From: an uncultured Bacteroidota bacterium
GTDB lineage: Bacteria; Bacteroidota; Rhodothermia; Rhodothermales; UBA10348
Direction: 5' to 3'
Length of the DNA stretch: 64,000 nucleotides
Assembly (NCBI GenBank): GCA_937876355.1
Contig: CALFHN010000041.1
Span: forward strand, 1-64,000
Under the pieces are notes generated by a model, which saw nothing but the letters and a program-made list of their open reading frames with translations, ran no database searches and was not told the origin of the DNA. This document shows, piece after piece, positions 1 to 64,000 of this stretch. Position 1 is the stretch's first letter. Each line of letters opens with the position of its first letter. Made by a program: the position numbers and the translations under genes.

Positions 1-178
1 GGAATTGCTTTCTCGATCAAGGAAAAATGTGCCTAAACCACCTCGGAATAGAAGTTTTAGAGAAAGGGTTTGGGACGCCTTTTCTCATGCGTAAATTCCT
101 AGGGACCTCCGATCTCAATTATCCATCGAAAGGTTCGGCTTGAACCCTTTTTGCTGGTCATAATCAAACCTACCGATC

Positions 179-1828
179 ATGAACAATCTGTTCTCAAAAG
201 CTCCCACTCCAATCAACGAACCAATTAGGTCGTACGCTCCTGGCTCGACAGAGCGGTCGTCTCTTCGTTCAATGATCAAGAAAATGAAGGGAGAACAAGT
301 TGATATACCGGCTTTCATAAACGGTAAAGAAATTCGTACCGGGAATACGCTGAACGTGTTGGCACCTCACGAACATGCTCGTGTTTTAGGAAAAGCACAT
401 CAGTGCGGGGTCCCGGAATTGGAATCGGCCATCTCATCCGCAGTCGGAGCTCGCAACGACTGGATGAATATGCACTGGTCCGATCGCGCTTCAATTTTTC
501 TAAAAGCCGCTGATCTATTGGCTGGGCCTTATCGAGATATTATAAATGCGTCTACGATGCTTGGTCAAAGTAAGAATCCATACCAGGCTGAGATTGATTC
601 CGCGTGTGAGTTGATTGACTTTCTGCGATTTAACGTGCGGTTTATGGAGCAGATCTACAGTGATCAGCCCATCTCATCGCCAGGAGTTTGGAATCGTGTT
701 CAATACCGTGCATTGGAAGGTTTTGTCTTCGCGGTGACCCCGTTTAACTTCACGTCGATTGCCGGAAATCTTCCGACCGCGCCTGCATTGATGGGTAATA
801 CAGTTCTGTGGAAACCATCCTCTACACAGCTTCTATCTGCCTATTACCTCTACAAAATGTTTGAAGAGGCCGGATTACCAAATGGCATTATCAATATGAT
901 CCCAGGAAAGGGGTCTACGATTGGTAACACGATTTTTTCGTCAGAGCACTTCACTGGACTCCATTTTACTGGTTCCACAGGCACGTTTAATCACATGTGG
1001 GCCACAATTGGCAACAACATGAACACCTACCGAACGTACCCGCGTGTTGTTGGGGAAACTGGTGGGAAAGATTTCATCCTAGCTCATCCAAGCGCTGATC
1101 CCATAGCAGTTTCAACTGCGATTGTCAGGGGTGGCTTCGAGTATCAGGGTCAAAAATGCTCTGCTGCATCTCGAGTGTACGTACCAAAATCCCTTTGGCC
1201 AGTAATTCGTGATTCAGTTGTGGCTCAATTAGATGAAATGAAGATGGGTCCGATTGAGGACTTTACTAACTTTATCAATGCTGTCATCGACAAAACCGCG
1301 TACGACAGTATTACTGCTTACATCAATCATGCAAAAACGTCTTCAGATGTAGAAATTTTGCACGGTGGTGGATTTTCAGACGAAGTTGGTTATTTCATTG
1401 AGCCGACCGTACTTGTCACCTCCGATCCAAAATATCGGACCATGTGTGAGGAAATTTTTGGGCCGGTCGTCACAATACATGTTTATGACGATAATAAGTA
1501 TGTGGAAACAATGGAGCTCTTAAACACAACATCTCCTTTCGCATTGACGGGGGCTGTTTTTGCTCAAGACAGAAGTGTAATTGCTCAATCGACTAGTGCT
1601 TTGAATGATTGCGCTGGCAACTTCTACATCAATGACAAGCCTACCGGCGCCGTTGTTGGCCAACAACCATTTGGCGGTGCCCGCTCGTCTGGCACAAATG
1701 ACAAAGCCGGTTCAATGTTGAATTTGGTTCGGTGGACCTCGGCCAGATCGATCAAAGAAACATTCGTTCCTGCAAAAAACTTTGCCTATCCCTTTCACCA
1801 GGCGGATCCTTCGGATATCGCTCTATAA
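179..1828 (+). CDS. pruA: L-glutamate gamma-semialdehyde dehydrogenase (1-pyrroline-5-carboxylate dehydrogenase)
   Basis: This cytosolic aldehyde dehydrogenase would oxidise glutamate semialdehyde (from proline or ornithine breakdown) to glutamate with NAD+. The 549-residue product has the full family layout. The N-terminal segment with 'FINGKEI' is followed by the cofactor-binding fold, the general-base motif GETGGKD near residue 292 and the nucleophile motif GQKCSAA near residue 326. The length matches the free-standing PruA type common in Bacteroidota rather than the PutA fusion. The ATG at 179 gives a typical N-terminus. A dehydrogenase-like gene follows 20 bp downstream and a GntR regulator two genes on, which suggests a small amino-acid catabolic operon. 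No proline dehydrogenase is seen in the window. Confidence 0.93.
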   Translation: MNNLFSKAPTPINEPIRSYAPGSTERSSLRSMIKKMKGEQVDIPAFINGKEIRTGNTLNVLAPHEHARVLGKAHQCGVPELESAISSAVGARNDWMNMHWSDRASIFLKAADLLAGPYRDIINASTMLGQSKNPYQAEIDSACELIDFLRFNVRFMEQIYSDQPISSPGVWNRVQYRALEGFVFAVTPFNFTSIAGNLPTAPALMGNTVLWKPSSTQLLSAYYLYKMFEEAGLPNGIINMIPGKGSTIGNTIFSSEHFTGLHFTGSTGTFNHMWATIGNNMNTYRTYPRVVGETGGKDFILAHPSADPIAVSTAIVRGGFEYQGQKCSAASRVYVPKSLWPVIRDSVVAQLDEMKMGPIEDFTNFINAVIDKTAYDSITAYINHAKTSSDVEILHGGGFSDEVGYFIEPTVLVTSDPKYRTMCEEIFGPVVTIHVYDDNKYVETMELLNTTSPFALTGAVFAQDRSVIAQSTSALNDCAGNFYINDKPTGAVVGQQPFGGARSSGTNDKAGSMLNLVRWTSARSIKETFVPAKNFAYPFHQADPSDIAL

Positions 1829-1848
1829 TTGCTAAAAGTTTACATCCT

Positions 1849-2859
1849 ATGTCTGATCGCGTTAGAGTTGTCCAATTTGGGGCAGGCCCCATCGGTATTT
1901 CGTGCTTAAAAACTGTCCTTTCAAAACCAAGTCATATTGAGTTGGTTGGTGTTATCGATATTGATCCGCTCAAAGTCGGAAAAGATGTCGGAGACATTTT
2001 GGGACTGCCCGAAAAAACAGGAATCATTGTTTCTGCAGATGCGAATGCGGTTCTGTCAGCCACGAAGCCAGATGTCGTTCTGCACACAACATCGTCGTTT
2101 CTTGCTCGCATGTACGACCAGCTTATTCTTTGTGCTTCTCACGGGGCCAATGTCGTCTCTTCTACCGAGGAGTTGGCCTATCCATACCACCGACATCCCT
2201 CTATTTCGGTAGAATTGGATCGCGTGGCAAAAGAAAACGGTGTTACTCTGTTGGGAACGGGTGTCAACCCAGGATATGCCATGGACGCATTGGCTCTGAT
2301 GGCTACCGGGGTGTGCAATTCGGTAAAATCGATCACCGTAAATCGTGAAGTTAATGCGGGTCTCAGGCGCTTGCCTTTACAGCAAAAGGTGGGCGCAGGA
2401 ATTACGGAAACCCTCTTTGCCGAAAAGAAAGCTACTGGAATGTTCGGGCACATAGGACTGGTGGAGAGCATCCGGATGATTGCCGATGGAATGGGCTGGA
2501 CCATTACTAGAATAGAAGAACAGTTGGACCCTGTGGTTTCGAAAAAGCAGGTTGTAACTCCGTATTTAACTGTTGAAAAAGGGCAGGTAGCTGGTATTCA
2601 TCACCATGCTTACGGATATGACGGGGAGGAACTCCTAATAACGCTTGACCTGAAAATGTTTGTCGGCGCCGAAAACCCTCGAGACGAAGTAGTAGCAGAG
2701 AGCGATCCTCCTATGAATTTGTTGGTGAAAGGAGGCATTTTTGGCGATACAGCAACAGTGGCCACACTCATAAATAACATTCCACTTGTAATGGAGTCTG
2801 CTCCTGGTTTAAAAACAGCGAAAGATATCCCGTTGCTTCGAGCTTTCGGTACCCGTTAG
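1849..2859 (+). CDS. NAD(P)-dependent amino-acid/amine dehydrogenase, 2,4-diaminopentanoate dehydrogenase / DapB-like
   Basis: The 336-residue protein starts with a Rossmann fold (VVQFGAGPIG near residue 6, acidic VIDID at the end of the second strand). It continues with a DapB-like catalytic half containing GTGVNPGYAMD. Proteins of this shape include 2,4-diaminopentanoate dehydrogenase of ornithine fermentation and related reductases; the exact substrate cannot be read from sequence. The ORF track opens at 1732, inside pruA, but the ATG at 1849 places the nucleotide-binding motif at the expected distance and avoids a 97-bp overlap. It lies between pruA and a small membrane gene. A role in ornithine, lysine or proline degradation is inference from this position. 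Confidence 0.75.
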   Translation: MSDRVRVVQFGAGPIGISCLKTVLSKPSHIELVGVIDIDPLKVGKDVGDILGLPEKTGIIVSADANAVLSATKPDVVLHTTSSFLARMYDQLILCASHGANVVSSTEELAYPYHRHPSISVELDRVAKENGVTLLGTGVNPGYAMDALALMATGVCNSVKSITVNREVNAGLRRLPLQQKVGAGITETLFAEKKATGMFGHIGLVESIRMIADGMGWTITRIEEQLDPVVSKKQVVTPYLTVEKGQVAGIHHHAYGYDGEELLITLDLKMFVGAENPRDEVVAESDPPMNLLVKGGIFGDTATVATLINNIPLVMESAPGLKTAKDIPLLRAFGTR

Positions 2860-3350
2860 TGCCTTCGGAAAACATAACTGAAATATCTGTCTACCGTTCG
2901 GAATTTTATCCTGATGGTCGGTCACGAAGGTCCATATTCAGTATTGAAATGGTTCGCCCTTTAGGTATTGCAATGTTACCGATTATGATTGGAACGCTGG
3001 TTGCCATGTTGGAAGGTTTTCCGGTCCTTTCGGTATTGTATGTAGGCTTTCCAATTGCATTGGCCGTTTCCTTCCTTTGGACGTGGCTGCGGTTACGCGG
3101 GCAAATTTGTGAAATCCTCATTTCGAATGAAAAAGTTGCGTTCAGGTCCATATTTGCGACTAGCGAACCCTCCGAAGGTCCAAATTGGAAGTTGTTAATA
3201 GATATTCGACAAAAACCTTCAGGAATTTCGGCTACCGTTGGCTTGGAAGAATTTGTGCTAGATGCCGTGGACTGGAGCAACTGGATAACGCTTGTCAATC
3301 ATTTAAAATCGGCTCATCACTCTCAAACATTAGGAGTCCACAATGATTGA
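2859..3350 (+). CDS. Small membrane protein of unknown function
   Basis: I do not recognise this 163-residue protein. A polar N-terminus of about 30 residues is followed by two adjacent hydrophobic segments (about residues 33-50 and 53-72) and a soluble, tryptophan-containing C-terminal half. The layout resembles a small PH-like or band-type membrane protein, without a motif strong enough to name it. It starts with GTG that shares the G of the upstream TAG stop (TAGTG), so it is very likely translationally coupled. Its end overlaps the GntR gene start by 8 bp. An internal ATG at 2949 is an alternative start but would cut into the region before the first membrane segment. Confidence 0.65.
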   Translation: MPSENITEISVYRSEFYPDGRSRRSIFSIEMVRPLGIAMLPIMIGTLVAMLEGFPVLSVLYVGFPIALAVSFLWTWLRLRGQICEILISNEKVAFRSIFATSEPSEGPNWKLLIDIRQKPSGISATVGLEEFVLDAVDWSNWITLVNHLKSAHHSQTLGVHND

Positions 3351-4260
3351 AATTGATAGGTCTCTACAGGTCCCGATCCATACTCAAGTGGCGAATGCTA
3401 TTCGATTCAAAATCGGAAACGGAAATTTCCGAAAGGGCGACCGACTACCCCCCACCCGAGTTCTTGCTCAGCAATTGAGCATATCGTTTCACACCGTCCG
3501 AAAGGCATATGTGGAACTTGCCCAAGATGGAATAATCTCGGCCTTACCTGGAAGCGGATATACAGTAAAAAACGCAGAGCCACTTGACAAGTCGGAACGA
3601 ATGGAGCGCGGTGCGAGCTTGTTTTCAAATGCGCTTAAACAAGCTGTTGGTCTGGGTTTGGATGAAGACGAGATTGAATATCTGTTTGGTGAACAACTTC
3701 AACAACTGGATTCGTCAGATACCTCGTCAAAAATAGTCGTTGCAGCCCCCTATAAAGAACTTGGCCAGGCGTGCGCTATCCAAATGGCAACAGCTTTCCA
3801 ACGCGAATGTCACTCTTGTTCATTGGACGAATTAGGAAAACATGGAGATGCGGACCTAATTATTGTTCCCTTCCGAAACGTGAAGCAGGTCCTCTCGATG
3901 GTAACTCGTTCGGACGTGATTGGCATAGCTTACGACCTTGATGAAAGTGCCCTGAGCCAAATTGCCAGAATGATGGACCACGAAACACTTGGTCTAGTCA
4001 CCAGGTATTCTGATGCTGTGGCATCCCTCACCAAAGAGCTTCGTGATCTGACCCGATTTGCCGGTCCTGTAGTCGCTGTATCAGTCGAAGAGGGCGACTC
4101 CTTCCTAGCGTCCTTAATTCGAGAATGTGACGTTATGGTCTATACTCAAGGAGCAGAACGGGCTGTTCGTCCGTTTCTGGATCGTGCAAAAAAACACGTC
4201 AGATTAGGGTTGAATATTGCCGAATCATCCGTCGAGCGCGTGCGTGGTGTCATTCCCTAA
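3343..4260 (+). CDS. GntR-family transcriptional regulator
   Basis: The N-terminal 75 residues form a GntR winged helix: 'PIHTQVANAIRFKIG', then 'GDRLPPTRVLAQQLSIS' and 'TVRKAYVELAQDGII' ending in 'GSGYTV', which is the classic recognition helix and wing. The remaining 230 residues do not look like the FCD, UTRA or aminotransferase effector domains. They resemble an alpha/beta ligand-binding domain ('KIVVAAPYKELGQACAIQMA'), as in the short GntR/YtrA-like regulators of Bacteroidota. It is the last gene of the pruA cluster and overlaps its upstream neighbour by 8 bp, so it probably controls that cluster. Its last 36 bp overlap the end of the convergent pgpH gene. Confidence 0.85.
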   Translation: MIEIDRSLQVPIHTQVANAIRFKIGNGNFRKGDRLPPTRVLAQQLSISFHTVRKAYVELAQDGIISALPGSGYTVKNAEPLDKSERMERGASLFSNALKQAVGLGLDEDEIEYLFGEQLQQLDSSDTSSKIVVAAPYKELGQACAIQMATAFQRECHSCSLDELGKHGDADLIIVPFRNVKQVLSMVTRSDVIGIAYDLDESALSQIARMMDHETLGLVTRYSDAVASLTKELRDLTRFAGPVVAVSVEEGDSFLASLIRECDVMVYTQGAERAVRPFLDRAKKHVRLGLNIAESSVERVRGVIP

Positions 4261-6606
4261 TTGTAACTCCTCTTTAGAAAGATCAGCCTCTTCATCTCCC
4301 GGATATTTTACTCGAACGTGATAAATCCCTAACAAAATATTGAGGAGCGACTCCTTAATCATGTTTAAGTCTGAAAACGTCAGATTTGTTGTGTCTAACT
4401 GACCGTCCTCCCTTCTTGCATCTACGATAGACTCAATGAGTGCCTGTAAGCGTCTATGATTCGGGTTGACCATAGAACGGCTTGCGGCTTCAATGGAATC
4501 AGCAAGCATGAGGACAGCTGTCTCGCGTGAGGACGGTGAAGGTCCTGGATATCTAAACTCCGACTCAAGAATAGCAGAATCCCCTTCTTTTTTCTGACTG
4601 TTTGCCCGATGATAGAAATATTCGATCCGCGTGGTGCCATGATGCATGGGAATAAAGTCTTGAACCTCCTTTGGCAGCCGATACTTTTTGGCGAGATCGA
4701 GGCCTTCCTTAACATGGTTGGCAATAATGAGCGCACTCATTCTCGGCTTCAAGCTATCATGAGGGTTGACCCCACCGCGCTGGTTTTCGACAAAATATTC
4801 GGGCTTAACCATCTTGCCGATGTCATGATACAACGCACCAACTCGGGTCAACAACGCATTGGCTCCTATGCGTGCAGCCGCCGCTTCTGCTAAGTTGGCG
4901 ACTTGAAGGACATGATTAAACGTACCAGGCGCTTTAAGACTTAGTTCTTTTAACAACGGGTGATTGGTATCTGACAATTCCAACAACGTCAAATCGGTTG
5001 TCACACCAAAAACCCTTTCAAAAATCCATAGAGCCGGATACGCCAATAAAAGCAAGACTGAATTCATCAGGATAAATATCGTTTCATTCGTTAGTCGTTC
5101 AATTGGGGTGTTTTGAAGTAAGAAATTGGCACTCAAAACCGTCATGTACCCAAGAAACACAATACTGGCACTGATGAAAAACTGGCCCCTATTCCGAATA
5201 TCACGCACGCTAAAAATGCCCAAGGTGCTAGCAAAAACAGTCGAAAATGTAAAAGCAAAATTGTAATTGAGGAAATGACTGCCCAAAAGAGCCAACGTCA
5301 ACGCGCCAAAGAAGGCGACTCTCGAATCAAATATTACGGTCAATAAAATGCCCACAATTGCAACCGGTACGACGTACATATCCAACAGCGCAGCACGAAG
5401 CGCAATTCCGTAAAGTCCAATGACGGCTAAAAACAGGAGCGATATCAACAACACCATCTTGTTATCATCGAAAACAACTCTTCGAAACAAAAAGAGGTAC
5501 AGAAAAAAGATCAGAAACGTCGAAACGGTGAGGATAAACTGACCAAGAACTGTTTTCCAAATGACTCGTCCACCCGACCTCGTCGTTAGCTCCACATCAA
5601 GAGATATTAACTTCCTCTGAACGTCGACGGTAATGATGTCCCCTTGTCGGACTATAACCTCATTTTCTCTAACTAAACCGTTGGTAGGAGATATTAAAGC
5701 TTCTTTTTCAGCCCATCGAATTTCGGATGCTTCATCTTGAAATATCAGATTAGGCACCATAACTGCTTGAAAAAACATCGAAGCTACACTGAACCTTGTG
5801 GGATTGCTGGGCCACTTACGTCCTAGCGCCGCCTGACCAATCTCAAGGGCTTCATCGATATCAAACAATTGGGTTAACAGTACCAAAGACTCAGCTGTGT
5901 CATCCCGTTTGGTGATATGGGTTGACTTTATCGCGTTACGGCTGATATTGATAACCCCGGAGCCGACTAGGCTAAGGCTTTGGAGCATTGCTGCTTCTAA
6001 CATCTCGACATCCAAACGTCTGCCTTCAGAACGTGATCTGGAAGTAGAAACAAGTCCCGGAACCGAATTGGTGTACGACTGCAATAAGTCTTCCCAAATA
6101 CCTCCAGAAAAACGAAACGACAAACTGTCTTTGGCAGAGACATAACGGATGGAATCCGTCAATGCTTCGCCTAGTCTGCCTCGAAGTAAATTGGATTGAT
6201 ATTGGCCGTACAATTCAAATACCCGATTGAGCCGAGCCTGAATCGAGTCTGCTCTGTGGGTAACAGATTGAAACGCTCGCAAATCCTCAAAGAAAATTGG
6301 TGGCGTATTTTTTCGAACTTCAGCCAATTCTTTTTCGAGATCAGCCTCATCTTTTCGAATAGCAAACTGGAACGGAGCCTGAAGGTTTTCCTGCTTCCAT
6401 ATATCCTCAACGCTAACGGTATACTGATAGAGTCGACTCCTGGGAAATACGGCCAGAGCCGCCAAAACCACTACGGAGAGTATCAATCCTTTAACAATAT
6501 TGGTCTTCGTCGTACGTTTTGACGCACTACTTCCCCCCGCTTCCAAATTATTTCCTACGGGGCGAATAGAGGGCTTTACAAAGAAAAATTTCTGCAGAAA
6601 TGACAT
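4225..6606 (-). CDS. pgpH: 7TM-HD phosphohydrolase, cyclic-di-AMP phosphodiesterase type
   Basis: The 793-residue membrane protein matches the PgpH architecture. It has one N-terminal membrane helix (about residues 38-55) and a large extracytoplasmic domain to about residue 340. A block of seven transmembrane segments (about 345-530) precedes a cytosolic HD domain with 'TFNHVLQVANLAEAAAARIG' and the HD dyad in LYHDIGK near residue 592. Characterised family members hydrolyse the second messenger c-di-AMP, linking turgor and wall homeostasis. It is the last gene of the rodZ-like/ligA/symporter run, 3 bp after the symporter stop. The 3' end overlaps the convergent GntR gene by 36 bp, so terminal transcripts would be antisense to each other. 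Confidence 0.9.
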   Translation of the reverse strand: MSFLQKFFFVKPSIRPVGNNLEAGGSSASKRTTKTNIVKGLILSVVVLAALAVFPRSRLYQYTVSVEDIWKQENLQAPFQFAIRKDEADLEKELAEVRKNTPPIFFEDLRAFQSVTHRADSIQARLNRVFELYGQYQSNLLRGRLGEALTDSIRYVSAKDSLSFRFSGGIWEDLLQSYTNSVPGLVSTSRSRSEGRRLDVEMLEAAMLQSLSLVGSGVINISRNAIKSTHITKRDDTAESLVLLTQLFDIDEALEIGQAALGRKWPSNPTRFSVASMFFQAVMVPNLIFQDEASEIRWAEKEALISPTNGLVRENEVIVRQGDIITVDVQRKLISLDVELTTRSGGRVIWKTVLGQFILTVSTFLIFFLYLFLFRRVVFDDNKMVLLISLLFLAVIGLYGIALRAALLDMYVVPVAIVGILLTVIFDSRVAFFGALTLALLGSHFLNYNFAFTFSTVFASTLGIFSVRDIRNRGQFFISASIVFLGYMTVLSANFLLQNTPIERLTNETIFILMNSVLLLLAYPALWIFERVFGVTTDLTLLELSDTNHPLLKELSLKAPGTFNHVLQVANLAEAAAARIGANALLTRVGALYHDIGKMVKPEYFVENQRGGVNPHDSLKPRMSALIIANHVKEGLDLAKKYRLPKEVQDFIPMHHGTTRIEYFYHRANSQKKEGDSAILESEFRYPGPSPSSRETAVLMLADSIEAASRSMVNPNHRRLQALIESIVDARREDGQLDTTNLTFSDLNMIKESLLNILLGIYHVRVKYPGDEEADLSKEELQLGNDTTHALDG

Positions 6607-6609
6607 GGG

Positions 6610-8130
6610 CTACCTATGCCTGACTGATAGCAAGGATCCTACAGCCATGGTAATGAGGGTTCCTAGCGTGGTATACCATGGCCAAGCGATGGGGGTTAAC
6701 TCCATGGCTGCTTTGACATCAGTCCCTGGATTGAATAAAAATATCCAATTCCCCTCGGCTGTCGTCCAGACTCCAAATATTATGGCGATCATGGTAACTA
6801 CACTACATACGAAAGCAATCATCGCATCTTTTTCGTTCACCTTAGAAACCGCCAATCCTAATAAAAAAGCGCCAAGGAGCGCCCCATAGGTAAAAGAGGC
6901 AATAGAAAGACCCAGCTCAACGACCGGATTCTGCATGTTTTCGAACAGTGTTGCAAACCCAATAAATATTCCTGCCCAGCCAAGAGTAAGCCATTTTGAT
7001 AATTTCAAGGCTTTTTCGGGACTGAGATGGGCAATTTTGCTTCCCAAAACATCTGTCATAGACGAGGAAGCCAATGCGTTAAGAGAGGAAGAAAGTGTGC
7101 TCATGGCTGCAGCCAAAATTCCTGCCAAAACAAGCCCGGCTAGACCTGTCGGAAGCTGTTCTACGATGTACTTAGGGAACACCTCGTCCAGACGCGTTAG
7201 TCCCAAACTCGCGGCTTCCGCTCCTCCGTAAAACGACCACAACAATCCGCCAACCAATAAAAAAATGGCGAATTGCCCCATGACAAAAAATGCGCTGCCA
7301 ATCAGGGCTTTTCGGGCATCTTGAAGAGATTTACAGGATAACAGTCGCTGAACAATTAGCTGATCTGTTCCGTGGGAAGCCATGGAAAATATACCGCCCC
7401 CCACAACTGCAGTGATTAAGACATATGGCCGGGTTAAAATGGCGTGCAGCGAAAAATCAGAGTAAAATACACGTGTTTTACCCGCAGCGATGAGTTCAGA
7501 AATGGCACCGTCTGGCAAGTTAAAAAGCAGCAACCCAATGGTTGCAAACGCCCCCAATACATAAAGAGACATTTGCACCACATCCATCCAAACCACTGCT
7601 TTAAATCCGCCTACAAAAGTGTAAATCGCGGTCAAAACGCCAATTCCAAGAATGATTACAGGATATCCAATATCAAAGCCTGCACTTGTGGCGATAATTT
7701 TGATCGGGATCGCCGTGGCAAATAATCGAACCCCATCTGCCAAAAGCCTGGTAGCCAGAAAGGTGACAGATGAAAGGCGCTGCATATTGCTTCCAAATCG
7801 CTCACCTAGGTAGGAATAGGCGGTTTGCATTTCTCCCCGCATATACCTTGGCAGAAATATGATAGAAACCAGTATCCTGCCCGCCAAATACCCGAAAGTC
7901 AATTGAAAAAAGGTCATGTTTCCGCCGTAAACAACGGCTGGAATTCCAATCACGGTCAGCGTACTGGTCTCCGTAGCCACAATCGAAAAACATATTGCCC
8001 ACCACGGTAACTCCTTGGAGCCCAAGAAATAATCTTTTGTTGATTGCTGCTTTCCAGCGGACTTAATACCAAATATGACAACGCCGATTAAGTAGGCGAC
8101 GATTACCAGGTAATCAATTGGATGAAGCAT
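6610..8130 (-). CDS. Sodium:solute symporter (SSS family)
   Basis: The 506-residue integral membrane protein has the 13-helix pattern and signatures of the sodium/solute symporter family. These include an N-terminal 'DYLVIVAYLIGVVIFGI', the motif 'KDYFLGSKELPWWAI' after helix 1 and the later conserved stretch 'GILAAAMSTLSSSLNALASSS'. Such proteins import sugars, amino acids, nucleosides or organic acids with Na+. The substrate cannot be assigned from sequence; the overall look is closest to the SGLT/sialic-acid-like branch. It begins 4 bp after the ligA stop and ends 3 bp before pgpH, so it is co-transcribed with both. A sodium-driven carrier next to a c-di-AMP phosphodiesterase would suit osmotic control, but that is inference. 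Confidence 0.88.
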   Translation of the reverse strand: MLHPIDYLVIVAYLIGVVIFGIKSAGKQQSTKDYFLGSKELPWWAICFSIVATETSTLTVIGIPAVVYGGNMTFFQLTFGYLAGRILVSIIFLPRYMRGEMQTAYSYLGERFGSNMQRLSSVTFLATRLLADGVRLFATAIPIKIIATSAGFDIGYPVIILGIGVLTAIYTFVGGFKAVVWMDVVQMSLYVLGAFATIGLLLFNLPDGAISELIAAGKTRVFYSDFSLHAILTRPYVLITAVVGGGIFSMASHGTDQLIVQRLLSCKSLQDARKALIGSAFFVMGQFAIFLLVGGLLWSFYGGAEAASLGLTRLDEVFPKYIVEQLPTGLAGLVLAGILAAAMSTLSSSLNALASSSMTDVLGSKIAHLSPEKALKLSKWLTLGWAGIFIGFATLFENMQNPVVELGLSIASFTYGALLGAFLLGLAVSKVNEKDAMIAFVCSVVTMIAIIFGVWTTAEGNWIFLFNPGTDVKAAMELTPIAWPWYTTLGTLITMAVGSLLSVRHR

Positions 8131-8134
8131 TTGA

Positions 8135-11361
<3,227 letters not shown>

Positions 11362-11543
11362 AAATAATGTGTTCTGGTTCAGGCAGGAAGTTGCAGGAAA
11401 GGCACAAGGTACGAGTATTGAGGGCAACCTTCCATATTCCGGATGAGAATTTGACAGCTAAAGGATGGAGATAGTGCCGCTCATCGCCAAATTTCTAATT
11501 ACTTGAGCACAAAAATGGTCCGAACTTCCTTTCGCCCCAACAA

Positions 11544-11577
11544 GAAAGAGCCGCCTCAAAGATGAGGCGGCTCTTTC
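11544..11577 (-). terminator. Strong rho-independent terminator hairpin downstream of mscL
   Basis: A perfect 14-bp inverted repeat (GAAAGAGCCGCCTC ... GAGGCGGCTCTTTC) encloses a 6-base loop. Read on the minus strand, the stem is followed by TTGTTGG after the stem's own TTTC, so it can end transcription coming from mscL 70 bp upstream. The stem is symmetric enough to act in both directions. The RodZ-like gene starts about 180 bp further left. Confidence 0.75.
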
Positions 11578-11643
11578 CAACTGTGATTTAATCTAAGCAA
11601 GTCGCTTTATTGGCTGCCAAACCGGCACATAAGGCAACTGATG

Positions 11644-11967
11644 CTATTTGTCGTCTTTTTTCAACTTATTCATTCCCTTTACGACAATAAAAATGGCCCA
11701 AGCCACAATTAGGAAGTCTAAAAGAGTTTGAATGAAATGGCCATAATTGATTGCCACGGCGGCCGTTTCTGCGGTCGCTTCTGACAACACTAGTGATAGG
11801 TCAGAGAAATTCACTCCGCCGAGAAGCATGCCGATGGGAGGCATTATGATATCCGAAACCAATGATGTAACGACCGTACCAAACGCAGCTCCAATTACAA
11901 TACCTACCGCCATATCGATAGCATTGCCTTTCACCGCAAACTCTTTAAACTCCTTAATCATGCTCAT
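11644..11967 (-). CDS. mscL: Large-conductance mechanosensitive channel MscL
   Basis: MscL opens under extreme membrane tension to release solutes after hypo-osmotic shock. The 107-residue product has the diagnostic N-terminus '[22 protein letters not shown]', where TM1 lines the pore. '[14 protein letters not shown]' follows, then a short periplasmic loop and TM2 ('[20 protein letters not shown]'). It stops right after TM2 with LKKDDK, so it lacks most of the C-terminal cytoplasmic helix bundle of the 136-residue E. coli protein. The start MSMIKEF is the natural one. It stands alone between two terminators: its own on the left and the tRNA-Pro unit on the right. Confidence 0.95.
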
Positions 11968-12205
11968 TTTGTCTTCCTTTTAAATTGAATACAAATAAGA
12001 CCGTAGCATGCCTCGTCTCTCACAATCTGCGAAGAAATATGATGGCGGCAGCATGGAAAACGCTTAAGTATTTGAACGAAGTAATGTGTTGTTGTCACAA
12101 AACCTGTCAAAAACGTACCGTTTCGACCTTTTCAAGAAACTATTGTACCGCCTGAAAAATGTTTTTCCAAGCAATCAAAAAATATCTGCCGACGGTTAAC
12201 GCAAA
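11968..12205. other. Intergenic stretch without a gene between mscL and the tRNA-Pro terminator
   Basis: No credible ORF lies here. The stretch is A/T-rich near mscL, consistent with the mscL promoter on the minus strand, but I cannot fix a clear -35/-10 pair. The ORF-track entry at 12159-12368 runs through the terminator hairpin and the repeats and is not a gene. Together with the hairpin and the 49-bp repeats to its right it makes a gene-free block of about 390 bp. Confidence 0.6.
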
Positions 12206-12239
12206 AAGGGCTCTTTCGACTTTTGTCGAAAGAGCCCTT
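12206..12239 (-). terminator. Rho-independent terminator for the tRNA-Pro transcript
   Basis: A perfect 15-bp inverted repeat (AAGGGCTCTTTCGAC / GTCGAAAGAGCCCTT) has a TTTT loop. On the minus strand the stem ends in a run of Ts (CCCTTTTTGCG), as expected for intrinsic termination of transcription coming from tRNA-Pro. It lies beyond two 49-bp repeat units, so these units should be part of the primary tRNA transcript. Confidence 0.8.
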
Positions 12240-12258
12240 CACTTGCAATACAAAATCA

Positions 12259-12371
12259 CTGTCGGGATGACAGAGATTTCCGAAAGGGTAATCCTGTCTC
12301 CTCCATTCTGTCGGGATGACAGAGATTTCCGAAAGGGTAATCCTGTCTCCTCCATTCTGTCGGGATGACAG
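12259..12371 (-). repeat. Two 49-bp tandem repeats that copy the 3' end of tRNA-Pro
   Basis: Units start at 12259 and 12308 with a period of exactly 49 bp, and a third partial match (CTGTCGGGATGACAG) begins at 12357 inside the tRNA gene. Read in the tRNA direction, each unit ends in CTGTCATCCCGACAG, whose first 11 bases are the last bases of tRNA-Pro. The rest of each unit holds an imperfect inverted repeat, GACAGGATT ... AATCTCTGTC, able to form a hairpin. The two full units look identical, which suggests recent duplication. They may be REP-like elements seeded by the tRNA tail, or the scar of repeated integration or recombination at the tRNA end. Confidence 0.8.
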
Positions 12372-12433
12372 GATTTGAACCTGCGACCCCTCGCCCCCCA
12401 GGCGAGTGCGCTACCGGGCTGCGCCACATCCCG
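12360..12433 (-). tRNA. tRNA-Pro (GGG anticodon)
   Basis: On the minus strand the sequence begins CGGGATGTGGCGCAGCCCGG and ends with GGTTCAAATCCTGTCATCCCG plus discriminator A. The acceptor stem CGGGATG/CATCCCG is perfect. The D arm (GCGC..GCGC), T arm (GCAGG TTCAAAT CCTGT with one non-standard pair) and anticodon stem CTCGC/GCGAG are present. The loop CTGGGGG gives anticodon GGG. The CCA end is not encoded (CAG follows). The ORF drawn across it (12239-12427) is an artefact. It is transcribed towards a T-tailed hairpin at 12206-12239, across two copies of its own 3' end. Confidence 0.95.
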
Positions 12434-12521
12434 AAATCCCTACATCATTAACCCATGAGTTACAATAAGGTAGGGCAGACTCCTATTGTCGCACGTGATA
12501 GGGGTTCCCAGTAAAATCAAC

Positions 12522-12866
12522 TTAGTCTACATTCACGCGATCTAACATTTTTTCAAAAAACAATCTGATATCCTTCAACTCTTCGACACTAGTGGAAGAC
12601 TCTTTCGCTGCGCGTTTATTCTTGCGCATCATCTGTTTTGCACCATCAATTGTAAATTTTTCGTCCCTCAACAGATGTCTAATTCGATAGACTACATCAA
12701 TATCGTCTTTCGTATACACTCTTTTTCCTGCTCTGTTTTTTCTTGGTCGGAGCAAATCAAATTCCGATTCCCAATACCTGAGTACATGGGCTTCCTCTTC
12801 AATTAAGTTGGCTACTTCACTTATAGTGTGGTACAGCTTGGTCATTCCTGTATCTAACATTGCCAT
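12522..12866 (-). CDS. MerR-family transcriptional regulator
   Basis: The 114-residue protein consists almost entirely of a MerR winged-helix domain: 'YHTISEVANLIEEEAHVLRYWESEF', then 'RKNRAGKRVYTKDDIDVVYRIRHLL' and 'FTIDGAKQMMRKN'. A short C-terminal helix for dimerisation follows. There is no metal-binding cysteine or effector domain, which is the small MerR type often found in Bacteroidota. The ORF track opens at 12914, but ATG codons at 12866, 12860 and 12845 all fit better; 12866 is chosen as the longest that does not add unrelated residues. It is divergent from the DMT transporter, with about 120 bp between them, so it may act there, though nothing proves that. Confidence 0.85.
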   Translation of the reverse strand: MAMLDTGMTKLYHTISEVANLIEEEAHVLRYWESEFDLLRPRKNRAGKRVYTKDDIDVVYRIRHLLRDEKFTIDGAKQMMRKNKRAAKESSTSVEELKDIRLFFEKMLDRVNVD

Positions 12867-12986
12867 GGTATTAAATCGACTTGACTGGTGGAGAGAAATA
12901 CGTAACAAGAACACTTAAATGTACGGAATGCTATCTGCGAATGTCCATTTTTTGGACTAGCTTGCGAGCTTCAATTAAAGAAATGA

Positions 12987-13940
12987 ATGAACAACACCTA
13001 CGTTTCCCGTTTTAGAAGTGAACTCGAGCTTTTTTCTGTCGTGTTGATGTGGGGCATAAACTTTCCACTAATCAAGATCATCTTGGTCGTAGTGCCTCCC
13101 CATGTCCTAAATGTTTTGAGAATATCGTCCGCCGGATTGGTTCTTGGTTTTATCTATTTCCGAAGGTCAAAATGGTCTTTTTCAACGTTTTGGGCACCGC
13201 TTCGAAGTGATCCCAAGGCTTTTATTCTGATATCATTTGTGGGCTGGATTTTTTATCAGGTTGCCTTTATTACGGGCATAAATTTAACCAGTGCAGGGAA
13301 TGCGGCCATTATTATGGCCAGCCCCCCCGTTTGGACCGCCATTCTAGGCCGGATTATGGGTGTTGATCGCTTGTCACTGTTTTCTTGGGTAGGGCTGTTA
13401 GTGTCTATTGCTGGAACGGCAAGCATTGTTGCACTGGGAACGGCAGAGATCAGTTTAAGCTCGGATCTATTCCTTGGAAATGCTTTCATGCTGTTAGCAG
13501 CAGCTTTTTGGGGATTTTACACAGCAATGTCGAGGCCCATGGTCGCAAAACACTCTCCTCTTGCCCTAGCAGTGATTTCTCTTCTCATAGCTTTACCTTT
13601 TCTCGTGATATATTCCGTTCCGTTTTGGAAGCTGGTGGATTGGTCACTGGTCACGCCATGGTACTTTTTGGCCATCTTTCTGTCTGGTTCCTTATCAACA
13701 GGGGTTGCGATTGTTTTTTGGAATAAATCTGTTCAAAAGTTAGGGGCTTCCCACACTGCTGCGTTTAACAACCTCGTTCCGCTAATTGCCTTGTTCAGCA
13801 GCTACTTCATGTTGGGAAGCGAAATTGTTGCGGTGCAAATGATTGGAGGTTCTCTTGTTATAGGAGGATTAGTATTAATGCGATGGGCCAGACGACGCAT
13901 GGAAAAAAATGAACCGATACAAGAGGTACGCATACTGTGA
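12987..13940 (+). CDS. EamA/DMT-superfamily permease
   Basis: The 317-residue inner-membrane protein has ten hydrophobic segments in two homologous halves of five, as in the drug/metabolite transporter superfamily. The first half opens with 'LMWGINFPLIKIIL' and contains 'SAGNAAIIMASPPVWTAILG'. The second opens with 'NAFMLLAAAFWGFYTAMSRP' and contains 'AFNNLVPLIALFSSYFMLG'. Both show the P-x-W/P-L-x-A segment typical of EamA repeats. Likely substrates are amino acids or other small metabolites for export, but sequence does not tell. It is alone on its strand, divergent from the MerR gene and 49 bp before a secreted protein gene. Confidence 0.88.
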   Translation: MNNTYVSRFRSELELFSVVLMWGINFPLIKIILVVVPPHVLNVLRISSAGLVLGFIYFRRSKWSFSTFWAPLRSDPKAFILISFVGWIFYQVAFITGINLTSAGNAAIIMASPPVWTAILGRIMGVDRLSLFSWVGLLVSIAGTASIVALGTAEISLSSDLFLGNAFMLLAAAFWGFYTAMSRPMVAKHSPLALAVISLLIALPFLVIYSVPFWKLVDWSLVTPWYFLAIFLSGSLSTGVAIVFWNKSVQKLGASHTAAFNNLVPLIALFSSYFMLGSEIVAVQMIGGSLVIGGLVLMRWARRRMEKNEPIQEVRIL

Positions 13941-13989
13941 AAAGCCAGTGGTCACCTGAATGGAATTTATCGCCCTCCCCTACGTCAAA

Positions 13990-14772
13990 ATGAAACAAGT
14001 AGCTTGCCTTTTCAGCCTCTTGTTCACCTTCGGACTCGCCCAGGGGCAGAGCATCATTTCTTTTGCCCCATGGGAATTTGGAGCAGAATTTTTATCCGAC
14101 AGTAAATACGACTTGCTAGAACCGTTTATCTCCATTAAGCGGGTTGTACCCTTATCCTCCTTGCTGCCTCAAGTCACCGGCGATTCCTATGTACAGGCCC
14201 TTACCATTTTAGTCGGATCTCGAATAACAAATTCTAAAGCAGAACATATTCGGTTTAGGATTACTGCTGTTAAACTCGCCTTGCAACGCGCGTACACGTC
14301 CGGCGGCTTCACGCTCTTAGACTTCAACCGCACCGGCTTAATTGACGAACAAACGACGTGGATAGGTGCATCTTTTGGCCCTGGCATTCACGTTAAAAAT
14401 GACGACGTAGGTGCGTGGGCGAGGGTTTCAGCGGAAGGGCAATTAACGTCCCAAAAACCTGGGGGGCTTCTCTTCTCGGGAATGGAAGATGCGACCGTAC
14501 TTAAAACGGGGTTTGCATACAAAGTGAGTGCAGAAGCAGGCGTTTTGCTGCGAAAAAAACTTAGGGTTGACGTTTCCTACGAGCTTGAACGGTTTTCTAA
14601 GGCAAACCTGGATCACAGAGAATGGTTAGCAATGGCTAGCTTTCGATTCAACCCTCGGTATGCGGCTTCTTTGGGTTATCAAACTGGTGAGTTTGAATTT
14701 GCGAACATCACCAAACAGTTCTCTGGCTTAATGGGGGCTTTCCGTTTCACCCCGTCAGCATCTCCATTTTAA
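13990..14772 (+). CDS. Secreted, probably outer-membrane protein of unknown function
   Basis: With the ATG at 13990 the product has a clear signal peptide (MKQVACLFSLLFTFGLAQGQS). The longer ORF start at 13960 would put ten polar residues in front of it and is unlikely. The mature part of about 240 residues is rich in alternating beta pattern and aromatic residues ('FRFNPRYAASLGYQTGEFEF', 'GAFRFTPSASPF'). It ends in F after a beta-like strand, which suggests a small outer-membrane barrel. I recognise no family. It converges with cvpA, with only 7 bp between the stop codons, and no terminator hairpin is visible there. Confidence 0.7.
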   Translation: MKQVACLFSLLFTFGLAQGQSIISFAPWEFGAEFLSDSKYDLLEPFISIKRVVPLSSLLPQVTGDSYVQALTILVGSRITNSKAEHIRFRITAVKLALQRAYTSGGFTLLDFNRTGLIDEQTTWIGASFGPGIHVKNDDVGAWARVSAEGQLTSQKPGGLLFSGMEDATVLKTGFAYKVSAEAGVLLRKKLRVDVSYELERFSKANLDHREWLAMASFRFNPRYAASLGYQTGEFEFANITKQFSGLMGAFRFTPSASPF

Positions 14773-14779
14773 AATGCGG

Positions 14780-15322
14780 TCAGATGGGCAGCGAGTCCCT
14801 GCCGAAGTCTAGTCGATCTTCAACTTGCTGTCGCAATTCCTCGAAAGCGGGCGATTTATCTGATAAAAACCGCCATGCATCGGGTACCAGACGATAAACT
14901 GGCATATAAAACTCCGACACTTCCCTCGCTGATCTCCCAGGAAGTTCTGCCATACCTATCATTAGAAAGGCAAGACTCATCAAAATGGCAGCTTTGAGGC
15001 TGCCTGCGATACCGCCAGCCAAACGATCCAAGCCTGTTAGCCTTACGGCTGCGATGAGTGATTGGGCTGCACTTGCCACAGTGTGAACGGACATTTTTAC
15101 CAGAACAAAAACAGCTATAAACGCAACAAGCGGCCCGAAACCACCAGAAAGCCCCAGTTTCAGCTCCAATAGCCTACCCGCTGATTCCATAAACGAAGCA
15201 GCCAATACAAAAGCCAATACGGTTCCGATCAAACTAGACAACTGTTTTAAAAAACCAGATTTTAGGCCTCTGATCAAACCGATAGCAAGTACTACTAATA
15301 TGAAAATGTCTAATGTTGGCAT
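14780..15322 (-). CDS. cvpA: CvpA family membrane protein
   Basis: The 180-residue protein has four hydrophobic segments and the CvpA family pattern: 'LDIFILVVLAIGLIRGLKSGFLKQL' at the start, a second helix, then 'LTGLDRLAGGIAGSLKAAILMSLAFLMIG'. CvpA was named for colicin V production, and in enteric bacteria it is linked to envelope stress and bile resistance; its molecular action is not settled. It follows yqeY by 21 bp on the same strand. In many Bacteroidota cvpA lies in housekeeping clusters of this sort, so its neighbours say little about its role. Confidence 0.85.
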   Translation of the reverse strand: MPTLDIFILVVLAIGLIRGLKSGFLKQLSSLIGTVLAFVLAASFMESAGRLLELKLGLSGGFGPLVAFIAVFVLVKMSVHTVASAAQSLIAAVRLTGLDRLAGGIAGSLKAAILMSLAFLMIGMAELPGRSAREVSEFYMPVYRLVPDAWRFLSDKSPAFEELRQQVEDRLDFGRDSLPI

Positions 15323-15343
15323 GCATTTGTTATCGGTCGCGAA

Positions 15344-15805
15344 TCAAGAACCTGAAAGAACAGATCTGACAATTTGCTGAACCATTTTCCCATCCGCCAA
15401 ACCTTTCAGTTTAGCCATAGATGGCCCCATTACCTTTCCCATTTCCCTCATGTCGACCACACCGGTCTCCTTCACGATCTGTTCAACGACCATGCGGACC
15501 TCTGTTTCAGATAGTTGCTTCGGCAAATAAAAACCAATTATTTCGAGTTCGGCTACTTCAATTGCTTTCAGGTCTTCCCTTCCGGCCGATTCGAACTGTT
15601 CTATAGAATCCCTGCGTTGCTTGGCTTGTTTTTGAAGCACCGCAAAAGCTTCTTCTTCCGGAATATCTCCTACTCCGCCTTTGCGCAATTCTATTTCTCT
15701 CGCCATTACAGCAGCGCGTAGAAAACGGATGGTTCTAAGCCGAACTTCATCTCGGGCTTTCATGGCCTCTTTCAGGTCATTTTGGAGTCTTTCCTTCAAC
15801 ATCAT
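15344..15805 (-). CDS. yqeY: GatB/YqeY domain protein
   Basis: The 153-residue protein matches YqeY throughout: 'LKERLQNDLKEAMKARDEVRL', 'TIRFLRAAVMAREIELRK', 'QAKQRRDSIEQFESAGREDL' and the C-terminal 'MGKVMGPSMAKLKGLADGKMV'. YqeY is a stand-alone relative of the tRNA-binding tail of the GatB amidotransferase subunit; its cellular role is unknown. Two ATGs are adjacent (15805 and 15802), and either gives a normal N-terminus. The longer ORF from 15856 adds 17 unrelated residues. It is upstream of cvpA in the same orientation. Confidence 0.92.
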   Translation of the reverse strand: MMLKERLQNDLKEAMKARDEVRLRTIRFLRAAVMAREIELRKGGVGDIPEEEAFAVLQKQAKQRRDSIEQFESAGREDLKAIEVAELEIIGFYLPKQLSETEVRMVVEQIVKETGVVDMREMGKVMGPSMAKLKGLADGKMVQQIVRSVLSGS

Positions 15806-15920
15806 TTTAAAACAGAGGTATTGTGGGGTTTTTAGTAGTTCAACTTGAACGTGCATTCAAGGTGCGTGTTCGGCGACCTACTGGAATAGAAGAAAAAGAC
15901 TACGCACCAAGATTTCGGCC

Positions 15921-16499
15921 TTAAAAAATCAACCTAAATGCGATGATCCCGACTCCAACTTGCATAACCCCTAAAGCCATTCCGGATTGCAAGTCGAGTC
16001 TTTTTACCGTTGTTTTTAAAGTCGGATTTCCTGTTTTTAGATAGGTTTCAAATCGGTTGTCCGCTTTTGTCCTTAGGTGAATTGCTAGTGCACCGGCCAA
16101 AATCGAAGTACCTGCCGCTGCAAAAGATATCCAATTACGTCTCTTCAATTCAGACCCCAGCCCTACCAATACAACAGGTTTTAATGTGTTGTCCTCCACT
16201 ACTGGGAATATGGCTTTTAGCGTCAAGACGGACTCTGAATCCAATTCATTTTCTTTTTTAAGGTCAAATACGATAGGAGCGATAGACCATTCATCAAAAC
16301 TGACCTGCCGGATAGATATGGTTTTTACGTTCTCATTGATCGTGAAAGGTGATTGAGAAGCAATACCAATCCAAATCCAGTCTGCAAAAACGTTTGCCCC
16401 AGGAACGTTCGATTCAATAACAACCGTTCGCTGAGATTGCGCTTGGGCTTGCACTGTTAAAAGGCAGCAGAATGCCAGAAAGAGGTTAATTCGACGCAT
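15921..16499 (-). CDS. Secreted PEGA-domain-like protein
   Basis: A signal peptide (MRRINLFLAFCCLLTVQAQAQ) precedes a stretch 'TVVIESNVPGANVFADWIWIG' that fits the PEGA beta-domain, in which a short repeat lies next to a wall- or envelope-facing surface. The C-terminal part has hydrophobic segments near residues 125-145 and 170-190, so the protein is probably anchored in a membrane. The start overlaps the end of the propeller lipoprotein gene by 14 bp, which argues for coupled expression. The function is unknown. Confidence 0.7.
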   Translation of the reverse strand: MRRINLFLAFCCLLTVQAQAQSQRTVVIESNVPGANVFADWIWIGIASQSPFTINENVKTISIRQVSFDEWSIAPIVFDLKKENELDSESVLTLKAIFPVVEDNTLKPVVLVGLGSELKRRNWISFAAAGTSILAGALAIHLRTKADNRFETYLKTGNPTLKTTVKRLDLQSGMALGVMQVGVGIIAFRLIF

Positions 16500-17658
16500 C
16501 TTTTAACCCCACTGCAGTTTTAAAATAAGTCACATTTCTTGGCTCACTCAATACGAGAAGGCCACCTTCTGAAATGGCCATGGCAGATTTAATTCTGCCT
16601 TTGAGAGTGGTTTCCCAACGGGTAGTGCCGTCCTGCAGATCAAATGCGTACAACTTCCTTCCAAGCGATCCTACATAAACCACGTTTTTTTCAATAAGAG
16701 GAGCGGCTACAACCACGTCGGGAAGCTGTGTACTCCATTTTTCAACTCCATTCTCAACCAAAAAGGCGCGAACTACCCCGTCAGTCGCTCCAACCACAAC
16801 TAGGTTTTCTGATATCGCTGTAGCGCCAAAGCGAACGCTTGAGTTTGTAGAATGATAAATCCATTTCGCAGACCCATCGTCCGAATCAAGAACTTCGACA
16901 GTACCCCGTGTAGTCGATACTGCGATGCTAGAACCAATTGAAGAAGCTCCTTCGTACACGGGGCCAGAAAGTTGTCTTGACCATAACACGCTGCCGTCCA
17001 AAATATTGAGCAAGGAGGCTCGACCCGCATCGTCAACGACAAAAACGCCTTTGTTTTGTATCAATAACAACGAACTTTGGACAGATACCCGATCTCCTAA
17101 TTCAATTTTCCACTGTTCTTCCCCCGTTTTTTGATCAAAAGCATGTACCATGCCCTGTACATCTGCGGCAATGATGAGCCCGTCTGTTACAACAAACCCG
17201 CTTTCGATTGGGGTGCCACCGTTCTTCCACAAAAAAGTGGCTTTCTTGAGATCAAAAGCCGTAAGGACTCTCTTTCCCCATGCTGAGGCCACATACATAA
17301 AGCCCTCACTTATCGCCAAAGGAGCTTCGATTCCATCACCAAAATTTTTAAATCCTCGCTTGCGACCGGTTGCCAATTCAATGCTGTGAACCTCACCTTT
17401 GTTGGTGCCAATAAGAACTACGCCGTTCAAAATTAACGGCGATCCAGGTCCGAATGCAGCCGCAGCGTTGTACTCCCAAGCAACTTCTAGTGGAAGTGCC
17501 AGGCCATCTGACGTACTCCGACTCCTGTTTTGAGTATATCCATCCACCAGCCAATCACTATCCGTAACAATGTTAGGACGCTCAAATTGAATGGTTTGGC
17601 ATCCAGTCCAAAAGAGAACAAATAACAAAAACCGAGATATGTTTAGTTTTTGAGACAT
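16486..17658 (-). CDS. PQQ-type beta-propeller lipoprotein, BamB-like
   Basis: The 390-residue product starts with a lipoprotein signal (LLFVLFWTGC) and then carries about seven repeats of the PQQ-propeller pattern. Examples are 'GEVHSIELATGRKRGFKNFGDGI', 'GMVHAFDQKTGEEQWKIELGD', 'SLLNILDGSVLWSRQLSG', 'VEVLDSDDGSAKWIY' and 'KLYAFDLQDGTTRWETTLKG'. This layout is that of BamB, the accessory lipoprotein of the BAM complex that inserts outer-membrane barrels. It sits directly after a large protein with its own BamA-like barrel, so a shared envelope role is reasonable. The ATG at 17658 is chosen over 17673, which would add MGLLK. The two candidate starts fall either side of the upstream stop at 17661. 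Confidence 0.78.
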   Translation of the reverse strand: MSQKLNISRFLLFVLFWTGCQTIQFERPNIVTDSDWLVDGYTQNRSRSTSDGLALPLEVAWEYNAAAAFGPGSPLILNGVVLIGTNKGEVHSIELATGRKRGFKNFGDGIEAPLAISEGFMYVASAWGKRVLTAFDLKKATFLWKNGGTPIESGFVVTDGLIIAADVQGMVHAFDQKTGEEQWKIELGDRVSVQSSLLLIQNKGVFVVDDAGRASLLNILDGSVLWSRQLSGPVYEGASSIGSSIAVSTTRGTVEVLDSDDGSAKWIYHSTNSSVRFGATAISENLVVVGATDGVVRAFLVENGVEKWSTQLPDVVVAAPLIEKNVVYVGSLGRKLYAFDLQDGTTRWETTLKGRIKSAMAISEGGLLVLSEPRNVTYFKTAVGLKDASN

Positions 17659-17660
17659 CT

Positions 17661-20606
17661 TTAGAAGTCCCATCCAAAGAAAAATTGCCTAAAGATTTTA
17701 TCCCGTTCGGTGAACCCCTTTCGGTACCGATAGCCCATATCCCAACGCATTACGAACGCGCCAAATAGGTTCACTCGTAAGCCAAACCCTGCTGACCCTA
17801 CGGTCTCGCCGGAGCGAATCTCAGGCCGGAGCTCGTCATAATCCTTATTCCAGGCGTGAGCGGCGTCAAAAAAGAGAGTCCCTCGCAGGTGAGCAACCCC
17901 AAATGGAGCTAAGATCGGCAATAAAATGGTCGGGGCATTTATTAATGGAAATCGTAGTTCGTGAGATGTAAACCACATTTTTTGGCCACGGACATCAAAC
18001 CAATTGAAACCTCTCAGGTCCCAGCTGCCGCCAAGGACAAAAAGACGAGCTTCCCGCCCTTCATTTATGCGTGCCATTCCCCAAGAGGCAAAAGTCACGT
18101 TGTTTGCTATACGAAAGTATTTTCGAACGTCTAACATCACGGAGAAATAACTTACGTTTGAATACAAAACGTCCGATGTATATCCGGCCGAAAGAGACCC
18201 TCTCCAGCCTGAGATCGGTCCATTCATCCAATACAGGGCATTATCTCTAACTAAGGCAACTGAATTCGAAAGCAGTAGGGCTTCACGGTCTCCGCGTCTA
18301 AGCTGAATATCTTTTCGCGTCCAGTTGAGGGACGTCATTAATTCAACTCGACTGAATTTCGAAAGTGGATAGCTTACCAGTCCATATCCACCATACACTG
18401 TTTCAAAAAACACAGGGAAAGCAATTGGCGCATCTGGATCTGTAACGTCGTAGCGACGACCCGAATAGCGGTAAATCCCGTAGCCGATATTGGCCCTATT
18501 ATTCAATTTAAATCGGGATAATTGAAGGCTAAGGTCTCTCAAGAAATCCCTACTTCCAGTTCCCGTATTAAGTAATGTCAAATACAGGTAATCGTCTCCC
18601 AGCATATCAGAAAAGGCTAGCACCGCCCCTCCTGTAGTGCCCAGAACCGAGTTTTGACTTACAATTCCTTGGGCGATATCGAGATTGTATTTGGGCTTGT
18701 ATGCCGCCAATTCAGCGTCCACTCCTATTTCTAATCGCTCGTAGGTCCACGGTCTTCCAATCCCCGACAAATTGGCTGTCACAACCTGTTTCGGAGCCTT
18801 CAAAAGAGAGTCGACCTTTGAAATCTGACGAATGGAAAAACTTATTCCCTCAAAACTGGTGAAAATGATGTGGTCGTCATCTGCCCAATATGGATCCATG
18901 GAAGCCGATGAAAGGGAGGTCAGTCGAGTAGTCCGCCGCCAAGTTGGCACCTGTGGAGAAGGTTCTGATGTTGAAGTCGCACTCACGTCGGGTAGTGTTA
19001 CCTCGTGACTCATGTCCACAGACCAGATATTTTGGGCTGTATATCGTCCAGTTGAATCTCTCCTTGTGGATATGTAAGCCAACTGTTTGCCGCTCGGACT
19101 CCAGGTAGGGGACAAATCGGTCTGCTCTCCAAACGTCACATATCGGATATTTCCGTCCTTGACATCGTATGTAAAGATGTTATAATGACCGTCCACTCCG
19201 AGCGAAGTTCGATCTGACGAAAAGGCAATCCGTTCTCCGTCAGGGCTCCACGACGGGTCTCTATCGTCGTATATGTCCGAGGTAAGTTGTTGCAGCTCAG
19301 CGGTTTCCCTCGAGAATAGGTACAAATCGGTGAAGCCATTTCTAGTTATGGCTGTAAACGTGATCTGTTTACTATCCGGACTCCAAGACGGTGAATAAAT
19401 GGCCACCAAATCGTCGAAGCGATACGTTTTCTCCATTCGGTCTTCTACTAGATCGAAAACGTGCACGACATCTTGTCCACCTGACTTCGTCACAAAAACG
19501 AGAAGTCCCTGCTTGGAAACTGAAATGCGGCTTTCAAACAAGTGAAATGCTTCAAACTCACTACTTTGCTCTCCGTGAATGAGTACCCGCGCTTCGCCAA
19601 GAGGACGAAAATCCGAATCGACTTCAACTTCATAGACGTTGCCAAGTCCACTTTTATTGCCAACGAAGTATACCTTTTGCGTTCCATCTGCAAAGCGGTG
19701 AAAGTTTGGTTTTGCGCTGAATCCCTCTGTAGAAAGCCCACCCGCAATAATGGAAGGCAGCTCAATTTGCTGAAACTCCGGATAATATTGCTCTTTTAAC
19801 CATACCAGCCATTTTTGAGAAATCACTTCAAACTCATCCTGAAGAGTCACTTCAAGAACCACCCTGAAATCACGATCCTTCCAGACATTGTCAATGATTT
19901 CCAATATTTTTTCTTCGCCGTAGACCTCGGAGAAAAAGCGATTTATGGCTTCCCCCTGTTTGTACATCACGTACGAACCCTGGATACGATACATGGACTC
20001 TAGTGGCACGAGGTAGTTGGAAAACAACGCATCTCGAATTACCATTTCATGCTGGTCGTCGGGTTTACCCGACCAATATTCGGCCAGTCCCTCCGTAAAC
20101 CAAAGAGGTAAAAATCGATCAGTCGGTCTCCTATGATCACGCATAACTCTTGTAAGTTTGTTATACGTAAACACGTGGACCATCTCGTGTCGGATAACCC
20201 TTCTAAAACGATGTAAATTTCCGTTGGCAGGGATCACAACGCGTCCCTTCAGAAATTCAAAAAATCCACCAACCCCATCCGGAATAAAACCAGAAGTGAC
20301 ATTGGTTTGTTTAAAATGCAGGTTGGAAGAATAGAAAATGAGTGGAACACGATTGTTCAGAGAAAAACTGAATTTGTGTTGTAATTCCGTATAGGCCTCT
20401 TCAGCAAAAAACGCCCCGCGTTCCGCCAGTTCAAGCATTTCAGGATAAAAATATATGTCGAAGTGCTCGGTCTTCATGACCTGCCAATCGAAATCTTCGT
20501 ACTGAATCTTGTTTCGGCCGAAATGATATCCGTACTGGGCAAAAATATTGCCCGCCGGTAACAGCAAGGCAATGATGCAAAGTAATTTCAGGGCGGTTCT
20601 GGTCAT
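17661..20606 (-). CDS. Envelope protein: gluzincin-like peptidase domain, TolB-type propeller and C-terminal barrel
   Basis: The 981-residue secreted protein has three visible parts. After a signal peptide (residues 1-23), an MA-like peptidase domain carries HEMVH (HExxH) near residue 148 and, downstream, 'WFTEGLAEYWSG' with the likely third ligand glutamate. WD40/TolB repeats of the PD40 type follow (about 330-560: 'SPSWSPDSKQI', 'DPSWSPDGERI', 'SPTWSPSGKQL'). The last 300 or so residues form a BamA/Omp85-like barrel ending in FFFGWDF with the terminal phenylalanine. Such proteins occur in Bacteroidota and relatives; their substrates are unknown. The zinc ligands are intact, so it may be an active outer-membrane protease. 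It is followed by the BamB-like lipoprotein. Confidence 0.85.
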   Translation of the reverse strand: MTRTALKLLCIIALLLPAGNIFAQYGYHFGRNKIQYEDFDWQVMKTEHFDIYFYPEMLELAERGAFFAEEAYTELQHKFSFSLNNRVPLIFYSSNLHFKQTNVTSGFIPDGVGGFFEFLKGRVVIPANGNLHRFRRVIRHEMVHVFTYNKLTRVMRDHRRPTDRFLPLWFTEGLAEYWSGKPDDQHEMVIRDALFSNYLVPLESMYRIQGSYVMYKQGEAINRFFSEVYGEEKILEIIDNVWKDRDFRVVLEVTLQDEFEVISQKWLVWLKEQYYPEFQQIELPSIIAGGLSTEGFSAKPNFHRFADGTQKVYFVGNKSGLGNVYEVEVDSDFRPLGEARVLIHGEQSSEFEAFHLFESRISVSKQGLLVFVTKSGGQDVVHVFDLVEDRMEKTYRFDDLVAIYSPSWSPDSKQITFTAITRNGFTDLYLFSRETAELQQLTSDIYDDRDPSWSPDGERIAFSSDRTSLGVDGHYNIFTYDVKDGNIRYVTFGEQTDLSPTWSPSGKQLAYISTRRDSTGRYTAQNIWSVDMSHEVTLPDVSATSTSEPSPQVPTWRRTTRLTSLSSASMDPYWADDDHIIFTSFEGISFSIRQISKVDSLLKAPKQVVTANLSGIGRPWTYERLEIGVDAELAAYKPKYNLDIAQGIVSQNSVLGTTGGAVLAFSDMLGDDYLYLTLLNTGTGSRDFLRDLSLQLSRFKLNNRANIGYGIYRYSGRRYDVTDPDAPIAFPVFFETVYGGYGLVSYPLSKFSRVELMTSLNWTRKDIQLRRGDREALLLSNSVALVRDNALYWMNGPISGWRGSLSAGYTSDVLYSNVSYFSVMLDVRKYFRIANNVTFASWGMARINEGREARLFVLGGSWDLRGFNWFDVRGQKMWFTSHELRFPLINAPTILLPILAPFGVAHLRGTLFFDAAHAWNKDYDELRPEIRSGETVGSAGFGLRVNLFGAFVMRWDMGYRYRKGFTERDKIFRQFFFGWDF

Positions 20607-20714
20607 GAATTGCGTTGGGCGATAATATTCCCGTTTCCCGAAAGTAGCTAATCACAAAAAATCAAAAAGAATAGTCCTCTCTTACCGTACCAGATAGCCT
20701 TTGGATGGTGACAA

Positions 20715-20734
20715 TAAACTGCCGAACGGCAAAT
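20715..20734 (-). terminator. Possible weak terminator hairpin after the EI gene
   Basis: Just past the EI stop, a short inverted repeat (TGCCG / CGGCA with a small loop) is followed on the minus strand by GTTTATTG. The stem is only five to six bases and the T-tract is poor, so it is at best a weak terminator. Confidence 0.3.
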
Positions 20735-22515
20735 TAAGCCGTCTGCTTCCCTTCCAGAAAGAACGAAACACCGCAAGCGTGTTCGTCCAACCATTTGTCC
20801 ATAACGGCCCTAAATTCGGCCGGATCAGATGCTATCAAAGCCTTTTTTGCCAAAGCTTGGCCTTCACTCATTTTCATGGCTCGAATGACGCGTTTGATTC
20901 CGGGCAAATAAATTGGAGAAGCCGAAAAAGTATCAACACCCAATCCCAATAGCACCGGAACAGCCCTTAAATTTGTCGCAAGTTCGCCACACAAACTAAC
21001 GGGAATTCCGGCAGCTTTAGCTGCTGTTGTCGTCATTTGAATGAGTTGCAAAACTGCAGGGTGCATTTCATCATAAAGGTGAGCGACTAAATCATTACCA
21101 CGATCTACAGCCAACACATACTGGGTCAGGTCGTTGGTGCCAATCGAGAAAAAATCAGTTTCGCGGGCAAATTGATCTGCGGCAAGAGCAACCGAAGGCA
21201 CTTCCACCATAACCCCCATCGGAACGTTGGGATCGAAGTCAATTCCTTCAGCCTTTAGATCGAGCATCGTGTTTTGCATGATCTCCCTAAACGACCGGAC
21301 TTCGCGAATGGACGATACCATTGGTAGCAGAATGCGAACGGGACCAAATGCGCTAGCTCGTAGCATGGCCCGAAGGTTGGGAACGAGCAATTCCATCTTA
21401 TCTAACATGATTCGGATACCGCGCCAACCCAAAAATGGATTGTGCTCGCGGTTTCCCATGGGGAGCATTTTATCTCCCCCTAGATCTAATATCCTGAATG
21501 TTGTGGTATTGGGACGGGCAGCTTCCACCACTTCCAAGTAATGGGTAAACTGCTCCGTTTCAGTTACTAGGGCTCGCCCCTCCATCAACAAAGCCATTTC
21601 GGTTCTGTATAAGCCAATACCTTCTGCACCGTATTCAGCCAATTGGACGAGCTCTTCTCGCAATTCAAGATTTGCTTGCAAGCCTACATGATGTCCATCC
21701 AGTGTCTCGGCCGGGAGCGGAACGAGCGTTTTATCCTCCTGAACCAATCGAGAGTAACGCTCCTGCTTAGACACGTAATGTGCAAGGGTTGCTTCATCCG
21801 GATTGACAAGTACTTCCCCTTTGATTCCGTCTAGAATAATGAGATCACCAGGTTTTACCACATTTGTAATTCCGTGGGTGCTCACAATAGCCGGAACATG
21901 TAGTGCCCTTGCCATGATGGATACGTGAGAAGTTGGACCGCCAAAGTCTGTCACGCAACCTAAAATCCCTTTCCTGCTGAACAAGATGATATCAGCGGCC
22001 GTAAGGTTTTCCGAAATGACGATGCTATTTTCGTCAACAGCGGAAAGTATGCGACCTCGTCTGAGGTGTCGGATAATGCGCTCCTGAATATCCAACAAAT
22101 CATTTGCTCGCTCCCGAAGATATTCACTGTCTGAGGCCTCCATCAACCGGCGGTGTTTGGTCATCACCGTTTGAACAGCATATCCAGCGTTCACGCTACT
22201 TTTTTCAATAAGATCGACCACTTCAGGATATAGCGATTGATCCCTTAGCATGAGAAGTTGAGCTTCAAATATCGTTGCGCTATGCTCGCCTAACTTTTCG
22301 CGAGTAATCGAAATGATTTTATTTAGGTCTCGCTCCGCTCTTCGTACGGCATCTTCGAATCGAGAAAGTTCATTTTTTAGAACTTTTGAATCGATACTTA
22401 TTTTTTCAACGTCAAACGATACTTTCGCAAACAGAAATGCGGGACCAATCGCGATTCCAGGAGAAACGGCAATTCCTCGCTCAAGCGCACTAGATATAAG
22501 ATTGGTTGATATCAT
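20734..22515 (-). CDS. ptsI: PEP-protein phosphotransferase, enzyme I of the PTS
   Basis: Enzyme I takes phosphate from phosphoenolpyruvate and passes it to HPr. The 593-residue product has the swivelling His domain with GGPTSHVSIMARAL (active His near residue 193). The HPr-binding helical insert precedes this and the PEP-binding TIM barrel follows, with 'GIGLYRTEMALL', 'MVEVPSVALAADQFA', 'FFSIGTNDLTQYVLAVDR' and VSLCGELA. It starts with ATG 2 bp after the HPr stop. No sugar-specific EII gene is seen in the window, so the pathway here may be regulatory or use components elsewhere. Confidence 0.95.
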   Translation of the reverse strand: MISTNLISSALERGIAVSPGIAIGPAFLFAKVSFDVEKISIDSKVLKNELSRFEDAVRRAERDLNKIISITREKLGEHSATIFEAQLLMLRDQSLYPEVVDLIEKSSVNAGYAVQTVMTKHRRLMEASDSEYLRERANDLLDIQERIIRHLRRGRILSAVDENSIVISENLTAADIILFSRKGILGCVTDFGGPTSHVSIMARALHVPAIVSTHGITNVVKPGDLIILDGIKGEVLVNPDEATLAHYVSKQERYSRLVQEDKTLVPLPAETLDGHHVGLQANLELREELVQLAEYGAEGIGLYRTEMALLMEGRALVTETEQFTHYLEVVEAARPNTTTFRILDLGGDKMLPMGNREHNPFLGWRGIRIMLDKMELLVPNLRAMLRASAFGPVRILLPMVSSIREVRSFREIMQNTMLDLKAEGIDFDPNVPMGVMVEVPSVALAADQFARETDFFSIGTNDLTQYVLAVDRGNDLVAHLYDEMHPAVLQLIQMTTTAAKAAGIPVSLCGELATNLRAVPVLLGLGVDTFSASPIYLPGIKRVIRAMKMSEGQALAKKALIASDPAEFRAVMDKWLDEHACGVSFFLEGKQTA

Positions 22516-22517
22516 TT

Positions 22518-22787
22518 CTACTTCTCTTCCCCAAAACCATCTTCAAACAAAAGGGCCAAAGCATCGGCTGCTTCGATTTCGTCTTCGCCGTCAAATTGCA
22601 AAATAAGAGTGGCGCCATGCTCTGCGGCTAATGTCATTACGCCAATAATGCTTTTGCCATTGATTTCGTAACCATCCTTCTGAATAAAAAATTCAGAACG
22701 AAACTGAGATGCCTTACGGACAATCATGGATGCTGGCCTGGTATGCAAGCCTGCCCGGTTTGTTACTGTTACTTCCCGTTCAATCAT
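22518..22787 (-). CDS. ptsH: HPr phosphocarrier protein
   Basis: The 89-residue protein keeps both key sites. The phosphoacceptor histidine is residue 15 in RAGLHTRPAS, and the regulatory serine is residue 46 in NGKSIIGVMTL. In bacteria with HPr kinase that serine is phosphorylated for catabolite control. It receives phosphate from the enzyme I encoded immediately downstream, with a 2-bp gap. A full-length HPr with an intact Ser46 but no neighbouring permease genes fits the partial PTS seen in several Bacteroidota-like lineages. Confidence 0.95.
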   Translation of the reverse strand: MIEREVTVTNRAGLHTRPASMIVRKASQFRSEFFIQKDGYEINGKSIIGVMTLAAEHGATLILQFDGEDEIEAADALALLFEDGFGEEK

Positions 22788-22838
22788 GGACTAGTGATTC
22801 AAATAATTGATAATTATACTTTTTCCTCATCACAGATT

Positions 22839-23825
22839 CTAGTAAGACCGAACGGCCATTTTATCGATTAATGACACAATAGCATCTTTCCCCATCGAAT
22901 CGGGTAATCTATTGCAAAGCAAAGCCGCTTGATCTGAATGATAGAGTACGGCATTTTGGGCTGACTCTAATACACCCATTTCGTCTAATAGTAATCGAGC
23001 AGCACTAATTTTATTTTCGGCCAATCCTCGATCTCTTATCATGTCATGAAAAAACTTACTTTCTGTATCCCGCTCAACTTGAATGGCGCTCAGGAGAAGA
23101 AACGTTTTTTTTGCCGTCAACAAATCTCCACCGATAGGCTTACCCCATTGACCAGAACTAGCCGTAAGATCCAAAAGGTCGTCTTGAATTTGAAATGCCC
23201 GTCCCAAATGATGACCGATTTGGTCCAAAAGAACTAAATCATCGGCTGTCGCCTGGCCAGTCAAAGCTCCCAATACTAGGCTTGTGCAGAGTAAAGCAGA
23301 TGTTTTTTGGTCAATCATGCTCAAATAGTCATCCAAATCCACATCCTGCCTGGATTCGAAAGTCATATCTCGAATTTGCCCTTCGCAGAGTGCACGCACC
23401 GTATCCCCAAATCTAGTTAAACCTAGTCGCAACGTTTGGTCTGGAAGAGCTAATAAGAGCGCAGAGGCACTTCCGAGCAAATAGTCTCCAGTTAAAATGG
23501 CCGTTGGCTCATCCCATTTTACATGAACCGTCTGTCGACCTCTTCGGGAATCTGAACCATCCATAATGTCATCGTGCACCAAGGTAAATATGTGGAATAT
23601 TTCCATTGCTGCTCCAATCTCGATCGCAGTACTGTGAGATCCGCCAAATACATCGGCCGCCGCCAAACAAAGCTGAGGACGCAGACGCTTACCAGGGCTT
23701 TGAAGAACATATTTGACGGGATCATAAAGCCCCGCCGGTTCCCCGAGAATCGCTGCTAGTTCCAGGCGACTCTCAATATCTCGTTGGTTAGTCTGGAGAA
23801 ACTCCAGCAGGGTCGTTTTCTCCAT
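22839..23825 (-). CDS. Polyprenyl (isoprenyl) diphosphate synthase
   Basis: This enzyme would chain isopentenyl diphosphate units for quinone tails, carrier lipid or carotenoids. The 328-residue protein holds both aspartate-rich motifs: FTLVHDDIMDGSDSRRG (first, about residues 84-92) and FQIQDDLLDLTAS (second). It also has GKRLRPQLCL and GGDLLTAKKTFLL. Product chain length cannot be read without modelling the residues before the first motif; the geranylgeranyl or octaprenyl range are both possible. It lies between HPr and adk with 51 and 18 bp gaps. Confidence 0.92.
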   Translation of the reverse strand: MEKTTLLEFLQTNQRDIESRLELAAILGEPAGLYDPVKYVLQSPGKRLRPQLCLAAADVFGGSHSTAIEIGAAMEIFHIFTLVHDDIMDGSDSRRGRQTVHVKWDEPTAILTGDYLLGSASALLLALPDQTLRLGLTRFGDTVRALCEGQIRDMTFESRQDVDLDDYLSMIDQKTSALLCTSLVLGALTGQATADDLVLLDQIGHHLGRAFQIQDDLLDLTASSGQWGKPIGGDLLTAKKTFLLLSAIQVERDTESKFFHDMIRDRGLAENKISAARLLLDEMGVLESAQNAVLYHSDQAALLCNRLPDSMGKDAIVSLIDKMAVRSY

Positions 23826-23843
23826 AATTCGATAGCTGGTCCC

Positions 23844-24482
23844 CTATCCGGCTGAATTCATTATTGCGGCGAGAATTCGATCATACACTTGTTCAAAAGA
23901 ACCTGTACCCTCGATTTCCTGAAGTAGGCCCAATGAACGGTAATATTCTTGAACAGGATGAGTTGACTCCTGATATATCTTCAATCGAGGCAATATTGCT
24001 TCGGGCAAATCGTCAATTCGCTGAATTATGACTCCCGGTTCGGCATCGGCCGGAGGCGGTTTAAAGTCCAAGTGATAGTTTTCACCTGTTATGCGGTTCA
24101 CGCGCCGTTTTGAAAGTCGATCTATTATGTCTTCATTGGATACTACGAGGCTTAAAACCGTGTCCAGGTGTGTGTTGTGGCTTTTCAAAAACTCCGCTAA
24201 CCAATCTGCCTGCTCAATCGTACGTGGATATCCATCCAGAACAAAACGATCATATTGGCAAGAAGTCATTGCTGCTTCAGCCAAACTCCGAACAAGTGGG
24301 CCCGGTACCAACTTGCCTTGCTCAACATAAGATGCTGCTTCAAGGCCTAATTTGGATTCACTTCTAATGGCTCGGCGTAGCAAAATGCCCGTCGAAATGT
24401 GAGTAACCTTCTCACGCTCTGATAAAAACTGGGCCTGCGAACCTTTTCCCACACCGGGAGGTCCAAATAAAACGATGCGCAT
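23844..24482 (-). CDS. adk: Adenylate kinase
   Basis: Adenylate kinase balances ATP, ADP and AMP. The 212-residue protein has the P-loop FGPPGVGKGSQAQFL, the AMP-binding 'ISTGILLRRAI', the catalytic 'VLDGYPRTIEQADWL' and a long LID segment 'RRVNRITGENYHLDFKPP'. The LID carries no cysteine cluster, so it is the zinc-free form. It is read in the same direction as the prenyl synthase 18 bp downstream. Confidence 0.95.
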   Translation of the reverse strand: MRIVLFGPPGVGKGSQAQFLSEREKVTHISTGILLRRAIRSESKLGLEAASYVEQGKLVPGPLVRSLAEAAMTSCQYDRFVLDGYPRTIEQADWLAEFLKSHNTHLDTVLSLVVSNEDIIDRLSKRRVNRITGENYHLDFKPPPADAEPGVIIQRIDDLPEAILPRLKIYQESTHPVQEYYRSLGLLQEIEGTGSFEQVYDRILAAIMNSAG

Positions 24483-24575
24483 AAGTCAAAAAAAGTCCTG
24501 CTGCCGAGGATTAAATCTTAAAGGCTTCTTTGCACCCCAAAGACAGCTAAAAGATTCCAGTCTAATGTTAGTTCT

Positions 24576-25070
24576 TCAAGAGGAAGGTTTCTCTTTTAAA
24601 CGATTTCGTAAGTAATCTGCCAGTTCAGTTCCGGCCATCGTAACTCCTGCCTGCATGACCTGTTTTAATACTGTTGCTAAGACACCTTCCGTTTCAGAAG
24701 AAAGACGCATTAGCGGCGGTTGTTCTTGAAATGCGGTGTGGATGGCTTCTTCAGAATTAGAACCCTTCCGGAGCAACTCTGCTACTCTAGAAGCCAACTG
24801 GTTTGATAGTTGGTGTACTCCATCATCGTATTCAATGGCATTGGAGGAAGATTTTTTTCTAAAAAAGATGAATCCAACTAAAAGTCCGGCCCCAACAGCC
24901 ATTGCAACTTTTGATTTTGCCCCTTGCTTTACAACGGACAATAACACCGGCATTTTTCCCGGCACTTTCGACTCAAGAGACTCAAAACGGCCTGAAATAG
25001 CTTGGCTCTTTTCTTTTAGGCGCTGCTCGATTTGGGCTTTTGTCAGATTTTCCTGTTGGACTTTACTCAT
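24576..25070 (-). CDS. Small membrane protein paired with a holin-X-like protein, function unknown
   Basis: The 164-residue protein begins with a charged helical segment ('TKAQIEQRLKEKSQAISGRFE'), has one glycine-rich membrane helix ('VAMAVGAGLLVGFIFFRKK', about residues 55-75) and ends in a helical C-terminal domain ('VLKQVMQAGVTMAGTELADYL'). The layout resembles small DUF3618/YtxH-type envelope proteins that often accompany DUF1469 proteins. I do not know its function. The start codon overlaps the stop of the upstream gene as ATGA. Confidence 0.7.
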   Translation of the reverse strand: MSKVQQENLTKAQIEQRLKEKSQAISGRFESLESKVPGKMPVLLSVVKQGAKSKVAMAVGAGLLVGFIFFRKKSSSNAIEYDDGVHQLSNQLASRVAELLRKGSNSEEAIHTAFQEQPPLMRLSSETEGVLATVLKQVMQAGVTMAGTELADYLRNRLKEKPSS

Positions 25071-25615
25071 AACTCAGAATTTAAAAGCGAATCGTTGGCG
25101 GTTGAATTATCGTCCTTTTCAGTTCTTTGTTCCAACCTTTTCAAAGGCTCTACACTTTCACTATCGCCAAAAACATCACGTTTGGAAAATCGAGGCCGCG
25201 ACAAATTGACGATGAATGTCAACACCGTCATTAGCAAACCTACAATGAGGTATCCGTAAGCTGCATTTTCTAACCATAAACCGATTGCTTCAGCAATACC
25301 AATCAGTACAAAAAGAAGCGCAAATAGAGCAAAAATGACGACAGCAGCGATCGAAATAAGCTTTTGAGTAGCATTTTCAATTCGCTCTTCTATTTCATAT
25401 TGGAATAATTGAACGCGCAGCTCAATCCATTCTTTGATATCCGATACCAAACCTCGAGTCTCGCGCGAAAACGCTCCAAGTCTTGACTCATTTCCAGGTT
25501 TTGATGATGTATTGGTCTTCGCTTTTGAATTGCCCATACTATTCCCTTCAGAATCGATTAGATCAGAATCTGCGTCAATATTGGTTGATTCAGTTTGTTC
25601 AGTGGGTCGAGCCAT
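25067..25615 (-). CDS. Phage-holin-superfamily-III-like (DUF1469) membrane protein
   Basis: The 182-residue protein has a charged N-terminus, a helix 'VSDIKEWIELRVQLFQYEIEER' and two transmembrane segments ('LISIAAVVIFALFALLFVLIG' and 'YGYLIVGLLMTVLTFIVNLS'). This is the pattern of the DUF1469/YqjE/holin-X proteins. Despite the name these are chromosomal membrane proteins linked to envelope stress, not phage lysis genes, and nothing else phage-like is nearby. It is translationally coupled (ATGA) to the next small membrane gene. The two are separated from adk by about 90 bp. Confidence 0.78.
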   Translation of the reverse strand: MARPTEQTESTNIDADSDLIDSEGNSMGNSKAKTNTSSKPGNESRLGAFSRETRGLVSDIKEWIELRVQLFQYEIEERIENATQKLISIAAVVIFALFALLFVLIGIAEAIGLWLENAAYGYLIVGLLMTVLTFIVNLSRPRFSKRDVFGDSESVEPLKRLEQRTEKDDNSTANDSLLNSEL

Positions 25616-25729
25616 GGACGATTGATCTTTGATAAATAGTACGAATCTGCTTTGCGTTTGCGCAAGAGATTCAAATTATTGTACGCATCAAACTTAATCT
25701 AGTCTCCTATCTACAGAATAGCCCTCGTC

Positions 25730-26758
25730 TCAAGTACGTAGAAAACTACTATGCGATCGGTTGTCCGGATGCCAGTTTAAAGTAGGCCGTTGTGCTGTTC
25801 CCAGAGGTTCCCAACCGGCATTTTTAGAATGCAATCGCTCTGAACTGAACACTCCTTGAAGACGATCTTTGTTGGCGTCGATCCACTCGGTAACTTCTTC
25901 CAGAGCATCGTATTGAACCCAACGAATATGGCATGGACCCTGTTCAATGGGCTCACCACGAGAAAGAAGAAACTGATAGTCTTCAGAGTAGGCGTGGGGC
26001 GTTTTTAAAGCGGCAAGTAAGGCTTGCTGCATCTTAAGAGGCCCTGACGTTAAATCATGAGCAGGAAACATAACTCTGTGCGCACCAAATGAATCCAGTA
26101 CTCCGTCTATGCTCATCCTACGCGGAGCAAAAACAATTGAAACACTTCGGCACCCCATTCCCTCATGCATAAGTGCATCTTCGGCTAAGGCGACGAGAGC
26201 GTCTTCGTCTTCCCTTCCATCCAATACGGCCACCGCGATGCGGTGGCCTCGAAACCAACACTGTTTTGAGGAGAGGCCGATATCACTTGCGCTTCTCTGT
26301 ATCTCGCCAATCACATCGTCGGATCCAGAAACGATCAGCCGATTGCAGGCATTTAATGCATCCTTTTGAGATAACAACGTCGCCTTAGGGTCTGCCCCAC
26401 TTCGCTTAATTTCGGCTAAAAACGCTGGGAATAGATAAGGGCTCTTTGACGAAACCGATCCTATATACCGATGTCCGCTGAGCACGACCGCCAAATAATC
26501 TTGCAATTCCACCATTGGGATGTTGCCTGGATTTAAGACCGCAACAGTATCTGAATTCGCAGACAGTAATTCCCTTTTCCAGTCCACTAATGATTCTTCG
26601 GTAAGAAGACTCATTTGCTGGTTAACGGCAAACGCGATCGAGAATTCTGAAAATCTATTCGCTTCTGCAAGCGTCTTTCTCGTGGCTACGGCTCGCGGTG
26701 TGTGCTCTGGATCTTCCCAGAGCCTAGCTGCAGAACAAATACTTTTAATCAATTCCAC
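25730..26758 (-). CDS. LuxC-like acyl-CoA reductase
   Basis: The 342-residue protein resembles the acyl-CoA reductase family that includes LuxC, with its aldehyde-dehydrogenase-like fold. It contains 'VAVLNPGNIPMVELQDYLAVVLSG' in the cofactor region, 'RHIVSGSDD'-like spacing ('NRLIVSGSDDVIGEIQ') and a cysteine in 'MGCRSVSIVFAPRRM', the likely nucleophile region. Bacteroidota relatives are annotated as acyl-CoA reductase and would reduce a fatty acyl-CoA to the aldehyde with NADPH. It follows crcB by 3 bp and thiolase before that. Neither luxD/E nor luciferase genes are present. The precise substrate is unknown. Confidence 0.8.
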   Translation of the reverse strand: MELIKSICSAARLWEDPEHTPRAVATRKTLAEANRFSEFSIAFAVNQQMSLLTEESLVDWKRELLSANSDTVAVLNPGNIPMVELQDYLAVVLSGHRYIGSVSSKSPYLFPAFLAEIKRSGADPKATLLSQKDALNACNRLIVSGSDDVIGEIQRSASDIGLSSKQCWFRGHRIAVAVLDGREDEDALVALAEDALMHEGMGCRSVSIVFAPRRMSIDGVLDSFGAHRVMFPAHDLTSGPLKMQQALLAALKTPHAYSEDYQFLLSRGEPIEQGPCHIRWVQYDALEEVTEWIDANKDRLQGVFSSERLHSKNAGWEPLGTAQRPTLNWHPDNRSHSSFLRT

Positions 26759-26761
26759 TTT

Positions 26762-27148
26762 TTAAACTACCTGAGGGAAAAGCCACCTGGCAAGGGTAAA
26801 ACCGGCAAAAGCCGCGAGTAGCGCTCCACTATTATTGGCCAACACATTGCCGAGAGCCAAATTGATAGAACCGGATTCAAACAATCTCAACGATTCTAAT
26901 GCATAGGCGGAAAACGTAGTAAATGCGCCCATCATCCCGATGATAAAAAGTGCATTTATTCGTTCTGGGCCAGAGCTCTGGTTAAGATAAGCCCAAGCAA
27001 AACCAGCCAAAAAAGAACCCAGTACATTTACGATTAATGTACCCCAAGGAAAGGAGCCGCCAGCTACTCGAAACACAAGTAAAGAGATGCCATACCTCAT
27101 ACTTGCCCCTAATGCCCCGCCAGCCAGTATGTATACTAGTTTAGACAT
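26762..27148 (-). CDS. crcB: Fluoride efflux channel CrcB/Fluc
   Basis: Fluc dimers expel fluoride from the cytosol. The 128-residue protein has four membrane segments and the family signatures 'GGALGASMRYGIS', 'FPWGTLIVNVLGSFLAGF' (with the conserved asparagine) and 'GMMGAFTTFSAYALES' (the phenylalanine box TTFS). The ATG at 27148 is preferred to 27184, which would add twelve polar residues. It overlaps the upstream thiolase gene by 8 bp. No fluoride riboswitch is visible in front, as expected for an internal operon gene. Confidence 0.92.
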   Translation of the reverse strand: MSKLVYILAGGALGASMRYGISLLVFRVAGGSFPWGTLIVNVLGSFLAGFAWAYLNQSSGPERINALFIIGMMGAFTTFSAYALESLRLFESGSINLALGNVLANNSGALLAAFAGFTLARWLFPQVV

Positions 27149-28331
27149 GCTCGATTGCGATTGCCGTTCCACCGCCTGTACCATGACAAATACTCGCCAT
27201 TCCGCGTTCTAGCCCCCGGTTTACGAGTGCGTGTGCCAGGGTCCCTAAAATTCTTGCACCTGACGCACCTATTGGATGACCCAACGCAATTGCTCCGCCA
27301 TTCACATTCATTTTGTCATATGAAACGCCCAACATGTCTTTCATGAGAACAGTGTTGATCGAAAACGCCTCGTTATTTTCAACTAAATCAAAGTCACTCA
27401 TTGAAAGATTAAGTTTCTTCAAAACGTTTTGTACGGATGGAATTGGAGCCTCAGCAAATCTCCATGGAAGACCGGAAGACCAAGAACTTGCCATGATTCT
27501 GGCAATGGGCTTCAACCCATATTTTTTAACTGCTTCACTACTAGCAATCATCAAAGCACAAGCTCCATCACTTATCTGACTGCTATTACCTGCAGTCAAA
27601 ACGCCAGCTTTATCAAACGCAGGTCGTAATTTTGTTAAAGATTCAGTTGTGGTCTCTGGCCTAATCCCCTCATCTTTGGTCAGTGACACCATGTCCCTGC
27701 GCACTTTGTAATCTATAGGAGCCACTTCCGCATCAAAAGCGCATGTGCTCCAAGCTTTTTCAGCGCGAGTATGCGACATCAGCGCGACTTCGTCTAATTG
27801 CTCGCGGGTAATTCCTTTTTCTGCAGCCAATCGTTCGGTTTGAACACCCATCGCTTCTCCGCTCATAGGGTCTGTCAATCCGTCATATAACAACAAATCG
27901 GTTAGTCCCTCAGGATTGCCCATTAAAAATTTGTATCCCCATCTTGCGCGGTGCGAAAGATAAAATCCAGTTCCCGACATCGATTCAGTTCCACCTGCCA
28001 TTATTAAATCGGCTTCTCCTGCTCGAATTAGGGTGGCAGCCTGCATTACGCTCATCATCCCGGATGAACATACCATGTCGATACTAAAACCATCCACCGT
28101 TTCCGGAATACCCGCTTTGAACGCGGCCTGCCTTGGAATTAATTGTCCTTGCCCGGCCCTCAATACGTTTCCGAAAATGTAGAGGTCAAGATTGGCCCCT
28201 TTGACGCCGCTTCGTTCTAATGAGGCAGTCATGACATGGGCAGCCAAGTCTACTGAAGAATGGTCCTTTAATGCTCCGCCAAAAGTGCCTATTGGTGTTC
28301 GTACGGAATCTACAATGAAAACTTCACGCAT
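27141..28331 (-). CDS. Acetyl-CoA C-acyltransferase (thiolase)
   Basis: Thiolases join or cleave acyl-CoA and acetyl-CoA in beta-oxidation or acetoacetyl-CoA synthesis. The 396-residue protein has the nucleophilic cysteine in DMVCSSGMMSVMQAA (near residue 89), the histidine motif NGGAIALGHPIGASGARIL and the second cysteine in ICHGTGGGTAIAIE. The active site is complete. It is closest to the acetyl-CoA acetyltransferase type, but degradative and biosynthetic roles are not separable here. It heads a three-gene run with crcB and a LuxC-like reductase. Confidence 0.92.
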   Translation of the reverse strand: MREVFIVDSVRTPIGTFGGALKDHSSVDLAAHVMTASLERSGVKGANLDLYIFGNVLRAGQGQLIPRQAAFKAGIPETVDGFSIDMVCSSGMMSVMQAATLIRAGEADLIMAGGTESMSGTGFYLSHRARWGYKFLMGNPEGLTDLLLYDGLTDPMSGEAMGVQTERLAAEKGITREQLDEVALMSHTRAEKAWSTCAFDAEVAPIDYKVRRDMVSLTKDEGIRPETTTESLTKLRPAFDKAGVLTAGNSSQISDGACALMIASSEAVKKYGLKPIARIMASSWSSGLPWRFAEAPIPSVQNVLKKLNLSMSDFDLVENNEAFSINTVLMKDMLGVSYDKMNVNGGAIALGHPIGASGARILGTLAHALVNRGLERGMASICHGTGGGTAIAIEHV

Positions 28332-28446
28332 CTGCTTTGTATAGATTTTTCTGCGGTAATAACGGCACGGAAAAATACTATCTAAACCTTAGGGAAGTCA
28401 CGAAAGATGATTTCTAAAAGGGAATTCACCAAAAGCAGAAAGACCC

Positions 28447-28719
28447 TTAGTCCAACCAATTGGCCAAGGAGAGATCGTCCCTGGTATGAAATGCGAAATA
28501 TCCAATTAAAAGTCCGCGCACGAGCGTCTCGGCTTCGGATGTCGACACGGCAAAAACGTCATCCTTACAAGCAATATGGAAGCGCCCGTCAGTTGACGAA
28601 ATCGCCTTAATCAGGCCATAATCTTTACACAGCTGTATTAGCTCATCCAGACTTGGATGGTTATACAGCGTTTCGGTGCTAGCCCTGATTGGTCGAATGT
28701 TAGTTGCTTGTGCAAACAT
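28447..28719 (-). CDS. Small protein of unknown function
   Basis: The 90-residue ORF has a plausible amino-acid composition and no signal or membrane segment. It contains 'SLDELIQLCKDYGLIKAI' and ends 'FHTRDDLSLANWLD'. I recognise no family. It stands alone, 115 bp upstream of the thiolase gene in the same orientation, and no good Shine-Dalgarno is seen, which is usual for this genome type. A plus-strand ORF at 28407-28610 overlaps it but reads like a shadow with poor composition. Confidence 0.5.
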   Translation of the reverse strand: MFAQATNIRPIRASTETLYNHPSLDELIQLCKDYGLIKAISSTDGRFHIACKDDVFAVSTSEAETLVRGLLIGYFAFHTRDDLSLANWLD

Positions 28720-28871
28720 GAGATTTTACTCGGTTGTTTGAATGTATCTGGAGGAAGTTGCCCGTTAGGGATCTCCAAATAATCGCCTACCCATGGGGTA
28801 TCGTACAATTGAATAAAATCTTAACTCAAGCTAGCAAATAGCTAAACGTAGACAGGACTCGGACAAGTCAC

Positions 28872-28907
28872 GGCTTGAAAGGCTCGAAAGGCTCGAAAGG
28901 CTCGAAA
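28872..28907. repeat. Four tandem copies of a 9-bp unit
   Basis: Four units of GGCTCGAAA lie head to tail (the first reads GGCTTGAAA), ending 1 bp before the stop codon of the bacilliredoxin gene. The unit length equals three codons. It may be replication slippage next to the gene end. No function is evident. Confidence 0.8.
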
Positions 28908-28908
28908 T

Positions 28909-29424
28909 TTAGAGAATCGAGCGAAATGTGCTCGGCATATCTTCGGAGTTTCCTGACTCGATCGTTTCTGAACCAGTGGATTCAACACCCATAACTTCGC
29001 CTTTGCCGCAAAATTTCTGATAGGCGCCTACAAGATCGGTGGCAATTGCACTTGCTGAACGGCCCTCAATATTGCGGCGTTCTAGGACAAAAACGGGGTC
29101 CCCGTCTTTTAGAAGAGCCATAAATGGCGATGACGGAGGTATTCCAGCAAGGTATTGTCTAGCCGTGGCAGTGGCATCCATGTCTTGTCCTGCAAAAACA
29201 GTAACCATGCTGTCTGGCTGAGTCGGACTTTGGAGGGACATGCGAACCGCTGGCCTAGCATTAGCAGCGGCGCAGCCGCAAACTGAATTCACGATCAGCA
29301 ACATCGTTTTGCCATCCGTATCAGCAAATGCTTGGTCGACATCTTGTGACGTGCGTAGTTCTTTAACTCCAAATGCTGAAAGTTCAGCTCTCATCGGGGC
29401 TACTAGTGGCTCTGGGTAAGGCAT
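28909..29424 (-). CDS. Bacilliredoxin-type protein (YphP/BrxA/BrxB family)
   Basis: The 171-residue protein matches bacilliredoxins through its N-terminus ('MPYPEPLVAPMRAELSAFGVKEL') and the CGC active site in VNSVCGCAAANARP (cysteines near residues 49 and 51). Characterised BrxA/BrxB remove bacillithiol from oxidised protein thiols; this lineage's use of bacillithiol is likely but not shown here. The C-terminal 30 residues ('GVESTGSETIESGNSEDMP') are polar and extend past the usual fold, which is typically about 145 residues. The gene is isolated, with a 9-bp tandem repeat after it. Confidence 0.88.
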   Translation of the reverse strand: MPYPEPLVAPMRAELSAFGVKELRTSQDVDQAFADTDGKTMLLIVNSVCGCAAANARPAVRMSLQSPTQPDSMVTVFAGQDMDATATARQYLAGIPPSSPFMALLKDGDPVFVLERRNIEGRSASAIATDLVGAYQKFCGKGEVMGVESTGSETIESGNSEDMPSTFRSIL

Positions 29425-29572
29425 AATCCAAGCGGAATGATGTAATAAAATATGTAGGGGTGCAACAAGACCTCATCCTAATTGATCCATCAATCTTTTG
29501 TAATTTCTGTTAATGAAATTGAGTCGCGGTCCGATAAAGAAAGAGAAGCGCTATTAAACAATCACCATTTTC

Positions 29573-30178
29573 ATGACCCATAAAGTTCTACTATTTCTTC
29601 TCGTAACCTTGCTAACTGGTTGCACTGCATCACGTTCTGTATTTGATCGCCGTCTTAGTGATACGGAAGTTTCATCAAAAAGCGAACTAGTCATATATGA
29701 AGATCAGAGCCAGGCGGAAAATGTCTATGAAGAATTCGAACAGGCTCTTCGATCTGAGCTTGAACCTTGGAAAGGCACCCGGCATGTACTCGGAGGAACG
29801 TCTCTGAGCGGCATCGATTGTTCCGGGTTAATTATGCGCGTCTTTGGTGATTTACTTCAATTCCAAACTGGCCGAACGACCGAACAATTGATCAAGCTTG
29901 GAAAACGAATTCGGCGGTCTGAGTTACGTCCTGGTGATCTCGTGTTTTTTTCCCCTTCCTCTAAAAAAGGCGGTCACGTAGGTATTTATCTGAGTGATGG
30001 CGAGTTTACCCATGTCTCTAGTTCACGTGGAGTTATGACGTCGGCGCTGTCGAACCCTTACTGGACGCGTTATTATGAAACGAGTCGAAGAATTATTACG
30101 GACGAAGAAGGGCTTAGGAACTCCATCAGAAGCATTCGAGAGCGCCAAAAACTTGCTCAGGAGCTCCAATCTGAGTAA
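29573..30178 (+). CDS. NlpC/P60 family lipoprotein, probable peptidoglycan endopeptidase
   Basis: A lipoprotein signal (LLFLLVTLLTGCTASRS) is followed by a linker and an NlpC/P60 domain. The catalytic cysteine is in SGIDCSGLIMRVFGD (near residue 83) and the histidine in KGGHVGIYLSDGEF (near residue 134), with a further conserved histidine in THVSS. Such enzymes cut peptide cross-links of peptidoglycan. At 201 residues it is a compact Spr/NlpC-type protein without SH3 domains. It is monocistronic, with its own terminator downstream. Confidence 0.92.
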   Translation: MTHKVLLFLLVTLLTGCTASRSVFDRRLSDTEVSSKSELVIYEDQSQAENVYEEFEQALRSELEPWKGTRHVLGGTSLSGIDCSGLIMRVFGDLLQFQTGRTTEQLIKLGKRIRRSELRPGDLVFFSPSSKKGGHVGIYLSDGEFTHVSSSRGVMTSALSNPYWTRYYETSRRIITDEEGLRNSIRSIRERQKLAQELQSE

Positions 30179-30250
30179 GCCGGGATCCAGCGACTCGTTT
30201 TAGGAGTATAACATAACTGATTTTTCAACGTGCTCCCTTTGAGCGCGCCC

Positions 30251-30280
30251 GCTGCTACCCCATGGTAGGAGCGTTTTTTT
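30251..30280 (+). terminator. Rho-independent terminator after the NlpC/P60 gene
   Basis: GCTGCTACC and GGTAGGAGC form a 9-base stem with one mismatch and a CCAT loop, followed by CG and seven Ts. This separates the lipoprotein gene from greA, whose leader then contains three copies of a GGGGCCCA-like sequence (30293-30345). Confidence 0.7.
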
Positions 30281-30363
30281 ATACGTGATACCTAGGCATT
30301 GGCCCAATCCAGGGGCCCAAATTCAGGGGCCCATTTCAGAGTTTTAGAAGCAACCAGCTAGCG

Positions 30364-30846
30364 ATGAGTGATCAAAAACCGACCTACCTAACATCAGAAG
30401 GCCTTCAAAACCTCAAGGAAGAAATTCATTTTCTTCGTTCGCATGAAAGACCTCGTATATCTGGGGCTATTGCTGACGCAAGGGCTCAGGGTGACCTGTC
30501 TGAAAATGCCGAATACGACGCTGCCAAAGAAGAGCAGGGTCTGCTTGAAGCACGGATATCTAAACTTGAAAACACCGTCGCCTTCGCTCGTTTATTAGAC
30601 GAAAGTCAGGTAGATTCGTCGAAAGCTTTTATTCTTTCTACTGTAACCGTAAAAAACGTCGCCAACGGGATGAAACAAAAGTACACGCTTGTATCTGAGC
30701 AAGAAGCCGACTTTTCATCTGGCAAAATCTCAATAACCAGTCCTATCGGCAAGGGATTGCTTGGCAAAGAAGTTGGTGACAAAGTTGATATTAGCGTGCC
30801 AGCCGGAAAAGTGACTTTGGAAGTGATGGAAATCTCGCGCGGGTAA
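30364..30846 (+). CDS. greA: Transcription elongation factor GreA
   Basis: GreA binds the secondary channel of RNA polymerase and helps cleave backtracked RNA. The 160-residue protein has the coiled-coil tip 'GDLSENAEYDAAKEEQGLLEARI' with the acidic residues that reach the active site, and the C-terminal FKBP-like domain ('SPIGKGLLGKEVGDKVDI'). The ATG at 30364 gives the standard N-terminus. The threonine aldolase gene starts 2 bp after its stop. Confidence 0.96.
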   Translation: MSDQKPTYLTSEGLQNLKEEIHFLRSHERPRISGAIADARAQGDLSENAEYDAAKEEQGLLEARISKLENTVAFARLLDESQVDSSKAFILSTVTVKNVANGMKQKYTLVSEQEADFSSGKISITSPIGKGLLGKEVGDKVDISVPAGKVTLEVMEISRG

Positions 30847-30848
30847 TT

Positions 30849-31877
30849 ATGCGAACTATCGATCTAAGAAGCGACACCGTAACCAAGCCCGACCGCGGCA
30901 TGTTGGATGCCATGATGGCTGCCGAGGTTGGAGACGATGTTTTTGGAGAAGATCCGACTGTTAGTCTCCTTCAAGAAATGGTGGCTGACCTGCTAGGTAA
31001 AGAAGAGGCATTGTTCGTTCCGACTGGAACTATGTGTAATCAGATCGCGGTTCGTCTGCATACCTCCCCGTCCGATGAAGTTCTTCTTGATGCTGGTAGT
31101 CACATTAGGAATTATGAAGGTGGCGCCGCCGCAGCGCTATCAGGAGTACAGCTGTTTCCAATTCCCGGAGAGCGGGGTATTATTTCCGTCTCCCAAGTCG
31201 AGGCCAGTATTCGAACGGGTTATGAATGGGAGCCCAGACCTCGCCTGCTTTGCGTCGAAAACACGCATAATAAGGCTGGAGGTACTATTTATCCGCTAGA
31301 ACGCATTATTGAGCTTGGAGACACTGCCCGGAAACATGGAATGGGATATCATATGGATGGTGCCCGTATCTGGAATGCAGCTGTCGCTTCAGGGACTTCC
31401 GAGCACGATTTCGCTGCTCCATTTGATACAGTAAGCGTTTGTTTATCCAAGGGCTTAGGGACTCCCTTGGGCTCGGTATTGGCGGGTTCGAAAGAAATTA
31501 TGACCGACGCTCGAAGATATCGCAAGCTGTTCGGTGGCGGCATGAGGCAAATCGGATATATTGCTGCTGCGGGGATTTACGCTCTGAACAATAATCGAAC
31601 GTCTCTAGCTCTAGACCATGAAAAAGCACAATTGCTTGCCCGCGGTCTGGATTCGTTTGCTAGCGTAGATATTAAGCTATCTAACGTTGAAACAAATATT
31701 GCTATTTTTGACGTCGTGGGTGGCCGAACTGCCCTACAGGTCTTATCTGAACTCAAGGACAAAGGAGTTCAAATGGTCCCATTTGGTCCGCATACCATTC
31801 GGGCTACTACTCACCGAGATCTGACGATGTCGGATATTGAATTTGCCCTAGATCGCGCAAAAGCTGTTTTAAATTAG
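30849..31877 (+). CDS. ltaE: Low-specificity L-threonine aldolase
   Basis: This PLP enzyme splits threonine or allo-threonine into glycine and acetaldehyde. The 342-residue protein shows 'IDLRSDTVTKPDRGMLDAM', 'GDDVFGEDPTV', 'ALFVPTGTMCNQIA', 'VENTHNKAGGTIYPLE' and the PLP lysine in VCLSKGLGTPLGS (near residue 201). The family is well conserved, so the call is firm. It sits 2 bp after greA and converges with the nagB fusion with only 7 bp between stops. Confidence 0.94.
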   Translation: MRTIDLRSDTVTKPDRGMLDAMMAAEVGDDVFGEDPTVSLLQEMVADLLGKEEALFVPTGTMCNQIAVRLHTSPSDEVLLDAGSHIRNYEGGAAAALSGVQLFPIPGERGIISVSQVEASIRTGYEWEPRPRLLCVENTHNKAGGTIYPLERIIELGDTARKHGMGYHMDGARIWNAAVASGTSEHDFAAPFDTVSVCLSKGLGTPLGSVLAGSKEIMTDARRYRKLFGGGMRQIGYIAAAGIYALNNNRTSLALDHEKAQLLARGLDSFASVDIKLSNVETNIAIFDVVGGRTALQVLSELKDKGVQMVPFGPHTIRATTHRDLTMSDIEFALDRAKAVLN

Positions 31878-31884
31878 AAGGTTA

Positions 31885-33801
31885 CTAAAGCTCTTTTACG
31901 CAAACGTATGCTTCTGCGGCATGAAATTCGGGTAATCCAAGACCGTTTAACCGCGATGCTGTACCCTGATTGCGATCCCTGGCTCTCTCCCAAAATTCCC
32001 TGATATCGTACGCTCCAGGATACATAGCTCTATCTTTTTGGCTTTCATGCTTAAAAATCGCCTCAATTTTCCGATCTAAGTCGGCTTTAGACATGGGCAA
32101 AAAGACATCAGCGCGATCTATTTCCCACTCTTGCCACGCTCCTCGATAGAGCCATACCATTGGATGTTTAGATTCATCCGGGTATTTTTTCTTGAATTCG
32201 ATTAATGCCCTTTTTATAGCAAAATAACACATTCTATGCGTTCCGTGTGGATCTGAAAGATCGCCAGCCACAAAAATGTGTTCCGGCATTTTTTCTTCCA
32301 ACATGGATAATACGATCTGTACGTCCACATCGTTAATGGGCATTTTTCTAACTTTTCCAGTCTTGTAAAAAGGCATGTCCAAGAAACGTGCGTGTTCTTG
32401 ACCCAGTCTCATTACTTCGATGCCAGCTACTGCCTCAGAATACCGGATGAACGCTTTTATCTGCTGAACTTCCAAAGCATCCACGTTTCCAAGGGGCTTA
32501 GTTGACATAGCCTTGCTCAACTTAGTGAGCTTGGTGTGTAGGCTACCTACCGAATCGTTGTCGATAAAAAGCCCGCCCGCCATTTCCATAAATCGAATGT
32601 AACGCCGGACATCTGAATCAAAAACAGCTACCGAACCATTGGTCATGTAAGCAATTGTAACGTCGTTTTTATTCTCTACTAAGCTATCAAGCATTCCACC
32701 CATTGAAATAACGTCGTCGTCAGGATGCGGACTAAAAACGATGACCTCCTGCTTTGTGGGTAGGTCTTCTGCATACCGAATGCGGCGTCGTAAGCTCTCA
32801 AAAACGTGCTTACAAAGATGATCCGTATTTTCATGCGTGTACGTAAGGCTGTGCAGATGATGCCTTTGAAAGTCGCCTTCCTCCAAGCGCAAAATGGCTT
32901 TGCTTACCTTTTCAGCCAGCCAAATAACCGCTCGAACGGAAAGGTCTTCGGTCCACTCGACTTGCTTAACTACCCATGGCGTTTTTATCCGAGTAAACTC
33001 GCCTGAGGCTGCTTCATCACAATAGATAGTTACATCCCGGTGTTTTTGAAGAAAAGATGCCGTGATTTCGTCCGTGGGCTCTTCTTCCACGGCCTTCATC
33101 ACAATTGGCGCCTTGTGTTCTCCGGTAGCCATCAAAATGATCTCGTGGGCGTCCAAAATGGTACCCACTCCTATCGTTATGGCCTCTTTAGGTACGTTTT
33201 CATCGCCGAAAAAGTCGCTCGCAGCATCTTTTTTGGTTATTTCATCCAAAATAATCAGGCGCGTGCGCGTTTTAATTCCCGAGCCCGGTTCGTTAAATCC
33301 GATGTGTCCACTTCGACCAATTCCTAAAACGAGGAGATCAAGTCCACCTGCTTTCCGGATTTTGTGCTCGTACGAAAGACAATACTCCTCAATATTTTCT
33401 CTCGGGATGTCACCGTTTGGGATGTGAATATTCTCTTTAGGAATATTCACGTGGTCAAAAAAGTTCTCATGCATGAAGCGATGATAGCTCTGAAGACTAT
33501 CTGGCTTCATCGGGAAATACTCGTCTAAGTTGAACGTTACAACATTGGAAAAATCCAAACCTTCCTCGTTGTGAAGGTCAATCAAGTGCTGATAGACGCC
33601 AATCGGAGTCGAGCCAGTGGGGAGTCCCAGTACAACTTTTTTTCCGGTAGCTCTTCGTTCAGTAATCAAGGAAGCGATTCGTTTTGCAACTTGAATTGAA
33701 AGTTGCCCGGGCTGATCGAAAATCAAAACTGGAATTTTTTCACGCTGTGAGCCTTCTGTCGTATTGCCCTCAAAAGGCTGACCACCGTCTTTAGATGACA
33801 T
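31885..33801 (-). CDS. nagB: Glucosamine-6-phosphate deaminase fused to LmbE/PIG-L-like deacetylase domain
   Basis: The 638-residue protein joins two enzymes. The NagB-like half (about residues 25-285) contains GLPTGSTPIGVY, 'VVTFNLDEYFPM', 'GIGRSGHIGFNEPGSG' and would convert glucosamine-6-phosphate to fructose-6-phosphate and ammonia. The C-terminal half carries an LmbE-type motif 'VFSPHPDDDVISMGGML' and 'DPHGTHRMCYFAIK', typical of zinc-dependent N-acetylglucosamine deacetylases. The fusion is known in Bacteroidota-like bacteria. The start at 33801 (MSSKDGG) is preferred; 33882 would add a hydrophobic leader that does not fit a cytosolic enzyme. The linker from about 290 to 360 holds a helical segment. 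Confidence 0.93.
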   Translation of the reverse strand: MSSKDGGQPFEGNTTEGSQREKIPVLIFDQPGQLSIQVAKRIASLITERRATGKKVVLGLPTGSTPIGVYQHLIDLHNEEGLDFSNVVTFNLDEYFPMKPDSLQSYHRFMHENFFDHVNIPKENIHIPNGDIPRENIEEYCLSYEHKIRKAGGLDLLVLGIGRSGHIGFNEPGSGIKTRTRLIILDEITKKDAASDFFGDENVPKEAITIGVGTILDAHEIILMATGEHKAPIVMKAVEEEPTDEITASFLQKHRDVTIYCDEAASGEFTRIKTPWVVKQVEWTEDLSVRAVIWLAEKVSKAILRLEEGDFQRHHLHSLTYTHENTDHLCKHVFESLRRRIRYAEDLPTKQEVIVFSPHPDDDVISMGGMLDSLVENKNDVTIAYMTNGSVAVFDSDVRRYIRFMEMAGGLFIDNDSVGSLHTKLTKLSKAMSTKPLGNVDALEVQQIKAFIRYSEAVAGIEVMRLGQEHARFLDMPFYKTGKVRKMPINDVDVQIVLSMLEEKMPEHIFVAGDLSDPHGTHRMCYFAIKRALIEFKKKYPDESKHPMVWLYRGAWQEWEIDRADVFLPMSKADLDRKIEAIFKHESQKDRAMYPGAYDIREFWERARDRNQGTASRLNGLGLPEFHAAEAYVCVKEL

Positions 33802-33886
33802 AATCTTGATGTGAGGATGTATTAAAAGGGCGAAAAGGAATAATACACTAACGGAAACTGTATTGATTGGAATGTTTGACAAAAAT

Positions 33887-33926
33887 TTTGATCAAAGTTT
33901 GACATGTCGGTGCCACTCTGTATAGG
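33887..33926 (+). promoter_or_regulatory. Palindrome and candidate sigma-70-like promoter in the nagB / nifJ-chimera divergent region
   Basis: TTTGATCAAA (33887-33896) is a perfect 10-bp palindrome flanked by two direct TTTGACA copies (33874 and 33898). The second copy gives TTGACA followed after 16 bp by TATAGG at 33921, a reasonable -35/-10 pair reading towards the chimera gene at 34058. It may be a shared control site of the divergent genes. Promoter consensus in this lineage can differ, so this is a candidate only. Confidence 0.35.
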
Positions 33927-34057
33927 CATTCGTCCTACAATCAAAGGTGTGTCTAGACTGACAACGAACATAGCGTCCCACCCCCACTATCTCGCCTAGA
34001 AATTCAATTTCTTGTAGTTAGAGAACCGGTCTACTTGCATAAAACTGAGAGAAGTAG

Positions 34058-34699
34058 ATGAAAGGGCGATTATCAACTATGGATGGCAATCAGGCTGCGG
34101 CGCACGTTGCTTACCGTACCAGCGAAGTCATTGCCATTTATCCAATTACCCCCGCCTCTGCGATGGGAGAATTATCAGATTTGTGGAGGGCTCAAAACAA
34201 GCCCAATATTTGGGGAACTGTGCCCCGGGTCATCGAAATGCAGTCGGAAGGCGGGGCCTCGGTAATTGTTCTTTTCAATCGGTTTTATCAACCAGATATT
34301 GATATTCAATCGCTCGAAGTTCAACCCAAACTAAATCTTTCGACATCACATGCCTTACGGTTACCTCTTCGATGGATAGCCATGTTGTATGGCCGAGTTC
34401 CTGCTGATTTGGCACTCACTAGTGGAGTACACACGTATCAAGATGCACTAATAGGGTTGATGGCTGGCTCATCGGTCGTAATGATGGCGTCAGAACTGCT
34501 CAAAAATGGGTTAGGGCGCATTCAGGAAATAAACGAACACATGAAAGAGTGGATGGACGAGAATGAGTATGAATCCGTTGAACAGCTTCAAGGAAGTATG
34601 AGCCAAATTCATGTCGCAAATCCGACTGCTTTCGAACGCGCCAACTACATGCACGTTTTAAGATCATGGCGCGAAGATCCTAACGGCGTCGCTCTATAG
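34058..34699 (+). pseudogene. Chimeric remnant: NifJ (pyruvate:ferredoxin oxidoreductase) N-terminus joined to dihydroorotate-dehydrogenase-like C-terminus
   Basis: Residues 1-67 match the start of pyruvate:ferredoxin/flavodoxin oxidoreductase: [17 protein letters not shown], '[17 protein letters not shown]', '[10 protein letters not shown]'. From about residue 69 the protein is the end of a dihydroorotate dehydrogenase-like protein: '[12 protein letters not shown]', '[21 protein letters not shown]', '[17 protein letters not shown]', '[13 protein letters not shown]', 'FERANYM'. Full NifJ is about 1,180 residues and the second protein about 330, and in many genomes they are adjacent. An in-frame deletion of roughly 4 kb joining them explains the structure. 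The 213-residue product lacks the thiamine, Fe-S and most FMN-site parts, so neither enzyme can work. An assembly artefact must be ruled out. Confidence 0.85.
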
Positions 34700-34815
34700 C
34701 AAAATTGCTCCTTCGCAACTTTGAATAGCCCGGTTGCAAGTGTACTTTTGGGAAACTAGCCGTAGGCTGGTTTCCCAAATTTGCATTGTCAAACGTCCAA
34801 TTCCCATTGATTATT

Positions 34816-36534
34816 ATGCCTCGATTCGTTCGCCATTTTAGCGTATTTGTTCTTTTCATTGCGCTTGTTTCTCTTCCATCGTGCACTCCACAAGACCTCC
34901 CCACCGGGTCTGTTCGCGGCGGAATCGTCTCGACTGCGCAACACGTTGCCTCTGATGTTGGCCGAGATATATTGCAACAGGGCGGAAATGCGGTAGACGC
35001 CGCAATTGCCACTGCATTTGCTTTAGCGGTTGTGCATCCGGCAGCTGGAAATATTGGTGGTGGAGGTTTTCTTGTCTACCACGGTGCTGATGGCAAGGTT
35101 ACCACCTTCAACTTTCGCGAGAAAGCTCCTGCGGCTGCAGGTCCGGCCATGTTTTTAACGGATGGGGAGATTGATGAGGTAAAACACCATCGGGCGCTCA
35201 CCTCTACTGGCGTCCCTGGAACCGTGGCTGGATTGGCCTTGGCGCACAAGAGATTAGGATCTCTTCCATGGGCAGATTTGCTTGAGCCTGCCATTCGGCT
35301 TGCGGAAGAAGGATTCCCCTTCACTGAAAATTTAATGGATTTCCAGGAGCGCATTTTAGATTCGGCGTCGTCCAATCCTATTTATGCCTCAACAGTACGT
35401 GCATTTTTGAAAAATGGCACTGAGGCTCATGCTACGGGCGAATTGTTGATCCAAAAAGATTTGGCAGAATCCCTCAAGCGTATTCGCAACAATGGGGCAG
35501 ATGGTTTTTACAAAGGTGAAACGGCCCGCTTGATGGCTGAATTTATGGCGGCAAACGGCGGCCTTATCACCGAACAAGATATGGCCGATTACCAAGCTGA
35601 AGAACTCCCAGCAATCCACGGCACCTACCGAGGTTACGACATCTATTCAATGCCCCCTCCTTCCTCCGGTGGTATAGCCATCGTTACTATGCTAAACATA
35701 TTGGAAGAATATGACATGGGGGCAATAGAGCATAATTCCGCACCCTACTTGCACCTGCTTACCGAGGCAATGCGCCGAGGGTTTGCTGACCGCGCTCAAT
35801 TTATTGGGGATCCCAATTTTAATCCAGATATGCCTGTAGACTGGCTTACTTCCAAGAAACACGCGGTCGACCTTGCATCTTCGATCAACCCAGATGCGGC
35901 TTCCCCTAGCGATTCAAGCACATTTAATGGCTTTATGCCGTATGAAAGCGAAGAAACGACTCACTTTTCTGTAGCGGATGAAGCCGGGAATACGGTCTCG
36001 ATGACCTACACACTTGAAAACAGCTATGGCAATTCAATTGTTGTGGAGGGTGCAGGCTTTTTACTTAATAATGAAATGGGTGACTTCAATCCAAAACCCG
36101 GCCATACAGACCGCAGTGGCAACATTGGTACACTTCCGAATCTGACGGCGCCAGGAAAACGAATGCTTTCTTCAATGACTCCAGTGATTGTCGGCCAAAA
36201 CGGCCGTCCAGTGATGGCCATTGGAAGCCCAGGAGGCCGAACCATTATCAATACGTCGCTTCAGGTTGTTCTAAATGTTTTAGACCACGGAATGAGCATA
36301 GGAGATGCCATCGAAGCAGGGCGTATTCATCACCAATGGTTGCCTGATCGGACTTCATACGAATCTACTCGTTTCACAGCTGAAACGATGAGCGCTTACG
36401 AACACCTCGGGCATACCATTTCTTCCAGAAATGGGCAAGGAAGTGCAATGGGAATTTGGATCGATTGGAAGGCGGGGGTTAAATATGGCGCCTCAGACTC
36501 CAGAAGCTCCGAAGGAAGTGCATCTGGGTATTAG
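34816..36534 (+). CDS. ggt: Gamma-glutamyltransferase (lipoprotein or periplasmic)
   Basis: GGT hydrolyses or transfers the gamma-glutamyl group of glutathione and related compounds. The 572-residue product has a signal with a lipobox-like cysteine (FIALVSLPSC), then 'QGGNAVDAAIATAFALAVVHPAAGNIGGGGF'. It ends with the autocatalytic threonine in 'ESEETTHFSVADEAGNTVSMT' (near residue 380) and 'SSMTPVIV' and 'IGSPGGRTIINTSLQVVLNVLDHGMSIGDAI' in the small subunit. Length and motifs are complete, so it should mature into two chains. The start at 34816 (MPRFVRHF) is preferred to 34786. A small membrane gene follows 107 bp later. Confidence 0.93.
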   Translation: MPRFVRHFSVFVLFIALVSLPSCTPQDLPTGSVRGGIVSTAQHVASDVGRDILQQGGNAVDAAIATAFALAVVHPAAGNIGGGGFLVYHGADGKVTTFNFREKAPAAAGPAMFLTDGEIDEVKHHRALTSTGVPGTVAGLALAHKRLGSLPWADLLEPAIRLAEEGFPFTENLMDFQERILDSASSNPIYASTVRAFLKNGTEAHATGELLIQKDLAESLKRIRNNGADGFYKGETARLMAEFMAANGGLITEQDMADYQAEELPAIHGTYRGYDIYSMPPPSSGGIAIVTMLNILEEYDMGAIEHNSAPYLHLLTEAMRRGFADRAQFIGDPNFNPDMPVDWLTSKKHAVDLASSINPDAASPSDSSTFNGFMPYESEETTHFSVADEAGNTVSMTYTLENSYGNSIVVEGAGFLLNNEMGDFNPKPGHTDRSGNIGTLPNLTAPGKRMLSSMTPVIVGQNGRPVMAIGSPGGRTIINTSLQVVLNVLDHGMSIGDAIEAGRIHHQWLPDRTSYESTRFTAETMSAYEHLGHTISSRNGQGSAMGIWIDWKAGVKYGASDSRSSEGSASGY

Positions 36535-36641
36535 TATTACATCGATCTGGATCGATTTGAGTGCGCTGAACCTCTCACCATTTCACTCAAGTTACTACAG
36601 CTATAATCTCCCCATTACTCGCCTCAAAGGCGCCCGCTGAT

Positions 36642-36866
36642 ATGGATATTGTTCAATTTCTTCTTTCGGTTATCAACCTGGTTTTGGCCTTAGTAGTCCT
36701 CTTTGGAGGCCGCTTTTTCATGGGGAAAATTCAGGAGTTGCAGGATCAAATTAGGGCTCTTGAGAACCAACAAGCCATCCAAAAAGTAGTTACTCAGCCA
36801 ATAAAATCTTTTCTTCCAGAAGATCCGGATGACAAGGAACGAAAGTCGCCCCAATGGGACGTGTAA
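36642..36866 (+). CDS. Small membrane protein with coiled coil, function unknown
   Basis: The 74-residue ORF has one N-terminal membrane helix ('VQFLLSVINLVLALVVLFGGRFFMG') followed by a short coiled-coil-like helix ('KIQELQDQIRALENQQ') and a polar tail. Composition is that of a real protein and it starts with ATG. I do not recognise a family. It converges with the penicillin acylase gene, which ends 44 bp away. Confidence 0.55.
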   Translation: MDIVQFLLSVINLVLALVVLFGGRFFMGKIQELQDQIRALENQQAIQKVVTQPIKSFLPEDPDDKERKSPQWDV

Positions 36867-36910
36867 TCTCCATTGGGTTTGTTCTTTCGCCCTAGATCTG
36901 ACTCAGAATC

Positions 36911-39175
36911 CTATTTTTCCCCTGGATGGTAGGTTCGCTCGGTGTGCTTTGAGATGTCTGTGTCGTAAAAGTATACTGGGCGAAGTTTTCCGGTCGCATA
37001 CAATTCCGCTTGATCATTAAAGTGTCGGTTCTCAGGATTTCCGTTTTGACCACCAGCCGTGACGGCGATGGCTCGCAACGAGTCCCCGAACTCAACAATG
37101 GCAACAAATGAGTTGCCGCGCGTTCCGTACAATTTTTTGGTGTCATTGAATGTCCTTTGCCCGTAGGCGGCCAATGAGCCCCACGTTGAAGAGGCAAAAC
37201 CAACGGGAATGCTTGGCTGGCTATCGTCAAAGGGTTGAACAATATCTCCAGTTAGACGCTGAAAGCGATTTATCTGACCCCATGCAATATCCCACGTTCC
37301 AAAATCCGCTTCCAGTTTCTGACTTGCTGACAAGACAGCCTCTAGCCAAATTTCAGGGTGGTCGCCCGACTCCATAAAGTGAGCATTGGTTACACCTTCA
37401 TCCCGGGCGTGCGCTCGCGCTCTACTTTGAAAGTCTTCTGCCCAATAGATAGCTAGTGAAGTGGCATTTGATTCTACTCCTGATCGCTTATTCCACGACC
37501 GAAGTGCGGCTACTTGGCCTGAAACGGCCTTCTTCAAGGAATCGCTATCGGGAGTGTTGTCAAAAGCTCTCAGCAATCTAGGGATTAACTCGTCAAAGGC
37601 TGTCAGATAAGAATCATATGCTGCTTCTCGCAAGGACTCGATGGTGAAGTCCATTTTGCCATCTAGCACCTTAATCGCGTGGAGTCCACGAGCATTTTCG
37701 CCTGTGGTATTCATATAGCGAGGAAAATCTTCCGCTTTGGGGCTATTTGCGCCCGTTACTGAAAAAGGCCAATTATTGGTGTTTTGAATCCAACCATTGG
37801 CCGGGTTTTTGACCAAAACTGATTCTTGTATTCCGTGAAGTCCCTTCCAGTCTGTTTCTGACGTGCTCCCATCTACCGGAAGCGAATAGTCGATCGCATT
37901 ATTTCGAACCGGTACAAAGTTGGAATGGAAGTAAACGATGTTACCATCTGCATCGGCATACACCGTGTTGTTGGATGAATTGGTGTGAAACTCCATCGAT
38001 GCATAAAATTGATCGTAATTTTGAGCTTTGGTTCTCAAATAGGACTGTTGAAGCGCCTTTAGGGGTTCCTCCATGATTTTGAATGCGACCCATTTCCCGT
38101 CTACCTCGCTCACAATCGGTCCGTGTTCGCTCCTGTAGACTGTAAAGGACTTATCACTCATCTTGCCCCCATTTTTATAAAGAATGGTCACTTTTTTGGC
38201 AATTAAGGGTTTCTCTACCCCGTCATACAGGTAGTACATCCCGTCGCTTTTTTCGACGATAGTTTCCAAAAACTGATCTATGTTGTCGGCCGCCGAAGAA
38301 GTGTGCATCCAGCCTGTTTTTTCATTAAAACCCTGATAGACAAAAAATTGTCCCCACGTAACGGCGCCGTATGCATTGAGTCCTTCTTCGCTAACCATGT
38401 GCACTTCTGCTCGGAAATAAAAGGACGTGTGGGGGTTGATCAAGAGTAGAGCGTTTCCATTTTGAGTGTTTGACGGAGCGATGGCAAATCCGTTCGAGCC
38501 ACTCGGCTCCGATACAAATCCATTTACGAAGGTATCATCACTAATCGTCCCCGAAACAGCTTCTAGTTCGTCGGGATTTACAGCAGCCATTTGCTCGGGT
38601 TTTAATGAAGCATGAGATGCGATCGCTTCACCTGGTTTTTCACCATAAAAAGATTCAAGATCACGCATGGAAACTCGCTCAATATCCCCTCCAATGCTTC
38701 CTTCACTGAAAGAAAGCGCCATCCATGGCTCAAATCTTGTCAAAACCCGCGCTTTTACCTCTGGATGACTGGCTAAATAATAATTTAATCCGTCAGCCCA
38801 CCCATTCATTAACATTTTTAACCATTCAGGACTTTCTTCGTACATCAGCTGAAGTGCCGCAGGATCGATGAATAACCTCATACGAAGGTCTCGATAGATT
38901 TCAGATTCCCCTTCCGCTTCAGCAAGACGGCCCATCGAATTAAGAAAATTAACTTCAATACGATTAAAATCGTCCTCGGCCTGCGCGTACAACAAGCCAA
39001 AAACTACATCGGCATCCGTCTTCCCGTAGATATGCGGAATGCCCCAATCATCGCGAATAATAGTTACTCGATCAGCTCTTTCCTTCCAGGAAGCAATTTC
39101 TTCCGCCGTGAACGGACTATCTGAACTTGAACAACTGGTAAAGCCAAAGGCAAAAAGGACAAGAAGTTTTTTCAT
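36911..39175 (-). CDS. Penicillin acylase family protein (Ntn-hydrolase, lipoprotein)
   Basis: The 754-residue secreted protein starts with a lipoprotein signal (LLVLFAFGFTSC) and an A-chain region with 'VTIIRDDWGIPHIYGKTDADVVFGLLYAQAEDDF'. The autoprocessing site is followed by the nucleophile in GSNGFAIAPSNTQNGNALLLINPH (serine near residue 226). Later motifs include 'YQGFNEKTGWMHTSSAADN' and 'SFVAIVEFGDSLRAIAVTAGGQNGNPENRHFNDQAELYATG'. Known members deacylate penicillins, aculeacin or acyl-homoserine lactones; the natural substrate here is unknown. It is monocistronic and convergent with the small membrane gene. Confidence 0.9.
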   Translation of the reverse strand: MKKLLVLFAFGFTSCSSSDSPFTAEEIASWKERADRVTIIRDDWGIPHIYGKTDADVVFGLLYAQAEDDFNRIEVNFLNSMGRLAEAEGESEIYRDLRMRLFIDPAALQLMYEESPEWLKMLMNGWADGLNYYLASHPEVKARVLTRFEPWMALSFSEGSIGGDIERVSMRDLESFYGEKPGEAIASHASLKPEQMAAVNPDELEAVSGTISDDTFVNGFVSEPSGSNGFAIAPSNTQNGNALLLINPHTSFYFRAEVHMVSEEGLNAYGAVTWGQFFVYQGFNEKTGWMHTSSAADNIDQFLETIVEKSDGMYYLYDGVEKPLIAKKVTILYKNGGKMSDKSFTVYRSEHGPIVSEVDGKWVAFKIMEEPLKALQQSYLRTKAQNYDQFYASMEFHTNSSNNTVYADADGNIVYFHSNFVPVRNNAIDYSLPVDGSTSETDWKGLHGIQESVLVKNPANGWIQNTNNWPFSVTGANSPKAEDFPRYMNTTGENARGLHAIKVLDGKMDFTIESLREAAYDSYLTAFDELIPRLLRAFDNTPDSDSLKKAVSGQVAALRSWNKRSGVESNATSLAIYWAEDFQSRARAHARDEGVTNAHFMESGDHPEIWLEAVLSASQKLEADFGTWDIAWGQINRFQRLTGDIVQPFDDSQPSIPVGFASSTWGSLAAYGQRTFNDTKKLYGTRGNSFVAIVEFGDSLRAIAVTAGGQNGNPENRHFNDQAELYATGKLRPVYFYDTDISKHTERTYHPGEK

Positions 39176-39268
39176 CGCGGGGGCAGGTTTGGTGGAATTG
39201 CAAAATATACAACCCTTAAATCAAAAGAGGCTTCTGTTCAATATGCGAAATCAATCGCGAAACCTTAG

Positions 39269-40240
39269 TCAGTAGGACCATCTCGTTGGAGTGCGGTCCC
39301 ACCTATGGTTTCTAAGCTCCTGATGGAGATCTTCGGACAAGGGACCCGCGTCTGAACAGGAAATATTTCCGGTCACGTGCTGATAAGCCCTCATTCCCGG
39401 AATAATGGTCGTGATATCTGAATTGTTAAGTATAAAACGAAGCGCCATCTCTGGAAGCGTCATTCCTTCGGGTACAATGCGTTTCAGTTTTTCAGCACGT
39501 TCTACGCTGGGGACTAGGTTTTCGGGTACAAAATAAAGGTTTCTCCAGTCCCCTTTCGGCCACGTGGATTCAACAGTGAGATTGCCAGTCAGGGTGCCTT
39601 CATCAAAGGGCACTCGCGCGATAACAGCCACATCATTCTCGCGACACGCCGGAAAAAGTTCGTCCTCCGGATCCTGATCAAAAATATTATAAATCACTTG
39701 TACAGAATCAACATAACCACTCGAAACCGTTTTTAACCCATTCCAAGGCTCCCATCTATTGATTGAGATTCCGACTCCACGAATCACTCCTTCTGACTTC
39801 AAGTCTTCGATTGCCCTTATCCACCGCTCATCTTCGGCCCACGCATCTTCCCAAACATGAAATTGAATTAAATCGAAATACTCCAATCCCGAATTTTTCA
39901 AACTGAGTCCAACAAACTGCTTAATATGCTCAACTGGAAAACATTCGTCCATTGAAAATCCCCTTTTGCTTGGCCACCTCTTGTTTTTGGGCGGTATTTT
40001 GGTCGCTGTATAGATTTCCTTTTTAGGATTTGCTCTTACTAGATCTCCTAGAAGTGCCTCGGATCGACCTTCACCATAGGCCCAGGCCGTATCGAAAAAA
40101 TTGCAGCCCAGATCGAGCGATAGCTGAAGTGCCTCGAGCGACTGCGCATCATTGGAGTCAGACCACGATCCCATGCCCCACATTCCATGTCCTATCTCAC
40201 TCACATTCCAGCCTAATCGTCCAAATTTTCTGGTTTTCAT
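39269..40240 (-). CDS. Aldo/keto reductase
   Basis: The 323-residue protein has the AKR TIM barrel and catalytic set: aspartate and tyrosine in 'FFDTAWAYGEGRSEALLGDLV', lysine in 'YTATKIPPK', histidine in 'LIQFHVWEDAW', and the NADP-binding 'GMRAYQHVTGNISC' near the end. Substrate is unknown. The ORF track starts at 40411, but the first 57 residues have no AKR similarity; MKTRKFGRLGWNVSEIG at 40240 is the true start. It lies 58 bp downstream of the broken amidohydrolase in the same direction. Confidence 0.9.
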   Translation of the reverse strand: MKTRKFGRLGWNVSEIGHGMWGMGSWSDSNDAQSLEALQLSLDLGCNFFDTAWAYGEGRSEALLGDLVRANPKKEIYTATKIPPKNKRWPSKRGFSMDECFPVEHIKQFVGLSLKNSGLEYFDLIQFHVWEDAWAEDERWIRAIEDLKSEGVIRGVGISINRWEPWNGLKTVSSGYVDSVQVIYNIFDQDPEDELFPACRENDVAVIARVPFDEGTLTGNLTVESTWPKGDWRNLYFVPENLVPSVERAEKLKRIVPEGMTLPEMALRFILNNSDITTIIPGMRAYQHVTGNISCSDAGPLSEDLHQELRNHRWDRTPTRWSY

Positions 40241-40298
40241 AATTTTTGTTTTATCAATTGAATATGGGACGGTACGTCCTTTAATCGTCTCATCAATT

Positions 40299-41480
40299 TT
40301 ACTGAGAATCCAAGATTTGGCCTCGTAGGATGACGGAATGCACCGCGCCCAAGTTTCGCATATCCGCGAGCGGATTTTTGTCCAAAAGCACCATGTCAGC
40401 CGCTTTTCCAACCTTAATACTTCCCCGCTCTCCAGCTAACCCCGAAAAACTTGCAGCCCCAGAAGTTGTCATTTTGAGAACGTCCATCGGAGGAATTCCA
40501 GCCCGTACAAATGAAATCATTTCGCCATGCAGGCCGGTTCCTGGTTTCTGTGGCCATTCTCAATATGCAAAATTGGCACCCAACAACAAGGACACGCCGG
40601 CGTCAAAAAAGCGTTTAAAAATCACATATGCGTGTTGAATGCGAGCATCCTTTGAAGGATCATCGCCACGCACCTCGATCGGAGCGATCATACTATACAT
40701 CGCGGGAGAAACCCAAGTACCATTTTTTAGGAAAACCTCGATTACTTCCTGGATTTCAGCATCCGAAAGCCTCAAATACGGACTCATATGTTCGATGCTT
40801 CGAAGTCCAAGATCAGAAGCCGAAACAGCACTAAGTCCTTGTGGGACATGCCCTACAACCGTCATGTCTAATTTTTTTCCTTCATCTACAAGCGCTGCAA
40901 CCAACCCAGCACTAATCAGTGGTTGAATTTTGATAAAGTCCACGCCTCGTTTTTTTAACGTATGAACTGCGGCACGCGCTTCATCTTCAGAACTCACTTT
41001 TAATCGATACTCATCCTCAGCCTCAAGCCCTTCAACGTAAGGGCCACACCATATCATAGATGGTCCGAGTAGTATTCCATCGTCAATTCCTTGCTTCCAC
41101 TCTTCAATTTCATTTGGGTCTCCCCCCAACTCTCGAATGCTGGTCACCCCTGCGTTGACCAACATGCCCAGCGCATCTTCTCCCCAATACGAGAGGTGGG
41201 CGTGCATGTCCCACAAGCCGGGAATAAGAAATTTTCCAGTGCCATCTATAACGAGGGCGTCTTCGGGAATCTGTGGAATTTGACCATGTGTGACGGAGAT
41301 GATCTTTCCCTCTTGAAAGATAACAGCGGCATTTTCAAAGGTTCGATCTGATTCACCATCAATTAGCGTAACAGAGTGTATCACAACACGTTGCGCCTGC
41401 CATGCTGCCACAGGACTAGACCATAGCAAGAGCCCAATTAGGAAAATTAGTGGACGAAAAAGGGAGCATTTGGATTTCAT
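40299..41480 (-). pseudogene. Amidohydrolase-family protein disrupted by an in-frame TGA
   Basis: The first part (about 306 residues) has a signal peptide, 'LIDGESDRTFENAAVIFQEGKI', the metal motif 'GLWDMHAHLS', a K in 'DFIKIQP', and 'VVGHVPQGLSA' with 'LRSIEHM'. It ends at TGA (40560-40562). Reading on in the same frame gives 'EWPQKPGTGLHGEMISF', then 'PMDVLKMTTSGAASFSG' and 'GSIKVGKAADMVLLDKNPL', which is the normal end of the family. So one gene is split by one stop. In addition the metal-binding aspartate expected in GTD reads as asparagine (LLLGANFAY). Two lesions make active protein unlikely. It faces away from the DUF5916 gene. Confidence 0.8.
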
Positions 41481-41830
41481 TTGCACTATCGAACTGTTGC
41501 ACTCGCACCATTCGGCGTTTCTTGAATTGGTCATTTTAAGAAGAGAACTCTACAGGTCAATATCGCTACCAAACGTTTATGAAAAACGCTGCTAGCCATC
41601 TTATTTATTTGGGTTTGATGATGATGGTCTTCACGGGCTGCGATTGAGGTTAAACTAAGCTCGACCTAGCTCAGACACCAGTTCTAGGCACGCATCGATT
41701 CAAATGAAAAGCACCCGGGAATTCACGTTCGGGCCCTGCGTGATTTCACGTCAACTTTCATTGCACCTATTACATGTCTTGTTGCTAAATTGAAGCCTTC
41801 ACCCAGAAAACTAAAACGCCCAAGTCGCTC
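41481..41830. other. 350-bp divergent intergenic region with a 22-codon lipopeptide ORF
   Basis: Apart from the tiny ORF at 41579-41647 described separately, no gene is seen between the amidohydrolase pseudogene and the DUF5916 gene. The right part should hold the promoter of the DUF5916 gene, but I cannot point to clear boxes. Confidence 0.5.
41579..41647 (+). CDS. 22-residue lipopeptide ORF or truncated lipoprotein
   Basis: ATG at 41579 opens an ORF encoding MKNAASHLIYLGLMMMVFTGCD and then TGA. It is a complete lipoprotein signal peptide with a good lipobox (VFTGC) and only one residue after the cysteine. It is too short for the ORF track. It may be a stub left after a nonsense mutation or deletion, or a deliberate entericidin-like lipopeptide. 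The following sequence reads on without an obvious domain. Confidence 0.35.
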   Translation: MKNAASHLIYLGLMMMVFTGCD

Positions 41831-44170
41831 ATGTCGCTCATCAATAAATCCTTGATGCTTATTGGATTTTGCTTAATTCCATTCCAGTCATCGTTTGCCC
41901 AAGATCAGGCGGCCACGAGACGATCCGATCTAAGCATTGCCATTCCGAAATTGGATATTCCCGTCATGTCGATTGACGGTTATTTGAATGAAGAAATATG
42001 GAGCCAGGCTGCAGAAACAGCCGATTTCATGCAGTATATCCCGGTGGATGGAAGACCGGCTGAAGATGGGACAAAAATTAAACTTTGGTACGGCTCAAGT
42101 GCGCTTTACATCGGGATCGAGGCACAAGAAGTCCACGGAGAGGTGCGTTCCACGCTAGCTGACCGCGACAATCTAGACAACGACGATCGTGTCGTGATCG
42201 TGTTGGATACCTACGACGATCAGCGCTCAGCGTTTGCATTCATCGTCAATCCGTTAGGTCAACAAGCAGACGGTACCCTCAAAGATGCAGGATCGGCTTC
42301 AAGTGGGTTTGGACGCGGTGGCGGTGAACCTTTTTCGGTGGATGAAAACCCAGACTTTTTGTTCACATCTCAAGGACGCCTAACTGATACTGGATACGTC
42401 GTTGAAATTGAAATACCCTTTAAAAGTCTCCGTTTTACGAATGCTGCGACTCAAAACTGGGGATTTAACGTTCTTCGCAAGGTCCAGCATTCAGGTTATT
42501 GGTCATCTTGGAGTGGTGCTAGGCTGGGTGGAGCTTCTTTCATGGCCCAGAATGGGTCACTTTCCGGACTTTCAGAATTAAGCCGTGGGCGCGTTCTTGA
42601 AATCAATCCGGAAATCCGCGGAGCCCTTAGAAGAGGACCCGAACCAGAAAAATTTGAAAGAGATACAACTGACCCATTTGGCCTGAACGTGCGATATGGC
42701 CTCTCTTCCAACATGGTTCTCAACGCAACGTTAAACCCAGACTTTTCGCAGATTGAAGCCGATGTTGTACAGATAAACTATGATCCACGTCGATCCGTTT
42801 CGTTTCCGGAAAAGCGCCCGTTTTTCCTAGATGGAATTGAAATGTTTAGCTCACCGACCCGGCTAATTTATACTCGCAGCATCGCCAATCCACTTGCGGC
42901 CGTGAAAGTCGCTGGGAAGTCTGGATCCACGACTATCGCCGCGTTGTCCGCCGTTGACAACGGAGGACCATCGATTGCTGATGTAGATGCCTCATACGTT
43001 AATGCGATCCGAATTAAACAGGACCTAGGCGGTCAAAACAGCGTCGGCGTGGTGTATACCGATCGAATGCATGATGATTGGTCAAACCGGGTGTTTGCTA
43101 TAGACGGAAATGTTATTGCTAGAGACAAGTATTCTTTTAGCGCGCAAACAGGATTCAGTTCTACAACTGGTCTTGGTGGAATAGCACCCATGTGGAACGC
43201 GGGTGCTAATTTTTCAACACGGAAATGGTCCGGAGGGCTCAGCACAACCGGTTATCATGCCGATTTTGATCCGGCTGTAGGCTTCCTGAGTCGTGGAAAC
43301 CAAGTAACACTTAATGCAAATGGAGCCCGAACCGTTTATGGAAAAGAGGGGGGCTTTCTTGAAAGGGCAAGCCTCTCTTTGCGCCTGACGGGGGCGTGGG
43401 ATTACGACGGGTTTATGAACGGCGATAGTGCTGAAGATATCCGATTCTATCCGACCTTTAGTTTCCAAATGCGCGGTGGATGGGGGCTCAGCATTTTCAC
43501 GTGGTTCGAGTCTTTTGGGTATCCTGCCAACTTTTTTACGCACTACTACCTCAAAACGAACACTGGGTTTGAACCTTACAAAGGTGTACCTCATCTAATC
43601 AATGTCGGTCCAATGATCACCCTGTCTTCACCTCAATTTGATCGTTATTCTGGATTTATCCGATTTGGCTTTGGTCGGGATCCGAACTATGACGAGTGGG
43701 CAGATGCCAACATTCGCAATATTGAATTGGAAGTCAGGTATACACCTACGGATCAGCTACGTTTAGAATTAAGATATGACCATCAGCAACATTTTCGGGC
43801 CTCAGATAAGTCCCTGGTCTCGCTTAGCCGGGTTCCGAGGCTGAAAGTCGAATATCAGATTACACCAACCTTATTTGTACGATTTGTGGGGCAATATCGC
43901 TCGTTGTACAAAGATGCTCTTCGGGATGACTCAAGGACCAATTTCCCCATTTATTACCTTGCTAGCGATGGGAGTTATGTCAAAGCAGACAGTCGGCGTT
44001 CGAATAATATCCAAGCTGACTTCCTTGTCTCGTACCGGCCGACACCTGGGACGGTCGTGTTTGTTGGATATGGAACTGCAAAGAGTGAACAGGACACGTA
44101 TCGATTCCGCAACTTCACGCGTCAAGGAGACGGCTTTTTTATGAAGCTTAGCTACCTTTTCCGAGTTTAA
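41831..44170 (+). CDS. DUF5916 outer-membrane protein with CBM9-like N-terminal domain
   Basis: The 779-residue secreted protein has a signal peptide (MSLINKSLMLIGFCLIPFQSSFAQ). A carbohydrate-binding family 9-like beta domain follows ('DGYLNEEIWSQAAETADFMQYIP', 'IGIEAQEVHGEVRSTLADRDN', 'DDRVVIVLDTYDDQR'). A long C-terminal barrel-like region contains 'SFPEKRPFFLDGIEMF' and 'LIYTRSI', the DUF5916 signature, and ends in a phenylalanine-rich tail (YLFRV). These proteins are common in Bacteroidota and relatives; their function is not established. A strong terminator follows 12 bp after the stop codon. Confidence 0.88.
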   Translation: MSLINKSLMLIGFCLIPFQSSFAQDQAATRRSDLSIAIPKLDIPVMSIDGYLNEEIWSQAAETADFMQYIPVDGRPAEDGTKIKLWYGSSALYIGIEAQEVHGEVRSTLADRDNLDNDDRVVIVLDTYDDQRSAFAFIVNPLGQQADGTLKDAGSASSGFGRGGGEPFSVDENPDFLFTSQGRLTDTGYVVEIEIPFKSLRFTNAATQNWGFNVLRKVQHSGYWSSWSGARLGGASFMAQNGSLSGLSELSRGRVLEINPEIRGALRRGPEPEKFERDTTDPFGLNVRYGLSSNMVLNATLNPDFSQIEADVVQINYDPRRSVSFPEKRPFFLDGIEMFSSPTRLIYTRSIANPLAAVKVAGKSGSTTIAALSAVDNGGPSIADVDASYVNAIRIKQDLGGQNSVGVVYTDRMHDDWSNRVFAIDGNVIARDKYSFSAQTGFSSTTGLGGIAPMWNAGANFSTRKWSGGLSTTGYHADFDPAVGFLSRGNQVTLNANGARTVYGKEGGFLERASLSLRLTGAWDYDGFMNGDSAEDIRFYPTFSFQMRGGWGLSIFTWFESFGYPANFFTHYYLKTNTGFEPYKGVPHLINVGPMITLSSPQFDRYSGFIRFGFGRDPNYDEWADANIRNIELEVRYTPTDQLRLELRYDHQQHFRASDKSLVSLSRVPRLKVEYQITPTLFVRFVGQYRSLYKDALRDDSRTNFPIYYLASDGSYVKADSRRSNNIQADFLVSYRPTPGTVVFVGYGTAKSEQDTYRFRNFTRQGDGFFMKLSYLFRV

Positions 44171-44181
44171 CGAAATAAAAC

Positions 44182-44221
44182 GCCCCTGAACGGCTATTAA
44201 CGCTATTCAGGGGCTTTTTTA
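44182..44221 (+). terminator. Terminator between the DUF5916 gene and tRNA-Leu
   Basis: GCCCCTGAA (44182-44190) pairs perfectly with TTCAGGGGC (44206-44214), followed by seven Ts. On the minus strand the stem is followed by TTTTATTT, so it can also stop transcription from the tRNA-Leu gene coming the other way. This stretch, the tRNA and the short leader before the cytidine deaminase account for the 315-bp gap between coding genes. Confidence 0.85.
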
Positions 44222-44227
44222 CATACG

Positions 44228-44312
44228 TACCGAGAGCGGGACTCGAACCCGCACGAGCATTAAGCTCAACGGATTTTAAGTCCGTTGCGTCTACCTATTC
44301 CGCCATCCCGGC
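44228..44312 (-). tRNA. tRNA-Leu (TAA anticodon)
   Basis: On the minus strand the gene reads GCCGGGATGGCGGAATAGGT and ends GGTTCGAGTCCCGCTCTCGGT plus discriminator A. The 85-nt length with a long variable arm (TTGAGCTTAATGCTCGT) is the class II leucine form. The anticodon stem ACGGA/TCCGT closes a CTTAAAA loop with anticodon TAA. The CCA end is not encoded. Two G-T pairs are present in the acceptor stem. It stands alone next to the bidirectional terminator. Confidence 0.95.
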
Positions 44313-44485
44313 AGCCAGCTCGACCAATTGGCCGAAAGCGCGACGCAAAACTAGCCATTAGTCACCAGCGAAACAACGTGAACCTTCCTCCACATTCGGA
44401 TTTGATACCAAACTCACGGAAGTTTGTACCTTAATCGGATCAATCTCTAAAAACAGAATCCCGCTTCACACCCATTTGCAGGCTC

Positions 44486-45274
44486 ATGGATCACGTAAAC
44501 ACTATTCTAAAGTTGCTGCTTGATGAGGCAAAGACGGTTTCGGAGCGCTCTTATTCACCGTATTCGGGCCGGAAAGAAGGAGTGATCGTGCTTTTGGAAG
44601 ATGGGAGCATGGTACCTGGGGTACGAGTCGAAAATGCTTCTTTTCAACTAACTATCCCTCCCCTACTAAATGTAATTACTACGCTTTATGCGCTGCAGCG
44701 CAAGGACTTATCGGCTATAGTGTCGAGCGTGGCATTTACTGAGGCCGAGCTCGCTTATACCAGCGCCTTGAGCGGATACAACTGGGAATTGGTTGCCCAA
44801 AATGTCCTTATGGTGGCAGGTGCGCACGTTTCTGACCCGACTAAAATGTTAACCGTGACTTCTACTACGGAACTGCCCACAGCGGAGCAGGGCGTTATTA
44901 TGGCGCGGAATGCCGCTTCGTTCGCTTTCATCCCTGAATCAAATTTTCCGGTCGGATGTGCAATTAAAACAGAGTCAGGAGATATCGTTACGGCGGCAAA
45001 TATTGAGCACACGGATTGGTCTCAAATCATATGTGCCGAACGAAATGCTCTTTCCACAGCGATCTCTTATGGTCTGAGTGAAACGATCGAATTGTATGTG
45101 TCCTGTCCTAAACTTGTGGGCGGTACTCCTTGCGGATCATGTAGGCAGGTAATAGTGGAACTTGCCCCACGGGCAACGGTTTGGATGGACTCCGGAAATG
45201 CGCAACCAATTGCAATGAATGCAACGGAGTTATTGCCAGGCCATTTTACGGGTGATGTCTTAAAACGAGTCTGA
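44486..45274 (+). CDS. cdd: Cytidine deaminase, two-domain form with catalytic C-terminal half
   Basis: The enzyme would deaminate cytidine and deoxycytidine to uridines for pyrimidine salvage. The 262-residue protein has two deaminase folds. The C-terminal fold has the zinc and catalytic residues: CAERNALSTA (near residue 183) and PCGSCRQVIVE (near 213-217). The N-terminal fold keeps the opening 'RSYSPYSGRKEGVIVLLEDG' and 'GVRVENASFQLTIPPLLNVIT' but has lost the CAE and PCxxC motifs. In E. coli Cdd the catalytic half is N-terminal and the degenerate half C-terminal, so the order here is reversed. The start at 44486 fits the fold. Confidence 0.88.
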   Translation: MDHVNTILKLLLDEAKTVSERSYSPYSGRKEGVIVLLEDGSMVPGVRVENASFQLTIPPLLNVITTLYALQRKDLSAIVSSVAFTEAELAYTSALSGYNWELVAQNVLMVAGAHVSDPTKMLTVTSTTELPTAEQGVIMARNAASFAFIPESNFPVGCAIKTESGDIVTAANIEHTDWSQIICAERNALSTAISYGLSETIELYVSCPKLVGGTPCGSCRQVIVELAPRATVWMDSGNAQPIAMNATELLPGHFTGDVLKRV

Positions 45275-45337
45275 TTCTGCGTTTTAATCCAAATTAACAT
45301 TCAGTTTCCCTGTTTCATTTAGGGATATTCCTCCTGC

Positions 45338-46408
45338 ATGCTCCTTCATTCAATTGTTTTTATACTCGGCCTTGGAATCCTATATCTAGGGGCAGATTGG
45401 TTAGTTCAAGGAGCTTCTGAAGTCGCAAAGCGGTTTGGTATTCGCCCAATGATTATTGGGCTAACAATCGTCGCGCTTGGTACCTCAATACCTGAGTTCC
45501 TGCTCAATTTTTTCGCGGTAATGATCGGCGAAGACGGATTGGCAATTGGAAATATCATAGGCTCCAACATTAGCAATATTGCACTCATCTTGGGCGTTAG
45601 TGCGGCTATTATGCCTATTGCGTTTGATGACAATGCGCTCAAGAAAGAATACCCGATGATGCTTGCCGTAACGGGCTTGTTTTATCTGTTGGCAATGGAT
45701 GGCAGGATCTCTCGGTTTGATGGTGTGATTTTGCTGATCGGGCTGGGTATGTTTATGGCTTATATCATCTGGGACGCAATTGACCATTCCAAGAAGAGAA
45801 AGGTGTCACGCGCTCCAGAACCCAACCCAGCCACTGAACCGATCTCGTCCGCCGAACCAGCCTCATCCACCGAACCCGCCTCAGCTATCGAACCCGATGG
45901 CTCAGAAACAGAATCTCAAACCAAGTTTCGGGCCTTCGTTCAATCGCATCGAGACGCATCTTATTTCCGAATCGTGTTGATTGTTGGCGGCATCTCTGCT
46001 TTGTCAGTTGGGGCCAGGCTCATGGTTGATTCGGCTATCGGCATAGCAACTATCTTGGAGATTGCCCCGATAGTTATTGGATTGACCATCGTAGCTATTG
46101 GTACCAGCCTTCCCGAACTCGCAGCTTCATTGATTGCAGCCGTTAAAAAAGAAGGCGATATGTCTGTGGGTAACATTTTGGGCAGCAACATGTTAAACAT
46201 CTTGTTCGTGATTGGATTTGTAGCAGTTATTCGCCCAATGGAAATAGAATCCGAAACAATTCGATATCACTTCCCAGTGTTAATCGTTTTTTCTTTGATA
46301 TTGTATCCATTGGCGCGAAAAAAACAGGCATTATCGAGAACGGATGGAATTATTTTGTTGGTACTGTTTTGCACCTATTTAGCATGGCTTATTTATCCCG
46401 AATTGTAA
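45338..46408 (+). CDS. Calcium/sodium antiporter of the CaCA superfamily (YrbG-like)
   Basis: The 356-residue membrane protein has the two inverted alpha repeats of Na+/Ca2+ exchangers: 'GLTIVALGTSIPEFLLNFFA' with 'GNIIGSNISNIALILG' in the first half, 'GLTIVAIGTSLPELAASLIA' with 'GNILGSNMLNILFVIG' in the second. The cytosolic linker (about residues 155-190) is unusual: a proline/glutamate/serine-rich run with an imperfect EPxSSxEPAS repeat. The protein ends soon after the last membrane segment. It follows cdd by about 60 bp and is followed 3 bp later by the VWA gene. Confidence 0.93.
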   Translation: MLLHSIVFILGLGILYLGADWLVQGASEVAKRFGIRPMIIGLTIVALGTSIPEFLLNFFAVMIGEDGLAIGNIIGSNISNIALILGVSAAIMPIAFDDNALKKEYPMMLAVTGLFYLLAMDGRISRFDGVILLIGLGMFMAYIIWDAIDHSKKRKVSRAPEPNPATEPISSAEPASSTEPASAIEPDGSETESQTKFRAFVQSHRDASYFRIVLIVGGISALSVGARLMVDSAIGIATILEIAPIVIGLTIVAIGTSLPELAASLIAAVKKEGDMSVGNILGSNMLNILFVIGFVAVIRPMEIESETIRYHFPVLIVFSLILYPLARKKQALSRTDGIILLVLFCTYLAWLIYPEL

Positions 46409-46411
46409 GTA

Positions 46412-48559
46412 GTGAATTTATCCTTTGGACAATCCCCTTGGCTTTTGATGCTTTTGCTCTTCGTGGCAATTGCAGCCTCTTGGTGGACATATAGAACTAC
46501 GGTGCCGGAAATAAAACCGCTTCTTCGGTTGTTTTTGGGTACTCTACGCGCCGTTTCGCTGGGCCTAATCCTTTTCTTGTTGTTTGAACCAATCCTCCAG
46601 CGCTCTGTCAGCAAGGATGTAAGGCCCGTGGTCGCCGTACTTATTGACGGCTCGCAAAGCATGGCCCTCTCGGATTCTCTCCTAGGAGATTCGTCGCCCC
46701 AATTACCTGATAAAGTTCGATCTCTACAGCGCTCTCTTGCTGGGCTTGACGTTCGTTATTACTCGTTTGGCAGCCAAATCCAATCTCTAGACTCTCTCCA
46801 ATCCTTACAAATCGTTGAGGGTAGAACAGACATTGCATCAGCGCTTCAAAGCGTTAGTGAACAATTGTCGGATGTGCCATTGAGTTCTGTAATTTTAGTA
46901 AGCGACGGACTCTACAATTCTGGCACAAATCCCATACATGTCGCAGAGCGCTACGAAGTCCCCATTTTCACGGTAGCCCACGGTGATTCAACCACTCGAA
47001 AAGATGTGAGGATCGTACAGGTCATCAGCAACGAACTGACCTATGCTGGTTCCTCCGTTCCGGTTTTGGTTCGGATTCGAAACGATGGGTATTCGTCAGG
47101 ACAATTGGCAGTTAGACTCTCTGATGCAAGCGGAGTCCTAGACCAAATAAGTCTTCCCCTCCCCGCTCCTGGCACCGAAAGCGAGGTGGAACTGACCTAT
47201 GATGCGGCTACGGCAGGACGCACAAGTTTGACAATCGGAATAAATCGATTTGTTGACGAAGCCACTTTCCGTAATAACACCTCGAGCCTCTCCATTTTAG
47301 TTATTGATCAGAAGAAAAAGATTCTATTGCTGGCTGGCGCGCCGTCGCCAGACGTTTCCAATTTAGTCCGACTCATTTCGAGTGACGAAACCGCCGAGAT
47401 CACGACTCTTATCCAGGCACCAAATGGTTCGTTTTACAGCGGAGAATTACCACAGGATTTTAGCGAGACGGATTTGATTGTCTCGATCGGTTTTCCTGGT
47501 AAGGCCACTCCCCCTGCACTATCTGTCTCTGTAGCCAATGCCGTCAAAGATGGGACTCCGCTTTTTTTCATTTTAGACAGACAAACAGACCTTTTAGCCG
47601 TCCAACGAGACTTTAACGACCTTTTGCCGGTTACTTTAGAGTCGATTCGAAACGGGTTTTTGGAAGGGTCATTTTTTGAAACCACCTCAGCCGCATCTCA
47701 CTCTATATTTGATACCGGAGTTCGAAGTGATAACGCCAGATGGGGGCGCCTTCCTCCGATCCTTTTGAATGAAAGTAGATGGGAAGCATCTCCTTCTGCC
47801 ACCGTTCTTACGAGTTCTCAAATTAGGGGCATCGCGATTGGCGATCCGGTTTTTGCCGTAGGGAGATCAGGACGAACCAAAAGTGCTGCATTTTTGGCTC
47901 ATGGACTTTGGAAGTGGACAAACGCGCCTGAAGATCTGGAAGACGAATCGGCAGCGTTCAATGGCGTTTTGAAAAATACGATTCAGTGGCTTTATGCTTC
48001 TGATGATAATCGATTGGTCCGAGTGCAGCCATCAGAGACTGAATACGGTGAAGGCGAGTCGATAGTATTGCGGGGTGAGGTATACGATGAAACACTGCGT
48101 CCGCTATCAGACGCATCTCTCTCAATTCAGTTAACAGACCCAGAAGGACAACAATTTCCGTATGAAATGACATCGCTGGGCAATGGACGATACGTGTTGG
48201 ATTTGGGTAGTTTGCCTGCAGGATCTTACAAGTACCTAGGTTTGGCGATGAGGAATGACGGCGAAATAGGCACAGACGAAGGGCAATTTTCCGTTGGTAC
48301 AAGATCACTTGAATTTCGCAATACTAAAGCGGATTTTGCGCTAATGTTACAAATTTCTTCTCGATCTGGAGGAATGGCAGTGGCTGGAACAGACCTTGAA
48401 ACTCTGCCGGTTTTAATACGGAATTTGCCTGGCTTTCAGTCTGTTTCCTTCTCGACGGTGACACAGGTTCGACTGTGGCAAAAATTGCCGTTTTTATTCA
48501 TGGTTATGGTCTTTTTAACGCTTGAATGGTTTTTTCGAAAGCGATTTGGAATGGTTTAA
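46412..48559 (+). CDS. Membrane-anchored VWA-domain protein, BatA-like/aerotolerance type
   Basis: The 715-residue protein has two N-terminal membrane helices (about 8-28 and 40-60). A von Willebrand A-like domain follows with the MIDAS motif DGSQSMALSD (near residue 79), 'GRTDIASALQSV' and 'SVILVSDGLYNSG'. Beta-rich regions and a final membrane helix ('LPFLFMVMVFLTLEWFFRKR') complete it. A middle segment ('KKILLLAGAPSPDVSNL') resembles a glutamine-amidotransferase-like fold often found in these proteins. The function is unknown; relatives lie in the MoxR/Bat gene group, absent here. It starts with GTG at 46412, 3 bp after the antiporter stop; the M20 gene starts 1 bp after its stop. Confidence 0.8.
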   Translation: MNLSFGQSPWLLMLLLFVAIAASWWTYRTTVPEIKPLLRLFLGTLRAVSLGLILFLLFEPILQRSVSKDVRPVVAVLIDGSQSMALSDSLLGDSSPQLPDKVRSLQRSLAGLDVRYYSFGSQIQSLDSLQSLQIVEGRTDIASALQSVSEQLSDVPLSSVILVSDGLYNSGTNPIHVAERYEVPIFTVAHGDSTTRKDVRIVQVISNELTYAGSSVPVLVRIRNDGYSSGQLAVRLSDASGVLDQISLPLPAPGTESEVELTYDAATAGRTSLTIGINRFVDEATFRNNTSSLSILVIDQKKKILLLAGAPSPDVSNLVRLISSDETAEITTLIQAPNGSFYSGELPQDFSETDLIVSIGFPGKATPPALSVSVANAVKDGTPLFFILDRQTDLLAVQRDFNDLLPVTLESIRNGFLEGSFFETTSAASHSIFDTGVRSDNARWGRLPPILLNESRWEASPSATVLTSSQIRGIAIGDPVFAVGRSGRTKSAAFLAHGLWKWTNAPEDLEDESAAFNGVLKNTIQWLYASDDNRLVRVQPSETEYGEGESIVLRGEVYDETLRPLSDASLSIQLTDPEGQQFPYEMTSLGNGRYVLDLGSLPAGSYKYLGLAMRNDGEIGTDEGQFSVGTRSLEFRNTKADFALMLQISSRSGGMAVAGTDLETLPVLIRNLPGFQSVSFSTVTQVRLWQKLPFLFMVMVFLTLEWFFRKRFGMV

Positions 48560-48560
48560 T

Positions 48561-49769
48561 ATGACATCAGAAGCTGCAGCAATTGAGCTGCCCACCACAT
48601 TGGATCTAGATTTGTCAACGGTTCTGACGACCATTCGTCGACACCTGCATTCCAATCCGGAAATTGGCCTTCGGGAATTTGAAACATCAAATTTTATCCG
48701 AACAACGCTCACGGAGTATGGACTTACGGTTTCTAAGCCGCTGGCCAAGACGGGCCTGTTTGTAGACATCGTGGGCGAGCACCGTGGACCAATTGTGGCC
48801 TATCGTTGCGACATTGACGCGCTCCCAATTGAAGACACTAAAACCGTACCCTACCGATCAACCAAACATGGGCTTGCTCATTTGTGCGGTCATGATGCCC
48901 ACACCACAATTGGAATCGGCATAGCCATCCTATTGCACGCCAATCGGGATGAAATACATGGCACTGTACGTGTCTTTTTTCAACCAAATGAAGAAGGTAT
49001 CCCCTCTGGCGCCCCACTAATGATTCGTGATGGAATTCTAGACGGCGTGGAGGCTGTTTATGCATCACATGTGGATCCAACACTCTCGAGCGGAATGTAC
49101 GGATTGCGAGTAGGCGCAGCGACTGCCTCTGCTGATCGATTCAGAATTCGAGTTTTGGCGGGATCAACTGGCCATTCCGCGAGGCCGCATCAGGCCACCG
49201 ATACCATCTGGATTTCGACACAGATTATGAGCGCCATGTATCAGTTGGTTGGGAGGGTTACGGACGCAAGAAAAACTGCAGTGATCGCGATTTGCCGACT
49301 AAAAGCCGGCAAGGCTTATAATGTCCTCCCTGCCGAGGCCGAATTTGGAGGGACCTTTCGGTGCACGGAAAATGAAGAAAGAGAAAAGCTAAAAGCAAAA
49401 ATTGAACAAACTGCGATTGGAATTGGCCGAACATTTGGCGCCGAAGTTGATGTGGATTTTGACATTGGGGCTCCGTCAGTACTTAATGACGGCTCGCTAA
49501 TATCAGTTTTAAGAGAAAACATCCTAGAAAGTTTAGGCCCAGACGCCATTTATAACATTCCTGAGCCTTCAATGGGTGCTGAAGACTTCGCGCATTATCT
49601 AGACCACGTGCCAGGCGCTCTTCTTCGAGTCGGGACGTGTAACAGCCCGAAAACGGCTTTCGTATTGCACGATTCAAATTTTGACATCGACGAATCCGTT
49701 CTTGCTACCACCGCTAATATGTGGACGAAAACACTGATTTCTTATTTAAGAAAAAAGACTAGCGCTTAA
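48561..49769 (+). CDS. M20-family amidohydrolase (hippurate/IAA-amino acid hydrolase type)
   Basis: The 402-residue zinc peptidase-like enzyme would cleave N-acyl or N-aryl amino acids. Visible motifs are 'IRRHLHSNPEIGLREFETSNFI', 'YRCDIDALPIEDTKTVPY', the metal motif 'HLCGHDAHTTIGIGIA', 'FFQPNEEGIPSGAPLMI', the dimerisation-domain 'GHSARPHQATD' and the last ligand in 'PSMGAEDFAHYLDHVPGALLRVG'. All ligands are present. The ORF track starts at 48522 inside the VWA gene; the ATG at 48561, after one spacer base from the stop of that gene, is the natural start. Confidence 0.92.
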   Translation: MTSEAAAIELPTTLDLDLSTVLTTIRRHLHSNPEIGLREFETSNFIRTTLTEYGLTVSKPLAKTGLFVDIVGEHRGPIVAYRCDIDALPIEDTKTVPYRSTKHGLAHLCGHDAHTTIGIGIAILLHANRDEIHGTVRVFFQPNEEGIPSGAPLMIRDGILDGVEAVYASHVDPTLSSGMYGLRVGAATASADRFRIRVLAGSTGHSARPHQATDTIWISTQIMSAMYQLVGRVTDARKTAVIAICRLKAGKAYNVLPAEAEFGGTFRCTENEEREKLKAKIEQTAIGIGRTFGAEVDVDFDIGAPSVLNDGSLISVLRENILESLGPDAIYNIPEPSMGAEDFAHYLDHVPGALLRVGTCNSPKTAFVLHDSNFDIDESVLATTANMWTKTLISYLRKKTSA

Positions 49770-49820
49770 ACCTGTTACGCATCCTTGCTCAATTGCCTCT
49801 ATGGTGAATTACGGCAATAG

Positions 49821-52178
49821 ATGCGACTCGTTTTATACTTGATAATCATTTCTTTTCTGGCTCAGCAAAGTCGGGGACAAGCGGTAGTTATAAATGAAAT
49901 AATGCCGGCACCGTCTGCGGCGGGATTTGAATTTATTGAACTTGTCTTTCCTCAAAAGGGCGCGATTTCCCCATCTGATATTTCGCTGCGCGACAACGCA
50001 ATTAATTGGAGTTCCATTCAATTCAACAGGCCCATTTCGAGCCTCGACACGCTTGTATTAGTTAAAGACATAAACGACGCTCAAGATCTGATTCTATCGG
50101 GAATTCCAGTTGGAACCCTGGCCCCTTGGCCAACACTAAATAATGGAGGAGATTCACTTTTTGTTCGGCTGAATAACGTTATTCAAGATAAAATGGGCTA
50201 TAGCACCTCTTTTATGAGCGTGTCATGGGAGCGAAACTCTCCATTTTTACCGGGGTTTGTCTCGTCTAATTGGTCTCTGTCCAACTCTCCAAACGGTTCT
50301 ACTGCAGGACAAACCAATTCGGTGTATTCTTTAGATGTGGTGGCGCCTCGCTTAATTGGAGCAGAGGTCCGAAACCAAAATGAAATCGTGATTTGGTTTT
50401 CCGAGCCGATGCCTTTCGGCACGCCAATCCAGTTTGCGGGAGGATCAAAAAACCAAACTGAGTTCATTGCTACCTCCCTCCCAAATGGGAATAGAATCTT
50501 TTTCAATTTGGATTCAAGGGCGATTCCAGAGTGGATTCAGATTTCGGCCTTCCAAGACTATGCGGGAAATGTGGGTTTGCCTTCTGTAGTTCCTCTTTCT
50601 GTTCCGCCTGATAGGAATGAAGTAGTCATTTCTGAAATACATTTTTTAGAAGGTGGCAGCTCTATCTCACGTGACGCTCCAGAATTTATTGAAATCCTTT
50701 CAAGAGCCGGGCACAGTATTTCACTTTCCGGCGTCGACATTCTCTATAAAAGCTTGTTGCACAACGCGGTACATCCAGATTCTCTGGTCATACTTGCTCC
50801 GTTTGAGACGTACATCCTCTCGGCCAGGCAGTGGAGTGATTGGCAGTTGGTACGCGATCAGAATGACTATTGGCTCACCGCTCAGCTAAAAGAACCTTTC
50901 CTAAACGACACTGCTTCGAGCTCCAACTCAGTCTTTGGTGTAGCCCCTTGGATATCCTTCAACAACCAAGGTGCAGAAATAGAACTCCTTCTTGGAGTTC
51001 AGATACTCGACTCTATTTCGTTCAGTCAAGATTGCCTAGATAGCAGATTTGATGACCACAGAGGACGTTCTGTAAGCCGAACTTTTGACCCACAAGGCTG
51101 CCAATGGGAATCCACACCCTTTCCGGCTGGGTTATCGCCGGGGCAAACCCCTGGTCCAACTCCCATTTATTCAACACCAAAGGCCGGCGATTTATTGGTA
51201 ACTGAAATCATGTTTGATCCGGTGAAGGATCCAATTGACTTTCTAAGCGACCAAGTGGAATTCATTGAGTTCGTCAATGTGTCAGATCAGCCCGTTGCCC
51301 TACAGCACCTTTGGTTCGCCGAAACCGCCGACGAGTTTGGACTCTTTGAAAAGGTGAGGCTAGCATATGCCCCAGTCGCTTTATTTCCAGGCCAAATTGC
51401 TGTTCTATTCCATTACCCCTCTCCTTTTCCAGACAACCCATTCTATGAAAAAAATGTGCTCGCAGACGCTTGGCCTTCCTCAAAGCCATCTTGGTTTGCC
51501 TCAGAACCTTTCGGGACATCCTCCGCGCTGAACAATGAGCCGCTTCAACAACATTTTCGATCGTCGGAATACAATACGGTCTTCATCCCAACTCGGCGAC
51601 CTCTAAATTTGTCCAACTCGAAGGGACGGTATCGCATTCTGGCTTCCAGTGGAGAGGAAATTGCGGTCTTTACATATGATTCAAAAGACCATTATTCTGG
51701 CCTAGAATCGACCAAAGGCCGATCGCTCTATCGTCCGCTAATTTCTACCACTCCATCCTTATTTTCGTGGCAATTTGGCTCATGGACAACCACAACAAAC
51801 CCCGAAGGAGCTACTCCGGGAGCAGTAGTACATATTTTGCCGACTTCGGGGAAAACAGGTTCTTTACGAGTCACGCCACTTTCTTTTTACCCTGAGTTCT
51901 TGGAATTACCCCACGAGGTACAAATACAGGTAAAATCCGAAAATCCCAGCGACCTTGTTGTTCTTGAAGTATTCGACCGACAGGGCTATCTCGTTAGAAC
52001 GATCGAAAACGGACGATTCTTAGATTCCGGCTGGACTACTTCGTGGGATGGACAAAACGACATAGGAGCTATGTGCCAATTGGGAGTGTACATCTTGGTC
52101 GCACGCATTTTTGACGATGAGGGTAAAGAATTGAGCAGAATCAAACAGCCCGTTTCAGTACTTCGCGGGAAACGATAG
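49821..52178 (+). CDS. Secreted lamin-tail-domain protein with FlgD-like C-terminus
   Basis: The 785-residue secreted protein has a signal peptide (MRLVLYLIIISFLAQQSRG). Repeated lamin-tail-like domains follow (first 'VVINEIMPAPSAAGFEFIELVF', later 'VVISEIHFLEGGSSISRDAPEFIEIL' and 'LLVTEIMFDPVKDPIDFLSDQVEFIEFV'). A C-terminal FlgD-Ig-like module ends it ('LVVLEVFDRQGYLVRTIE' and 'TSWDGQNDIGAMCQLGVYILVARI'). This build is typical of secreted or surface proteins in Bacteroidota and relatives. No function is known. The start ATG at 49821 follows the M20 gene by about 50 bp. Confidence 0.8.
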   Translation: MRLVLYLIIISFLAQQSRGQAVVINEIMPAPSAAGFEFIELVFPQKGAISPSDISLRDNAINWSSIQFNRPISSLDTLVLVKDINDAQDLILSGIPVGTLAPWPTLNNGGDSLFVRLNNVIQDKMGYSTSFMSVSWERNSPFLPGFVSSNWSLSNSPNGSTAGQTNSVYSLDVVAPRLIGAEVRNQNEIVIWFSEPMPFGTPIQFAGGSKNQTEFIATSLPNGNRIFFNLDSRAIPEWIQISAFQDYAGNVGLPSVVPLSVPPDRNEVVISEIHFLEGGSSISRDAPEFIEILSRAGHSISLSGVDILYKSLLHNAVHPDSLVILAPFETYILSARQWSDWQLVRDQNDYWLTAQLKEPFLNDTASSSNSVFGVAPWISFNNQGAEIELLLGVQILDSISFSQDCLDSRFDDHRGRSVSRTFDPQGCQWESTPFPAGLSPGQTPGPTPIYSTPKAGDLLVTEIMFDPVKDPIDFLSDQVEFIEFVNVSDQPVALQHLWFAETADEFGLFEKVRLAYAPVALFPGQIAVLFHYPSPFPDNPFYEKNVLADAWPSSKPSWFASEPFGTSSALNNEPLQQHFRSSEYNTVFIPTRRPLNLSNSKGRYRILASSGEEIAVFTYDSKDHYSGLESTKGRSLYRPLISTTPSLFSWQFGSWTTTTNPEGATPGAVVHILPTSGKTGSLRVTPLSFYPEFLELPHEVQIQVKSENPSDLVVLEVFDRQGYLVRTIENGRFLDSGWTTSWDGQNDIGAMCQLGVYILVARIFDDEGKELSRIKQPVSVLRGKR

Positions 52179-52295
52179 TAGATTGCATTATCAAAAGCAT
52201 CTTTGTCCTTTCTTTGGAACAGCAAAATTGTCATATCGTAGCAGTCAGATAGACTCTTGCATCTGCCAATCACAATCAATCGACTGATCAATCAC

Positions 52296-52643
52296 ATGAG
52301 TTCAACCACTTTACAAAGCCCGCTTGTGCTTACTGAGAGAGCTGCTCAGGAAATACGAAATATTATAACGACCAAGAATATGCCTGAGGGATACCACTTG
52401 AGAGTTGGTGTTAAAGGAGGCGGCTGTTCTGGAATGAGCTATGTCCTTGGTTTCGATCGTCAGCGCGACCATGACATGGAGTTTGAAGTTGATGGCATTA
52501 CCGTTTACATGGACAAACGACACGGGTTGTATCTAATGGACACGGTTGTCGACTATCAAAATGGACTAAATGCCCGTGGTTTTACTTTTGAAAACCCGAA
52601 CGCCACATCCACATGTGGATGTGGCTCTAGTTTTTCATCCTAA
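52296..52643 (+). CDS. A-type iron-sulfur carrier (IscA/ErpA/SufA-like), copy 1
   Basis: The 115-residue protein has the A-type fold and three conserved cysteines: KGGGCSGMSY near residue 47 and STCGCGSSF at the end. These proteins carry Fe-S clusters to target enzymes. The ORF track starts at 52257, but ATG at 52296 gives the normal start MSSTTLQSPLVLTERAAQ. A second A-type protein is encoded at 61885-62238, next to sufB. Confidence 0.94.
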   Translation: MSSTTLQSPLVLTERAAQEIRNIITTKNMPEGYHLRVGVKGGGCSGMSYVLGFDRQRDHDMEFEVDGITVYMDKRHGLYLMDTVVDYQNGLNARGFTFENPNATSTCGCGSSFSS

Positions 52644-52744
52644 ATGCCGATAAAATGGGTTTTTCAACGGCCATCTCCATTTCGGCCTGCTTAAGTTAAG
52701 CTCAATAGTTTCGTTGGCTTTTATCTCTTGTTTGTTTTTCAGAT

Positions 52745-52760
52745 CGTCCGATATTGGACG
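52745..52760 (+). promoter_or_regulatory. Near-perfect 16-bp palindrome upstream of clpC
   Basis: CGTCCGATATTGGACG is an inverted repeat with one mismatched pair, ending 22 bp before the clpC start. The position fits an operator. It does not match the CtsR heptad repeat known from Firmicutes. Confidence 0.3.
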
Positions 52761-52782
52761 CAATCAGCCCTAGTAGGATAGT

Positions 52783-55497
52783 ATGGAAGGTAACTTTTCA
52801 AATCGTGTCAGAGACGTAATTTCGTACAGCCGTGAAGAGGCTATTCGACTCGGGCACGATTATATCGGTACAGAACACCTTCTCCTAGGCATTATTCGGG
52901 AGGGCGAAGGAATTGCAGTAAAAATTCTTCGCAATTTGGGTGCAGACCTTTTCAAGCTTAAAAAGTCAGTGGAGGATACCGTACGTAGTACAGGAGGTAC
53001 GTTAACTGTGGGAAACATCCCGCTGACAAAACAAGCTGAAAAAGTGCTCAAAATTACATATCTCGAAGCAAAACTATACAAAAGTGATGTGATTGGTACG
53101 GAACATCTGCTACTTAGCTTGCTTCGGGATGATGAAAATTTGGCAGCACAAATTCTTCAACAAGGCTTTTCTGTAACCTACGATGCGGTTCGTGCAGAAT
53201 TGGATACCATAATTAGTGGAAAAGCATCTACCTCGCCCGTACTAAGCTCCGAGCAAGGTAGCCCCGGAAAACCTTCTGGACCTGGACGAGCTTCGGGTTC
53301 TAAAGATCGAGGTGGCAAAGTGGAAAAAAGCAAAACACCTGTTCTCGATAACTTTGGTCGAGACCTTACAAATTTGGCCGAAGAAGACAAATTGGACCCG
53401 GTAGTTGGTCGCGAGGCTGAAATTGAACGTGTAGCACAGGTATTGTCACGTCGTAAAAAAAACAACCCTGTTCTAATTGGTGAACCAGGAGTTGGTAAAA
53501 CGGCAATTGCAGAAGGATTGGCTATTAGAATAGTTCAGCGACGCGTTTCTAGAGTCCTTTACGGCAAACGAATTGTAACGCTAGACTTGGCTGCGCTTGT
53601 GGCGGGTACCAAATATAGGGGACAGTTCGAGGAGCGAATGAAGGCCGTAATGAACGAACTGGAAAAAAGCCCGGACGTCATTCTGTTCATTGATGAGCTA
53701 CATACAATTGTGGGAGCTGGTGGTGCTTCTGGAAGCCTTGATGCGTCCAACATGTTTAAGCCAGCCTTAGCTCGCGGAGAAATTCAGTGCATTGGTGCCA
53801 CTACACTGGACGAATACCGTCAGCATATTGAAAAAGACGGCGCGTTGGACAGACGATTCCAGAAGATCATTGTTGATCCTGCTACGCCGGAAGAGACCAT
53901 TGAAATTCTCAATAACATTAAGGACAAATACGAACAACATCACAACGTTCGTTATACAGATGACGCCATAAAGCTCACTGTAAAAATGTCCGTAAGGTAC
54001 ATTTCTGAACGGTTTTTGCCGGACAAGGCTATTGACGTCATGGATGAAGCCGGTGCTCGGGTTCATTTGAAAAACATCAAGGTCCCGGATGAAATCGTCA
54101 AGCTAGAAACGGACGTTGAAGCCGTTCGAGAAGAAAAAAACCGAGTCGTTAAGAGCCAAAAATTTGAAGAAGCTGCCCGTTTAAGAGACAAGGAGAAAAA
54201 ACTTCTTGAGGATCTTGAGACAGCAAAAAAGACCTGGGAAGACAAATCTGAGAGCGAAATCTATGACGTAACGGATCAGGATATCGCCGAAGTGGTCGCC
54301 ATGATGACGGGCGTCCCCGTCGACAAAATCTCAGAACCAGAAACCCGAAAATTGCTTCACATGGATGTGGAGCTTCAAGGTCAGGTCATTGGGCAAAACG
54401 ATGCTATTTCAAAGTTGTCAAAGGCAATCAGGCGAACAAGAGCCGGCCTAAAAGACCCCAAACGCCCGATCGGTTCGTTCATATTCCTAGGCCCCACCGG
54501 TGTTGGGAAAACTGAGTTGGCAAAAAAACTCACTCAATACTTATTCGATTCTCAAGACTCGCTTATCAGAATTGATATGAGTGAGTACATGGAGAAATTT
54601 TCAGTTTCGCGATTGGTTGGGGCGCCTCCTGGATATGTCGGTTACGAAGAAGGTGGTCAGCTCACGGAAAAAGTGCGTAGGAAGCCCTATTCAGTCGTTC
54701 TTCTAGATGAAATTGAGAAAGCGCATCCAGATGTTTTTAACATCTTGCTTCAAGTTTTAGACGATGGTTTATTGACTGATGGCCTAGGCCGTAAGATCGA
54801 TTTTCGCAATACAATTATCATCATGACGTCGAATATTGGCGCCCGAGATATCAAAAATCTTGGAAAAGGTATTGGGTTCTCTCATTCTGATCAGGAATTT
54901 AATTATCAGGCGATGAAGTCGACCGTGGAAGATGCTCTTAAGCGAGTATTTAATCCCGAGTTTTTGAATCGAATTGACGATGTGATTGTTTTTCACCCGT
55001 TGGATAAATCACATATTTTAGAAATTATAGACCTAATGGCTGCTGAATTGTTCAGCAGAGCAGCAGATATTGGCGTTACAGTCGAACTGGAACATACTGC
55101 CAAGAAGTTTTTGGTGGAAAAAGGCTACGATGCCAAATTTGGAGCACGCCCACTGCGCAGGGCTCTCCAAAAATATGTCGAAGATCCAATGTCAGAGGCT
55201 ATTCTTGGGCACGACCTAGGAGACAATGACACTCTTGTGATCTCATATGATGAGAAAAAAGACACGGGTGAACTTTCCTTCCGGAAAAAAGCCACTAAAA
55301 AGAAACGTTCGGCCAAGAAAAGCGATGATGCGGACGATTCTGGTGCAAAGTCTGATGACACAGTAACGAAGGAGCCCTCTAAGGCTTCCGAACCATCGGA
55401 TGATGCTGCAGATTCGACCGACAAACCCGTGGCCAAAACCAATGGAAAAGACAAAGTAGAATCGGGTGAACCTGATGTGGATCAGAAAGCTGACTGA
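52783..55497 (+). CDS. clpC: ClpC-type ATPase of the Clp protease
   Basis: ClpC unfolds substrates for ClpP. The 904-residue protein has the two N-terminal Clp repeats ('[29 protein letters not shown]' and its echo), a first AAA+ module (Walker [14 protein letters not shown] near residue 234, '[16 protein letters not shown]') and a UVR segment ('[22 protein letters not shown]'). A second AAA+ module follows ([14 protein letters not shown] near 569, '[23 protein letters not shown]', '[13 protein letters not shown]'). The last 60 or so residues, after the normal ClpC end, are a lysine- then aspartate-rich tail ([14 protein letters not shown]) that looks disordered and is not usual. Confidence 0.96.
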
Positions 55498-55506
55498 TGG
55501 GGCCAG

Positions 55507-55590
55507 CGTCCTGTTAACCCAAGCGCAATTAACGCAACGTCCTGTTAACGCAACGTCCTGTTAACCCAGGGTCCAATTAACGCCTTTCCC
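55507..55590. repeat. Repeated copies of the fixX 3' end
   Basis: CGTCCTGTTAAC occurs three times (55507, 55538, 55554). The third copy is the end of the fixX gene on the minus strand: TTAACCCAGGGTCCAATTAACGCC encodes its last residues and stop. The first copy extends this match with CCCAAGCGCAATTAACGC, so the tail of fixX seems duplicated into the short space before clpC ends. Copy 2 keeps only the short core. Confidence 0.7.
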
Positions 55591-55881
55591 CTCTTCAGGG
55601 TGAGGGTAGTTCCAAGTCACAGCGCCTTGGTCGCAGGCGTACATACACGTCCCGCACTCGATGCAGTCTTCGTATTGAAAATGTACCAATCCTGCATCGT
55701 CCAGCGTGAAACACTTGGCGGGGCATAGTCTTGTGGTACATTTGTGAGTGCATACTGAATTACATATAGACGTATCCACTTCTATGTGAGCCTTCGAGTC
55801 AGTTCGTCCTTGGTTTCTGAAACTTACCATTCCTAGGCGCTCAGAAACCGACAATTCTCCCTTCTTTTTCATGTCGCTCAT
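55561..55881 (-). CDS. fixX: FixX-like ferredoxin subunit of the FixABCX complex
   Basis: The 106-residue ferredoxin passes electrons out of FixC. It has an N-terminal set 'ICNSVCTHKCTTRLCPAKCF' and a second one 'DCIECGTCMYACDQGAV', giving the 4Fe-4S pattern of FixX/ETF-QO C-termini. The protein overlaps fixC as ATGA and closes the fixABCX run. Its stop lies next to repeats of its own 3' end. Confidence 0.92.
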   Translation of the reverse strand: MSDMKKKGELSVSERLGMVSFRNQGRTDSKAHIEVDTSICNSVCTHKCTTRLCPAKCFTLDDAGLVHFQYEDCIECGTCMYACDQGAVTWNYPHPEEGKGVNWTLG

Positions 55882-57200
55882 AATGCTCTTGCCCCTTTAA
55901 TACCAAGCTTCACCAGGTCCCAATACGAAGCGTTTCGTTTAATGGCGGCGTGCATCATTTTGGATGCCTTTGGTGTTGGCTCGCCTGATATACTGAAAAA
56001 CTGTCTCCCAAAATCACAAATCATGTTGGGAATTGGACCAAACATTTCAGGCTGATGGAGTAAGTGAACTGCATCTTGAAACGTTCGCATATCTTTCAAT
56101 ACGTAACTGTTTTCAAGCGCCAATCTGTAGTTTTTGAGCATTTCTGAAGAGAAATCGTTAGCCTTTTTCGCTTCAAGAACGGTCTCTCCTGCCAGAATGC
56201 CGCTTCGCATCGCGAAATCCATGCCCTGAATTGCTTTGCCCGCATTCAATAACAAATGAGCTGCCTCTCCTGCGATGAGCACACCATCGGCGTATAATTC
56301 TGAGGGGAGCGATCGAATGTCGCCAGTCGATACAGCGTGTGCTGAATATTCGACCGTTTCCGAGCCATAAATCATGTCGGCGACCGACGGATGAGCCTTG
56401 AACGTGTTCAGTATATCGTATGGCGTTTTCCCACTTTGCTTGAGGTCTTTTAATCCCAAAACCAATCCCAGCGAAATGGAGTCCCTGTTGGTATACAAAA
56501 AGCCACCGCCTTCTACCCCATCTGAACAAAATCCTACAAATTCATTGGTCAAACCAGATCGCCCCCGTAGCTGAAATCGATCTTCTAGTTTCGCCTTATC
56601 AAGACGCAGCACCTCCTTGATGCCAATCGCCATGTGATCTACAGGCACATACTCCTTTTCCAAGCCGATTTGACGGGTTAGGAGATTATTAACCCCTTCA
56701 GCTAAAATCACGGAATCGGCGAAAAACCGCTCTTCACCTGCCCTAATTCCTACAATTTTGCCATTTTCCGAAAGTACTTCGTCTACCAAAATATCAGTCG
56801 CCAAGAACGACTCATCTGGATACGCGCTTGCCTCGATGGCCAATTGAACTTTTCCCGCCAGCCACTCATCAAATATCGCTCTGAGAACGGTTACGCCAGT
56901 GTAGGGCACGTCATCAAAATGGGACGATTTAAAATCGACGCTAAATGCTGATTGTTCGTCCATAAAGGTGAGGCGACGGTGGTTCACAAACCTCTCGAAT
57001 CCTCCCTCCTCGTTCCAATATTCTGGTACTAATTTGGCCAGATCGTTTCCCCATAAAACACCACCTGAAACGTTTTTGGCGCCACAAAACGTTCCACGCT
57101 CAATCAATAGAATCTTGGCGTTTCCACGAGCAAGAGTCATCGCAGCACTGAGGCCCGCAATACCCCCTCCGACAATGATTACATCAAATTTCTCTTCCAT
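55878..57200 (-). CDS. fixC: FixC-like flavoprotein dehydrogenase (ETF-quinone oxidoreductase type)
   Basis: FixC is the membrane-facing FAD subunit that gives electrons to quinone. The 440-residue protein starts with an FAD motif (VIIVGGGIAGLSAAMTLARG), has 'AKNVSGGVLWG', 'GEAAHLLLNAGKAIQGMDFAMRSG' and 'VILAEGVNNLLTRQIGL'. Compared with eukaryotic ETF-QO it lacks the C-terminal Fe-S domain, which is supplied by FixX, encoded next to it. It is 19 bp after the fixB stop. Confidence 0.93.
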   Translation of the reverse strand: MEEKFDVIIVGGGIAGLSAAMTLARGNAKILLIERGTFCGAKNVSGGVLWGNDLAKLVPEYWNEEGGFERFVNHRRLTFMDEQSAFSVDFKSSHFDDVPYTGVTVLRAIFDEWLAGKVQLAIEASAYPDESFLATDILVDEVLSENGKIVGIRAGEERFFADSVILAEGVNNLLTRQIGLEKEYVPVDHMAIGIKEVLRLDKAKLEDRFQLRGRSGLTNEFVGFCSDGVEGGGFLYTNRDSISLGLVLGLKDLKQSGKTPYDILNTFKAHPSVADMIYGSETVEYSAHAVSTGDIRSLPSELYADGVLIAGEAAHLLLNAGKAIQGMDFAMRSGILAGETVLEAKKANDFSSEMLKNYRLALENSYVLKDMRTFQDAVHLLHQPEMFGPIPNMICDFGRQFFSISGEPTPKASKMMHAAIKRNASYWDLVKLGIKGARAL

Positions 57201-57219
57201 TACGCTTTGATGGACAAGG

Positions 57220-58200
57220 TTAAGAAAGGATTTTTTTCAGCTCAGCGTTCAGAATAGGCAGTATTTTAAAACAATCGCCTACTAAACCATACGTTGCCAC
57301 GTCAAAAATCGGAGCATCAGCATCTTTATTGATCGCGACGATAATTCTGGAATTGGACATTCCAGCCACGTGCTGAATAGCGCCTGAGATTCCAATTGCA
57401 AAATAGAGTTCCGGCGATACTACTTTTCCTGTCTGACCGATTTGTGCGGTGGCCGGAAACAATCCCGTTTCCACGACGGCCCGAGACGCACCAATGGCCG
57501 CACCAGTTATCGAGGCAAGCTCGTCAATTAGCGCCTTACCAGTAGCATCCTTTACTCCCCTCCCCGCAGCAACTACGACTTTCGCTTCTGTCAAATCGAC
57601 AGCTTCGCCAGTGGTAGTTACAATTTCGCGAAGAGTTGCCGAAAGCGTAGAAACGTCAAATTCAAACGGCACTTCCACAATTTCGCATGACGTTTCCGAT
57701 TCACTTCTGATGGCTTCGTAGGACCCCGACCGAAGGGAGACGAACACTAACGGATTGCTACTCTGTGTAGATGCCATCATTTTTGCCGCCATAACTGGGC
57801 GTTCGCATAGTACGTGGTCGCCAGAAATCTCAAATGAGGCTACATCTGGAAGGGCTGCGGCGTCCATTCTTATAGCAAGTGCCCCAATAATATCCTTGAC
57901 CGACTCTGTTGAAGCAGCTACCACCAATCTGGGTTTTACGAGCTCAACTACAGAGGCTATACCAGCAATCAGCGGAGGGTTGAGGTGGGAATCAAAAATC
58001 CGATTTGACACGCAGAACACTTTGGTTGCTCCATAATGAACTGCGTCAATGGCCAATGAAAGGGCATTGGAGTGCAGCACAACGCCAATAACTTCACGTT
58101 TTTCTGCTTTCCCCAAGGCAGAGGCCCTGGACAATGCTTCTAGCGAGCTACGTTTTACTCGGCCATCTTGGACCGATAGAATGACAAGAATACTACTCAT
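57220..58200 (-). CDS. fixB: FixB / electron transfer flavoprotein alpha subunit
   Basis: The 326-residue protein has the ETF alpha C-terminal FAD-binding domain: 'VVVAAGRGVKDATGKALIDELASITGAAIGASR', 'LFPATAQIGQTGKVVSPELYFAIGISGAIQHVAGM' and 'IVAINKDADAPIFDVATYGLVGD'. With FixA it forms the flavoprotein that takes electrons from NADH and splits them in bifurcation. It follows fixA after a 91-bp gap, a longer space than others in the run. Confidence 0.93.
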   Translation of the reverse strand: MSSILVILSVQDGRVKRSSLEALSRASALGKAEKREVIGVVLHSNALSLAIDAVHYGATKVFCVSNRIFDSHLNPPLIAGIASVVELVKPRLVVAASTESVKDIIGALAIRMDAAALPDVASFEISGDHVLCERPVMAAKMMASTQSSNPLVFVSLRSGSYEAIRSESETSCEIVEVPFEFDVSTLSATLREIVTTTGEAVDLTEAKVVVAAGRGVKDATGKALIDELASITGAAIGASRAVVETGLFPATAQIGQTGKVVSPELYFAIGISGAIQHVAGMSNSRIIVAINKDADAPIFDVATYGLVGDCFKILPILNAELKKILS

Positions 58201-58291
58201 TATTACAGCTTTGATGAATCTAGATGACCATTTTGAAATACTTGTTTACTATCAATCATCGAGATCAAACATGGATAAACTAACTGTGATC

Positions 58292-59014
58292 TTAAAGCAC
58301 CCCAGCTTCTGCTTGAAGCTTATCGAGAAGCAGAGCTACAATCTCTTCAGGTTCTCCTTCGAACTTAATTCCAGCTTCCCGCGCAGAAGGCGGAAAAGTT
58401 CTTGTCACAACGGTACGCGTAATTCCTGGGGCACCTTGAGTTGTAGTAATGACGGTCCGTTTTGCTCCCATAATACCTTTTAAAGAAGGAATACGTGGGT
58501 TGTTCATGTCGTTCGAACACGTTACCAGACAAGGAGTTATCATTTCCAGCATTTCCTGCCCTGTATCTCCTTGGCGCGTTACCTCCAGGATATTTTCAAC
58601 CGCTCTCATACCGACGGCATTGGTAGCAAAAGGCAGGCCTAACAATTCTGCCAGCATTCCACCAGCCAAACCAGCGTCCGAATCTTGAGATTGTTTACCC
58701 GTAAGGATCACATCGTATTTATGCCCTTTAAGATGCGCGGCAAGAAGATTTGACACCGCAAAAGAATCAAGGGCAGCAATTTCATCTACAACAATATGCG
58801 TTGCATTGGTTGCCCCCATTGCAAGTGCTTTTCGTATGGTTTCCGTAGCGGAAGATGGACCAATCAAAATCAAATCAATGCTGTCTGCATTGTTTGCATT
58901 AATCACGAGTGCCTCTTCCACTGCTGAGGCATCGTAAGCATTTAAAACCATCCTTCCCGTTTGAACGGAAGCTTGGACGTCAGGGACCTGTTTAATACAC
59001 ACGCAGAAATTCAT
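58292..59014 (-). CDS. fixA: FixA / electron transfer flavoprotein beta subunit
   Basis: The 240-residue protein matches ETF beta: 'FCVCIKQVPDVQASVQTG', 'SAVEEALVINA', 'LAMGATNATHIVVDE' and 'GKQSQDSDAGLAGGMLAELLGLP' with the AMP/FAD-binding stretch. The start at 59014 (MNFCVC) is preferred to 59026. It opens the fixABCX run. The combination with FixB, FixC and FixX defines an electron-bifurcating complex that uses NADH to reduce quinone and ferredoxin or flavodoxin together. Confidence 0.92.
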   Translation of the reverse strand: MNFCVCIKQVPDVQASVQTGRMVLNAYDASAVEEALVINANNADSIDLILIGPSSATETIRKALAMGATNATHIVVDEIAALDSFAVSNLLAAHLKGHKYDVILTGKQSQDSDAGLAGGMLAELLGLPFATNAVGMRAVENILEVTRQGDTGQEMLEMITPCLVTCSNDMNNPRIPSLKGIMGAKRTVITTTQGAPGITRTVVTRTFPPSAREAGIKFEGEPEEIVALLLDKLQAEAGVL

Positions 59015-59122
59015 CGTGCGGTACACTCTTTTTACTATCTTATCGGAGGCCGTGGAGAAGGCCTAAAAGTACGACTTACGACGAGTCCATCAAACCGATA
59101 TCCACTTCTGATCAGGTAATCC

Positions 59123-59632
59123 ATGCACGTTTCAGGCATTCTTCGCCGTTTCTCTCTCGTCACGTGTTTCGTGATGTTATTTGCCATACCGGCAACTGCA
59201 CAGCTGGCCAATGCCCGGTTTGGCGTGGGCTTTAACACCCTGTTGAGCAGCGAAGACGGATTTGGGCTGGGCTTTCGCGGAAGAATATCTTCAGCTATCA
59301 ACGCCGATCTTTCAGTGGCGCTCGATTTAGGCATTTCGGGATTTATTTTGAATGGTCGAGACGACGCTACCTATATCGTGGATCCACAGGCATCACTAAT
59401 TGTGACCATGCCAGGCGTGGATAGCGCATCTTATCTAATCGGAGGATTCGGTGCATATATCAATACTTCTGGAGATAACAAGGTATTGGAAGGTCCTACT
59501 ATCCATTTTGGAATCGGATGGGTCAGGCCATTAAGGGAATCCGTGCTTTTTTATGAAATTGATCCTGCGCTAGTCATAGGTAAAAACGATGTTGGTGTCG
59601 CCATTCCTTTTAGAATAGGTATCATATTTTAG
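59123..59632 (+). CDS. Small secreted outer-membrane-like protein, unknown
   Basis: The 169-residue protein has a signal peptide (LVTCFVMLFAIPATAQ) and a mature part with repeated beta-strand patterns and glycine ('FGVGFNTLLSSEDGFGLGFRG', 'PFRIGIIF'), ending in phenylalanine. It looks like a small outer-membrane barrel. It starts divergently from fixA, about 110 bp away. I know no family name. Confidence 0.65.
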   Translation: MHVSGILRRFSLVTCFVMLFAIPATAQLANARFGVGFNTLLSSEDGFGLGFRGRISSAINADLSVALDLGISGFILNGRDDATYIVDPQASLIVTMPGVDSASYLIGGFGAYINTSGDNKVLEGPTIHFGIGWVRPLRESVLFYEIDPALVIGKNDVGVAIPFRIGIIF

Positions 59633-59740
59633 GCCATGACTTCTTCAATAAGCTGGCGATTTCTGCCTGCTGCCTTTATTAGAACCGCTGCGTTTATTAG
59701 AAACTGAGCCTTTCCCACCATTTATTACTACTCCTACCAA

Positions 59741-60898
59741 GTGGCCGGACTTTACATCCACGTTCCTTTTTGCTCTCAGCGCTGCACGTATTGCGACTTT
59801 TATTTCGTCACGACTAATAAATCGCACGTTGGCTTCGTAGAAGCACTTTGCCGCGAAATTGAAATTCAAGGACACAAATACGGCCATTTAGAGCCAATTG
59901 AAACTATCTATTTTGGAGGGGGAACACCCTCGCAACTAAGTCTCGAAAATCTCGAACGGATCATTCAGTCTGTCAACGGACATTTTACTACTACAAGTGT
60001 CCTCGAAACCACCTTTGAAATAAATCCAGAGGATGCAACCCTAGACTATTTGAGAGGGCTTCGAGGATTAAATATTGACCGGTTGTCCATCGGAATTCAG
60101 TCCTTTTTTGATCAGGATCTCAAATTCATGAATCGGGTGCACGATGCGAAACAGGCCAAACAAGTTATTGGAGACGTGAGGAAGGCTGGATTCGACAATT
60201 TTTCTTTGGACTTGATTTTTGGTGTACCTAACCAACCCGAAGAATATTGGTCGGCCAACCTGGATATAGCGCAAGGTTTTGACACCCCTCACATCTCAAC
60301 CTACAATTTGACCATAGAAGAGGCGACTCCACTAGCAAATCTGGTCAAGAGGGGGCTGGTTGTACCCGTCGACGACGACGAATCCATGAATCGGTTCAGC
60401 TTTACCATGGACTACCTCCAAGCAAAGGGTTACGAGCATTATGAAATTTCTAGTTTCGCCAAGCCCGGCCATAGAGCGGTTCACAATCACAAGTATTGGT
60501 CGCATGCCAATTACATCGGTGTAGGTCCATCCGCACATTCATTTTGGTGGAATGGTTTACCCGCGGAACGGTGGTCAAATATTCGCAATCTTCGCCTTTA
60601 CGAAGCGAAGTTGATGCAACACGAAATTCCGATAGACGAAAAAGAGTTTCTATCGCTCGACATGTTGGCAGACGAACATATCATGCTGCGACTGCGAACA
60701 ATTGAAGGCCTAAATCTAAACGAACTGGAAGAACGTTACGGCGTTGACCTTTTTTCTGAGCGCTTGCAAGCGCTTGCCGACCTCGAAGAAGGTGGCTTTA
60801 TACATCCTATTAAAAATCAGATTGTCCGCCTTACGGACCTCGGAAAAACTGTATGCAATACCGTCACGGCAACATTATTACCCGCGGACGTTTCCTGA
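59741..60898 (+). CDS. hemW: HemW-like radical SAM protein
   Basis: HemW proteins are heme chaperones related to oxygen-independent coproporphyrinogen III oxidase. The 385-residue protein begins with GLYIHVPFCSQRCTYCDFYF, the CxxxCxxC radical SAM motif, and continues with 'ETIYFGGGTPSQLS', 'FEINPEDATLDYLRGL', 'RLSIGIQSFFD', 'SLDLIFGVPNQPEEYW' and the C-terminal HemW winged domain. It starts with GTG at 59741. The following DUF192 gene overlaps its end by 46 bp, so translation is coupled. Confidence 0.92.
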   Translation: MAGLYIHVPFCSQRCTYCDFYFVTTNKSHVGFVEALCREIEIQGHKYGHLEPIETIYFGGGTPSQLSLENLERIIQSVNGHFTTTSVLETTFEINPEDATLDYLRGLRGLNIDRLSIGIQSFFDQDLKFMNRVHDAKQAKQVIGDVRKAGFDNFSLDLIFGVPNQPEEYWSANLDIAQGFDTPHISTYNLTIEEATPLANLVKRGLVVPVDDDESMNRFSFTMDYLQAKGYEHYEISSFAKPGHRAVHNHKYWSHANYIGVGPSAHSFWWNGLPAERWSNIRNLRLYEAKLMQHEIPIDEKEFLSLDMLADEHIMLRLRTIEGLNLNELEERYGVDLFSERLQALADLEEGGFIHPIKNQIVRLTDLGKTVCNTVTATLLPADVS

Positions 60899-61365
60899 TT
60901 TTGATCGCCGCTATGTCTTTCGTTGGCTGTTCTAAGTCGGATGAACCTAATCCAGCTCTGGCAGCAGACATTGAGTTCAGGGCCGATGGCGTATTGGATT
61001 TTTTCCACCCTGATAGTTCACTTGTTGCTCGGATTGCCATCGAAATTGCAGAATCTGGGGCGGATCAAGCGACTGGATTGATGTATCGACGATCTTTACC
61101 TGACCGCGGCGGCATGTTATTCATCGATCAGACACCTAGCATGCGCTCCTTTTGGATGAAAAACACTGCTTTGTCGCTTGATATTATCTTTCTCGAAGAG
61201 AATGGTGATATCGTCAATATTGTAAAAAATACAACTCCGTATTCAGAAGCGTTTATTTTGTCGACCGAACCTGCACAATATGTGGTTGAAGTTCGGGCCG
61301 GATTTACCGATAGATATCACATTTCAGAAGAAGACCACGTCACATGGGAACGCCGATCATTTTAA
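60853..61365 (+). CDS. DUF192 lipoprotein, copy 1
   Basis: The 170-residue protein has a lipoprotein signal ('FLILIAAMSFVGCSKSD') and a DUF192 domain: 'RIAIEIAESGADQATGLMYRRSLPDRGGMLFI', 'SFWMKNTALSLDIIFLEENG' and 'YVVEVRAGFTDRYHI'. DUF192 proteins are small beta proteins, some envelope-anchored, without a known function. It overlaps the end of hemW by 46 bp. The next gene is a paralogue that overlaps its stop by one base. Confidence 0.85.
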   Translation: MQYRHGNIITRGRFLILIAAMSFVGCSKSDEPNPALAADIEFRADGVLDFFHPDSSLVARIAIEIAESGADQATGLMYRRSLPDRGGMLFIDQTPSMRSFWMKNTALSLDIIFLEENGDIVNIVKNTTPYSEAFILSTEPAQYVVEVRAGFTDRYHISEEDHVTWERRSF

Positions 61366-61865
61366 TGACCAAATCATATCCTTTTTCTGTCATACTCGCT
61401 CTACTTTTGGCTGGGAATCTGAATGGATGCTCTCCATCAGACAAGCCCACCAACGCTCAGGAAGAAGCATATGTAAACGTTCCTTTCAGATCTGATGGAT
61501 GGCTTACCATTGCCCGCGACGGGCAGATTTTTCAAGACCTGGCTATTGAGATCGCCGAAGACGACTCCAGCCGGACCCGTGGTCTGATGCAACGCGATGC
61601 GCTTCCAGATCAATCAGGTATGCTATTCATTTTCCCTTCAGAAAGTCAACAAGGGTTTTGGATGGCAAATACTCGAATCGCGCTCGATTTAATCTTTATT
61701 CGAAAAGATGGCACTGTACAGAGCGTTGCCAAGTATATCCAGCCCATGCGCACCGAGAGTGTACCCTCTAGAGGACTTGCCCAGTACGTGTTAGAAGTCC
61801 AAGCCGGATTTGTTGATTCTGTCGGACTATTAGAAGGCGATCATATCGAATGGGGAAGAAAGTAA
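61365..61865 (+). CDS. DUF192 lipoprotein, copy 2
   Basis: The 166-residue protein is a paralogue of its upstream neighbour: lipobox 'ALLLAGNLNGCSPSD', then 'DLAIEIAEDDSSRTRGLMQRDALPDQSGMLFIF', 'GFWMANTRIALDLIFIRKDG' and 'YVLEVQAGFVDSVGL'. The ATG at 61365 shares its A with the preceding TAA (TAATG), the clearest translational coupling; the ORF start at 61344 would overlap further. The two copies are moderately similar, so the duplication is not recent. Confidence 0.85.
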   Translation: MTKSYPFSVILALLLAGNLNGCSPSDKPTNAQEEAYVNVPFRSDGWLTIARDGQIFQDLAIEIAEDDSSRTRGLMQRDALPDQSGMLFIFPSESQQGFWMANTRIALDLIFIRKDGTVQSVAKYIQPMRTESVPSRGLAQYVLEVQAGFVDSVGLLEGDHIEWGRK

Positions 61866-61884
61866 TTCATTTCAAAATGAATGC

Positions 61885-62238
61885 TTAAAGGCCAAAACTT
61901 TCTCCGCACGCACAATTCCGAACCGACTGTGGGTTGTCGAAGTGAAAACCTTTGCCTTCCAAACCATCTGTGAAATCCAGTTTCGTGCCCTCGAGATAAG
62001 CAGCACTTCTTGGATCGATGAGCACCTGTACATCATCAATTTGCAACAGTGCATCTGCTTCTTGCCGCGCCGTGTCCCATCCTAACTCATATGCCAATCC
62101 AGAGCACCCGCCTGGCACCACGGCTACCCTTAAGAAGGTAGAAGATAAGTTTACACCTTCTTTTTGAACGGTCTCTTTCAGTTTATTCAGCGCAGAAGCG
62201 CTGATTTCAAGAAGGGGGAGTTCAAGTGTTGTTGACAT
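61885..62238 (-). CDS. A-type iron-sulfur carrier, copy 2
   Basis: The 117-residue protein has the three cysteines of A-type carriers: PGGCSGLAYELGWD (near residue 46) and RNCACGESFGL at the end. It starts with ATG at 62238 (MSTTLELPLLEISASALNKL); the ORF start at 62322 adds 28 unrelated residues. It lies on the opposite strand, divergent from sufB, with about 240 bp between the starts; that intergenic region should hold both promoters. It converges with the DUF192 genes. Confidence 0.92.
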   Translation of the reverse strand: MSTTLELPLLEISASALNKLKETVQKEGVNLSSTFLRVAVVPGGCSGLAYELGWDTARQEADALLQIDDVQVLIDPRSAAYLEGTKLDFTDGLEGKGFHFDNPQSVRNCACGESFGL

Positions 62239-62478
62239 AATTTTCCGAGGTTGTCGGATTTTGATCGATAAAACCGAAGATATCCAACGATTTTGCGGCG
62301 CCCGGTTCCCAAAAAATGTCAATTCTAGTGCTGAAGATGTGAAGAAGCCATCATTTCTGGTGCATTCAGGAAACTAAATCCGAACTTTTCCTTATTTAGA
62401 CTCATTCCAATTAAGCAGAACCTAACTGCGTATTTGGCCATTTCAGGCCGATTTGCGTAGTGGTACCACCGAACATTT

Positions 62479-63939
62479 ATGAGTGATACAAGCACTGATC
62501 TTCTCCACCAAGTAGCGAGCAGCGAATACAAGTATGGATTCGTGACCAACATTGAGTCCGAAAAGGCTCAAGTAGGACTCAGTGAAGACACTGTTCGTTT
62601 TATATCTGCCAAAAAAAATGAACCGGAATGGCTATTGGAATGGCGCTTGAAGGCGTATCGACACTTTATTACGCTAATGGAATCAGATGCGATGCCTGAT
62701 TGGGCTCATTTGAATATCCCTGAAATTGATTTACAGGCCATTTCCTACTATTCCGCACCTAAAAAAAAGCCAGAGTACGAATCTCTGAACGAGGTCGACC
62801 CTGAGCTTATTAGCACGTTTAAACGGCTGGGAATTCCCGTTCAAGAACAGGAGCGATTGGTAGGTATTGTAGTCGACGTCGTGATGGACTCGGTTTCGGT
62901 AACGACCACGTTTAACGCCGAGTTGGACAAAAATGGCATCATATTTTGCTCTTTTGGCGAAGCTGTCCAAAAACATCCTGAGCTTGTTAAAAAATACCTT
63001 GGACGCGTTGTCCCGTACACGGATAACTACTACGCTGCGCTAAATTCGGCTGTTTTTTCAGACGGATCATTCTGCTACATCCCGAAAGGAGTTCGCTGCC
63101 CCGTTGAGCTTTCTACGTACTTCCGAATAAATGAATCCGGTACCGGTCAGTTTGAACGAACACTGATTGTAGTTGATGAGGGATCGTACGTGTCCTATTT
63201 GGAGGGATGTACAGCCCCTCAACGTGATGAAAACCAACTGCATGCTGCTGTGGTTGAAATCATCGCGATGGATGATGCCGAAGTAAAATATTCGACCATC
63301 CAAAACTGGTATCCTGGAAACGCTCAGGGGGTTGGGGGCATTTTCAACTTCGTCACAAAAAGGGGAATCTGCGAAGGAGACCGCTCCAAGATCAGTTGGA
63401 CGCAGTTGGAAACGGGTTCTTCAATTACCTGGAAATATCCTTCTTGCATACTGAAGGGCGATGATTCCGTCGGCGAGTTCTATTCAGTTGCCTTTACCAA
63501 AGGGAAACAGCAGGCTGATACAGGGACCAAGATGATCCATATTGGTAAAAACACTTCCTCGACCATTATTTCAAAAGGAATTTCTGCTGGGAATAGCCAA
63601 AATGCGTACCGAGGTTTGGTTAAAATGACTCCAGGGGCTGAAAATGGCAGAAATTTTAGCCAATGTGACTCCATGCTTCTCGGTGACCGGTGTGGTGCTC
63701 ACACCTATCCGTATTTGGAGATCATGAACCCTTCTGCCCAAGTTGAACACGAGGCAACAACCTCAAAAGTTGGCGAAGATCAGATCTTCTATTGTAAACA
63801 GCGCGGCATAAGCGAAATCGATGCCATCAAACTTATTGTAAATGGTTTTTGCAAAGAGATTTTGGCGCAATTGCCCATGGAATTTGCGGTTGAAGCTAGA
63901 AACCTACTAGCTATCGAATTGGAAGGCAGCGTAGGTTAA
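62479..63939 (+). CDS. sufB: SufB, Fe-S cluster scaffold subunit
   Basis: SufB with SufC and SufD assembles iron-sulfur clusters from sulfur supplied by SufS. The 486-residue protein is full length: '[40 protein letters not shown]', '[25 protein letters not shown]', '[21 protein letters not shown]', '[25 protein letters not shown]' and '[21 protein letters not shown]' with the conserved cysteine. It is followed 38 bp later by the start of sufC. Confidence 0.97.
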
Positions 63940-63977
63940 ACTCGTTCTGCATTAATTGATCACGTAATTAAAAGACT

Positions 63978-64000
63978 ATGTTAGAGATTAAGAATTTGCA
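63978..64000 (+). CDS. sufC: Start of sufC (Fe-S assembly ATPase), cut by the window end
   Basis: ATG at 63978 opens a reading frame MLEIKNL that continues past the window edge. The beginning matches the ATPase SufC (usually 'MLEIKNLHA..'), and position right after sufB supports this. Only seven full codons are visible, so the call rests on context. Confidence 0.7.

Follow-up and report, generated by a model that had tools for sequence, protein, structure and literature searches.

Organization of the locus

The window analyzed is a stretch of 64,000 nucleotides from an uncultured Bacteroidota bacterium of the order Rhodothermales, and the genome that carries it (G000 below) is represented by an assembly of 2.9 Mb in 181 contigs, 92% complete. 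Positions 34058..34699 (+) of the window harbor an open reading frame that encodes a protein of 213 amino acids, made of a NifJ N-terminus and a DHOD-like C-terminus joined in frame. Its left neighbor, transcribed divergently, encodes a nagB-like deaminase/PIG-L protein (PRK02122; 31885..33882, −), and its right neighbor is the gamma-glutamyltranspeptidase gene ggt (34816..36534, +), whose likely start is the ATG at 34816. Both neighbors are syntenic in the genus. Gene order in the relatives is nagB-like (divergent), nifJ, DHOD-like and ggt; hence, the chimera has the neighbors of the pair, and its position is exactly that of nifJ–DHOD-like. The pair is intact, adjacent, in the same order and on one contig in G001, G013, G007 and G012. 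The original prediction had regarded the two genes as neighbors in other genomes and had proposed that relatives be searched for intact pairs; the synteny found agrees with it, and such pairs exist.

The intergenic region between the chimera and ggt contains TACTTTTG (34743..34750, +), which matches the Bacteroidota −7 element, TAnnTTTG, and may be part of the ggt promoter. In the alignment, the element is kept in G000, G001, G003 (as TACTTTTA) and G004. A terminator-like 15-bp hairpin followed by TTTGCATTGT (34747..34779, +) overlaps the element, and is not evident in the aligned relatives. Further downstream, an amidohydrolase gene (~40300-41534, −) has one in-frame stop near 40560 (LLLGANFAY*EWPQKPGTGLHGEM); it is likely a second pseudogene, 6 kb from the chimera.

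Anatomy of the chimeric reading frame

Profile searches matched positions 1-67 of NifJ (TIGR02176), the pyruvate:ferredoxin (flavodoxin) oxidoreductase, to residues 5-71 of the chimera (E 1.3e-26) and positions 180-330 of the DHOD-like family PRK07565 to residues 55-205 (E 1.9e-53), while Pfam detected POR_N (1-53/231) and DHO_dh (187-291/291). The NifJ part (residues 1-67; 34058..34258, +), which covers POR_N positions 1-53, is 80% identical to amino acids 1-69 of NifJ from G001. The DHOD-like part comprises about 146 C-terminal residues and runs to the native stop (34256..34696, +), with 75% identity to amino acids 185-335 of the G001 protein. The composition originally predicted, 67 residues of NifJ followed by the end of a DHOD-like protein, is thus borne out by these matches. 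So is an in-frame join near 34255: it was mapped to 34253..34261 (+), and the frame is open through its 213 codons, with no internal stop.

When the chimera was aligned with the separate NifJ and DHOD-like fragments of relatives, both halves met at a single point (NifJ ...EMQ.EGGA / DHOD ...AGASGIVLF). The nucleotides at the join are GAA GGC GGG GCC TCG GTA ATT, in which GGGGCC (up to 7 nt) is possibly common to both parents, and the breakpoint is ambiguous within it. At this point, the relatives have EGGA-AG in NifJ and (K/R)AGA-SGIVLF in DHOD. Because the conserved EGGA of NifJ is followed by Ala and the AGA of DHOD by Ser, the parents can have shared at most about 7 identical nucleotides. 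The 'GGA/AGA' motif described earlier is therefore real in both proteins of the relatives but short at the nucleotide level. Directly after the conserved Ser, the chimera has a Val codon (GTA) where 21 of 21 DHOD-like relatives have Gly or Ala.

Neither parental activity is expected to survive in such a product. The chimera scores 92.8 bits against TIGR02176 over positions 1-67 of 1167, short of the curated cut-off of 911 bits, and 181.7 bits against NF005741 (PRK07565) over positions 180-330 of 335, short of the cut-off of 303 bits. With NifJ it shares the motifs YPITPAS and EMQ.EGGA, which in our alignment match Thr31 and Glu64 of the enzyme from Desulfovibrio africanus. In contrast, it lacks about 95% of NifJ, including the rest of domain I, the Arg114 region, every Fe-S cluster cysteine and the C-terminal domain that binds the TPP pyrophosphate. 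With the DHOD-like protein encoded next to nifJ in relatives it shares the C-terminal ~146 residues but not the N-terminal half of the barrel; amino acids 1-184 are absent, and the FMN-binding barrel is incomplete. Since nearly all of NifJ is missing and less than half of the DHOD-like barrel is left, the 213-residue protein would catalyze neither reaction, as originally proposed.

A probable deletion of about 4.1 kb

The two pieces retained in the chimera are about 4.1-4.2 kb apart in the intact loci of G001 and G013, and ~4.1 kb is missing from G000. Synteny and the sequences of relatives thus support the idea, raised in the original prediction, that a single deletion of about 4 kb fused nifJ to the adjacent DHOD-like gene. 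The event would have joined short G+C-rich matching stretches of 7 nt or less, removing NifJ from about codon 68 onward together with some 185-190 codons from the start of the DHOD-like gene, and the reading frame may have been kept by chance, with a likelihood of one in three. Short-homology deletions between neighboring genes are known to leave deletion-fusion pseudogenes. The locus resembles them in that two adjacent genes are truncated at their facing ends, the flanks are undisturbed, the catalytic parts are missing and relatives have intact adjacent orthologues; it is unusual only in its open frame and nearly undecayed remnant. No fusion of the chimera type was found among 60 related genomes searched, and the exact 213-residue gene is not a conserved protein of these relatives. 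The possibility that the fusion is a conserved bifunctional gene was accordingly rejected.

An alternative is that the organism, or some of its strains, carries intact nifJ and DHOD-like genes whose ends were joined by a chimeric molecule, a chimeric read or a local misassembly. The assembly is indeed fragmented, as its contig number and completeness indicate, the remnant is almost as undecayed as an intact locus would be, and in G003 nifJ is split between contigs with ~11 nt missing, so the gene can assemble badly in this group. However, collapse of a repeat is unlikely because the ≤ ~7 nt that the parents share at the join is far below assembler k-mers; around 7 nt is a length often met at real short-homology deletions. 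Searches of the G000 assembly with full-length NifJ and DHOD-like queries returned only the two pieces and a distant KorB-type paralogue, and the bin contains no other fragment of either gene. Furthermore, a codon that specifies Gly or Ala throughout the 21 relatives is altered right at the join, and sister species show independent losses, as described below. An artefact is hence an unlikely explanation, and the shortness of the shared sequence, together with the losses in sister species, tells against assembly collapse, put forward earlier as the main alternative, yet it stays a live rival. A scan of the GTDB species collection, from which records near the window were possibly left out, detected no second assembly of the species.

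A second nifJ elsewhere in the G000 assembly was considered as well and rejected, as the search of the rest of the genome, suggested in the original prediction, gave KorA/KorB-type matches only. Genes for a KorA/KorB-type 2-oxoacid:ferredoxin oxidoreductase lie on contig C139 and a pdhA-pdhB-E2 operon on contig C142, all named from sequence and family matches. Because these genes are kept, the oxidation of pyruvate does not have to rely on NifJ, and acetyl-CoA production could pass through the retained pyruvate dehydrogenase. The predicted loss of a pyruvate:ferredoxin route therefore holds for the assembly, which is 92% complete, with the KorAB-type genes and the operon remaining.

Decay and age of the remnant

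Synonymous sites are saturated between species, and a codon-model test of branch dN/dS has no power. Decay was thus measured by counting changes at family-invariant sites and by neutral simulation. G000 has changed at 3 of 91 such sites, 2 of 53 in the DHOD part and 1 of 38 in the NifJ part. In the simulation, so few changes were obtained only if drift occupied about 2% or less of the G000 branch, roughly 0.04 substitutions per site, the length of that branch being a rough, near-saturated estimate. The near-absence of decay means that the deletion is young, that the product is selected or that the join is artefactual. Of these, we favor youth because what has been preserved are sites of the parent enzymes, although the machinery for catalysis has disappeared. 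Recency of the deletion is thus our reading of the counts and the simulation.

Selection would imply that the fused frame has been retained as a new small protein and that the former nifJ promoter region drives its transcription. The open frame with native start and stop, the palindrome kept upstream with one mismatch (see below) and the few changes at invariant sites would all be compatible with such a protein. On the other hand, constraint tracks sites that have lost their catalytic purpose, which suggests recency rather than a new function, and the protein is common to none of the 60 relatives. AlphaFold2 gave no confident fold for the chimera (mean pLDDT 42, pTM 0.28); the intact DHOD-like protein, modelled as a control with an equally shallow alignment, also reached modest values (pLDDT 54.5, pTM 0.60), and shallow alignments make this weak evidence. 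We thus consider a selected small protein very unlikely, and an even slimmer chance is given to a stable, selected, non-catalytic half-barrel with a NifJ N-terminus placed under low-oxygen control by that same promoter region. Between the two fates foreseen in the original prediction, a decaying gene is favored, and recency and the 0/60 count speak against a new small protein. From what its sequence retains, the chimera itself is probably functionless. Altogether, a single recent deletion of ~4.1 kb that left a young, non-functional remnant is, with good probability, the right explanation.

Probable independent losses among relatives

The genus set consists of six genomes, G000 among them. G001 has both genes intact, G003 keeps both with nifJ split across two contigs as mentioned above, and in G005 the contig ends inside nifJ. 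In G004, amino acids 1-430 of NifJ are joined out of frame to amino acids 263-336 of DHOD, so the deletion differs from that of G000; in addition, the DHOD remnant carries TAG in place of a Trp codon and appears to have lost 18 nt locally. G002 has no remnant at all, and its deletion begins shortly before the nifJ palindrome and stops just short of the ggt promoter element. The contig of G003 breaks at the NifJ motif VFWGLGS, where the deletion join of G004 also lies; this may be a coincidence or may reflect a site that is fragile or hard to assemble. Lesions are seen in other relatives too. The two-contig genome G017 carries a frameshift near amino acid 783 of NifJ and a nonsense codon in DHOD, and some of these lesions may stem from sequencing error. 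In G025, NifJ is truncated around residue 42-44, near the end of a contig.

In a tree built from four concatenated flanking genes, G002 and G003 are sisters (bootstrap 99), and G000 branches next. As both genes survive in G003, it appears that G000, G002 and G004 lost the pair separately. Judging from these sequences, the pattern is best read as loss of the pair in at least three independent events among the six genomes of the genus. An older deletion shared by G000 and G002, with later disappearance of the remnant from G002, might be considered since G002 lacks the whole pair and falls close to G000 in single-gene trees of nag and greA. Against this, the concatenated flanks join G002 to a genome with both genes, and an old event would have left far more decay than is seen; this scenario can be given next to no credence. 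Hence, separate and recent loss is the reading adopted for G000. Our search of the literature on loss of nifJ or its DHOD-like neighbor in this group yielded nothing direct.

The loss in G000 is probably part of a repeated dismantling, within the genus, of an apparent low-oxygen module of pyruvate oxidation. The chimera would be the loss of an oxygen-sensitive pyruvate route caught very soon after the event, ordinary in kind and instructive as one among several losses in parallel. A genus with at least three separate losses by different lesions offers a usable test case to learn which parts of a low-oxygen program go first.

Upstream palindrome and a candidate regulon

The DNA upstream of the chimera is continuous, and contains a palindrome, TATAGG-N7-CCTACA (33921..33939), that begins 137 nt ahead of the NifJ start and may be an operator. 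With the upstream DNA continuous and the palindrome kept with one mismatch to the consensus, TGTAGG-N7-CCTACA, the earlier claim that the promoter region is intact is mostly right. Copies with one mismatch at most to the consensus lie 130-215 nt before the NifJ start in G000, G001, G003, G004, G005, G007, G013 and G025. Only one of 3000 shuffled upstream regions matched equally well. Some nifJ-bearing genomes, such as G012, lack a palindrome copy nearby.

Exact copies elsewhere in the order are found near genes for a nitroreductase and for a PAS histidine kinase accompanied by a FixJ/NarL-like response regulator of the LuxR type (G001, G027), near cbb3-type oxidase genes (G027), near universal stress proteins and a cation ATPase (G034), and near a di-haem cytochrome c peroxidase (G010); others sit beside apparently unrelated genes. 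A reversed control pattern was about as frequent genome-wide, so that single exact matches mean little alone. The UvrY box is bound by a regulator presumably of the same general class as the FixJ/NarL-like one. The sequence of this box, TGTAAG-N6-CTTACA (PMC4682653), resembles TGTAGG-N7-CCTACA. Literature on the latter palindrome gave nothing direct. From these comparisons, it is plausible that TGTAGG-N7-CCTACA is a candidate operator of a low-oxygen regulon that included nifJ.

The FixJ/NarL-like regulator of G001, located on C205, is 89-93% identical in four other genomes of the genus, including G000, where the enzyme would thus have been lost before its putative regulator. The regulator is present in the five congeners of G002 but missing from G002 itself, and the palindrome and nifJ are also gone there, which suggests that the low-oxygen module is being lost in G002 too. 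The former regulator locus of G002 (L207, G002:C44) contains, at 3922-4275 and 6753-7870, a nitroreductase remnant and transposase-like ORFs, of IS3 type by eye. In G004, the nitroreductase gene adjoining the regulator (L209, G004:C254, 3873-4874) is split by an internal stop into frames of 243 and 81 amino acids.
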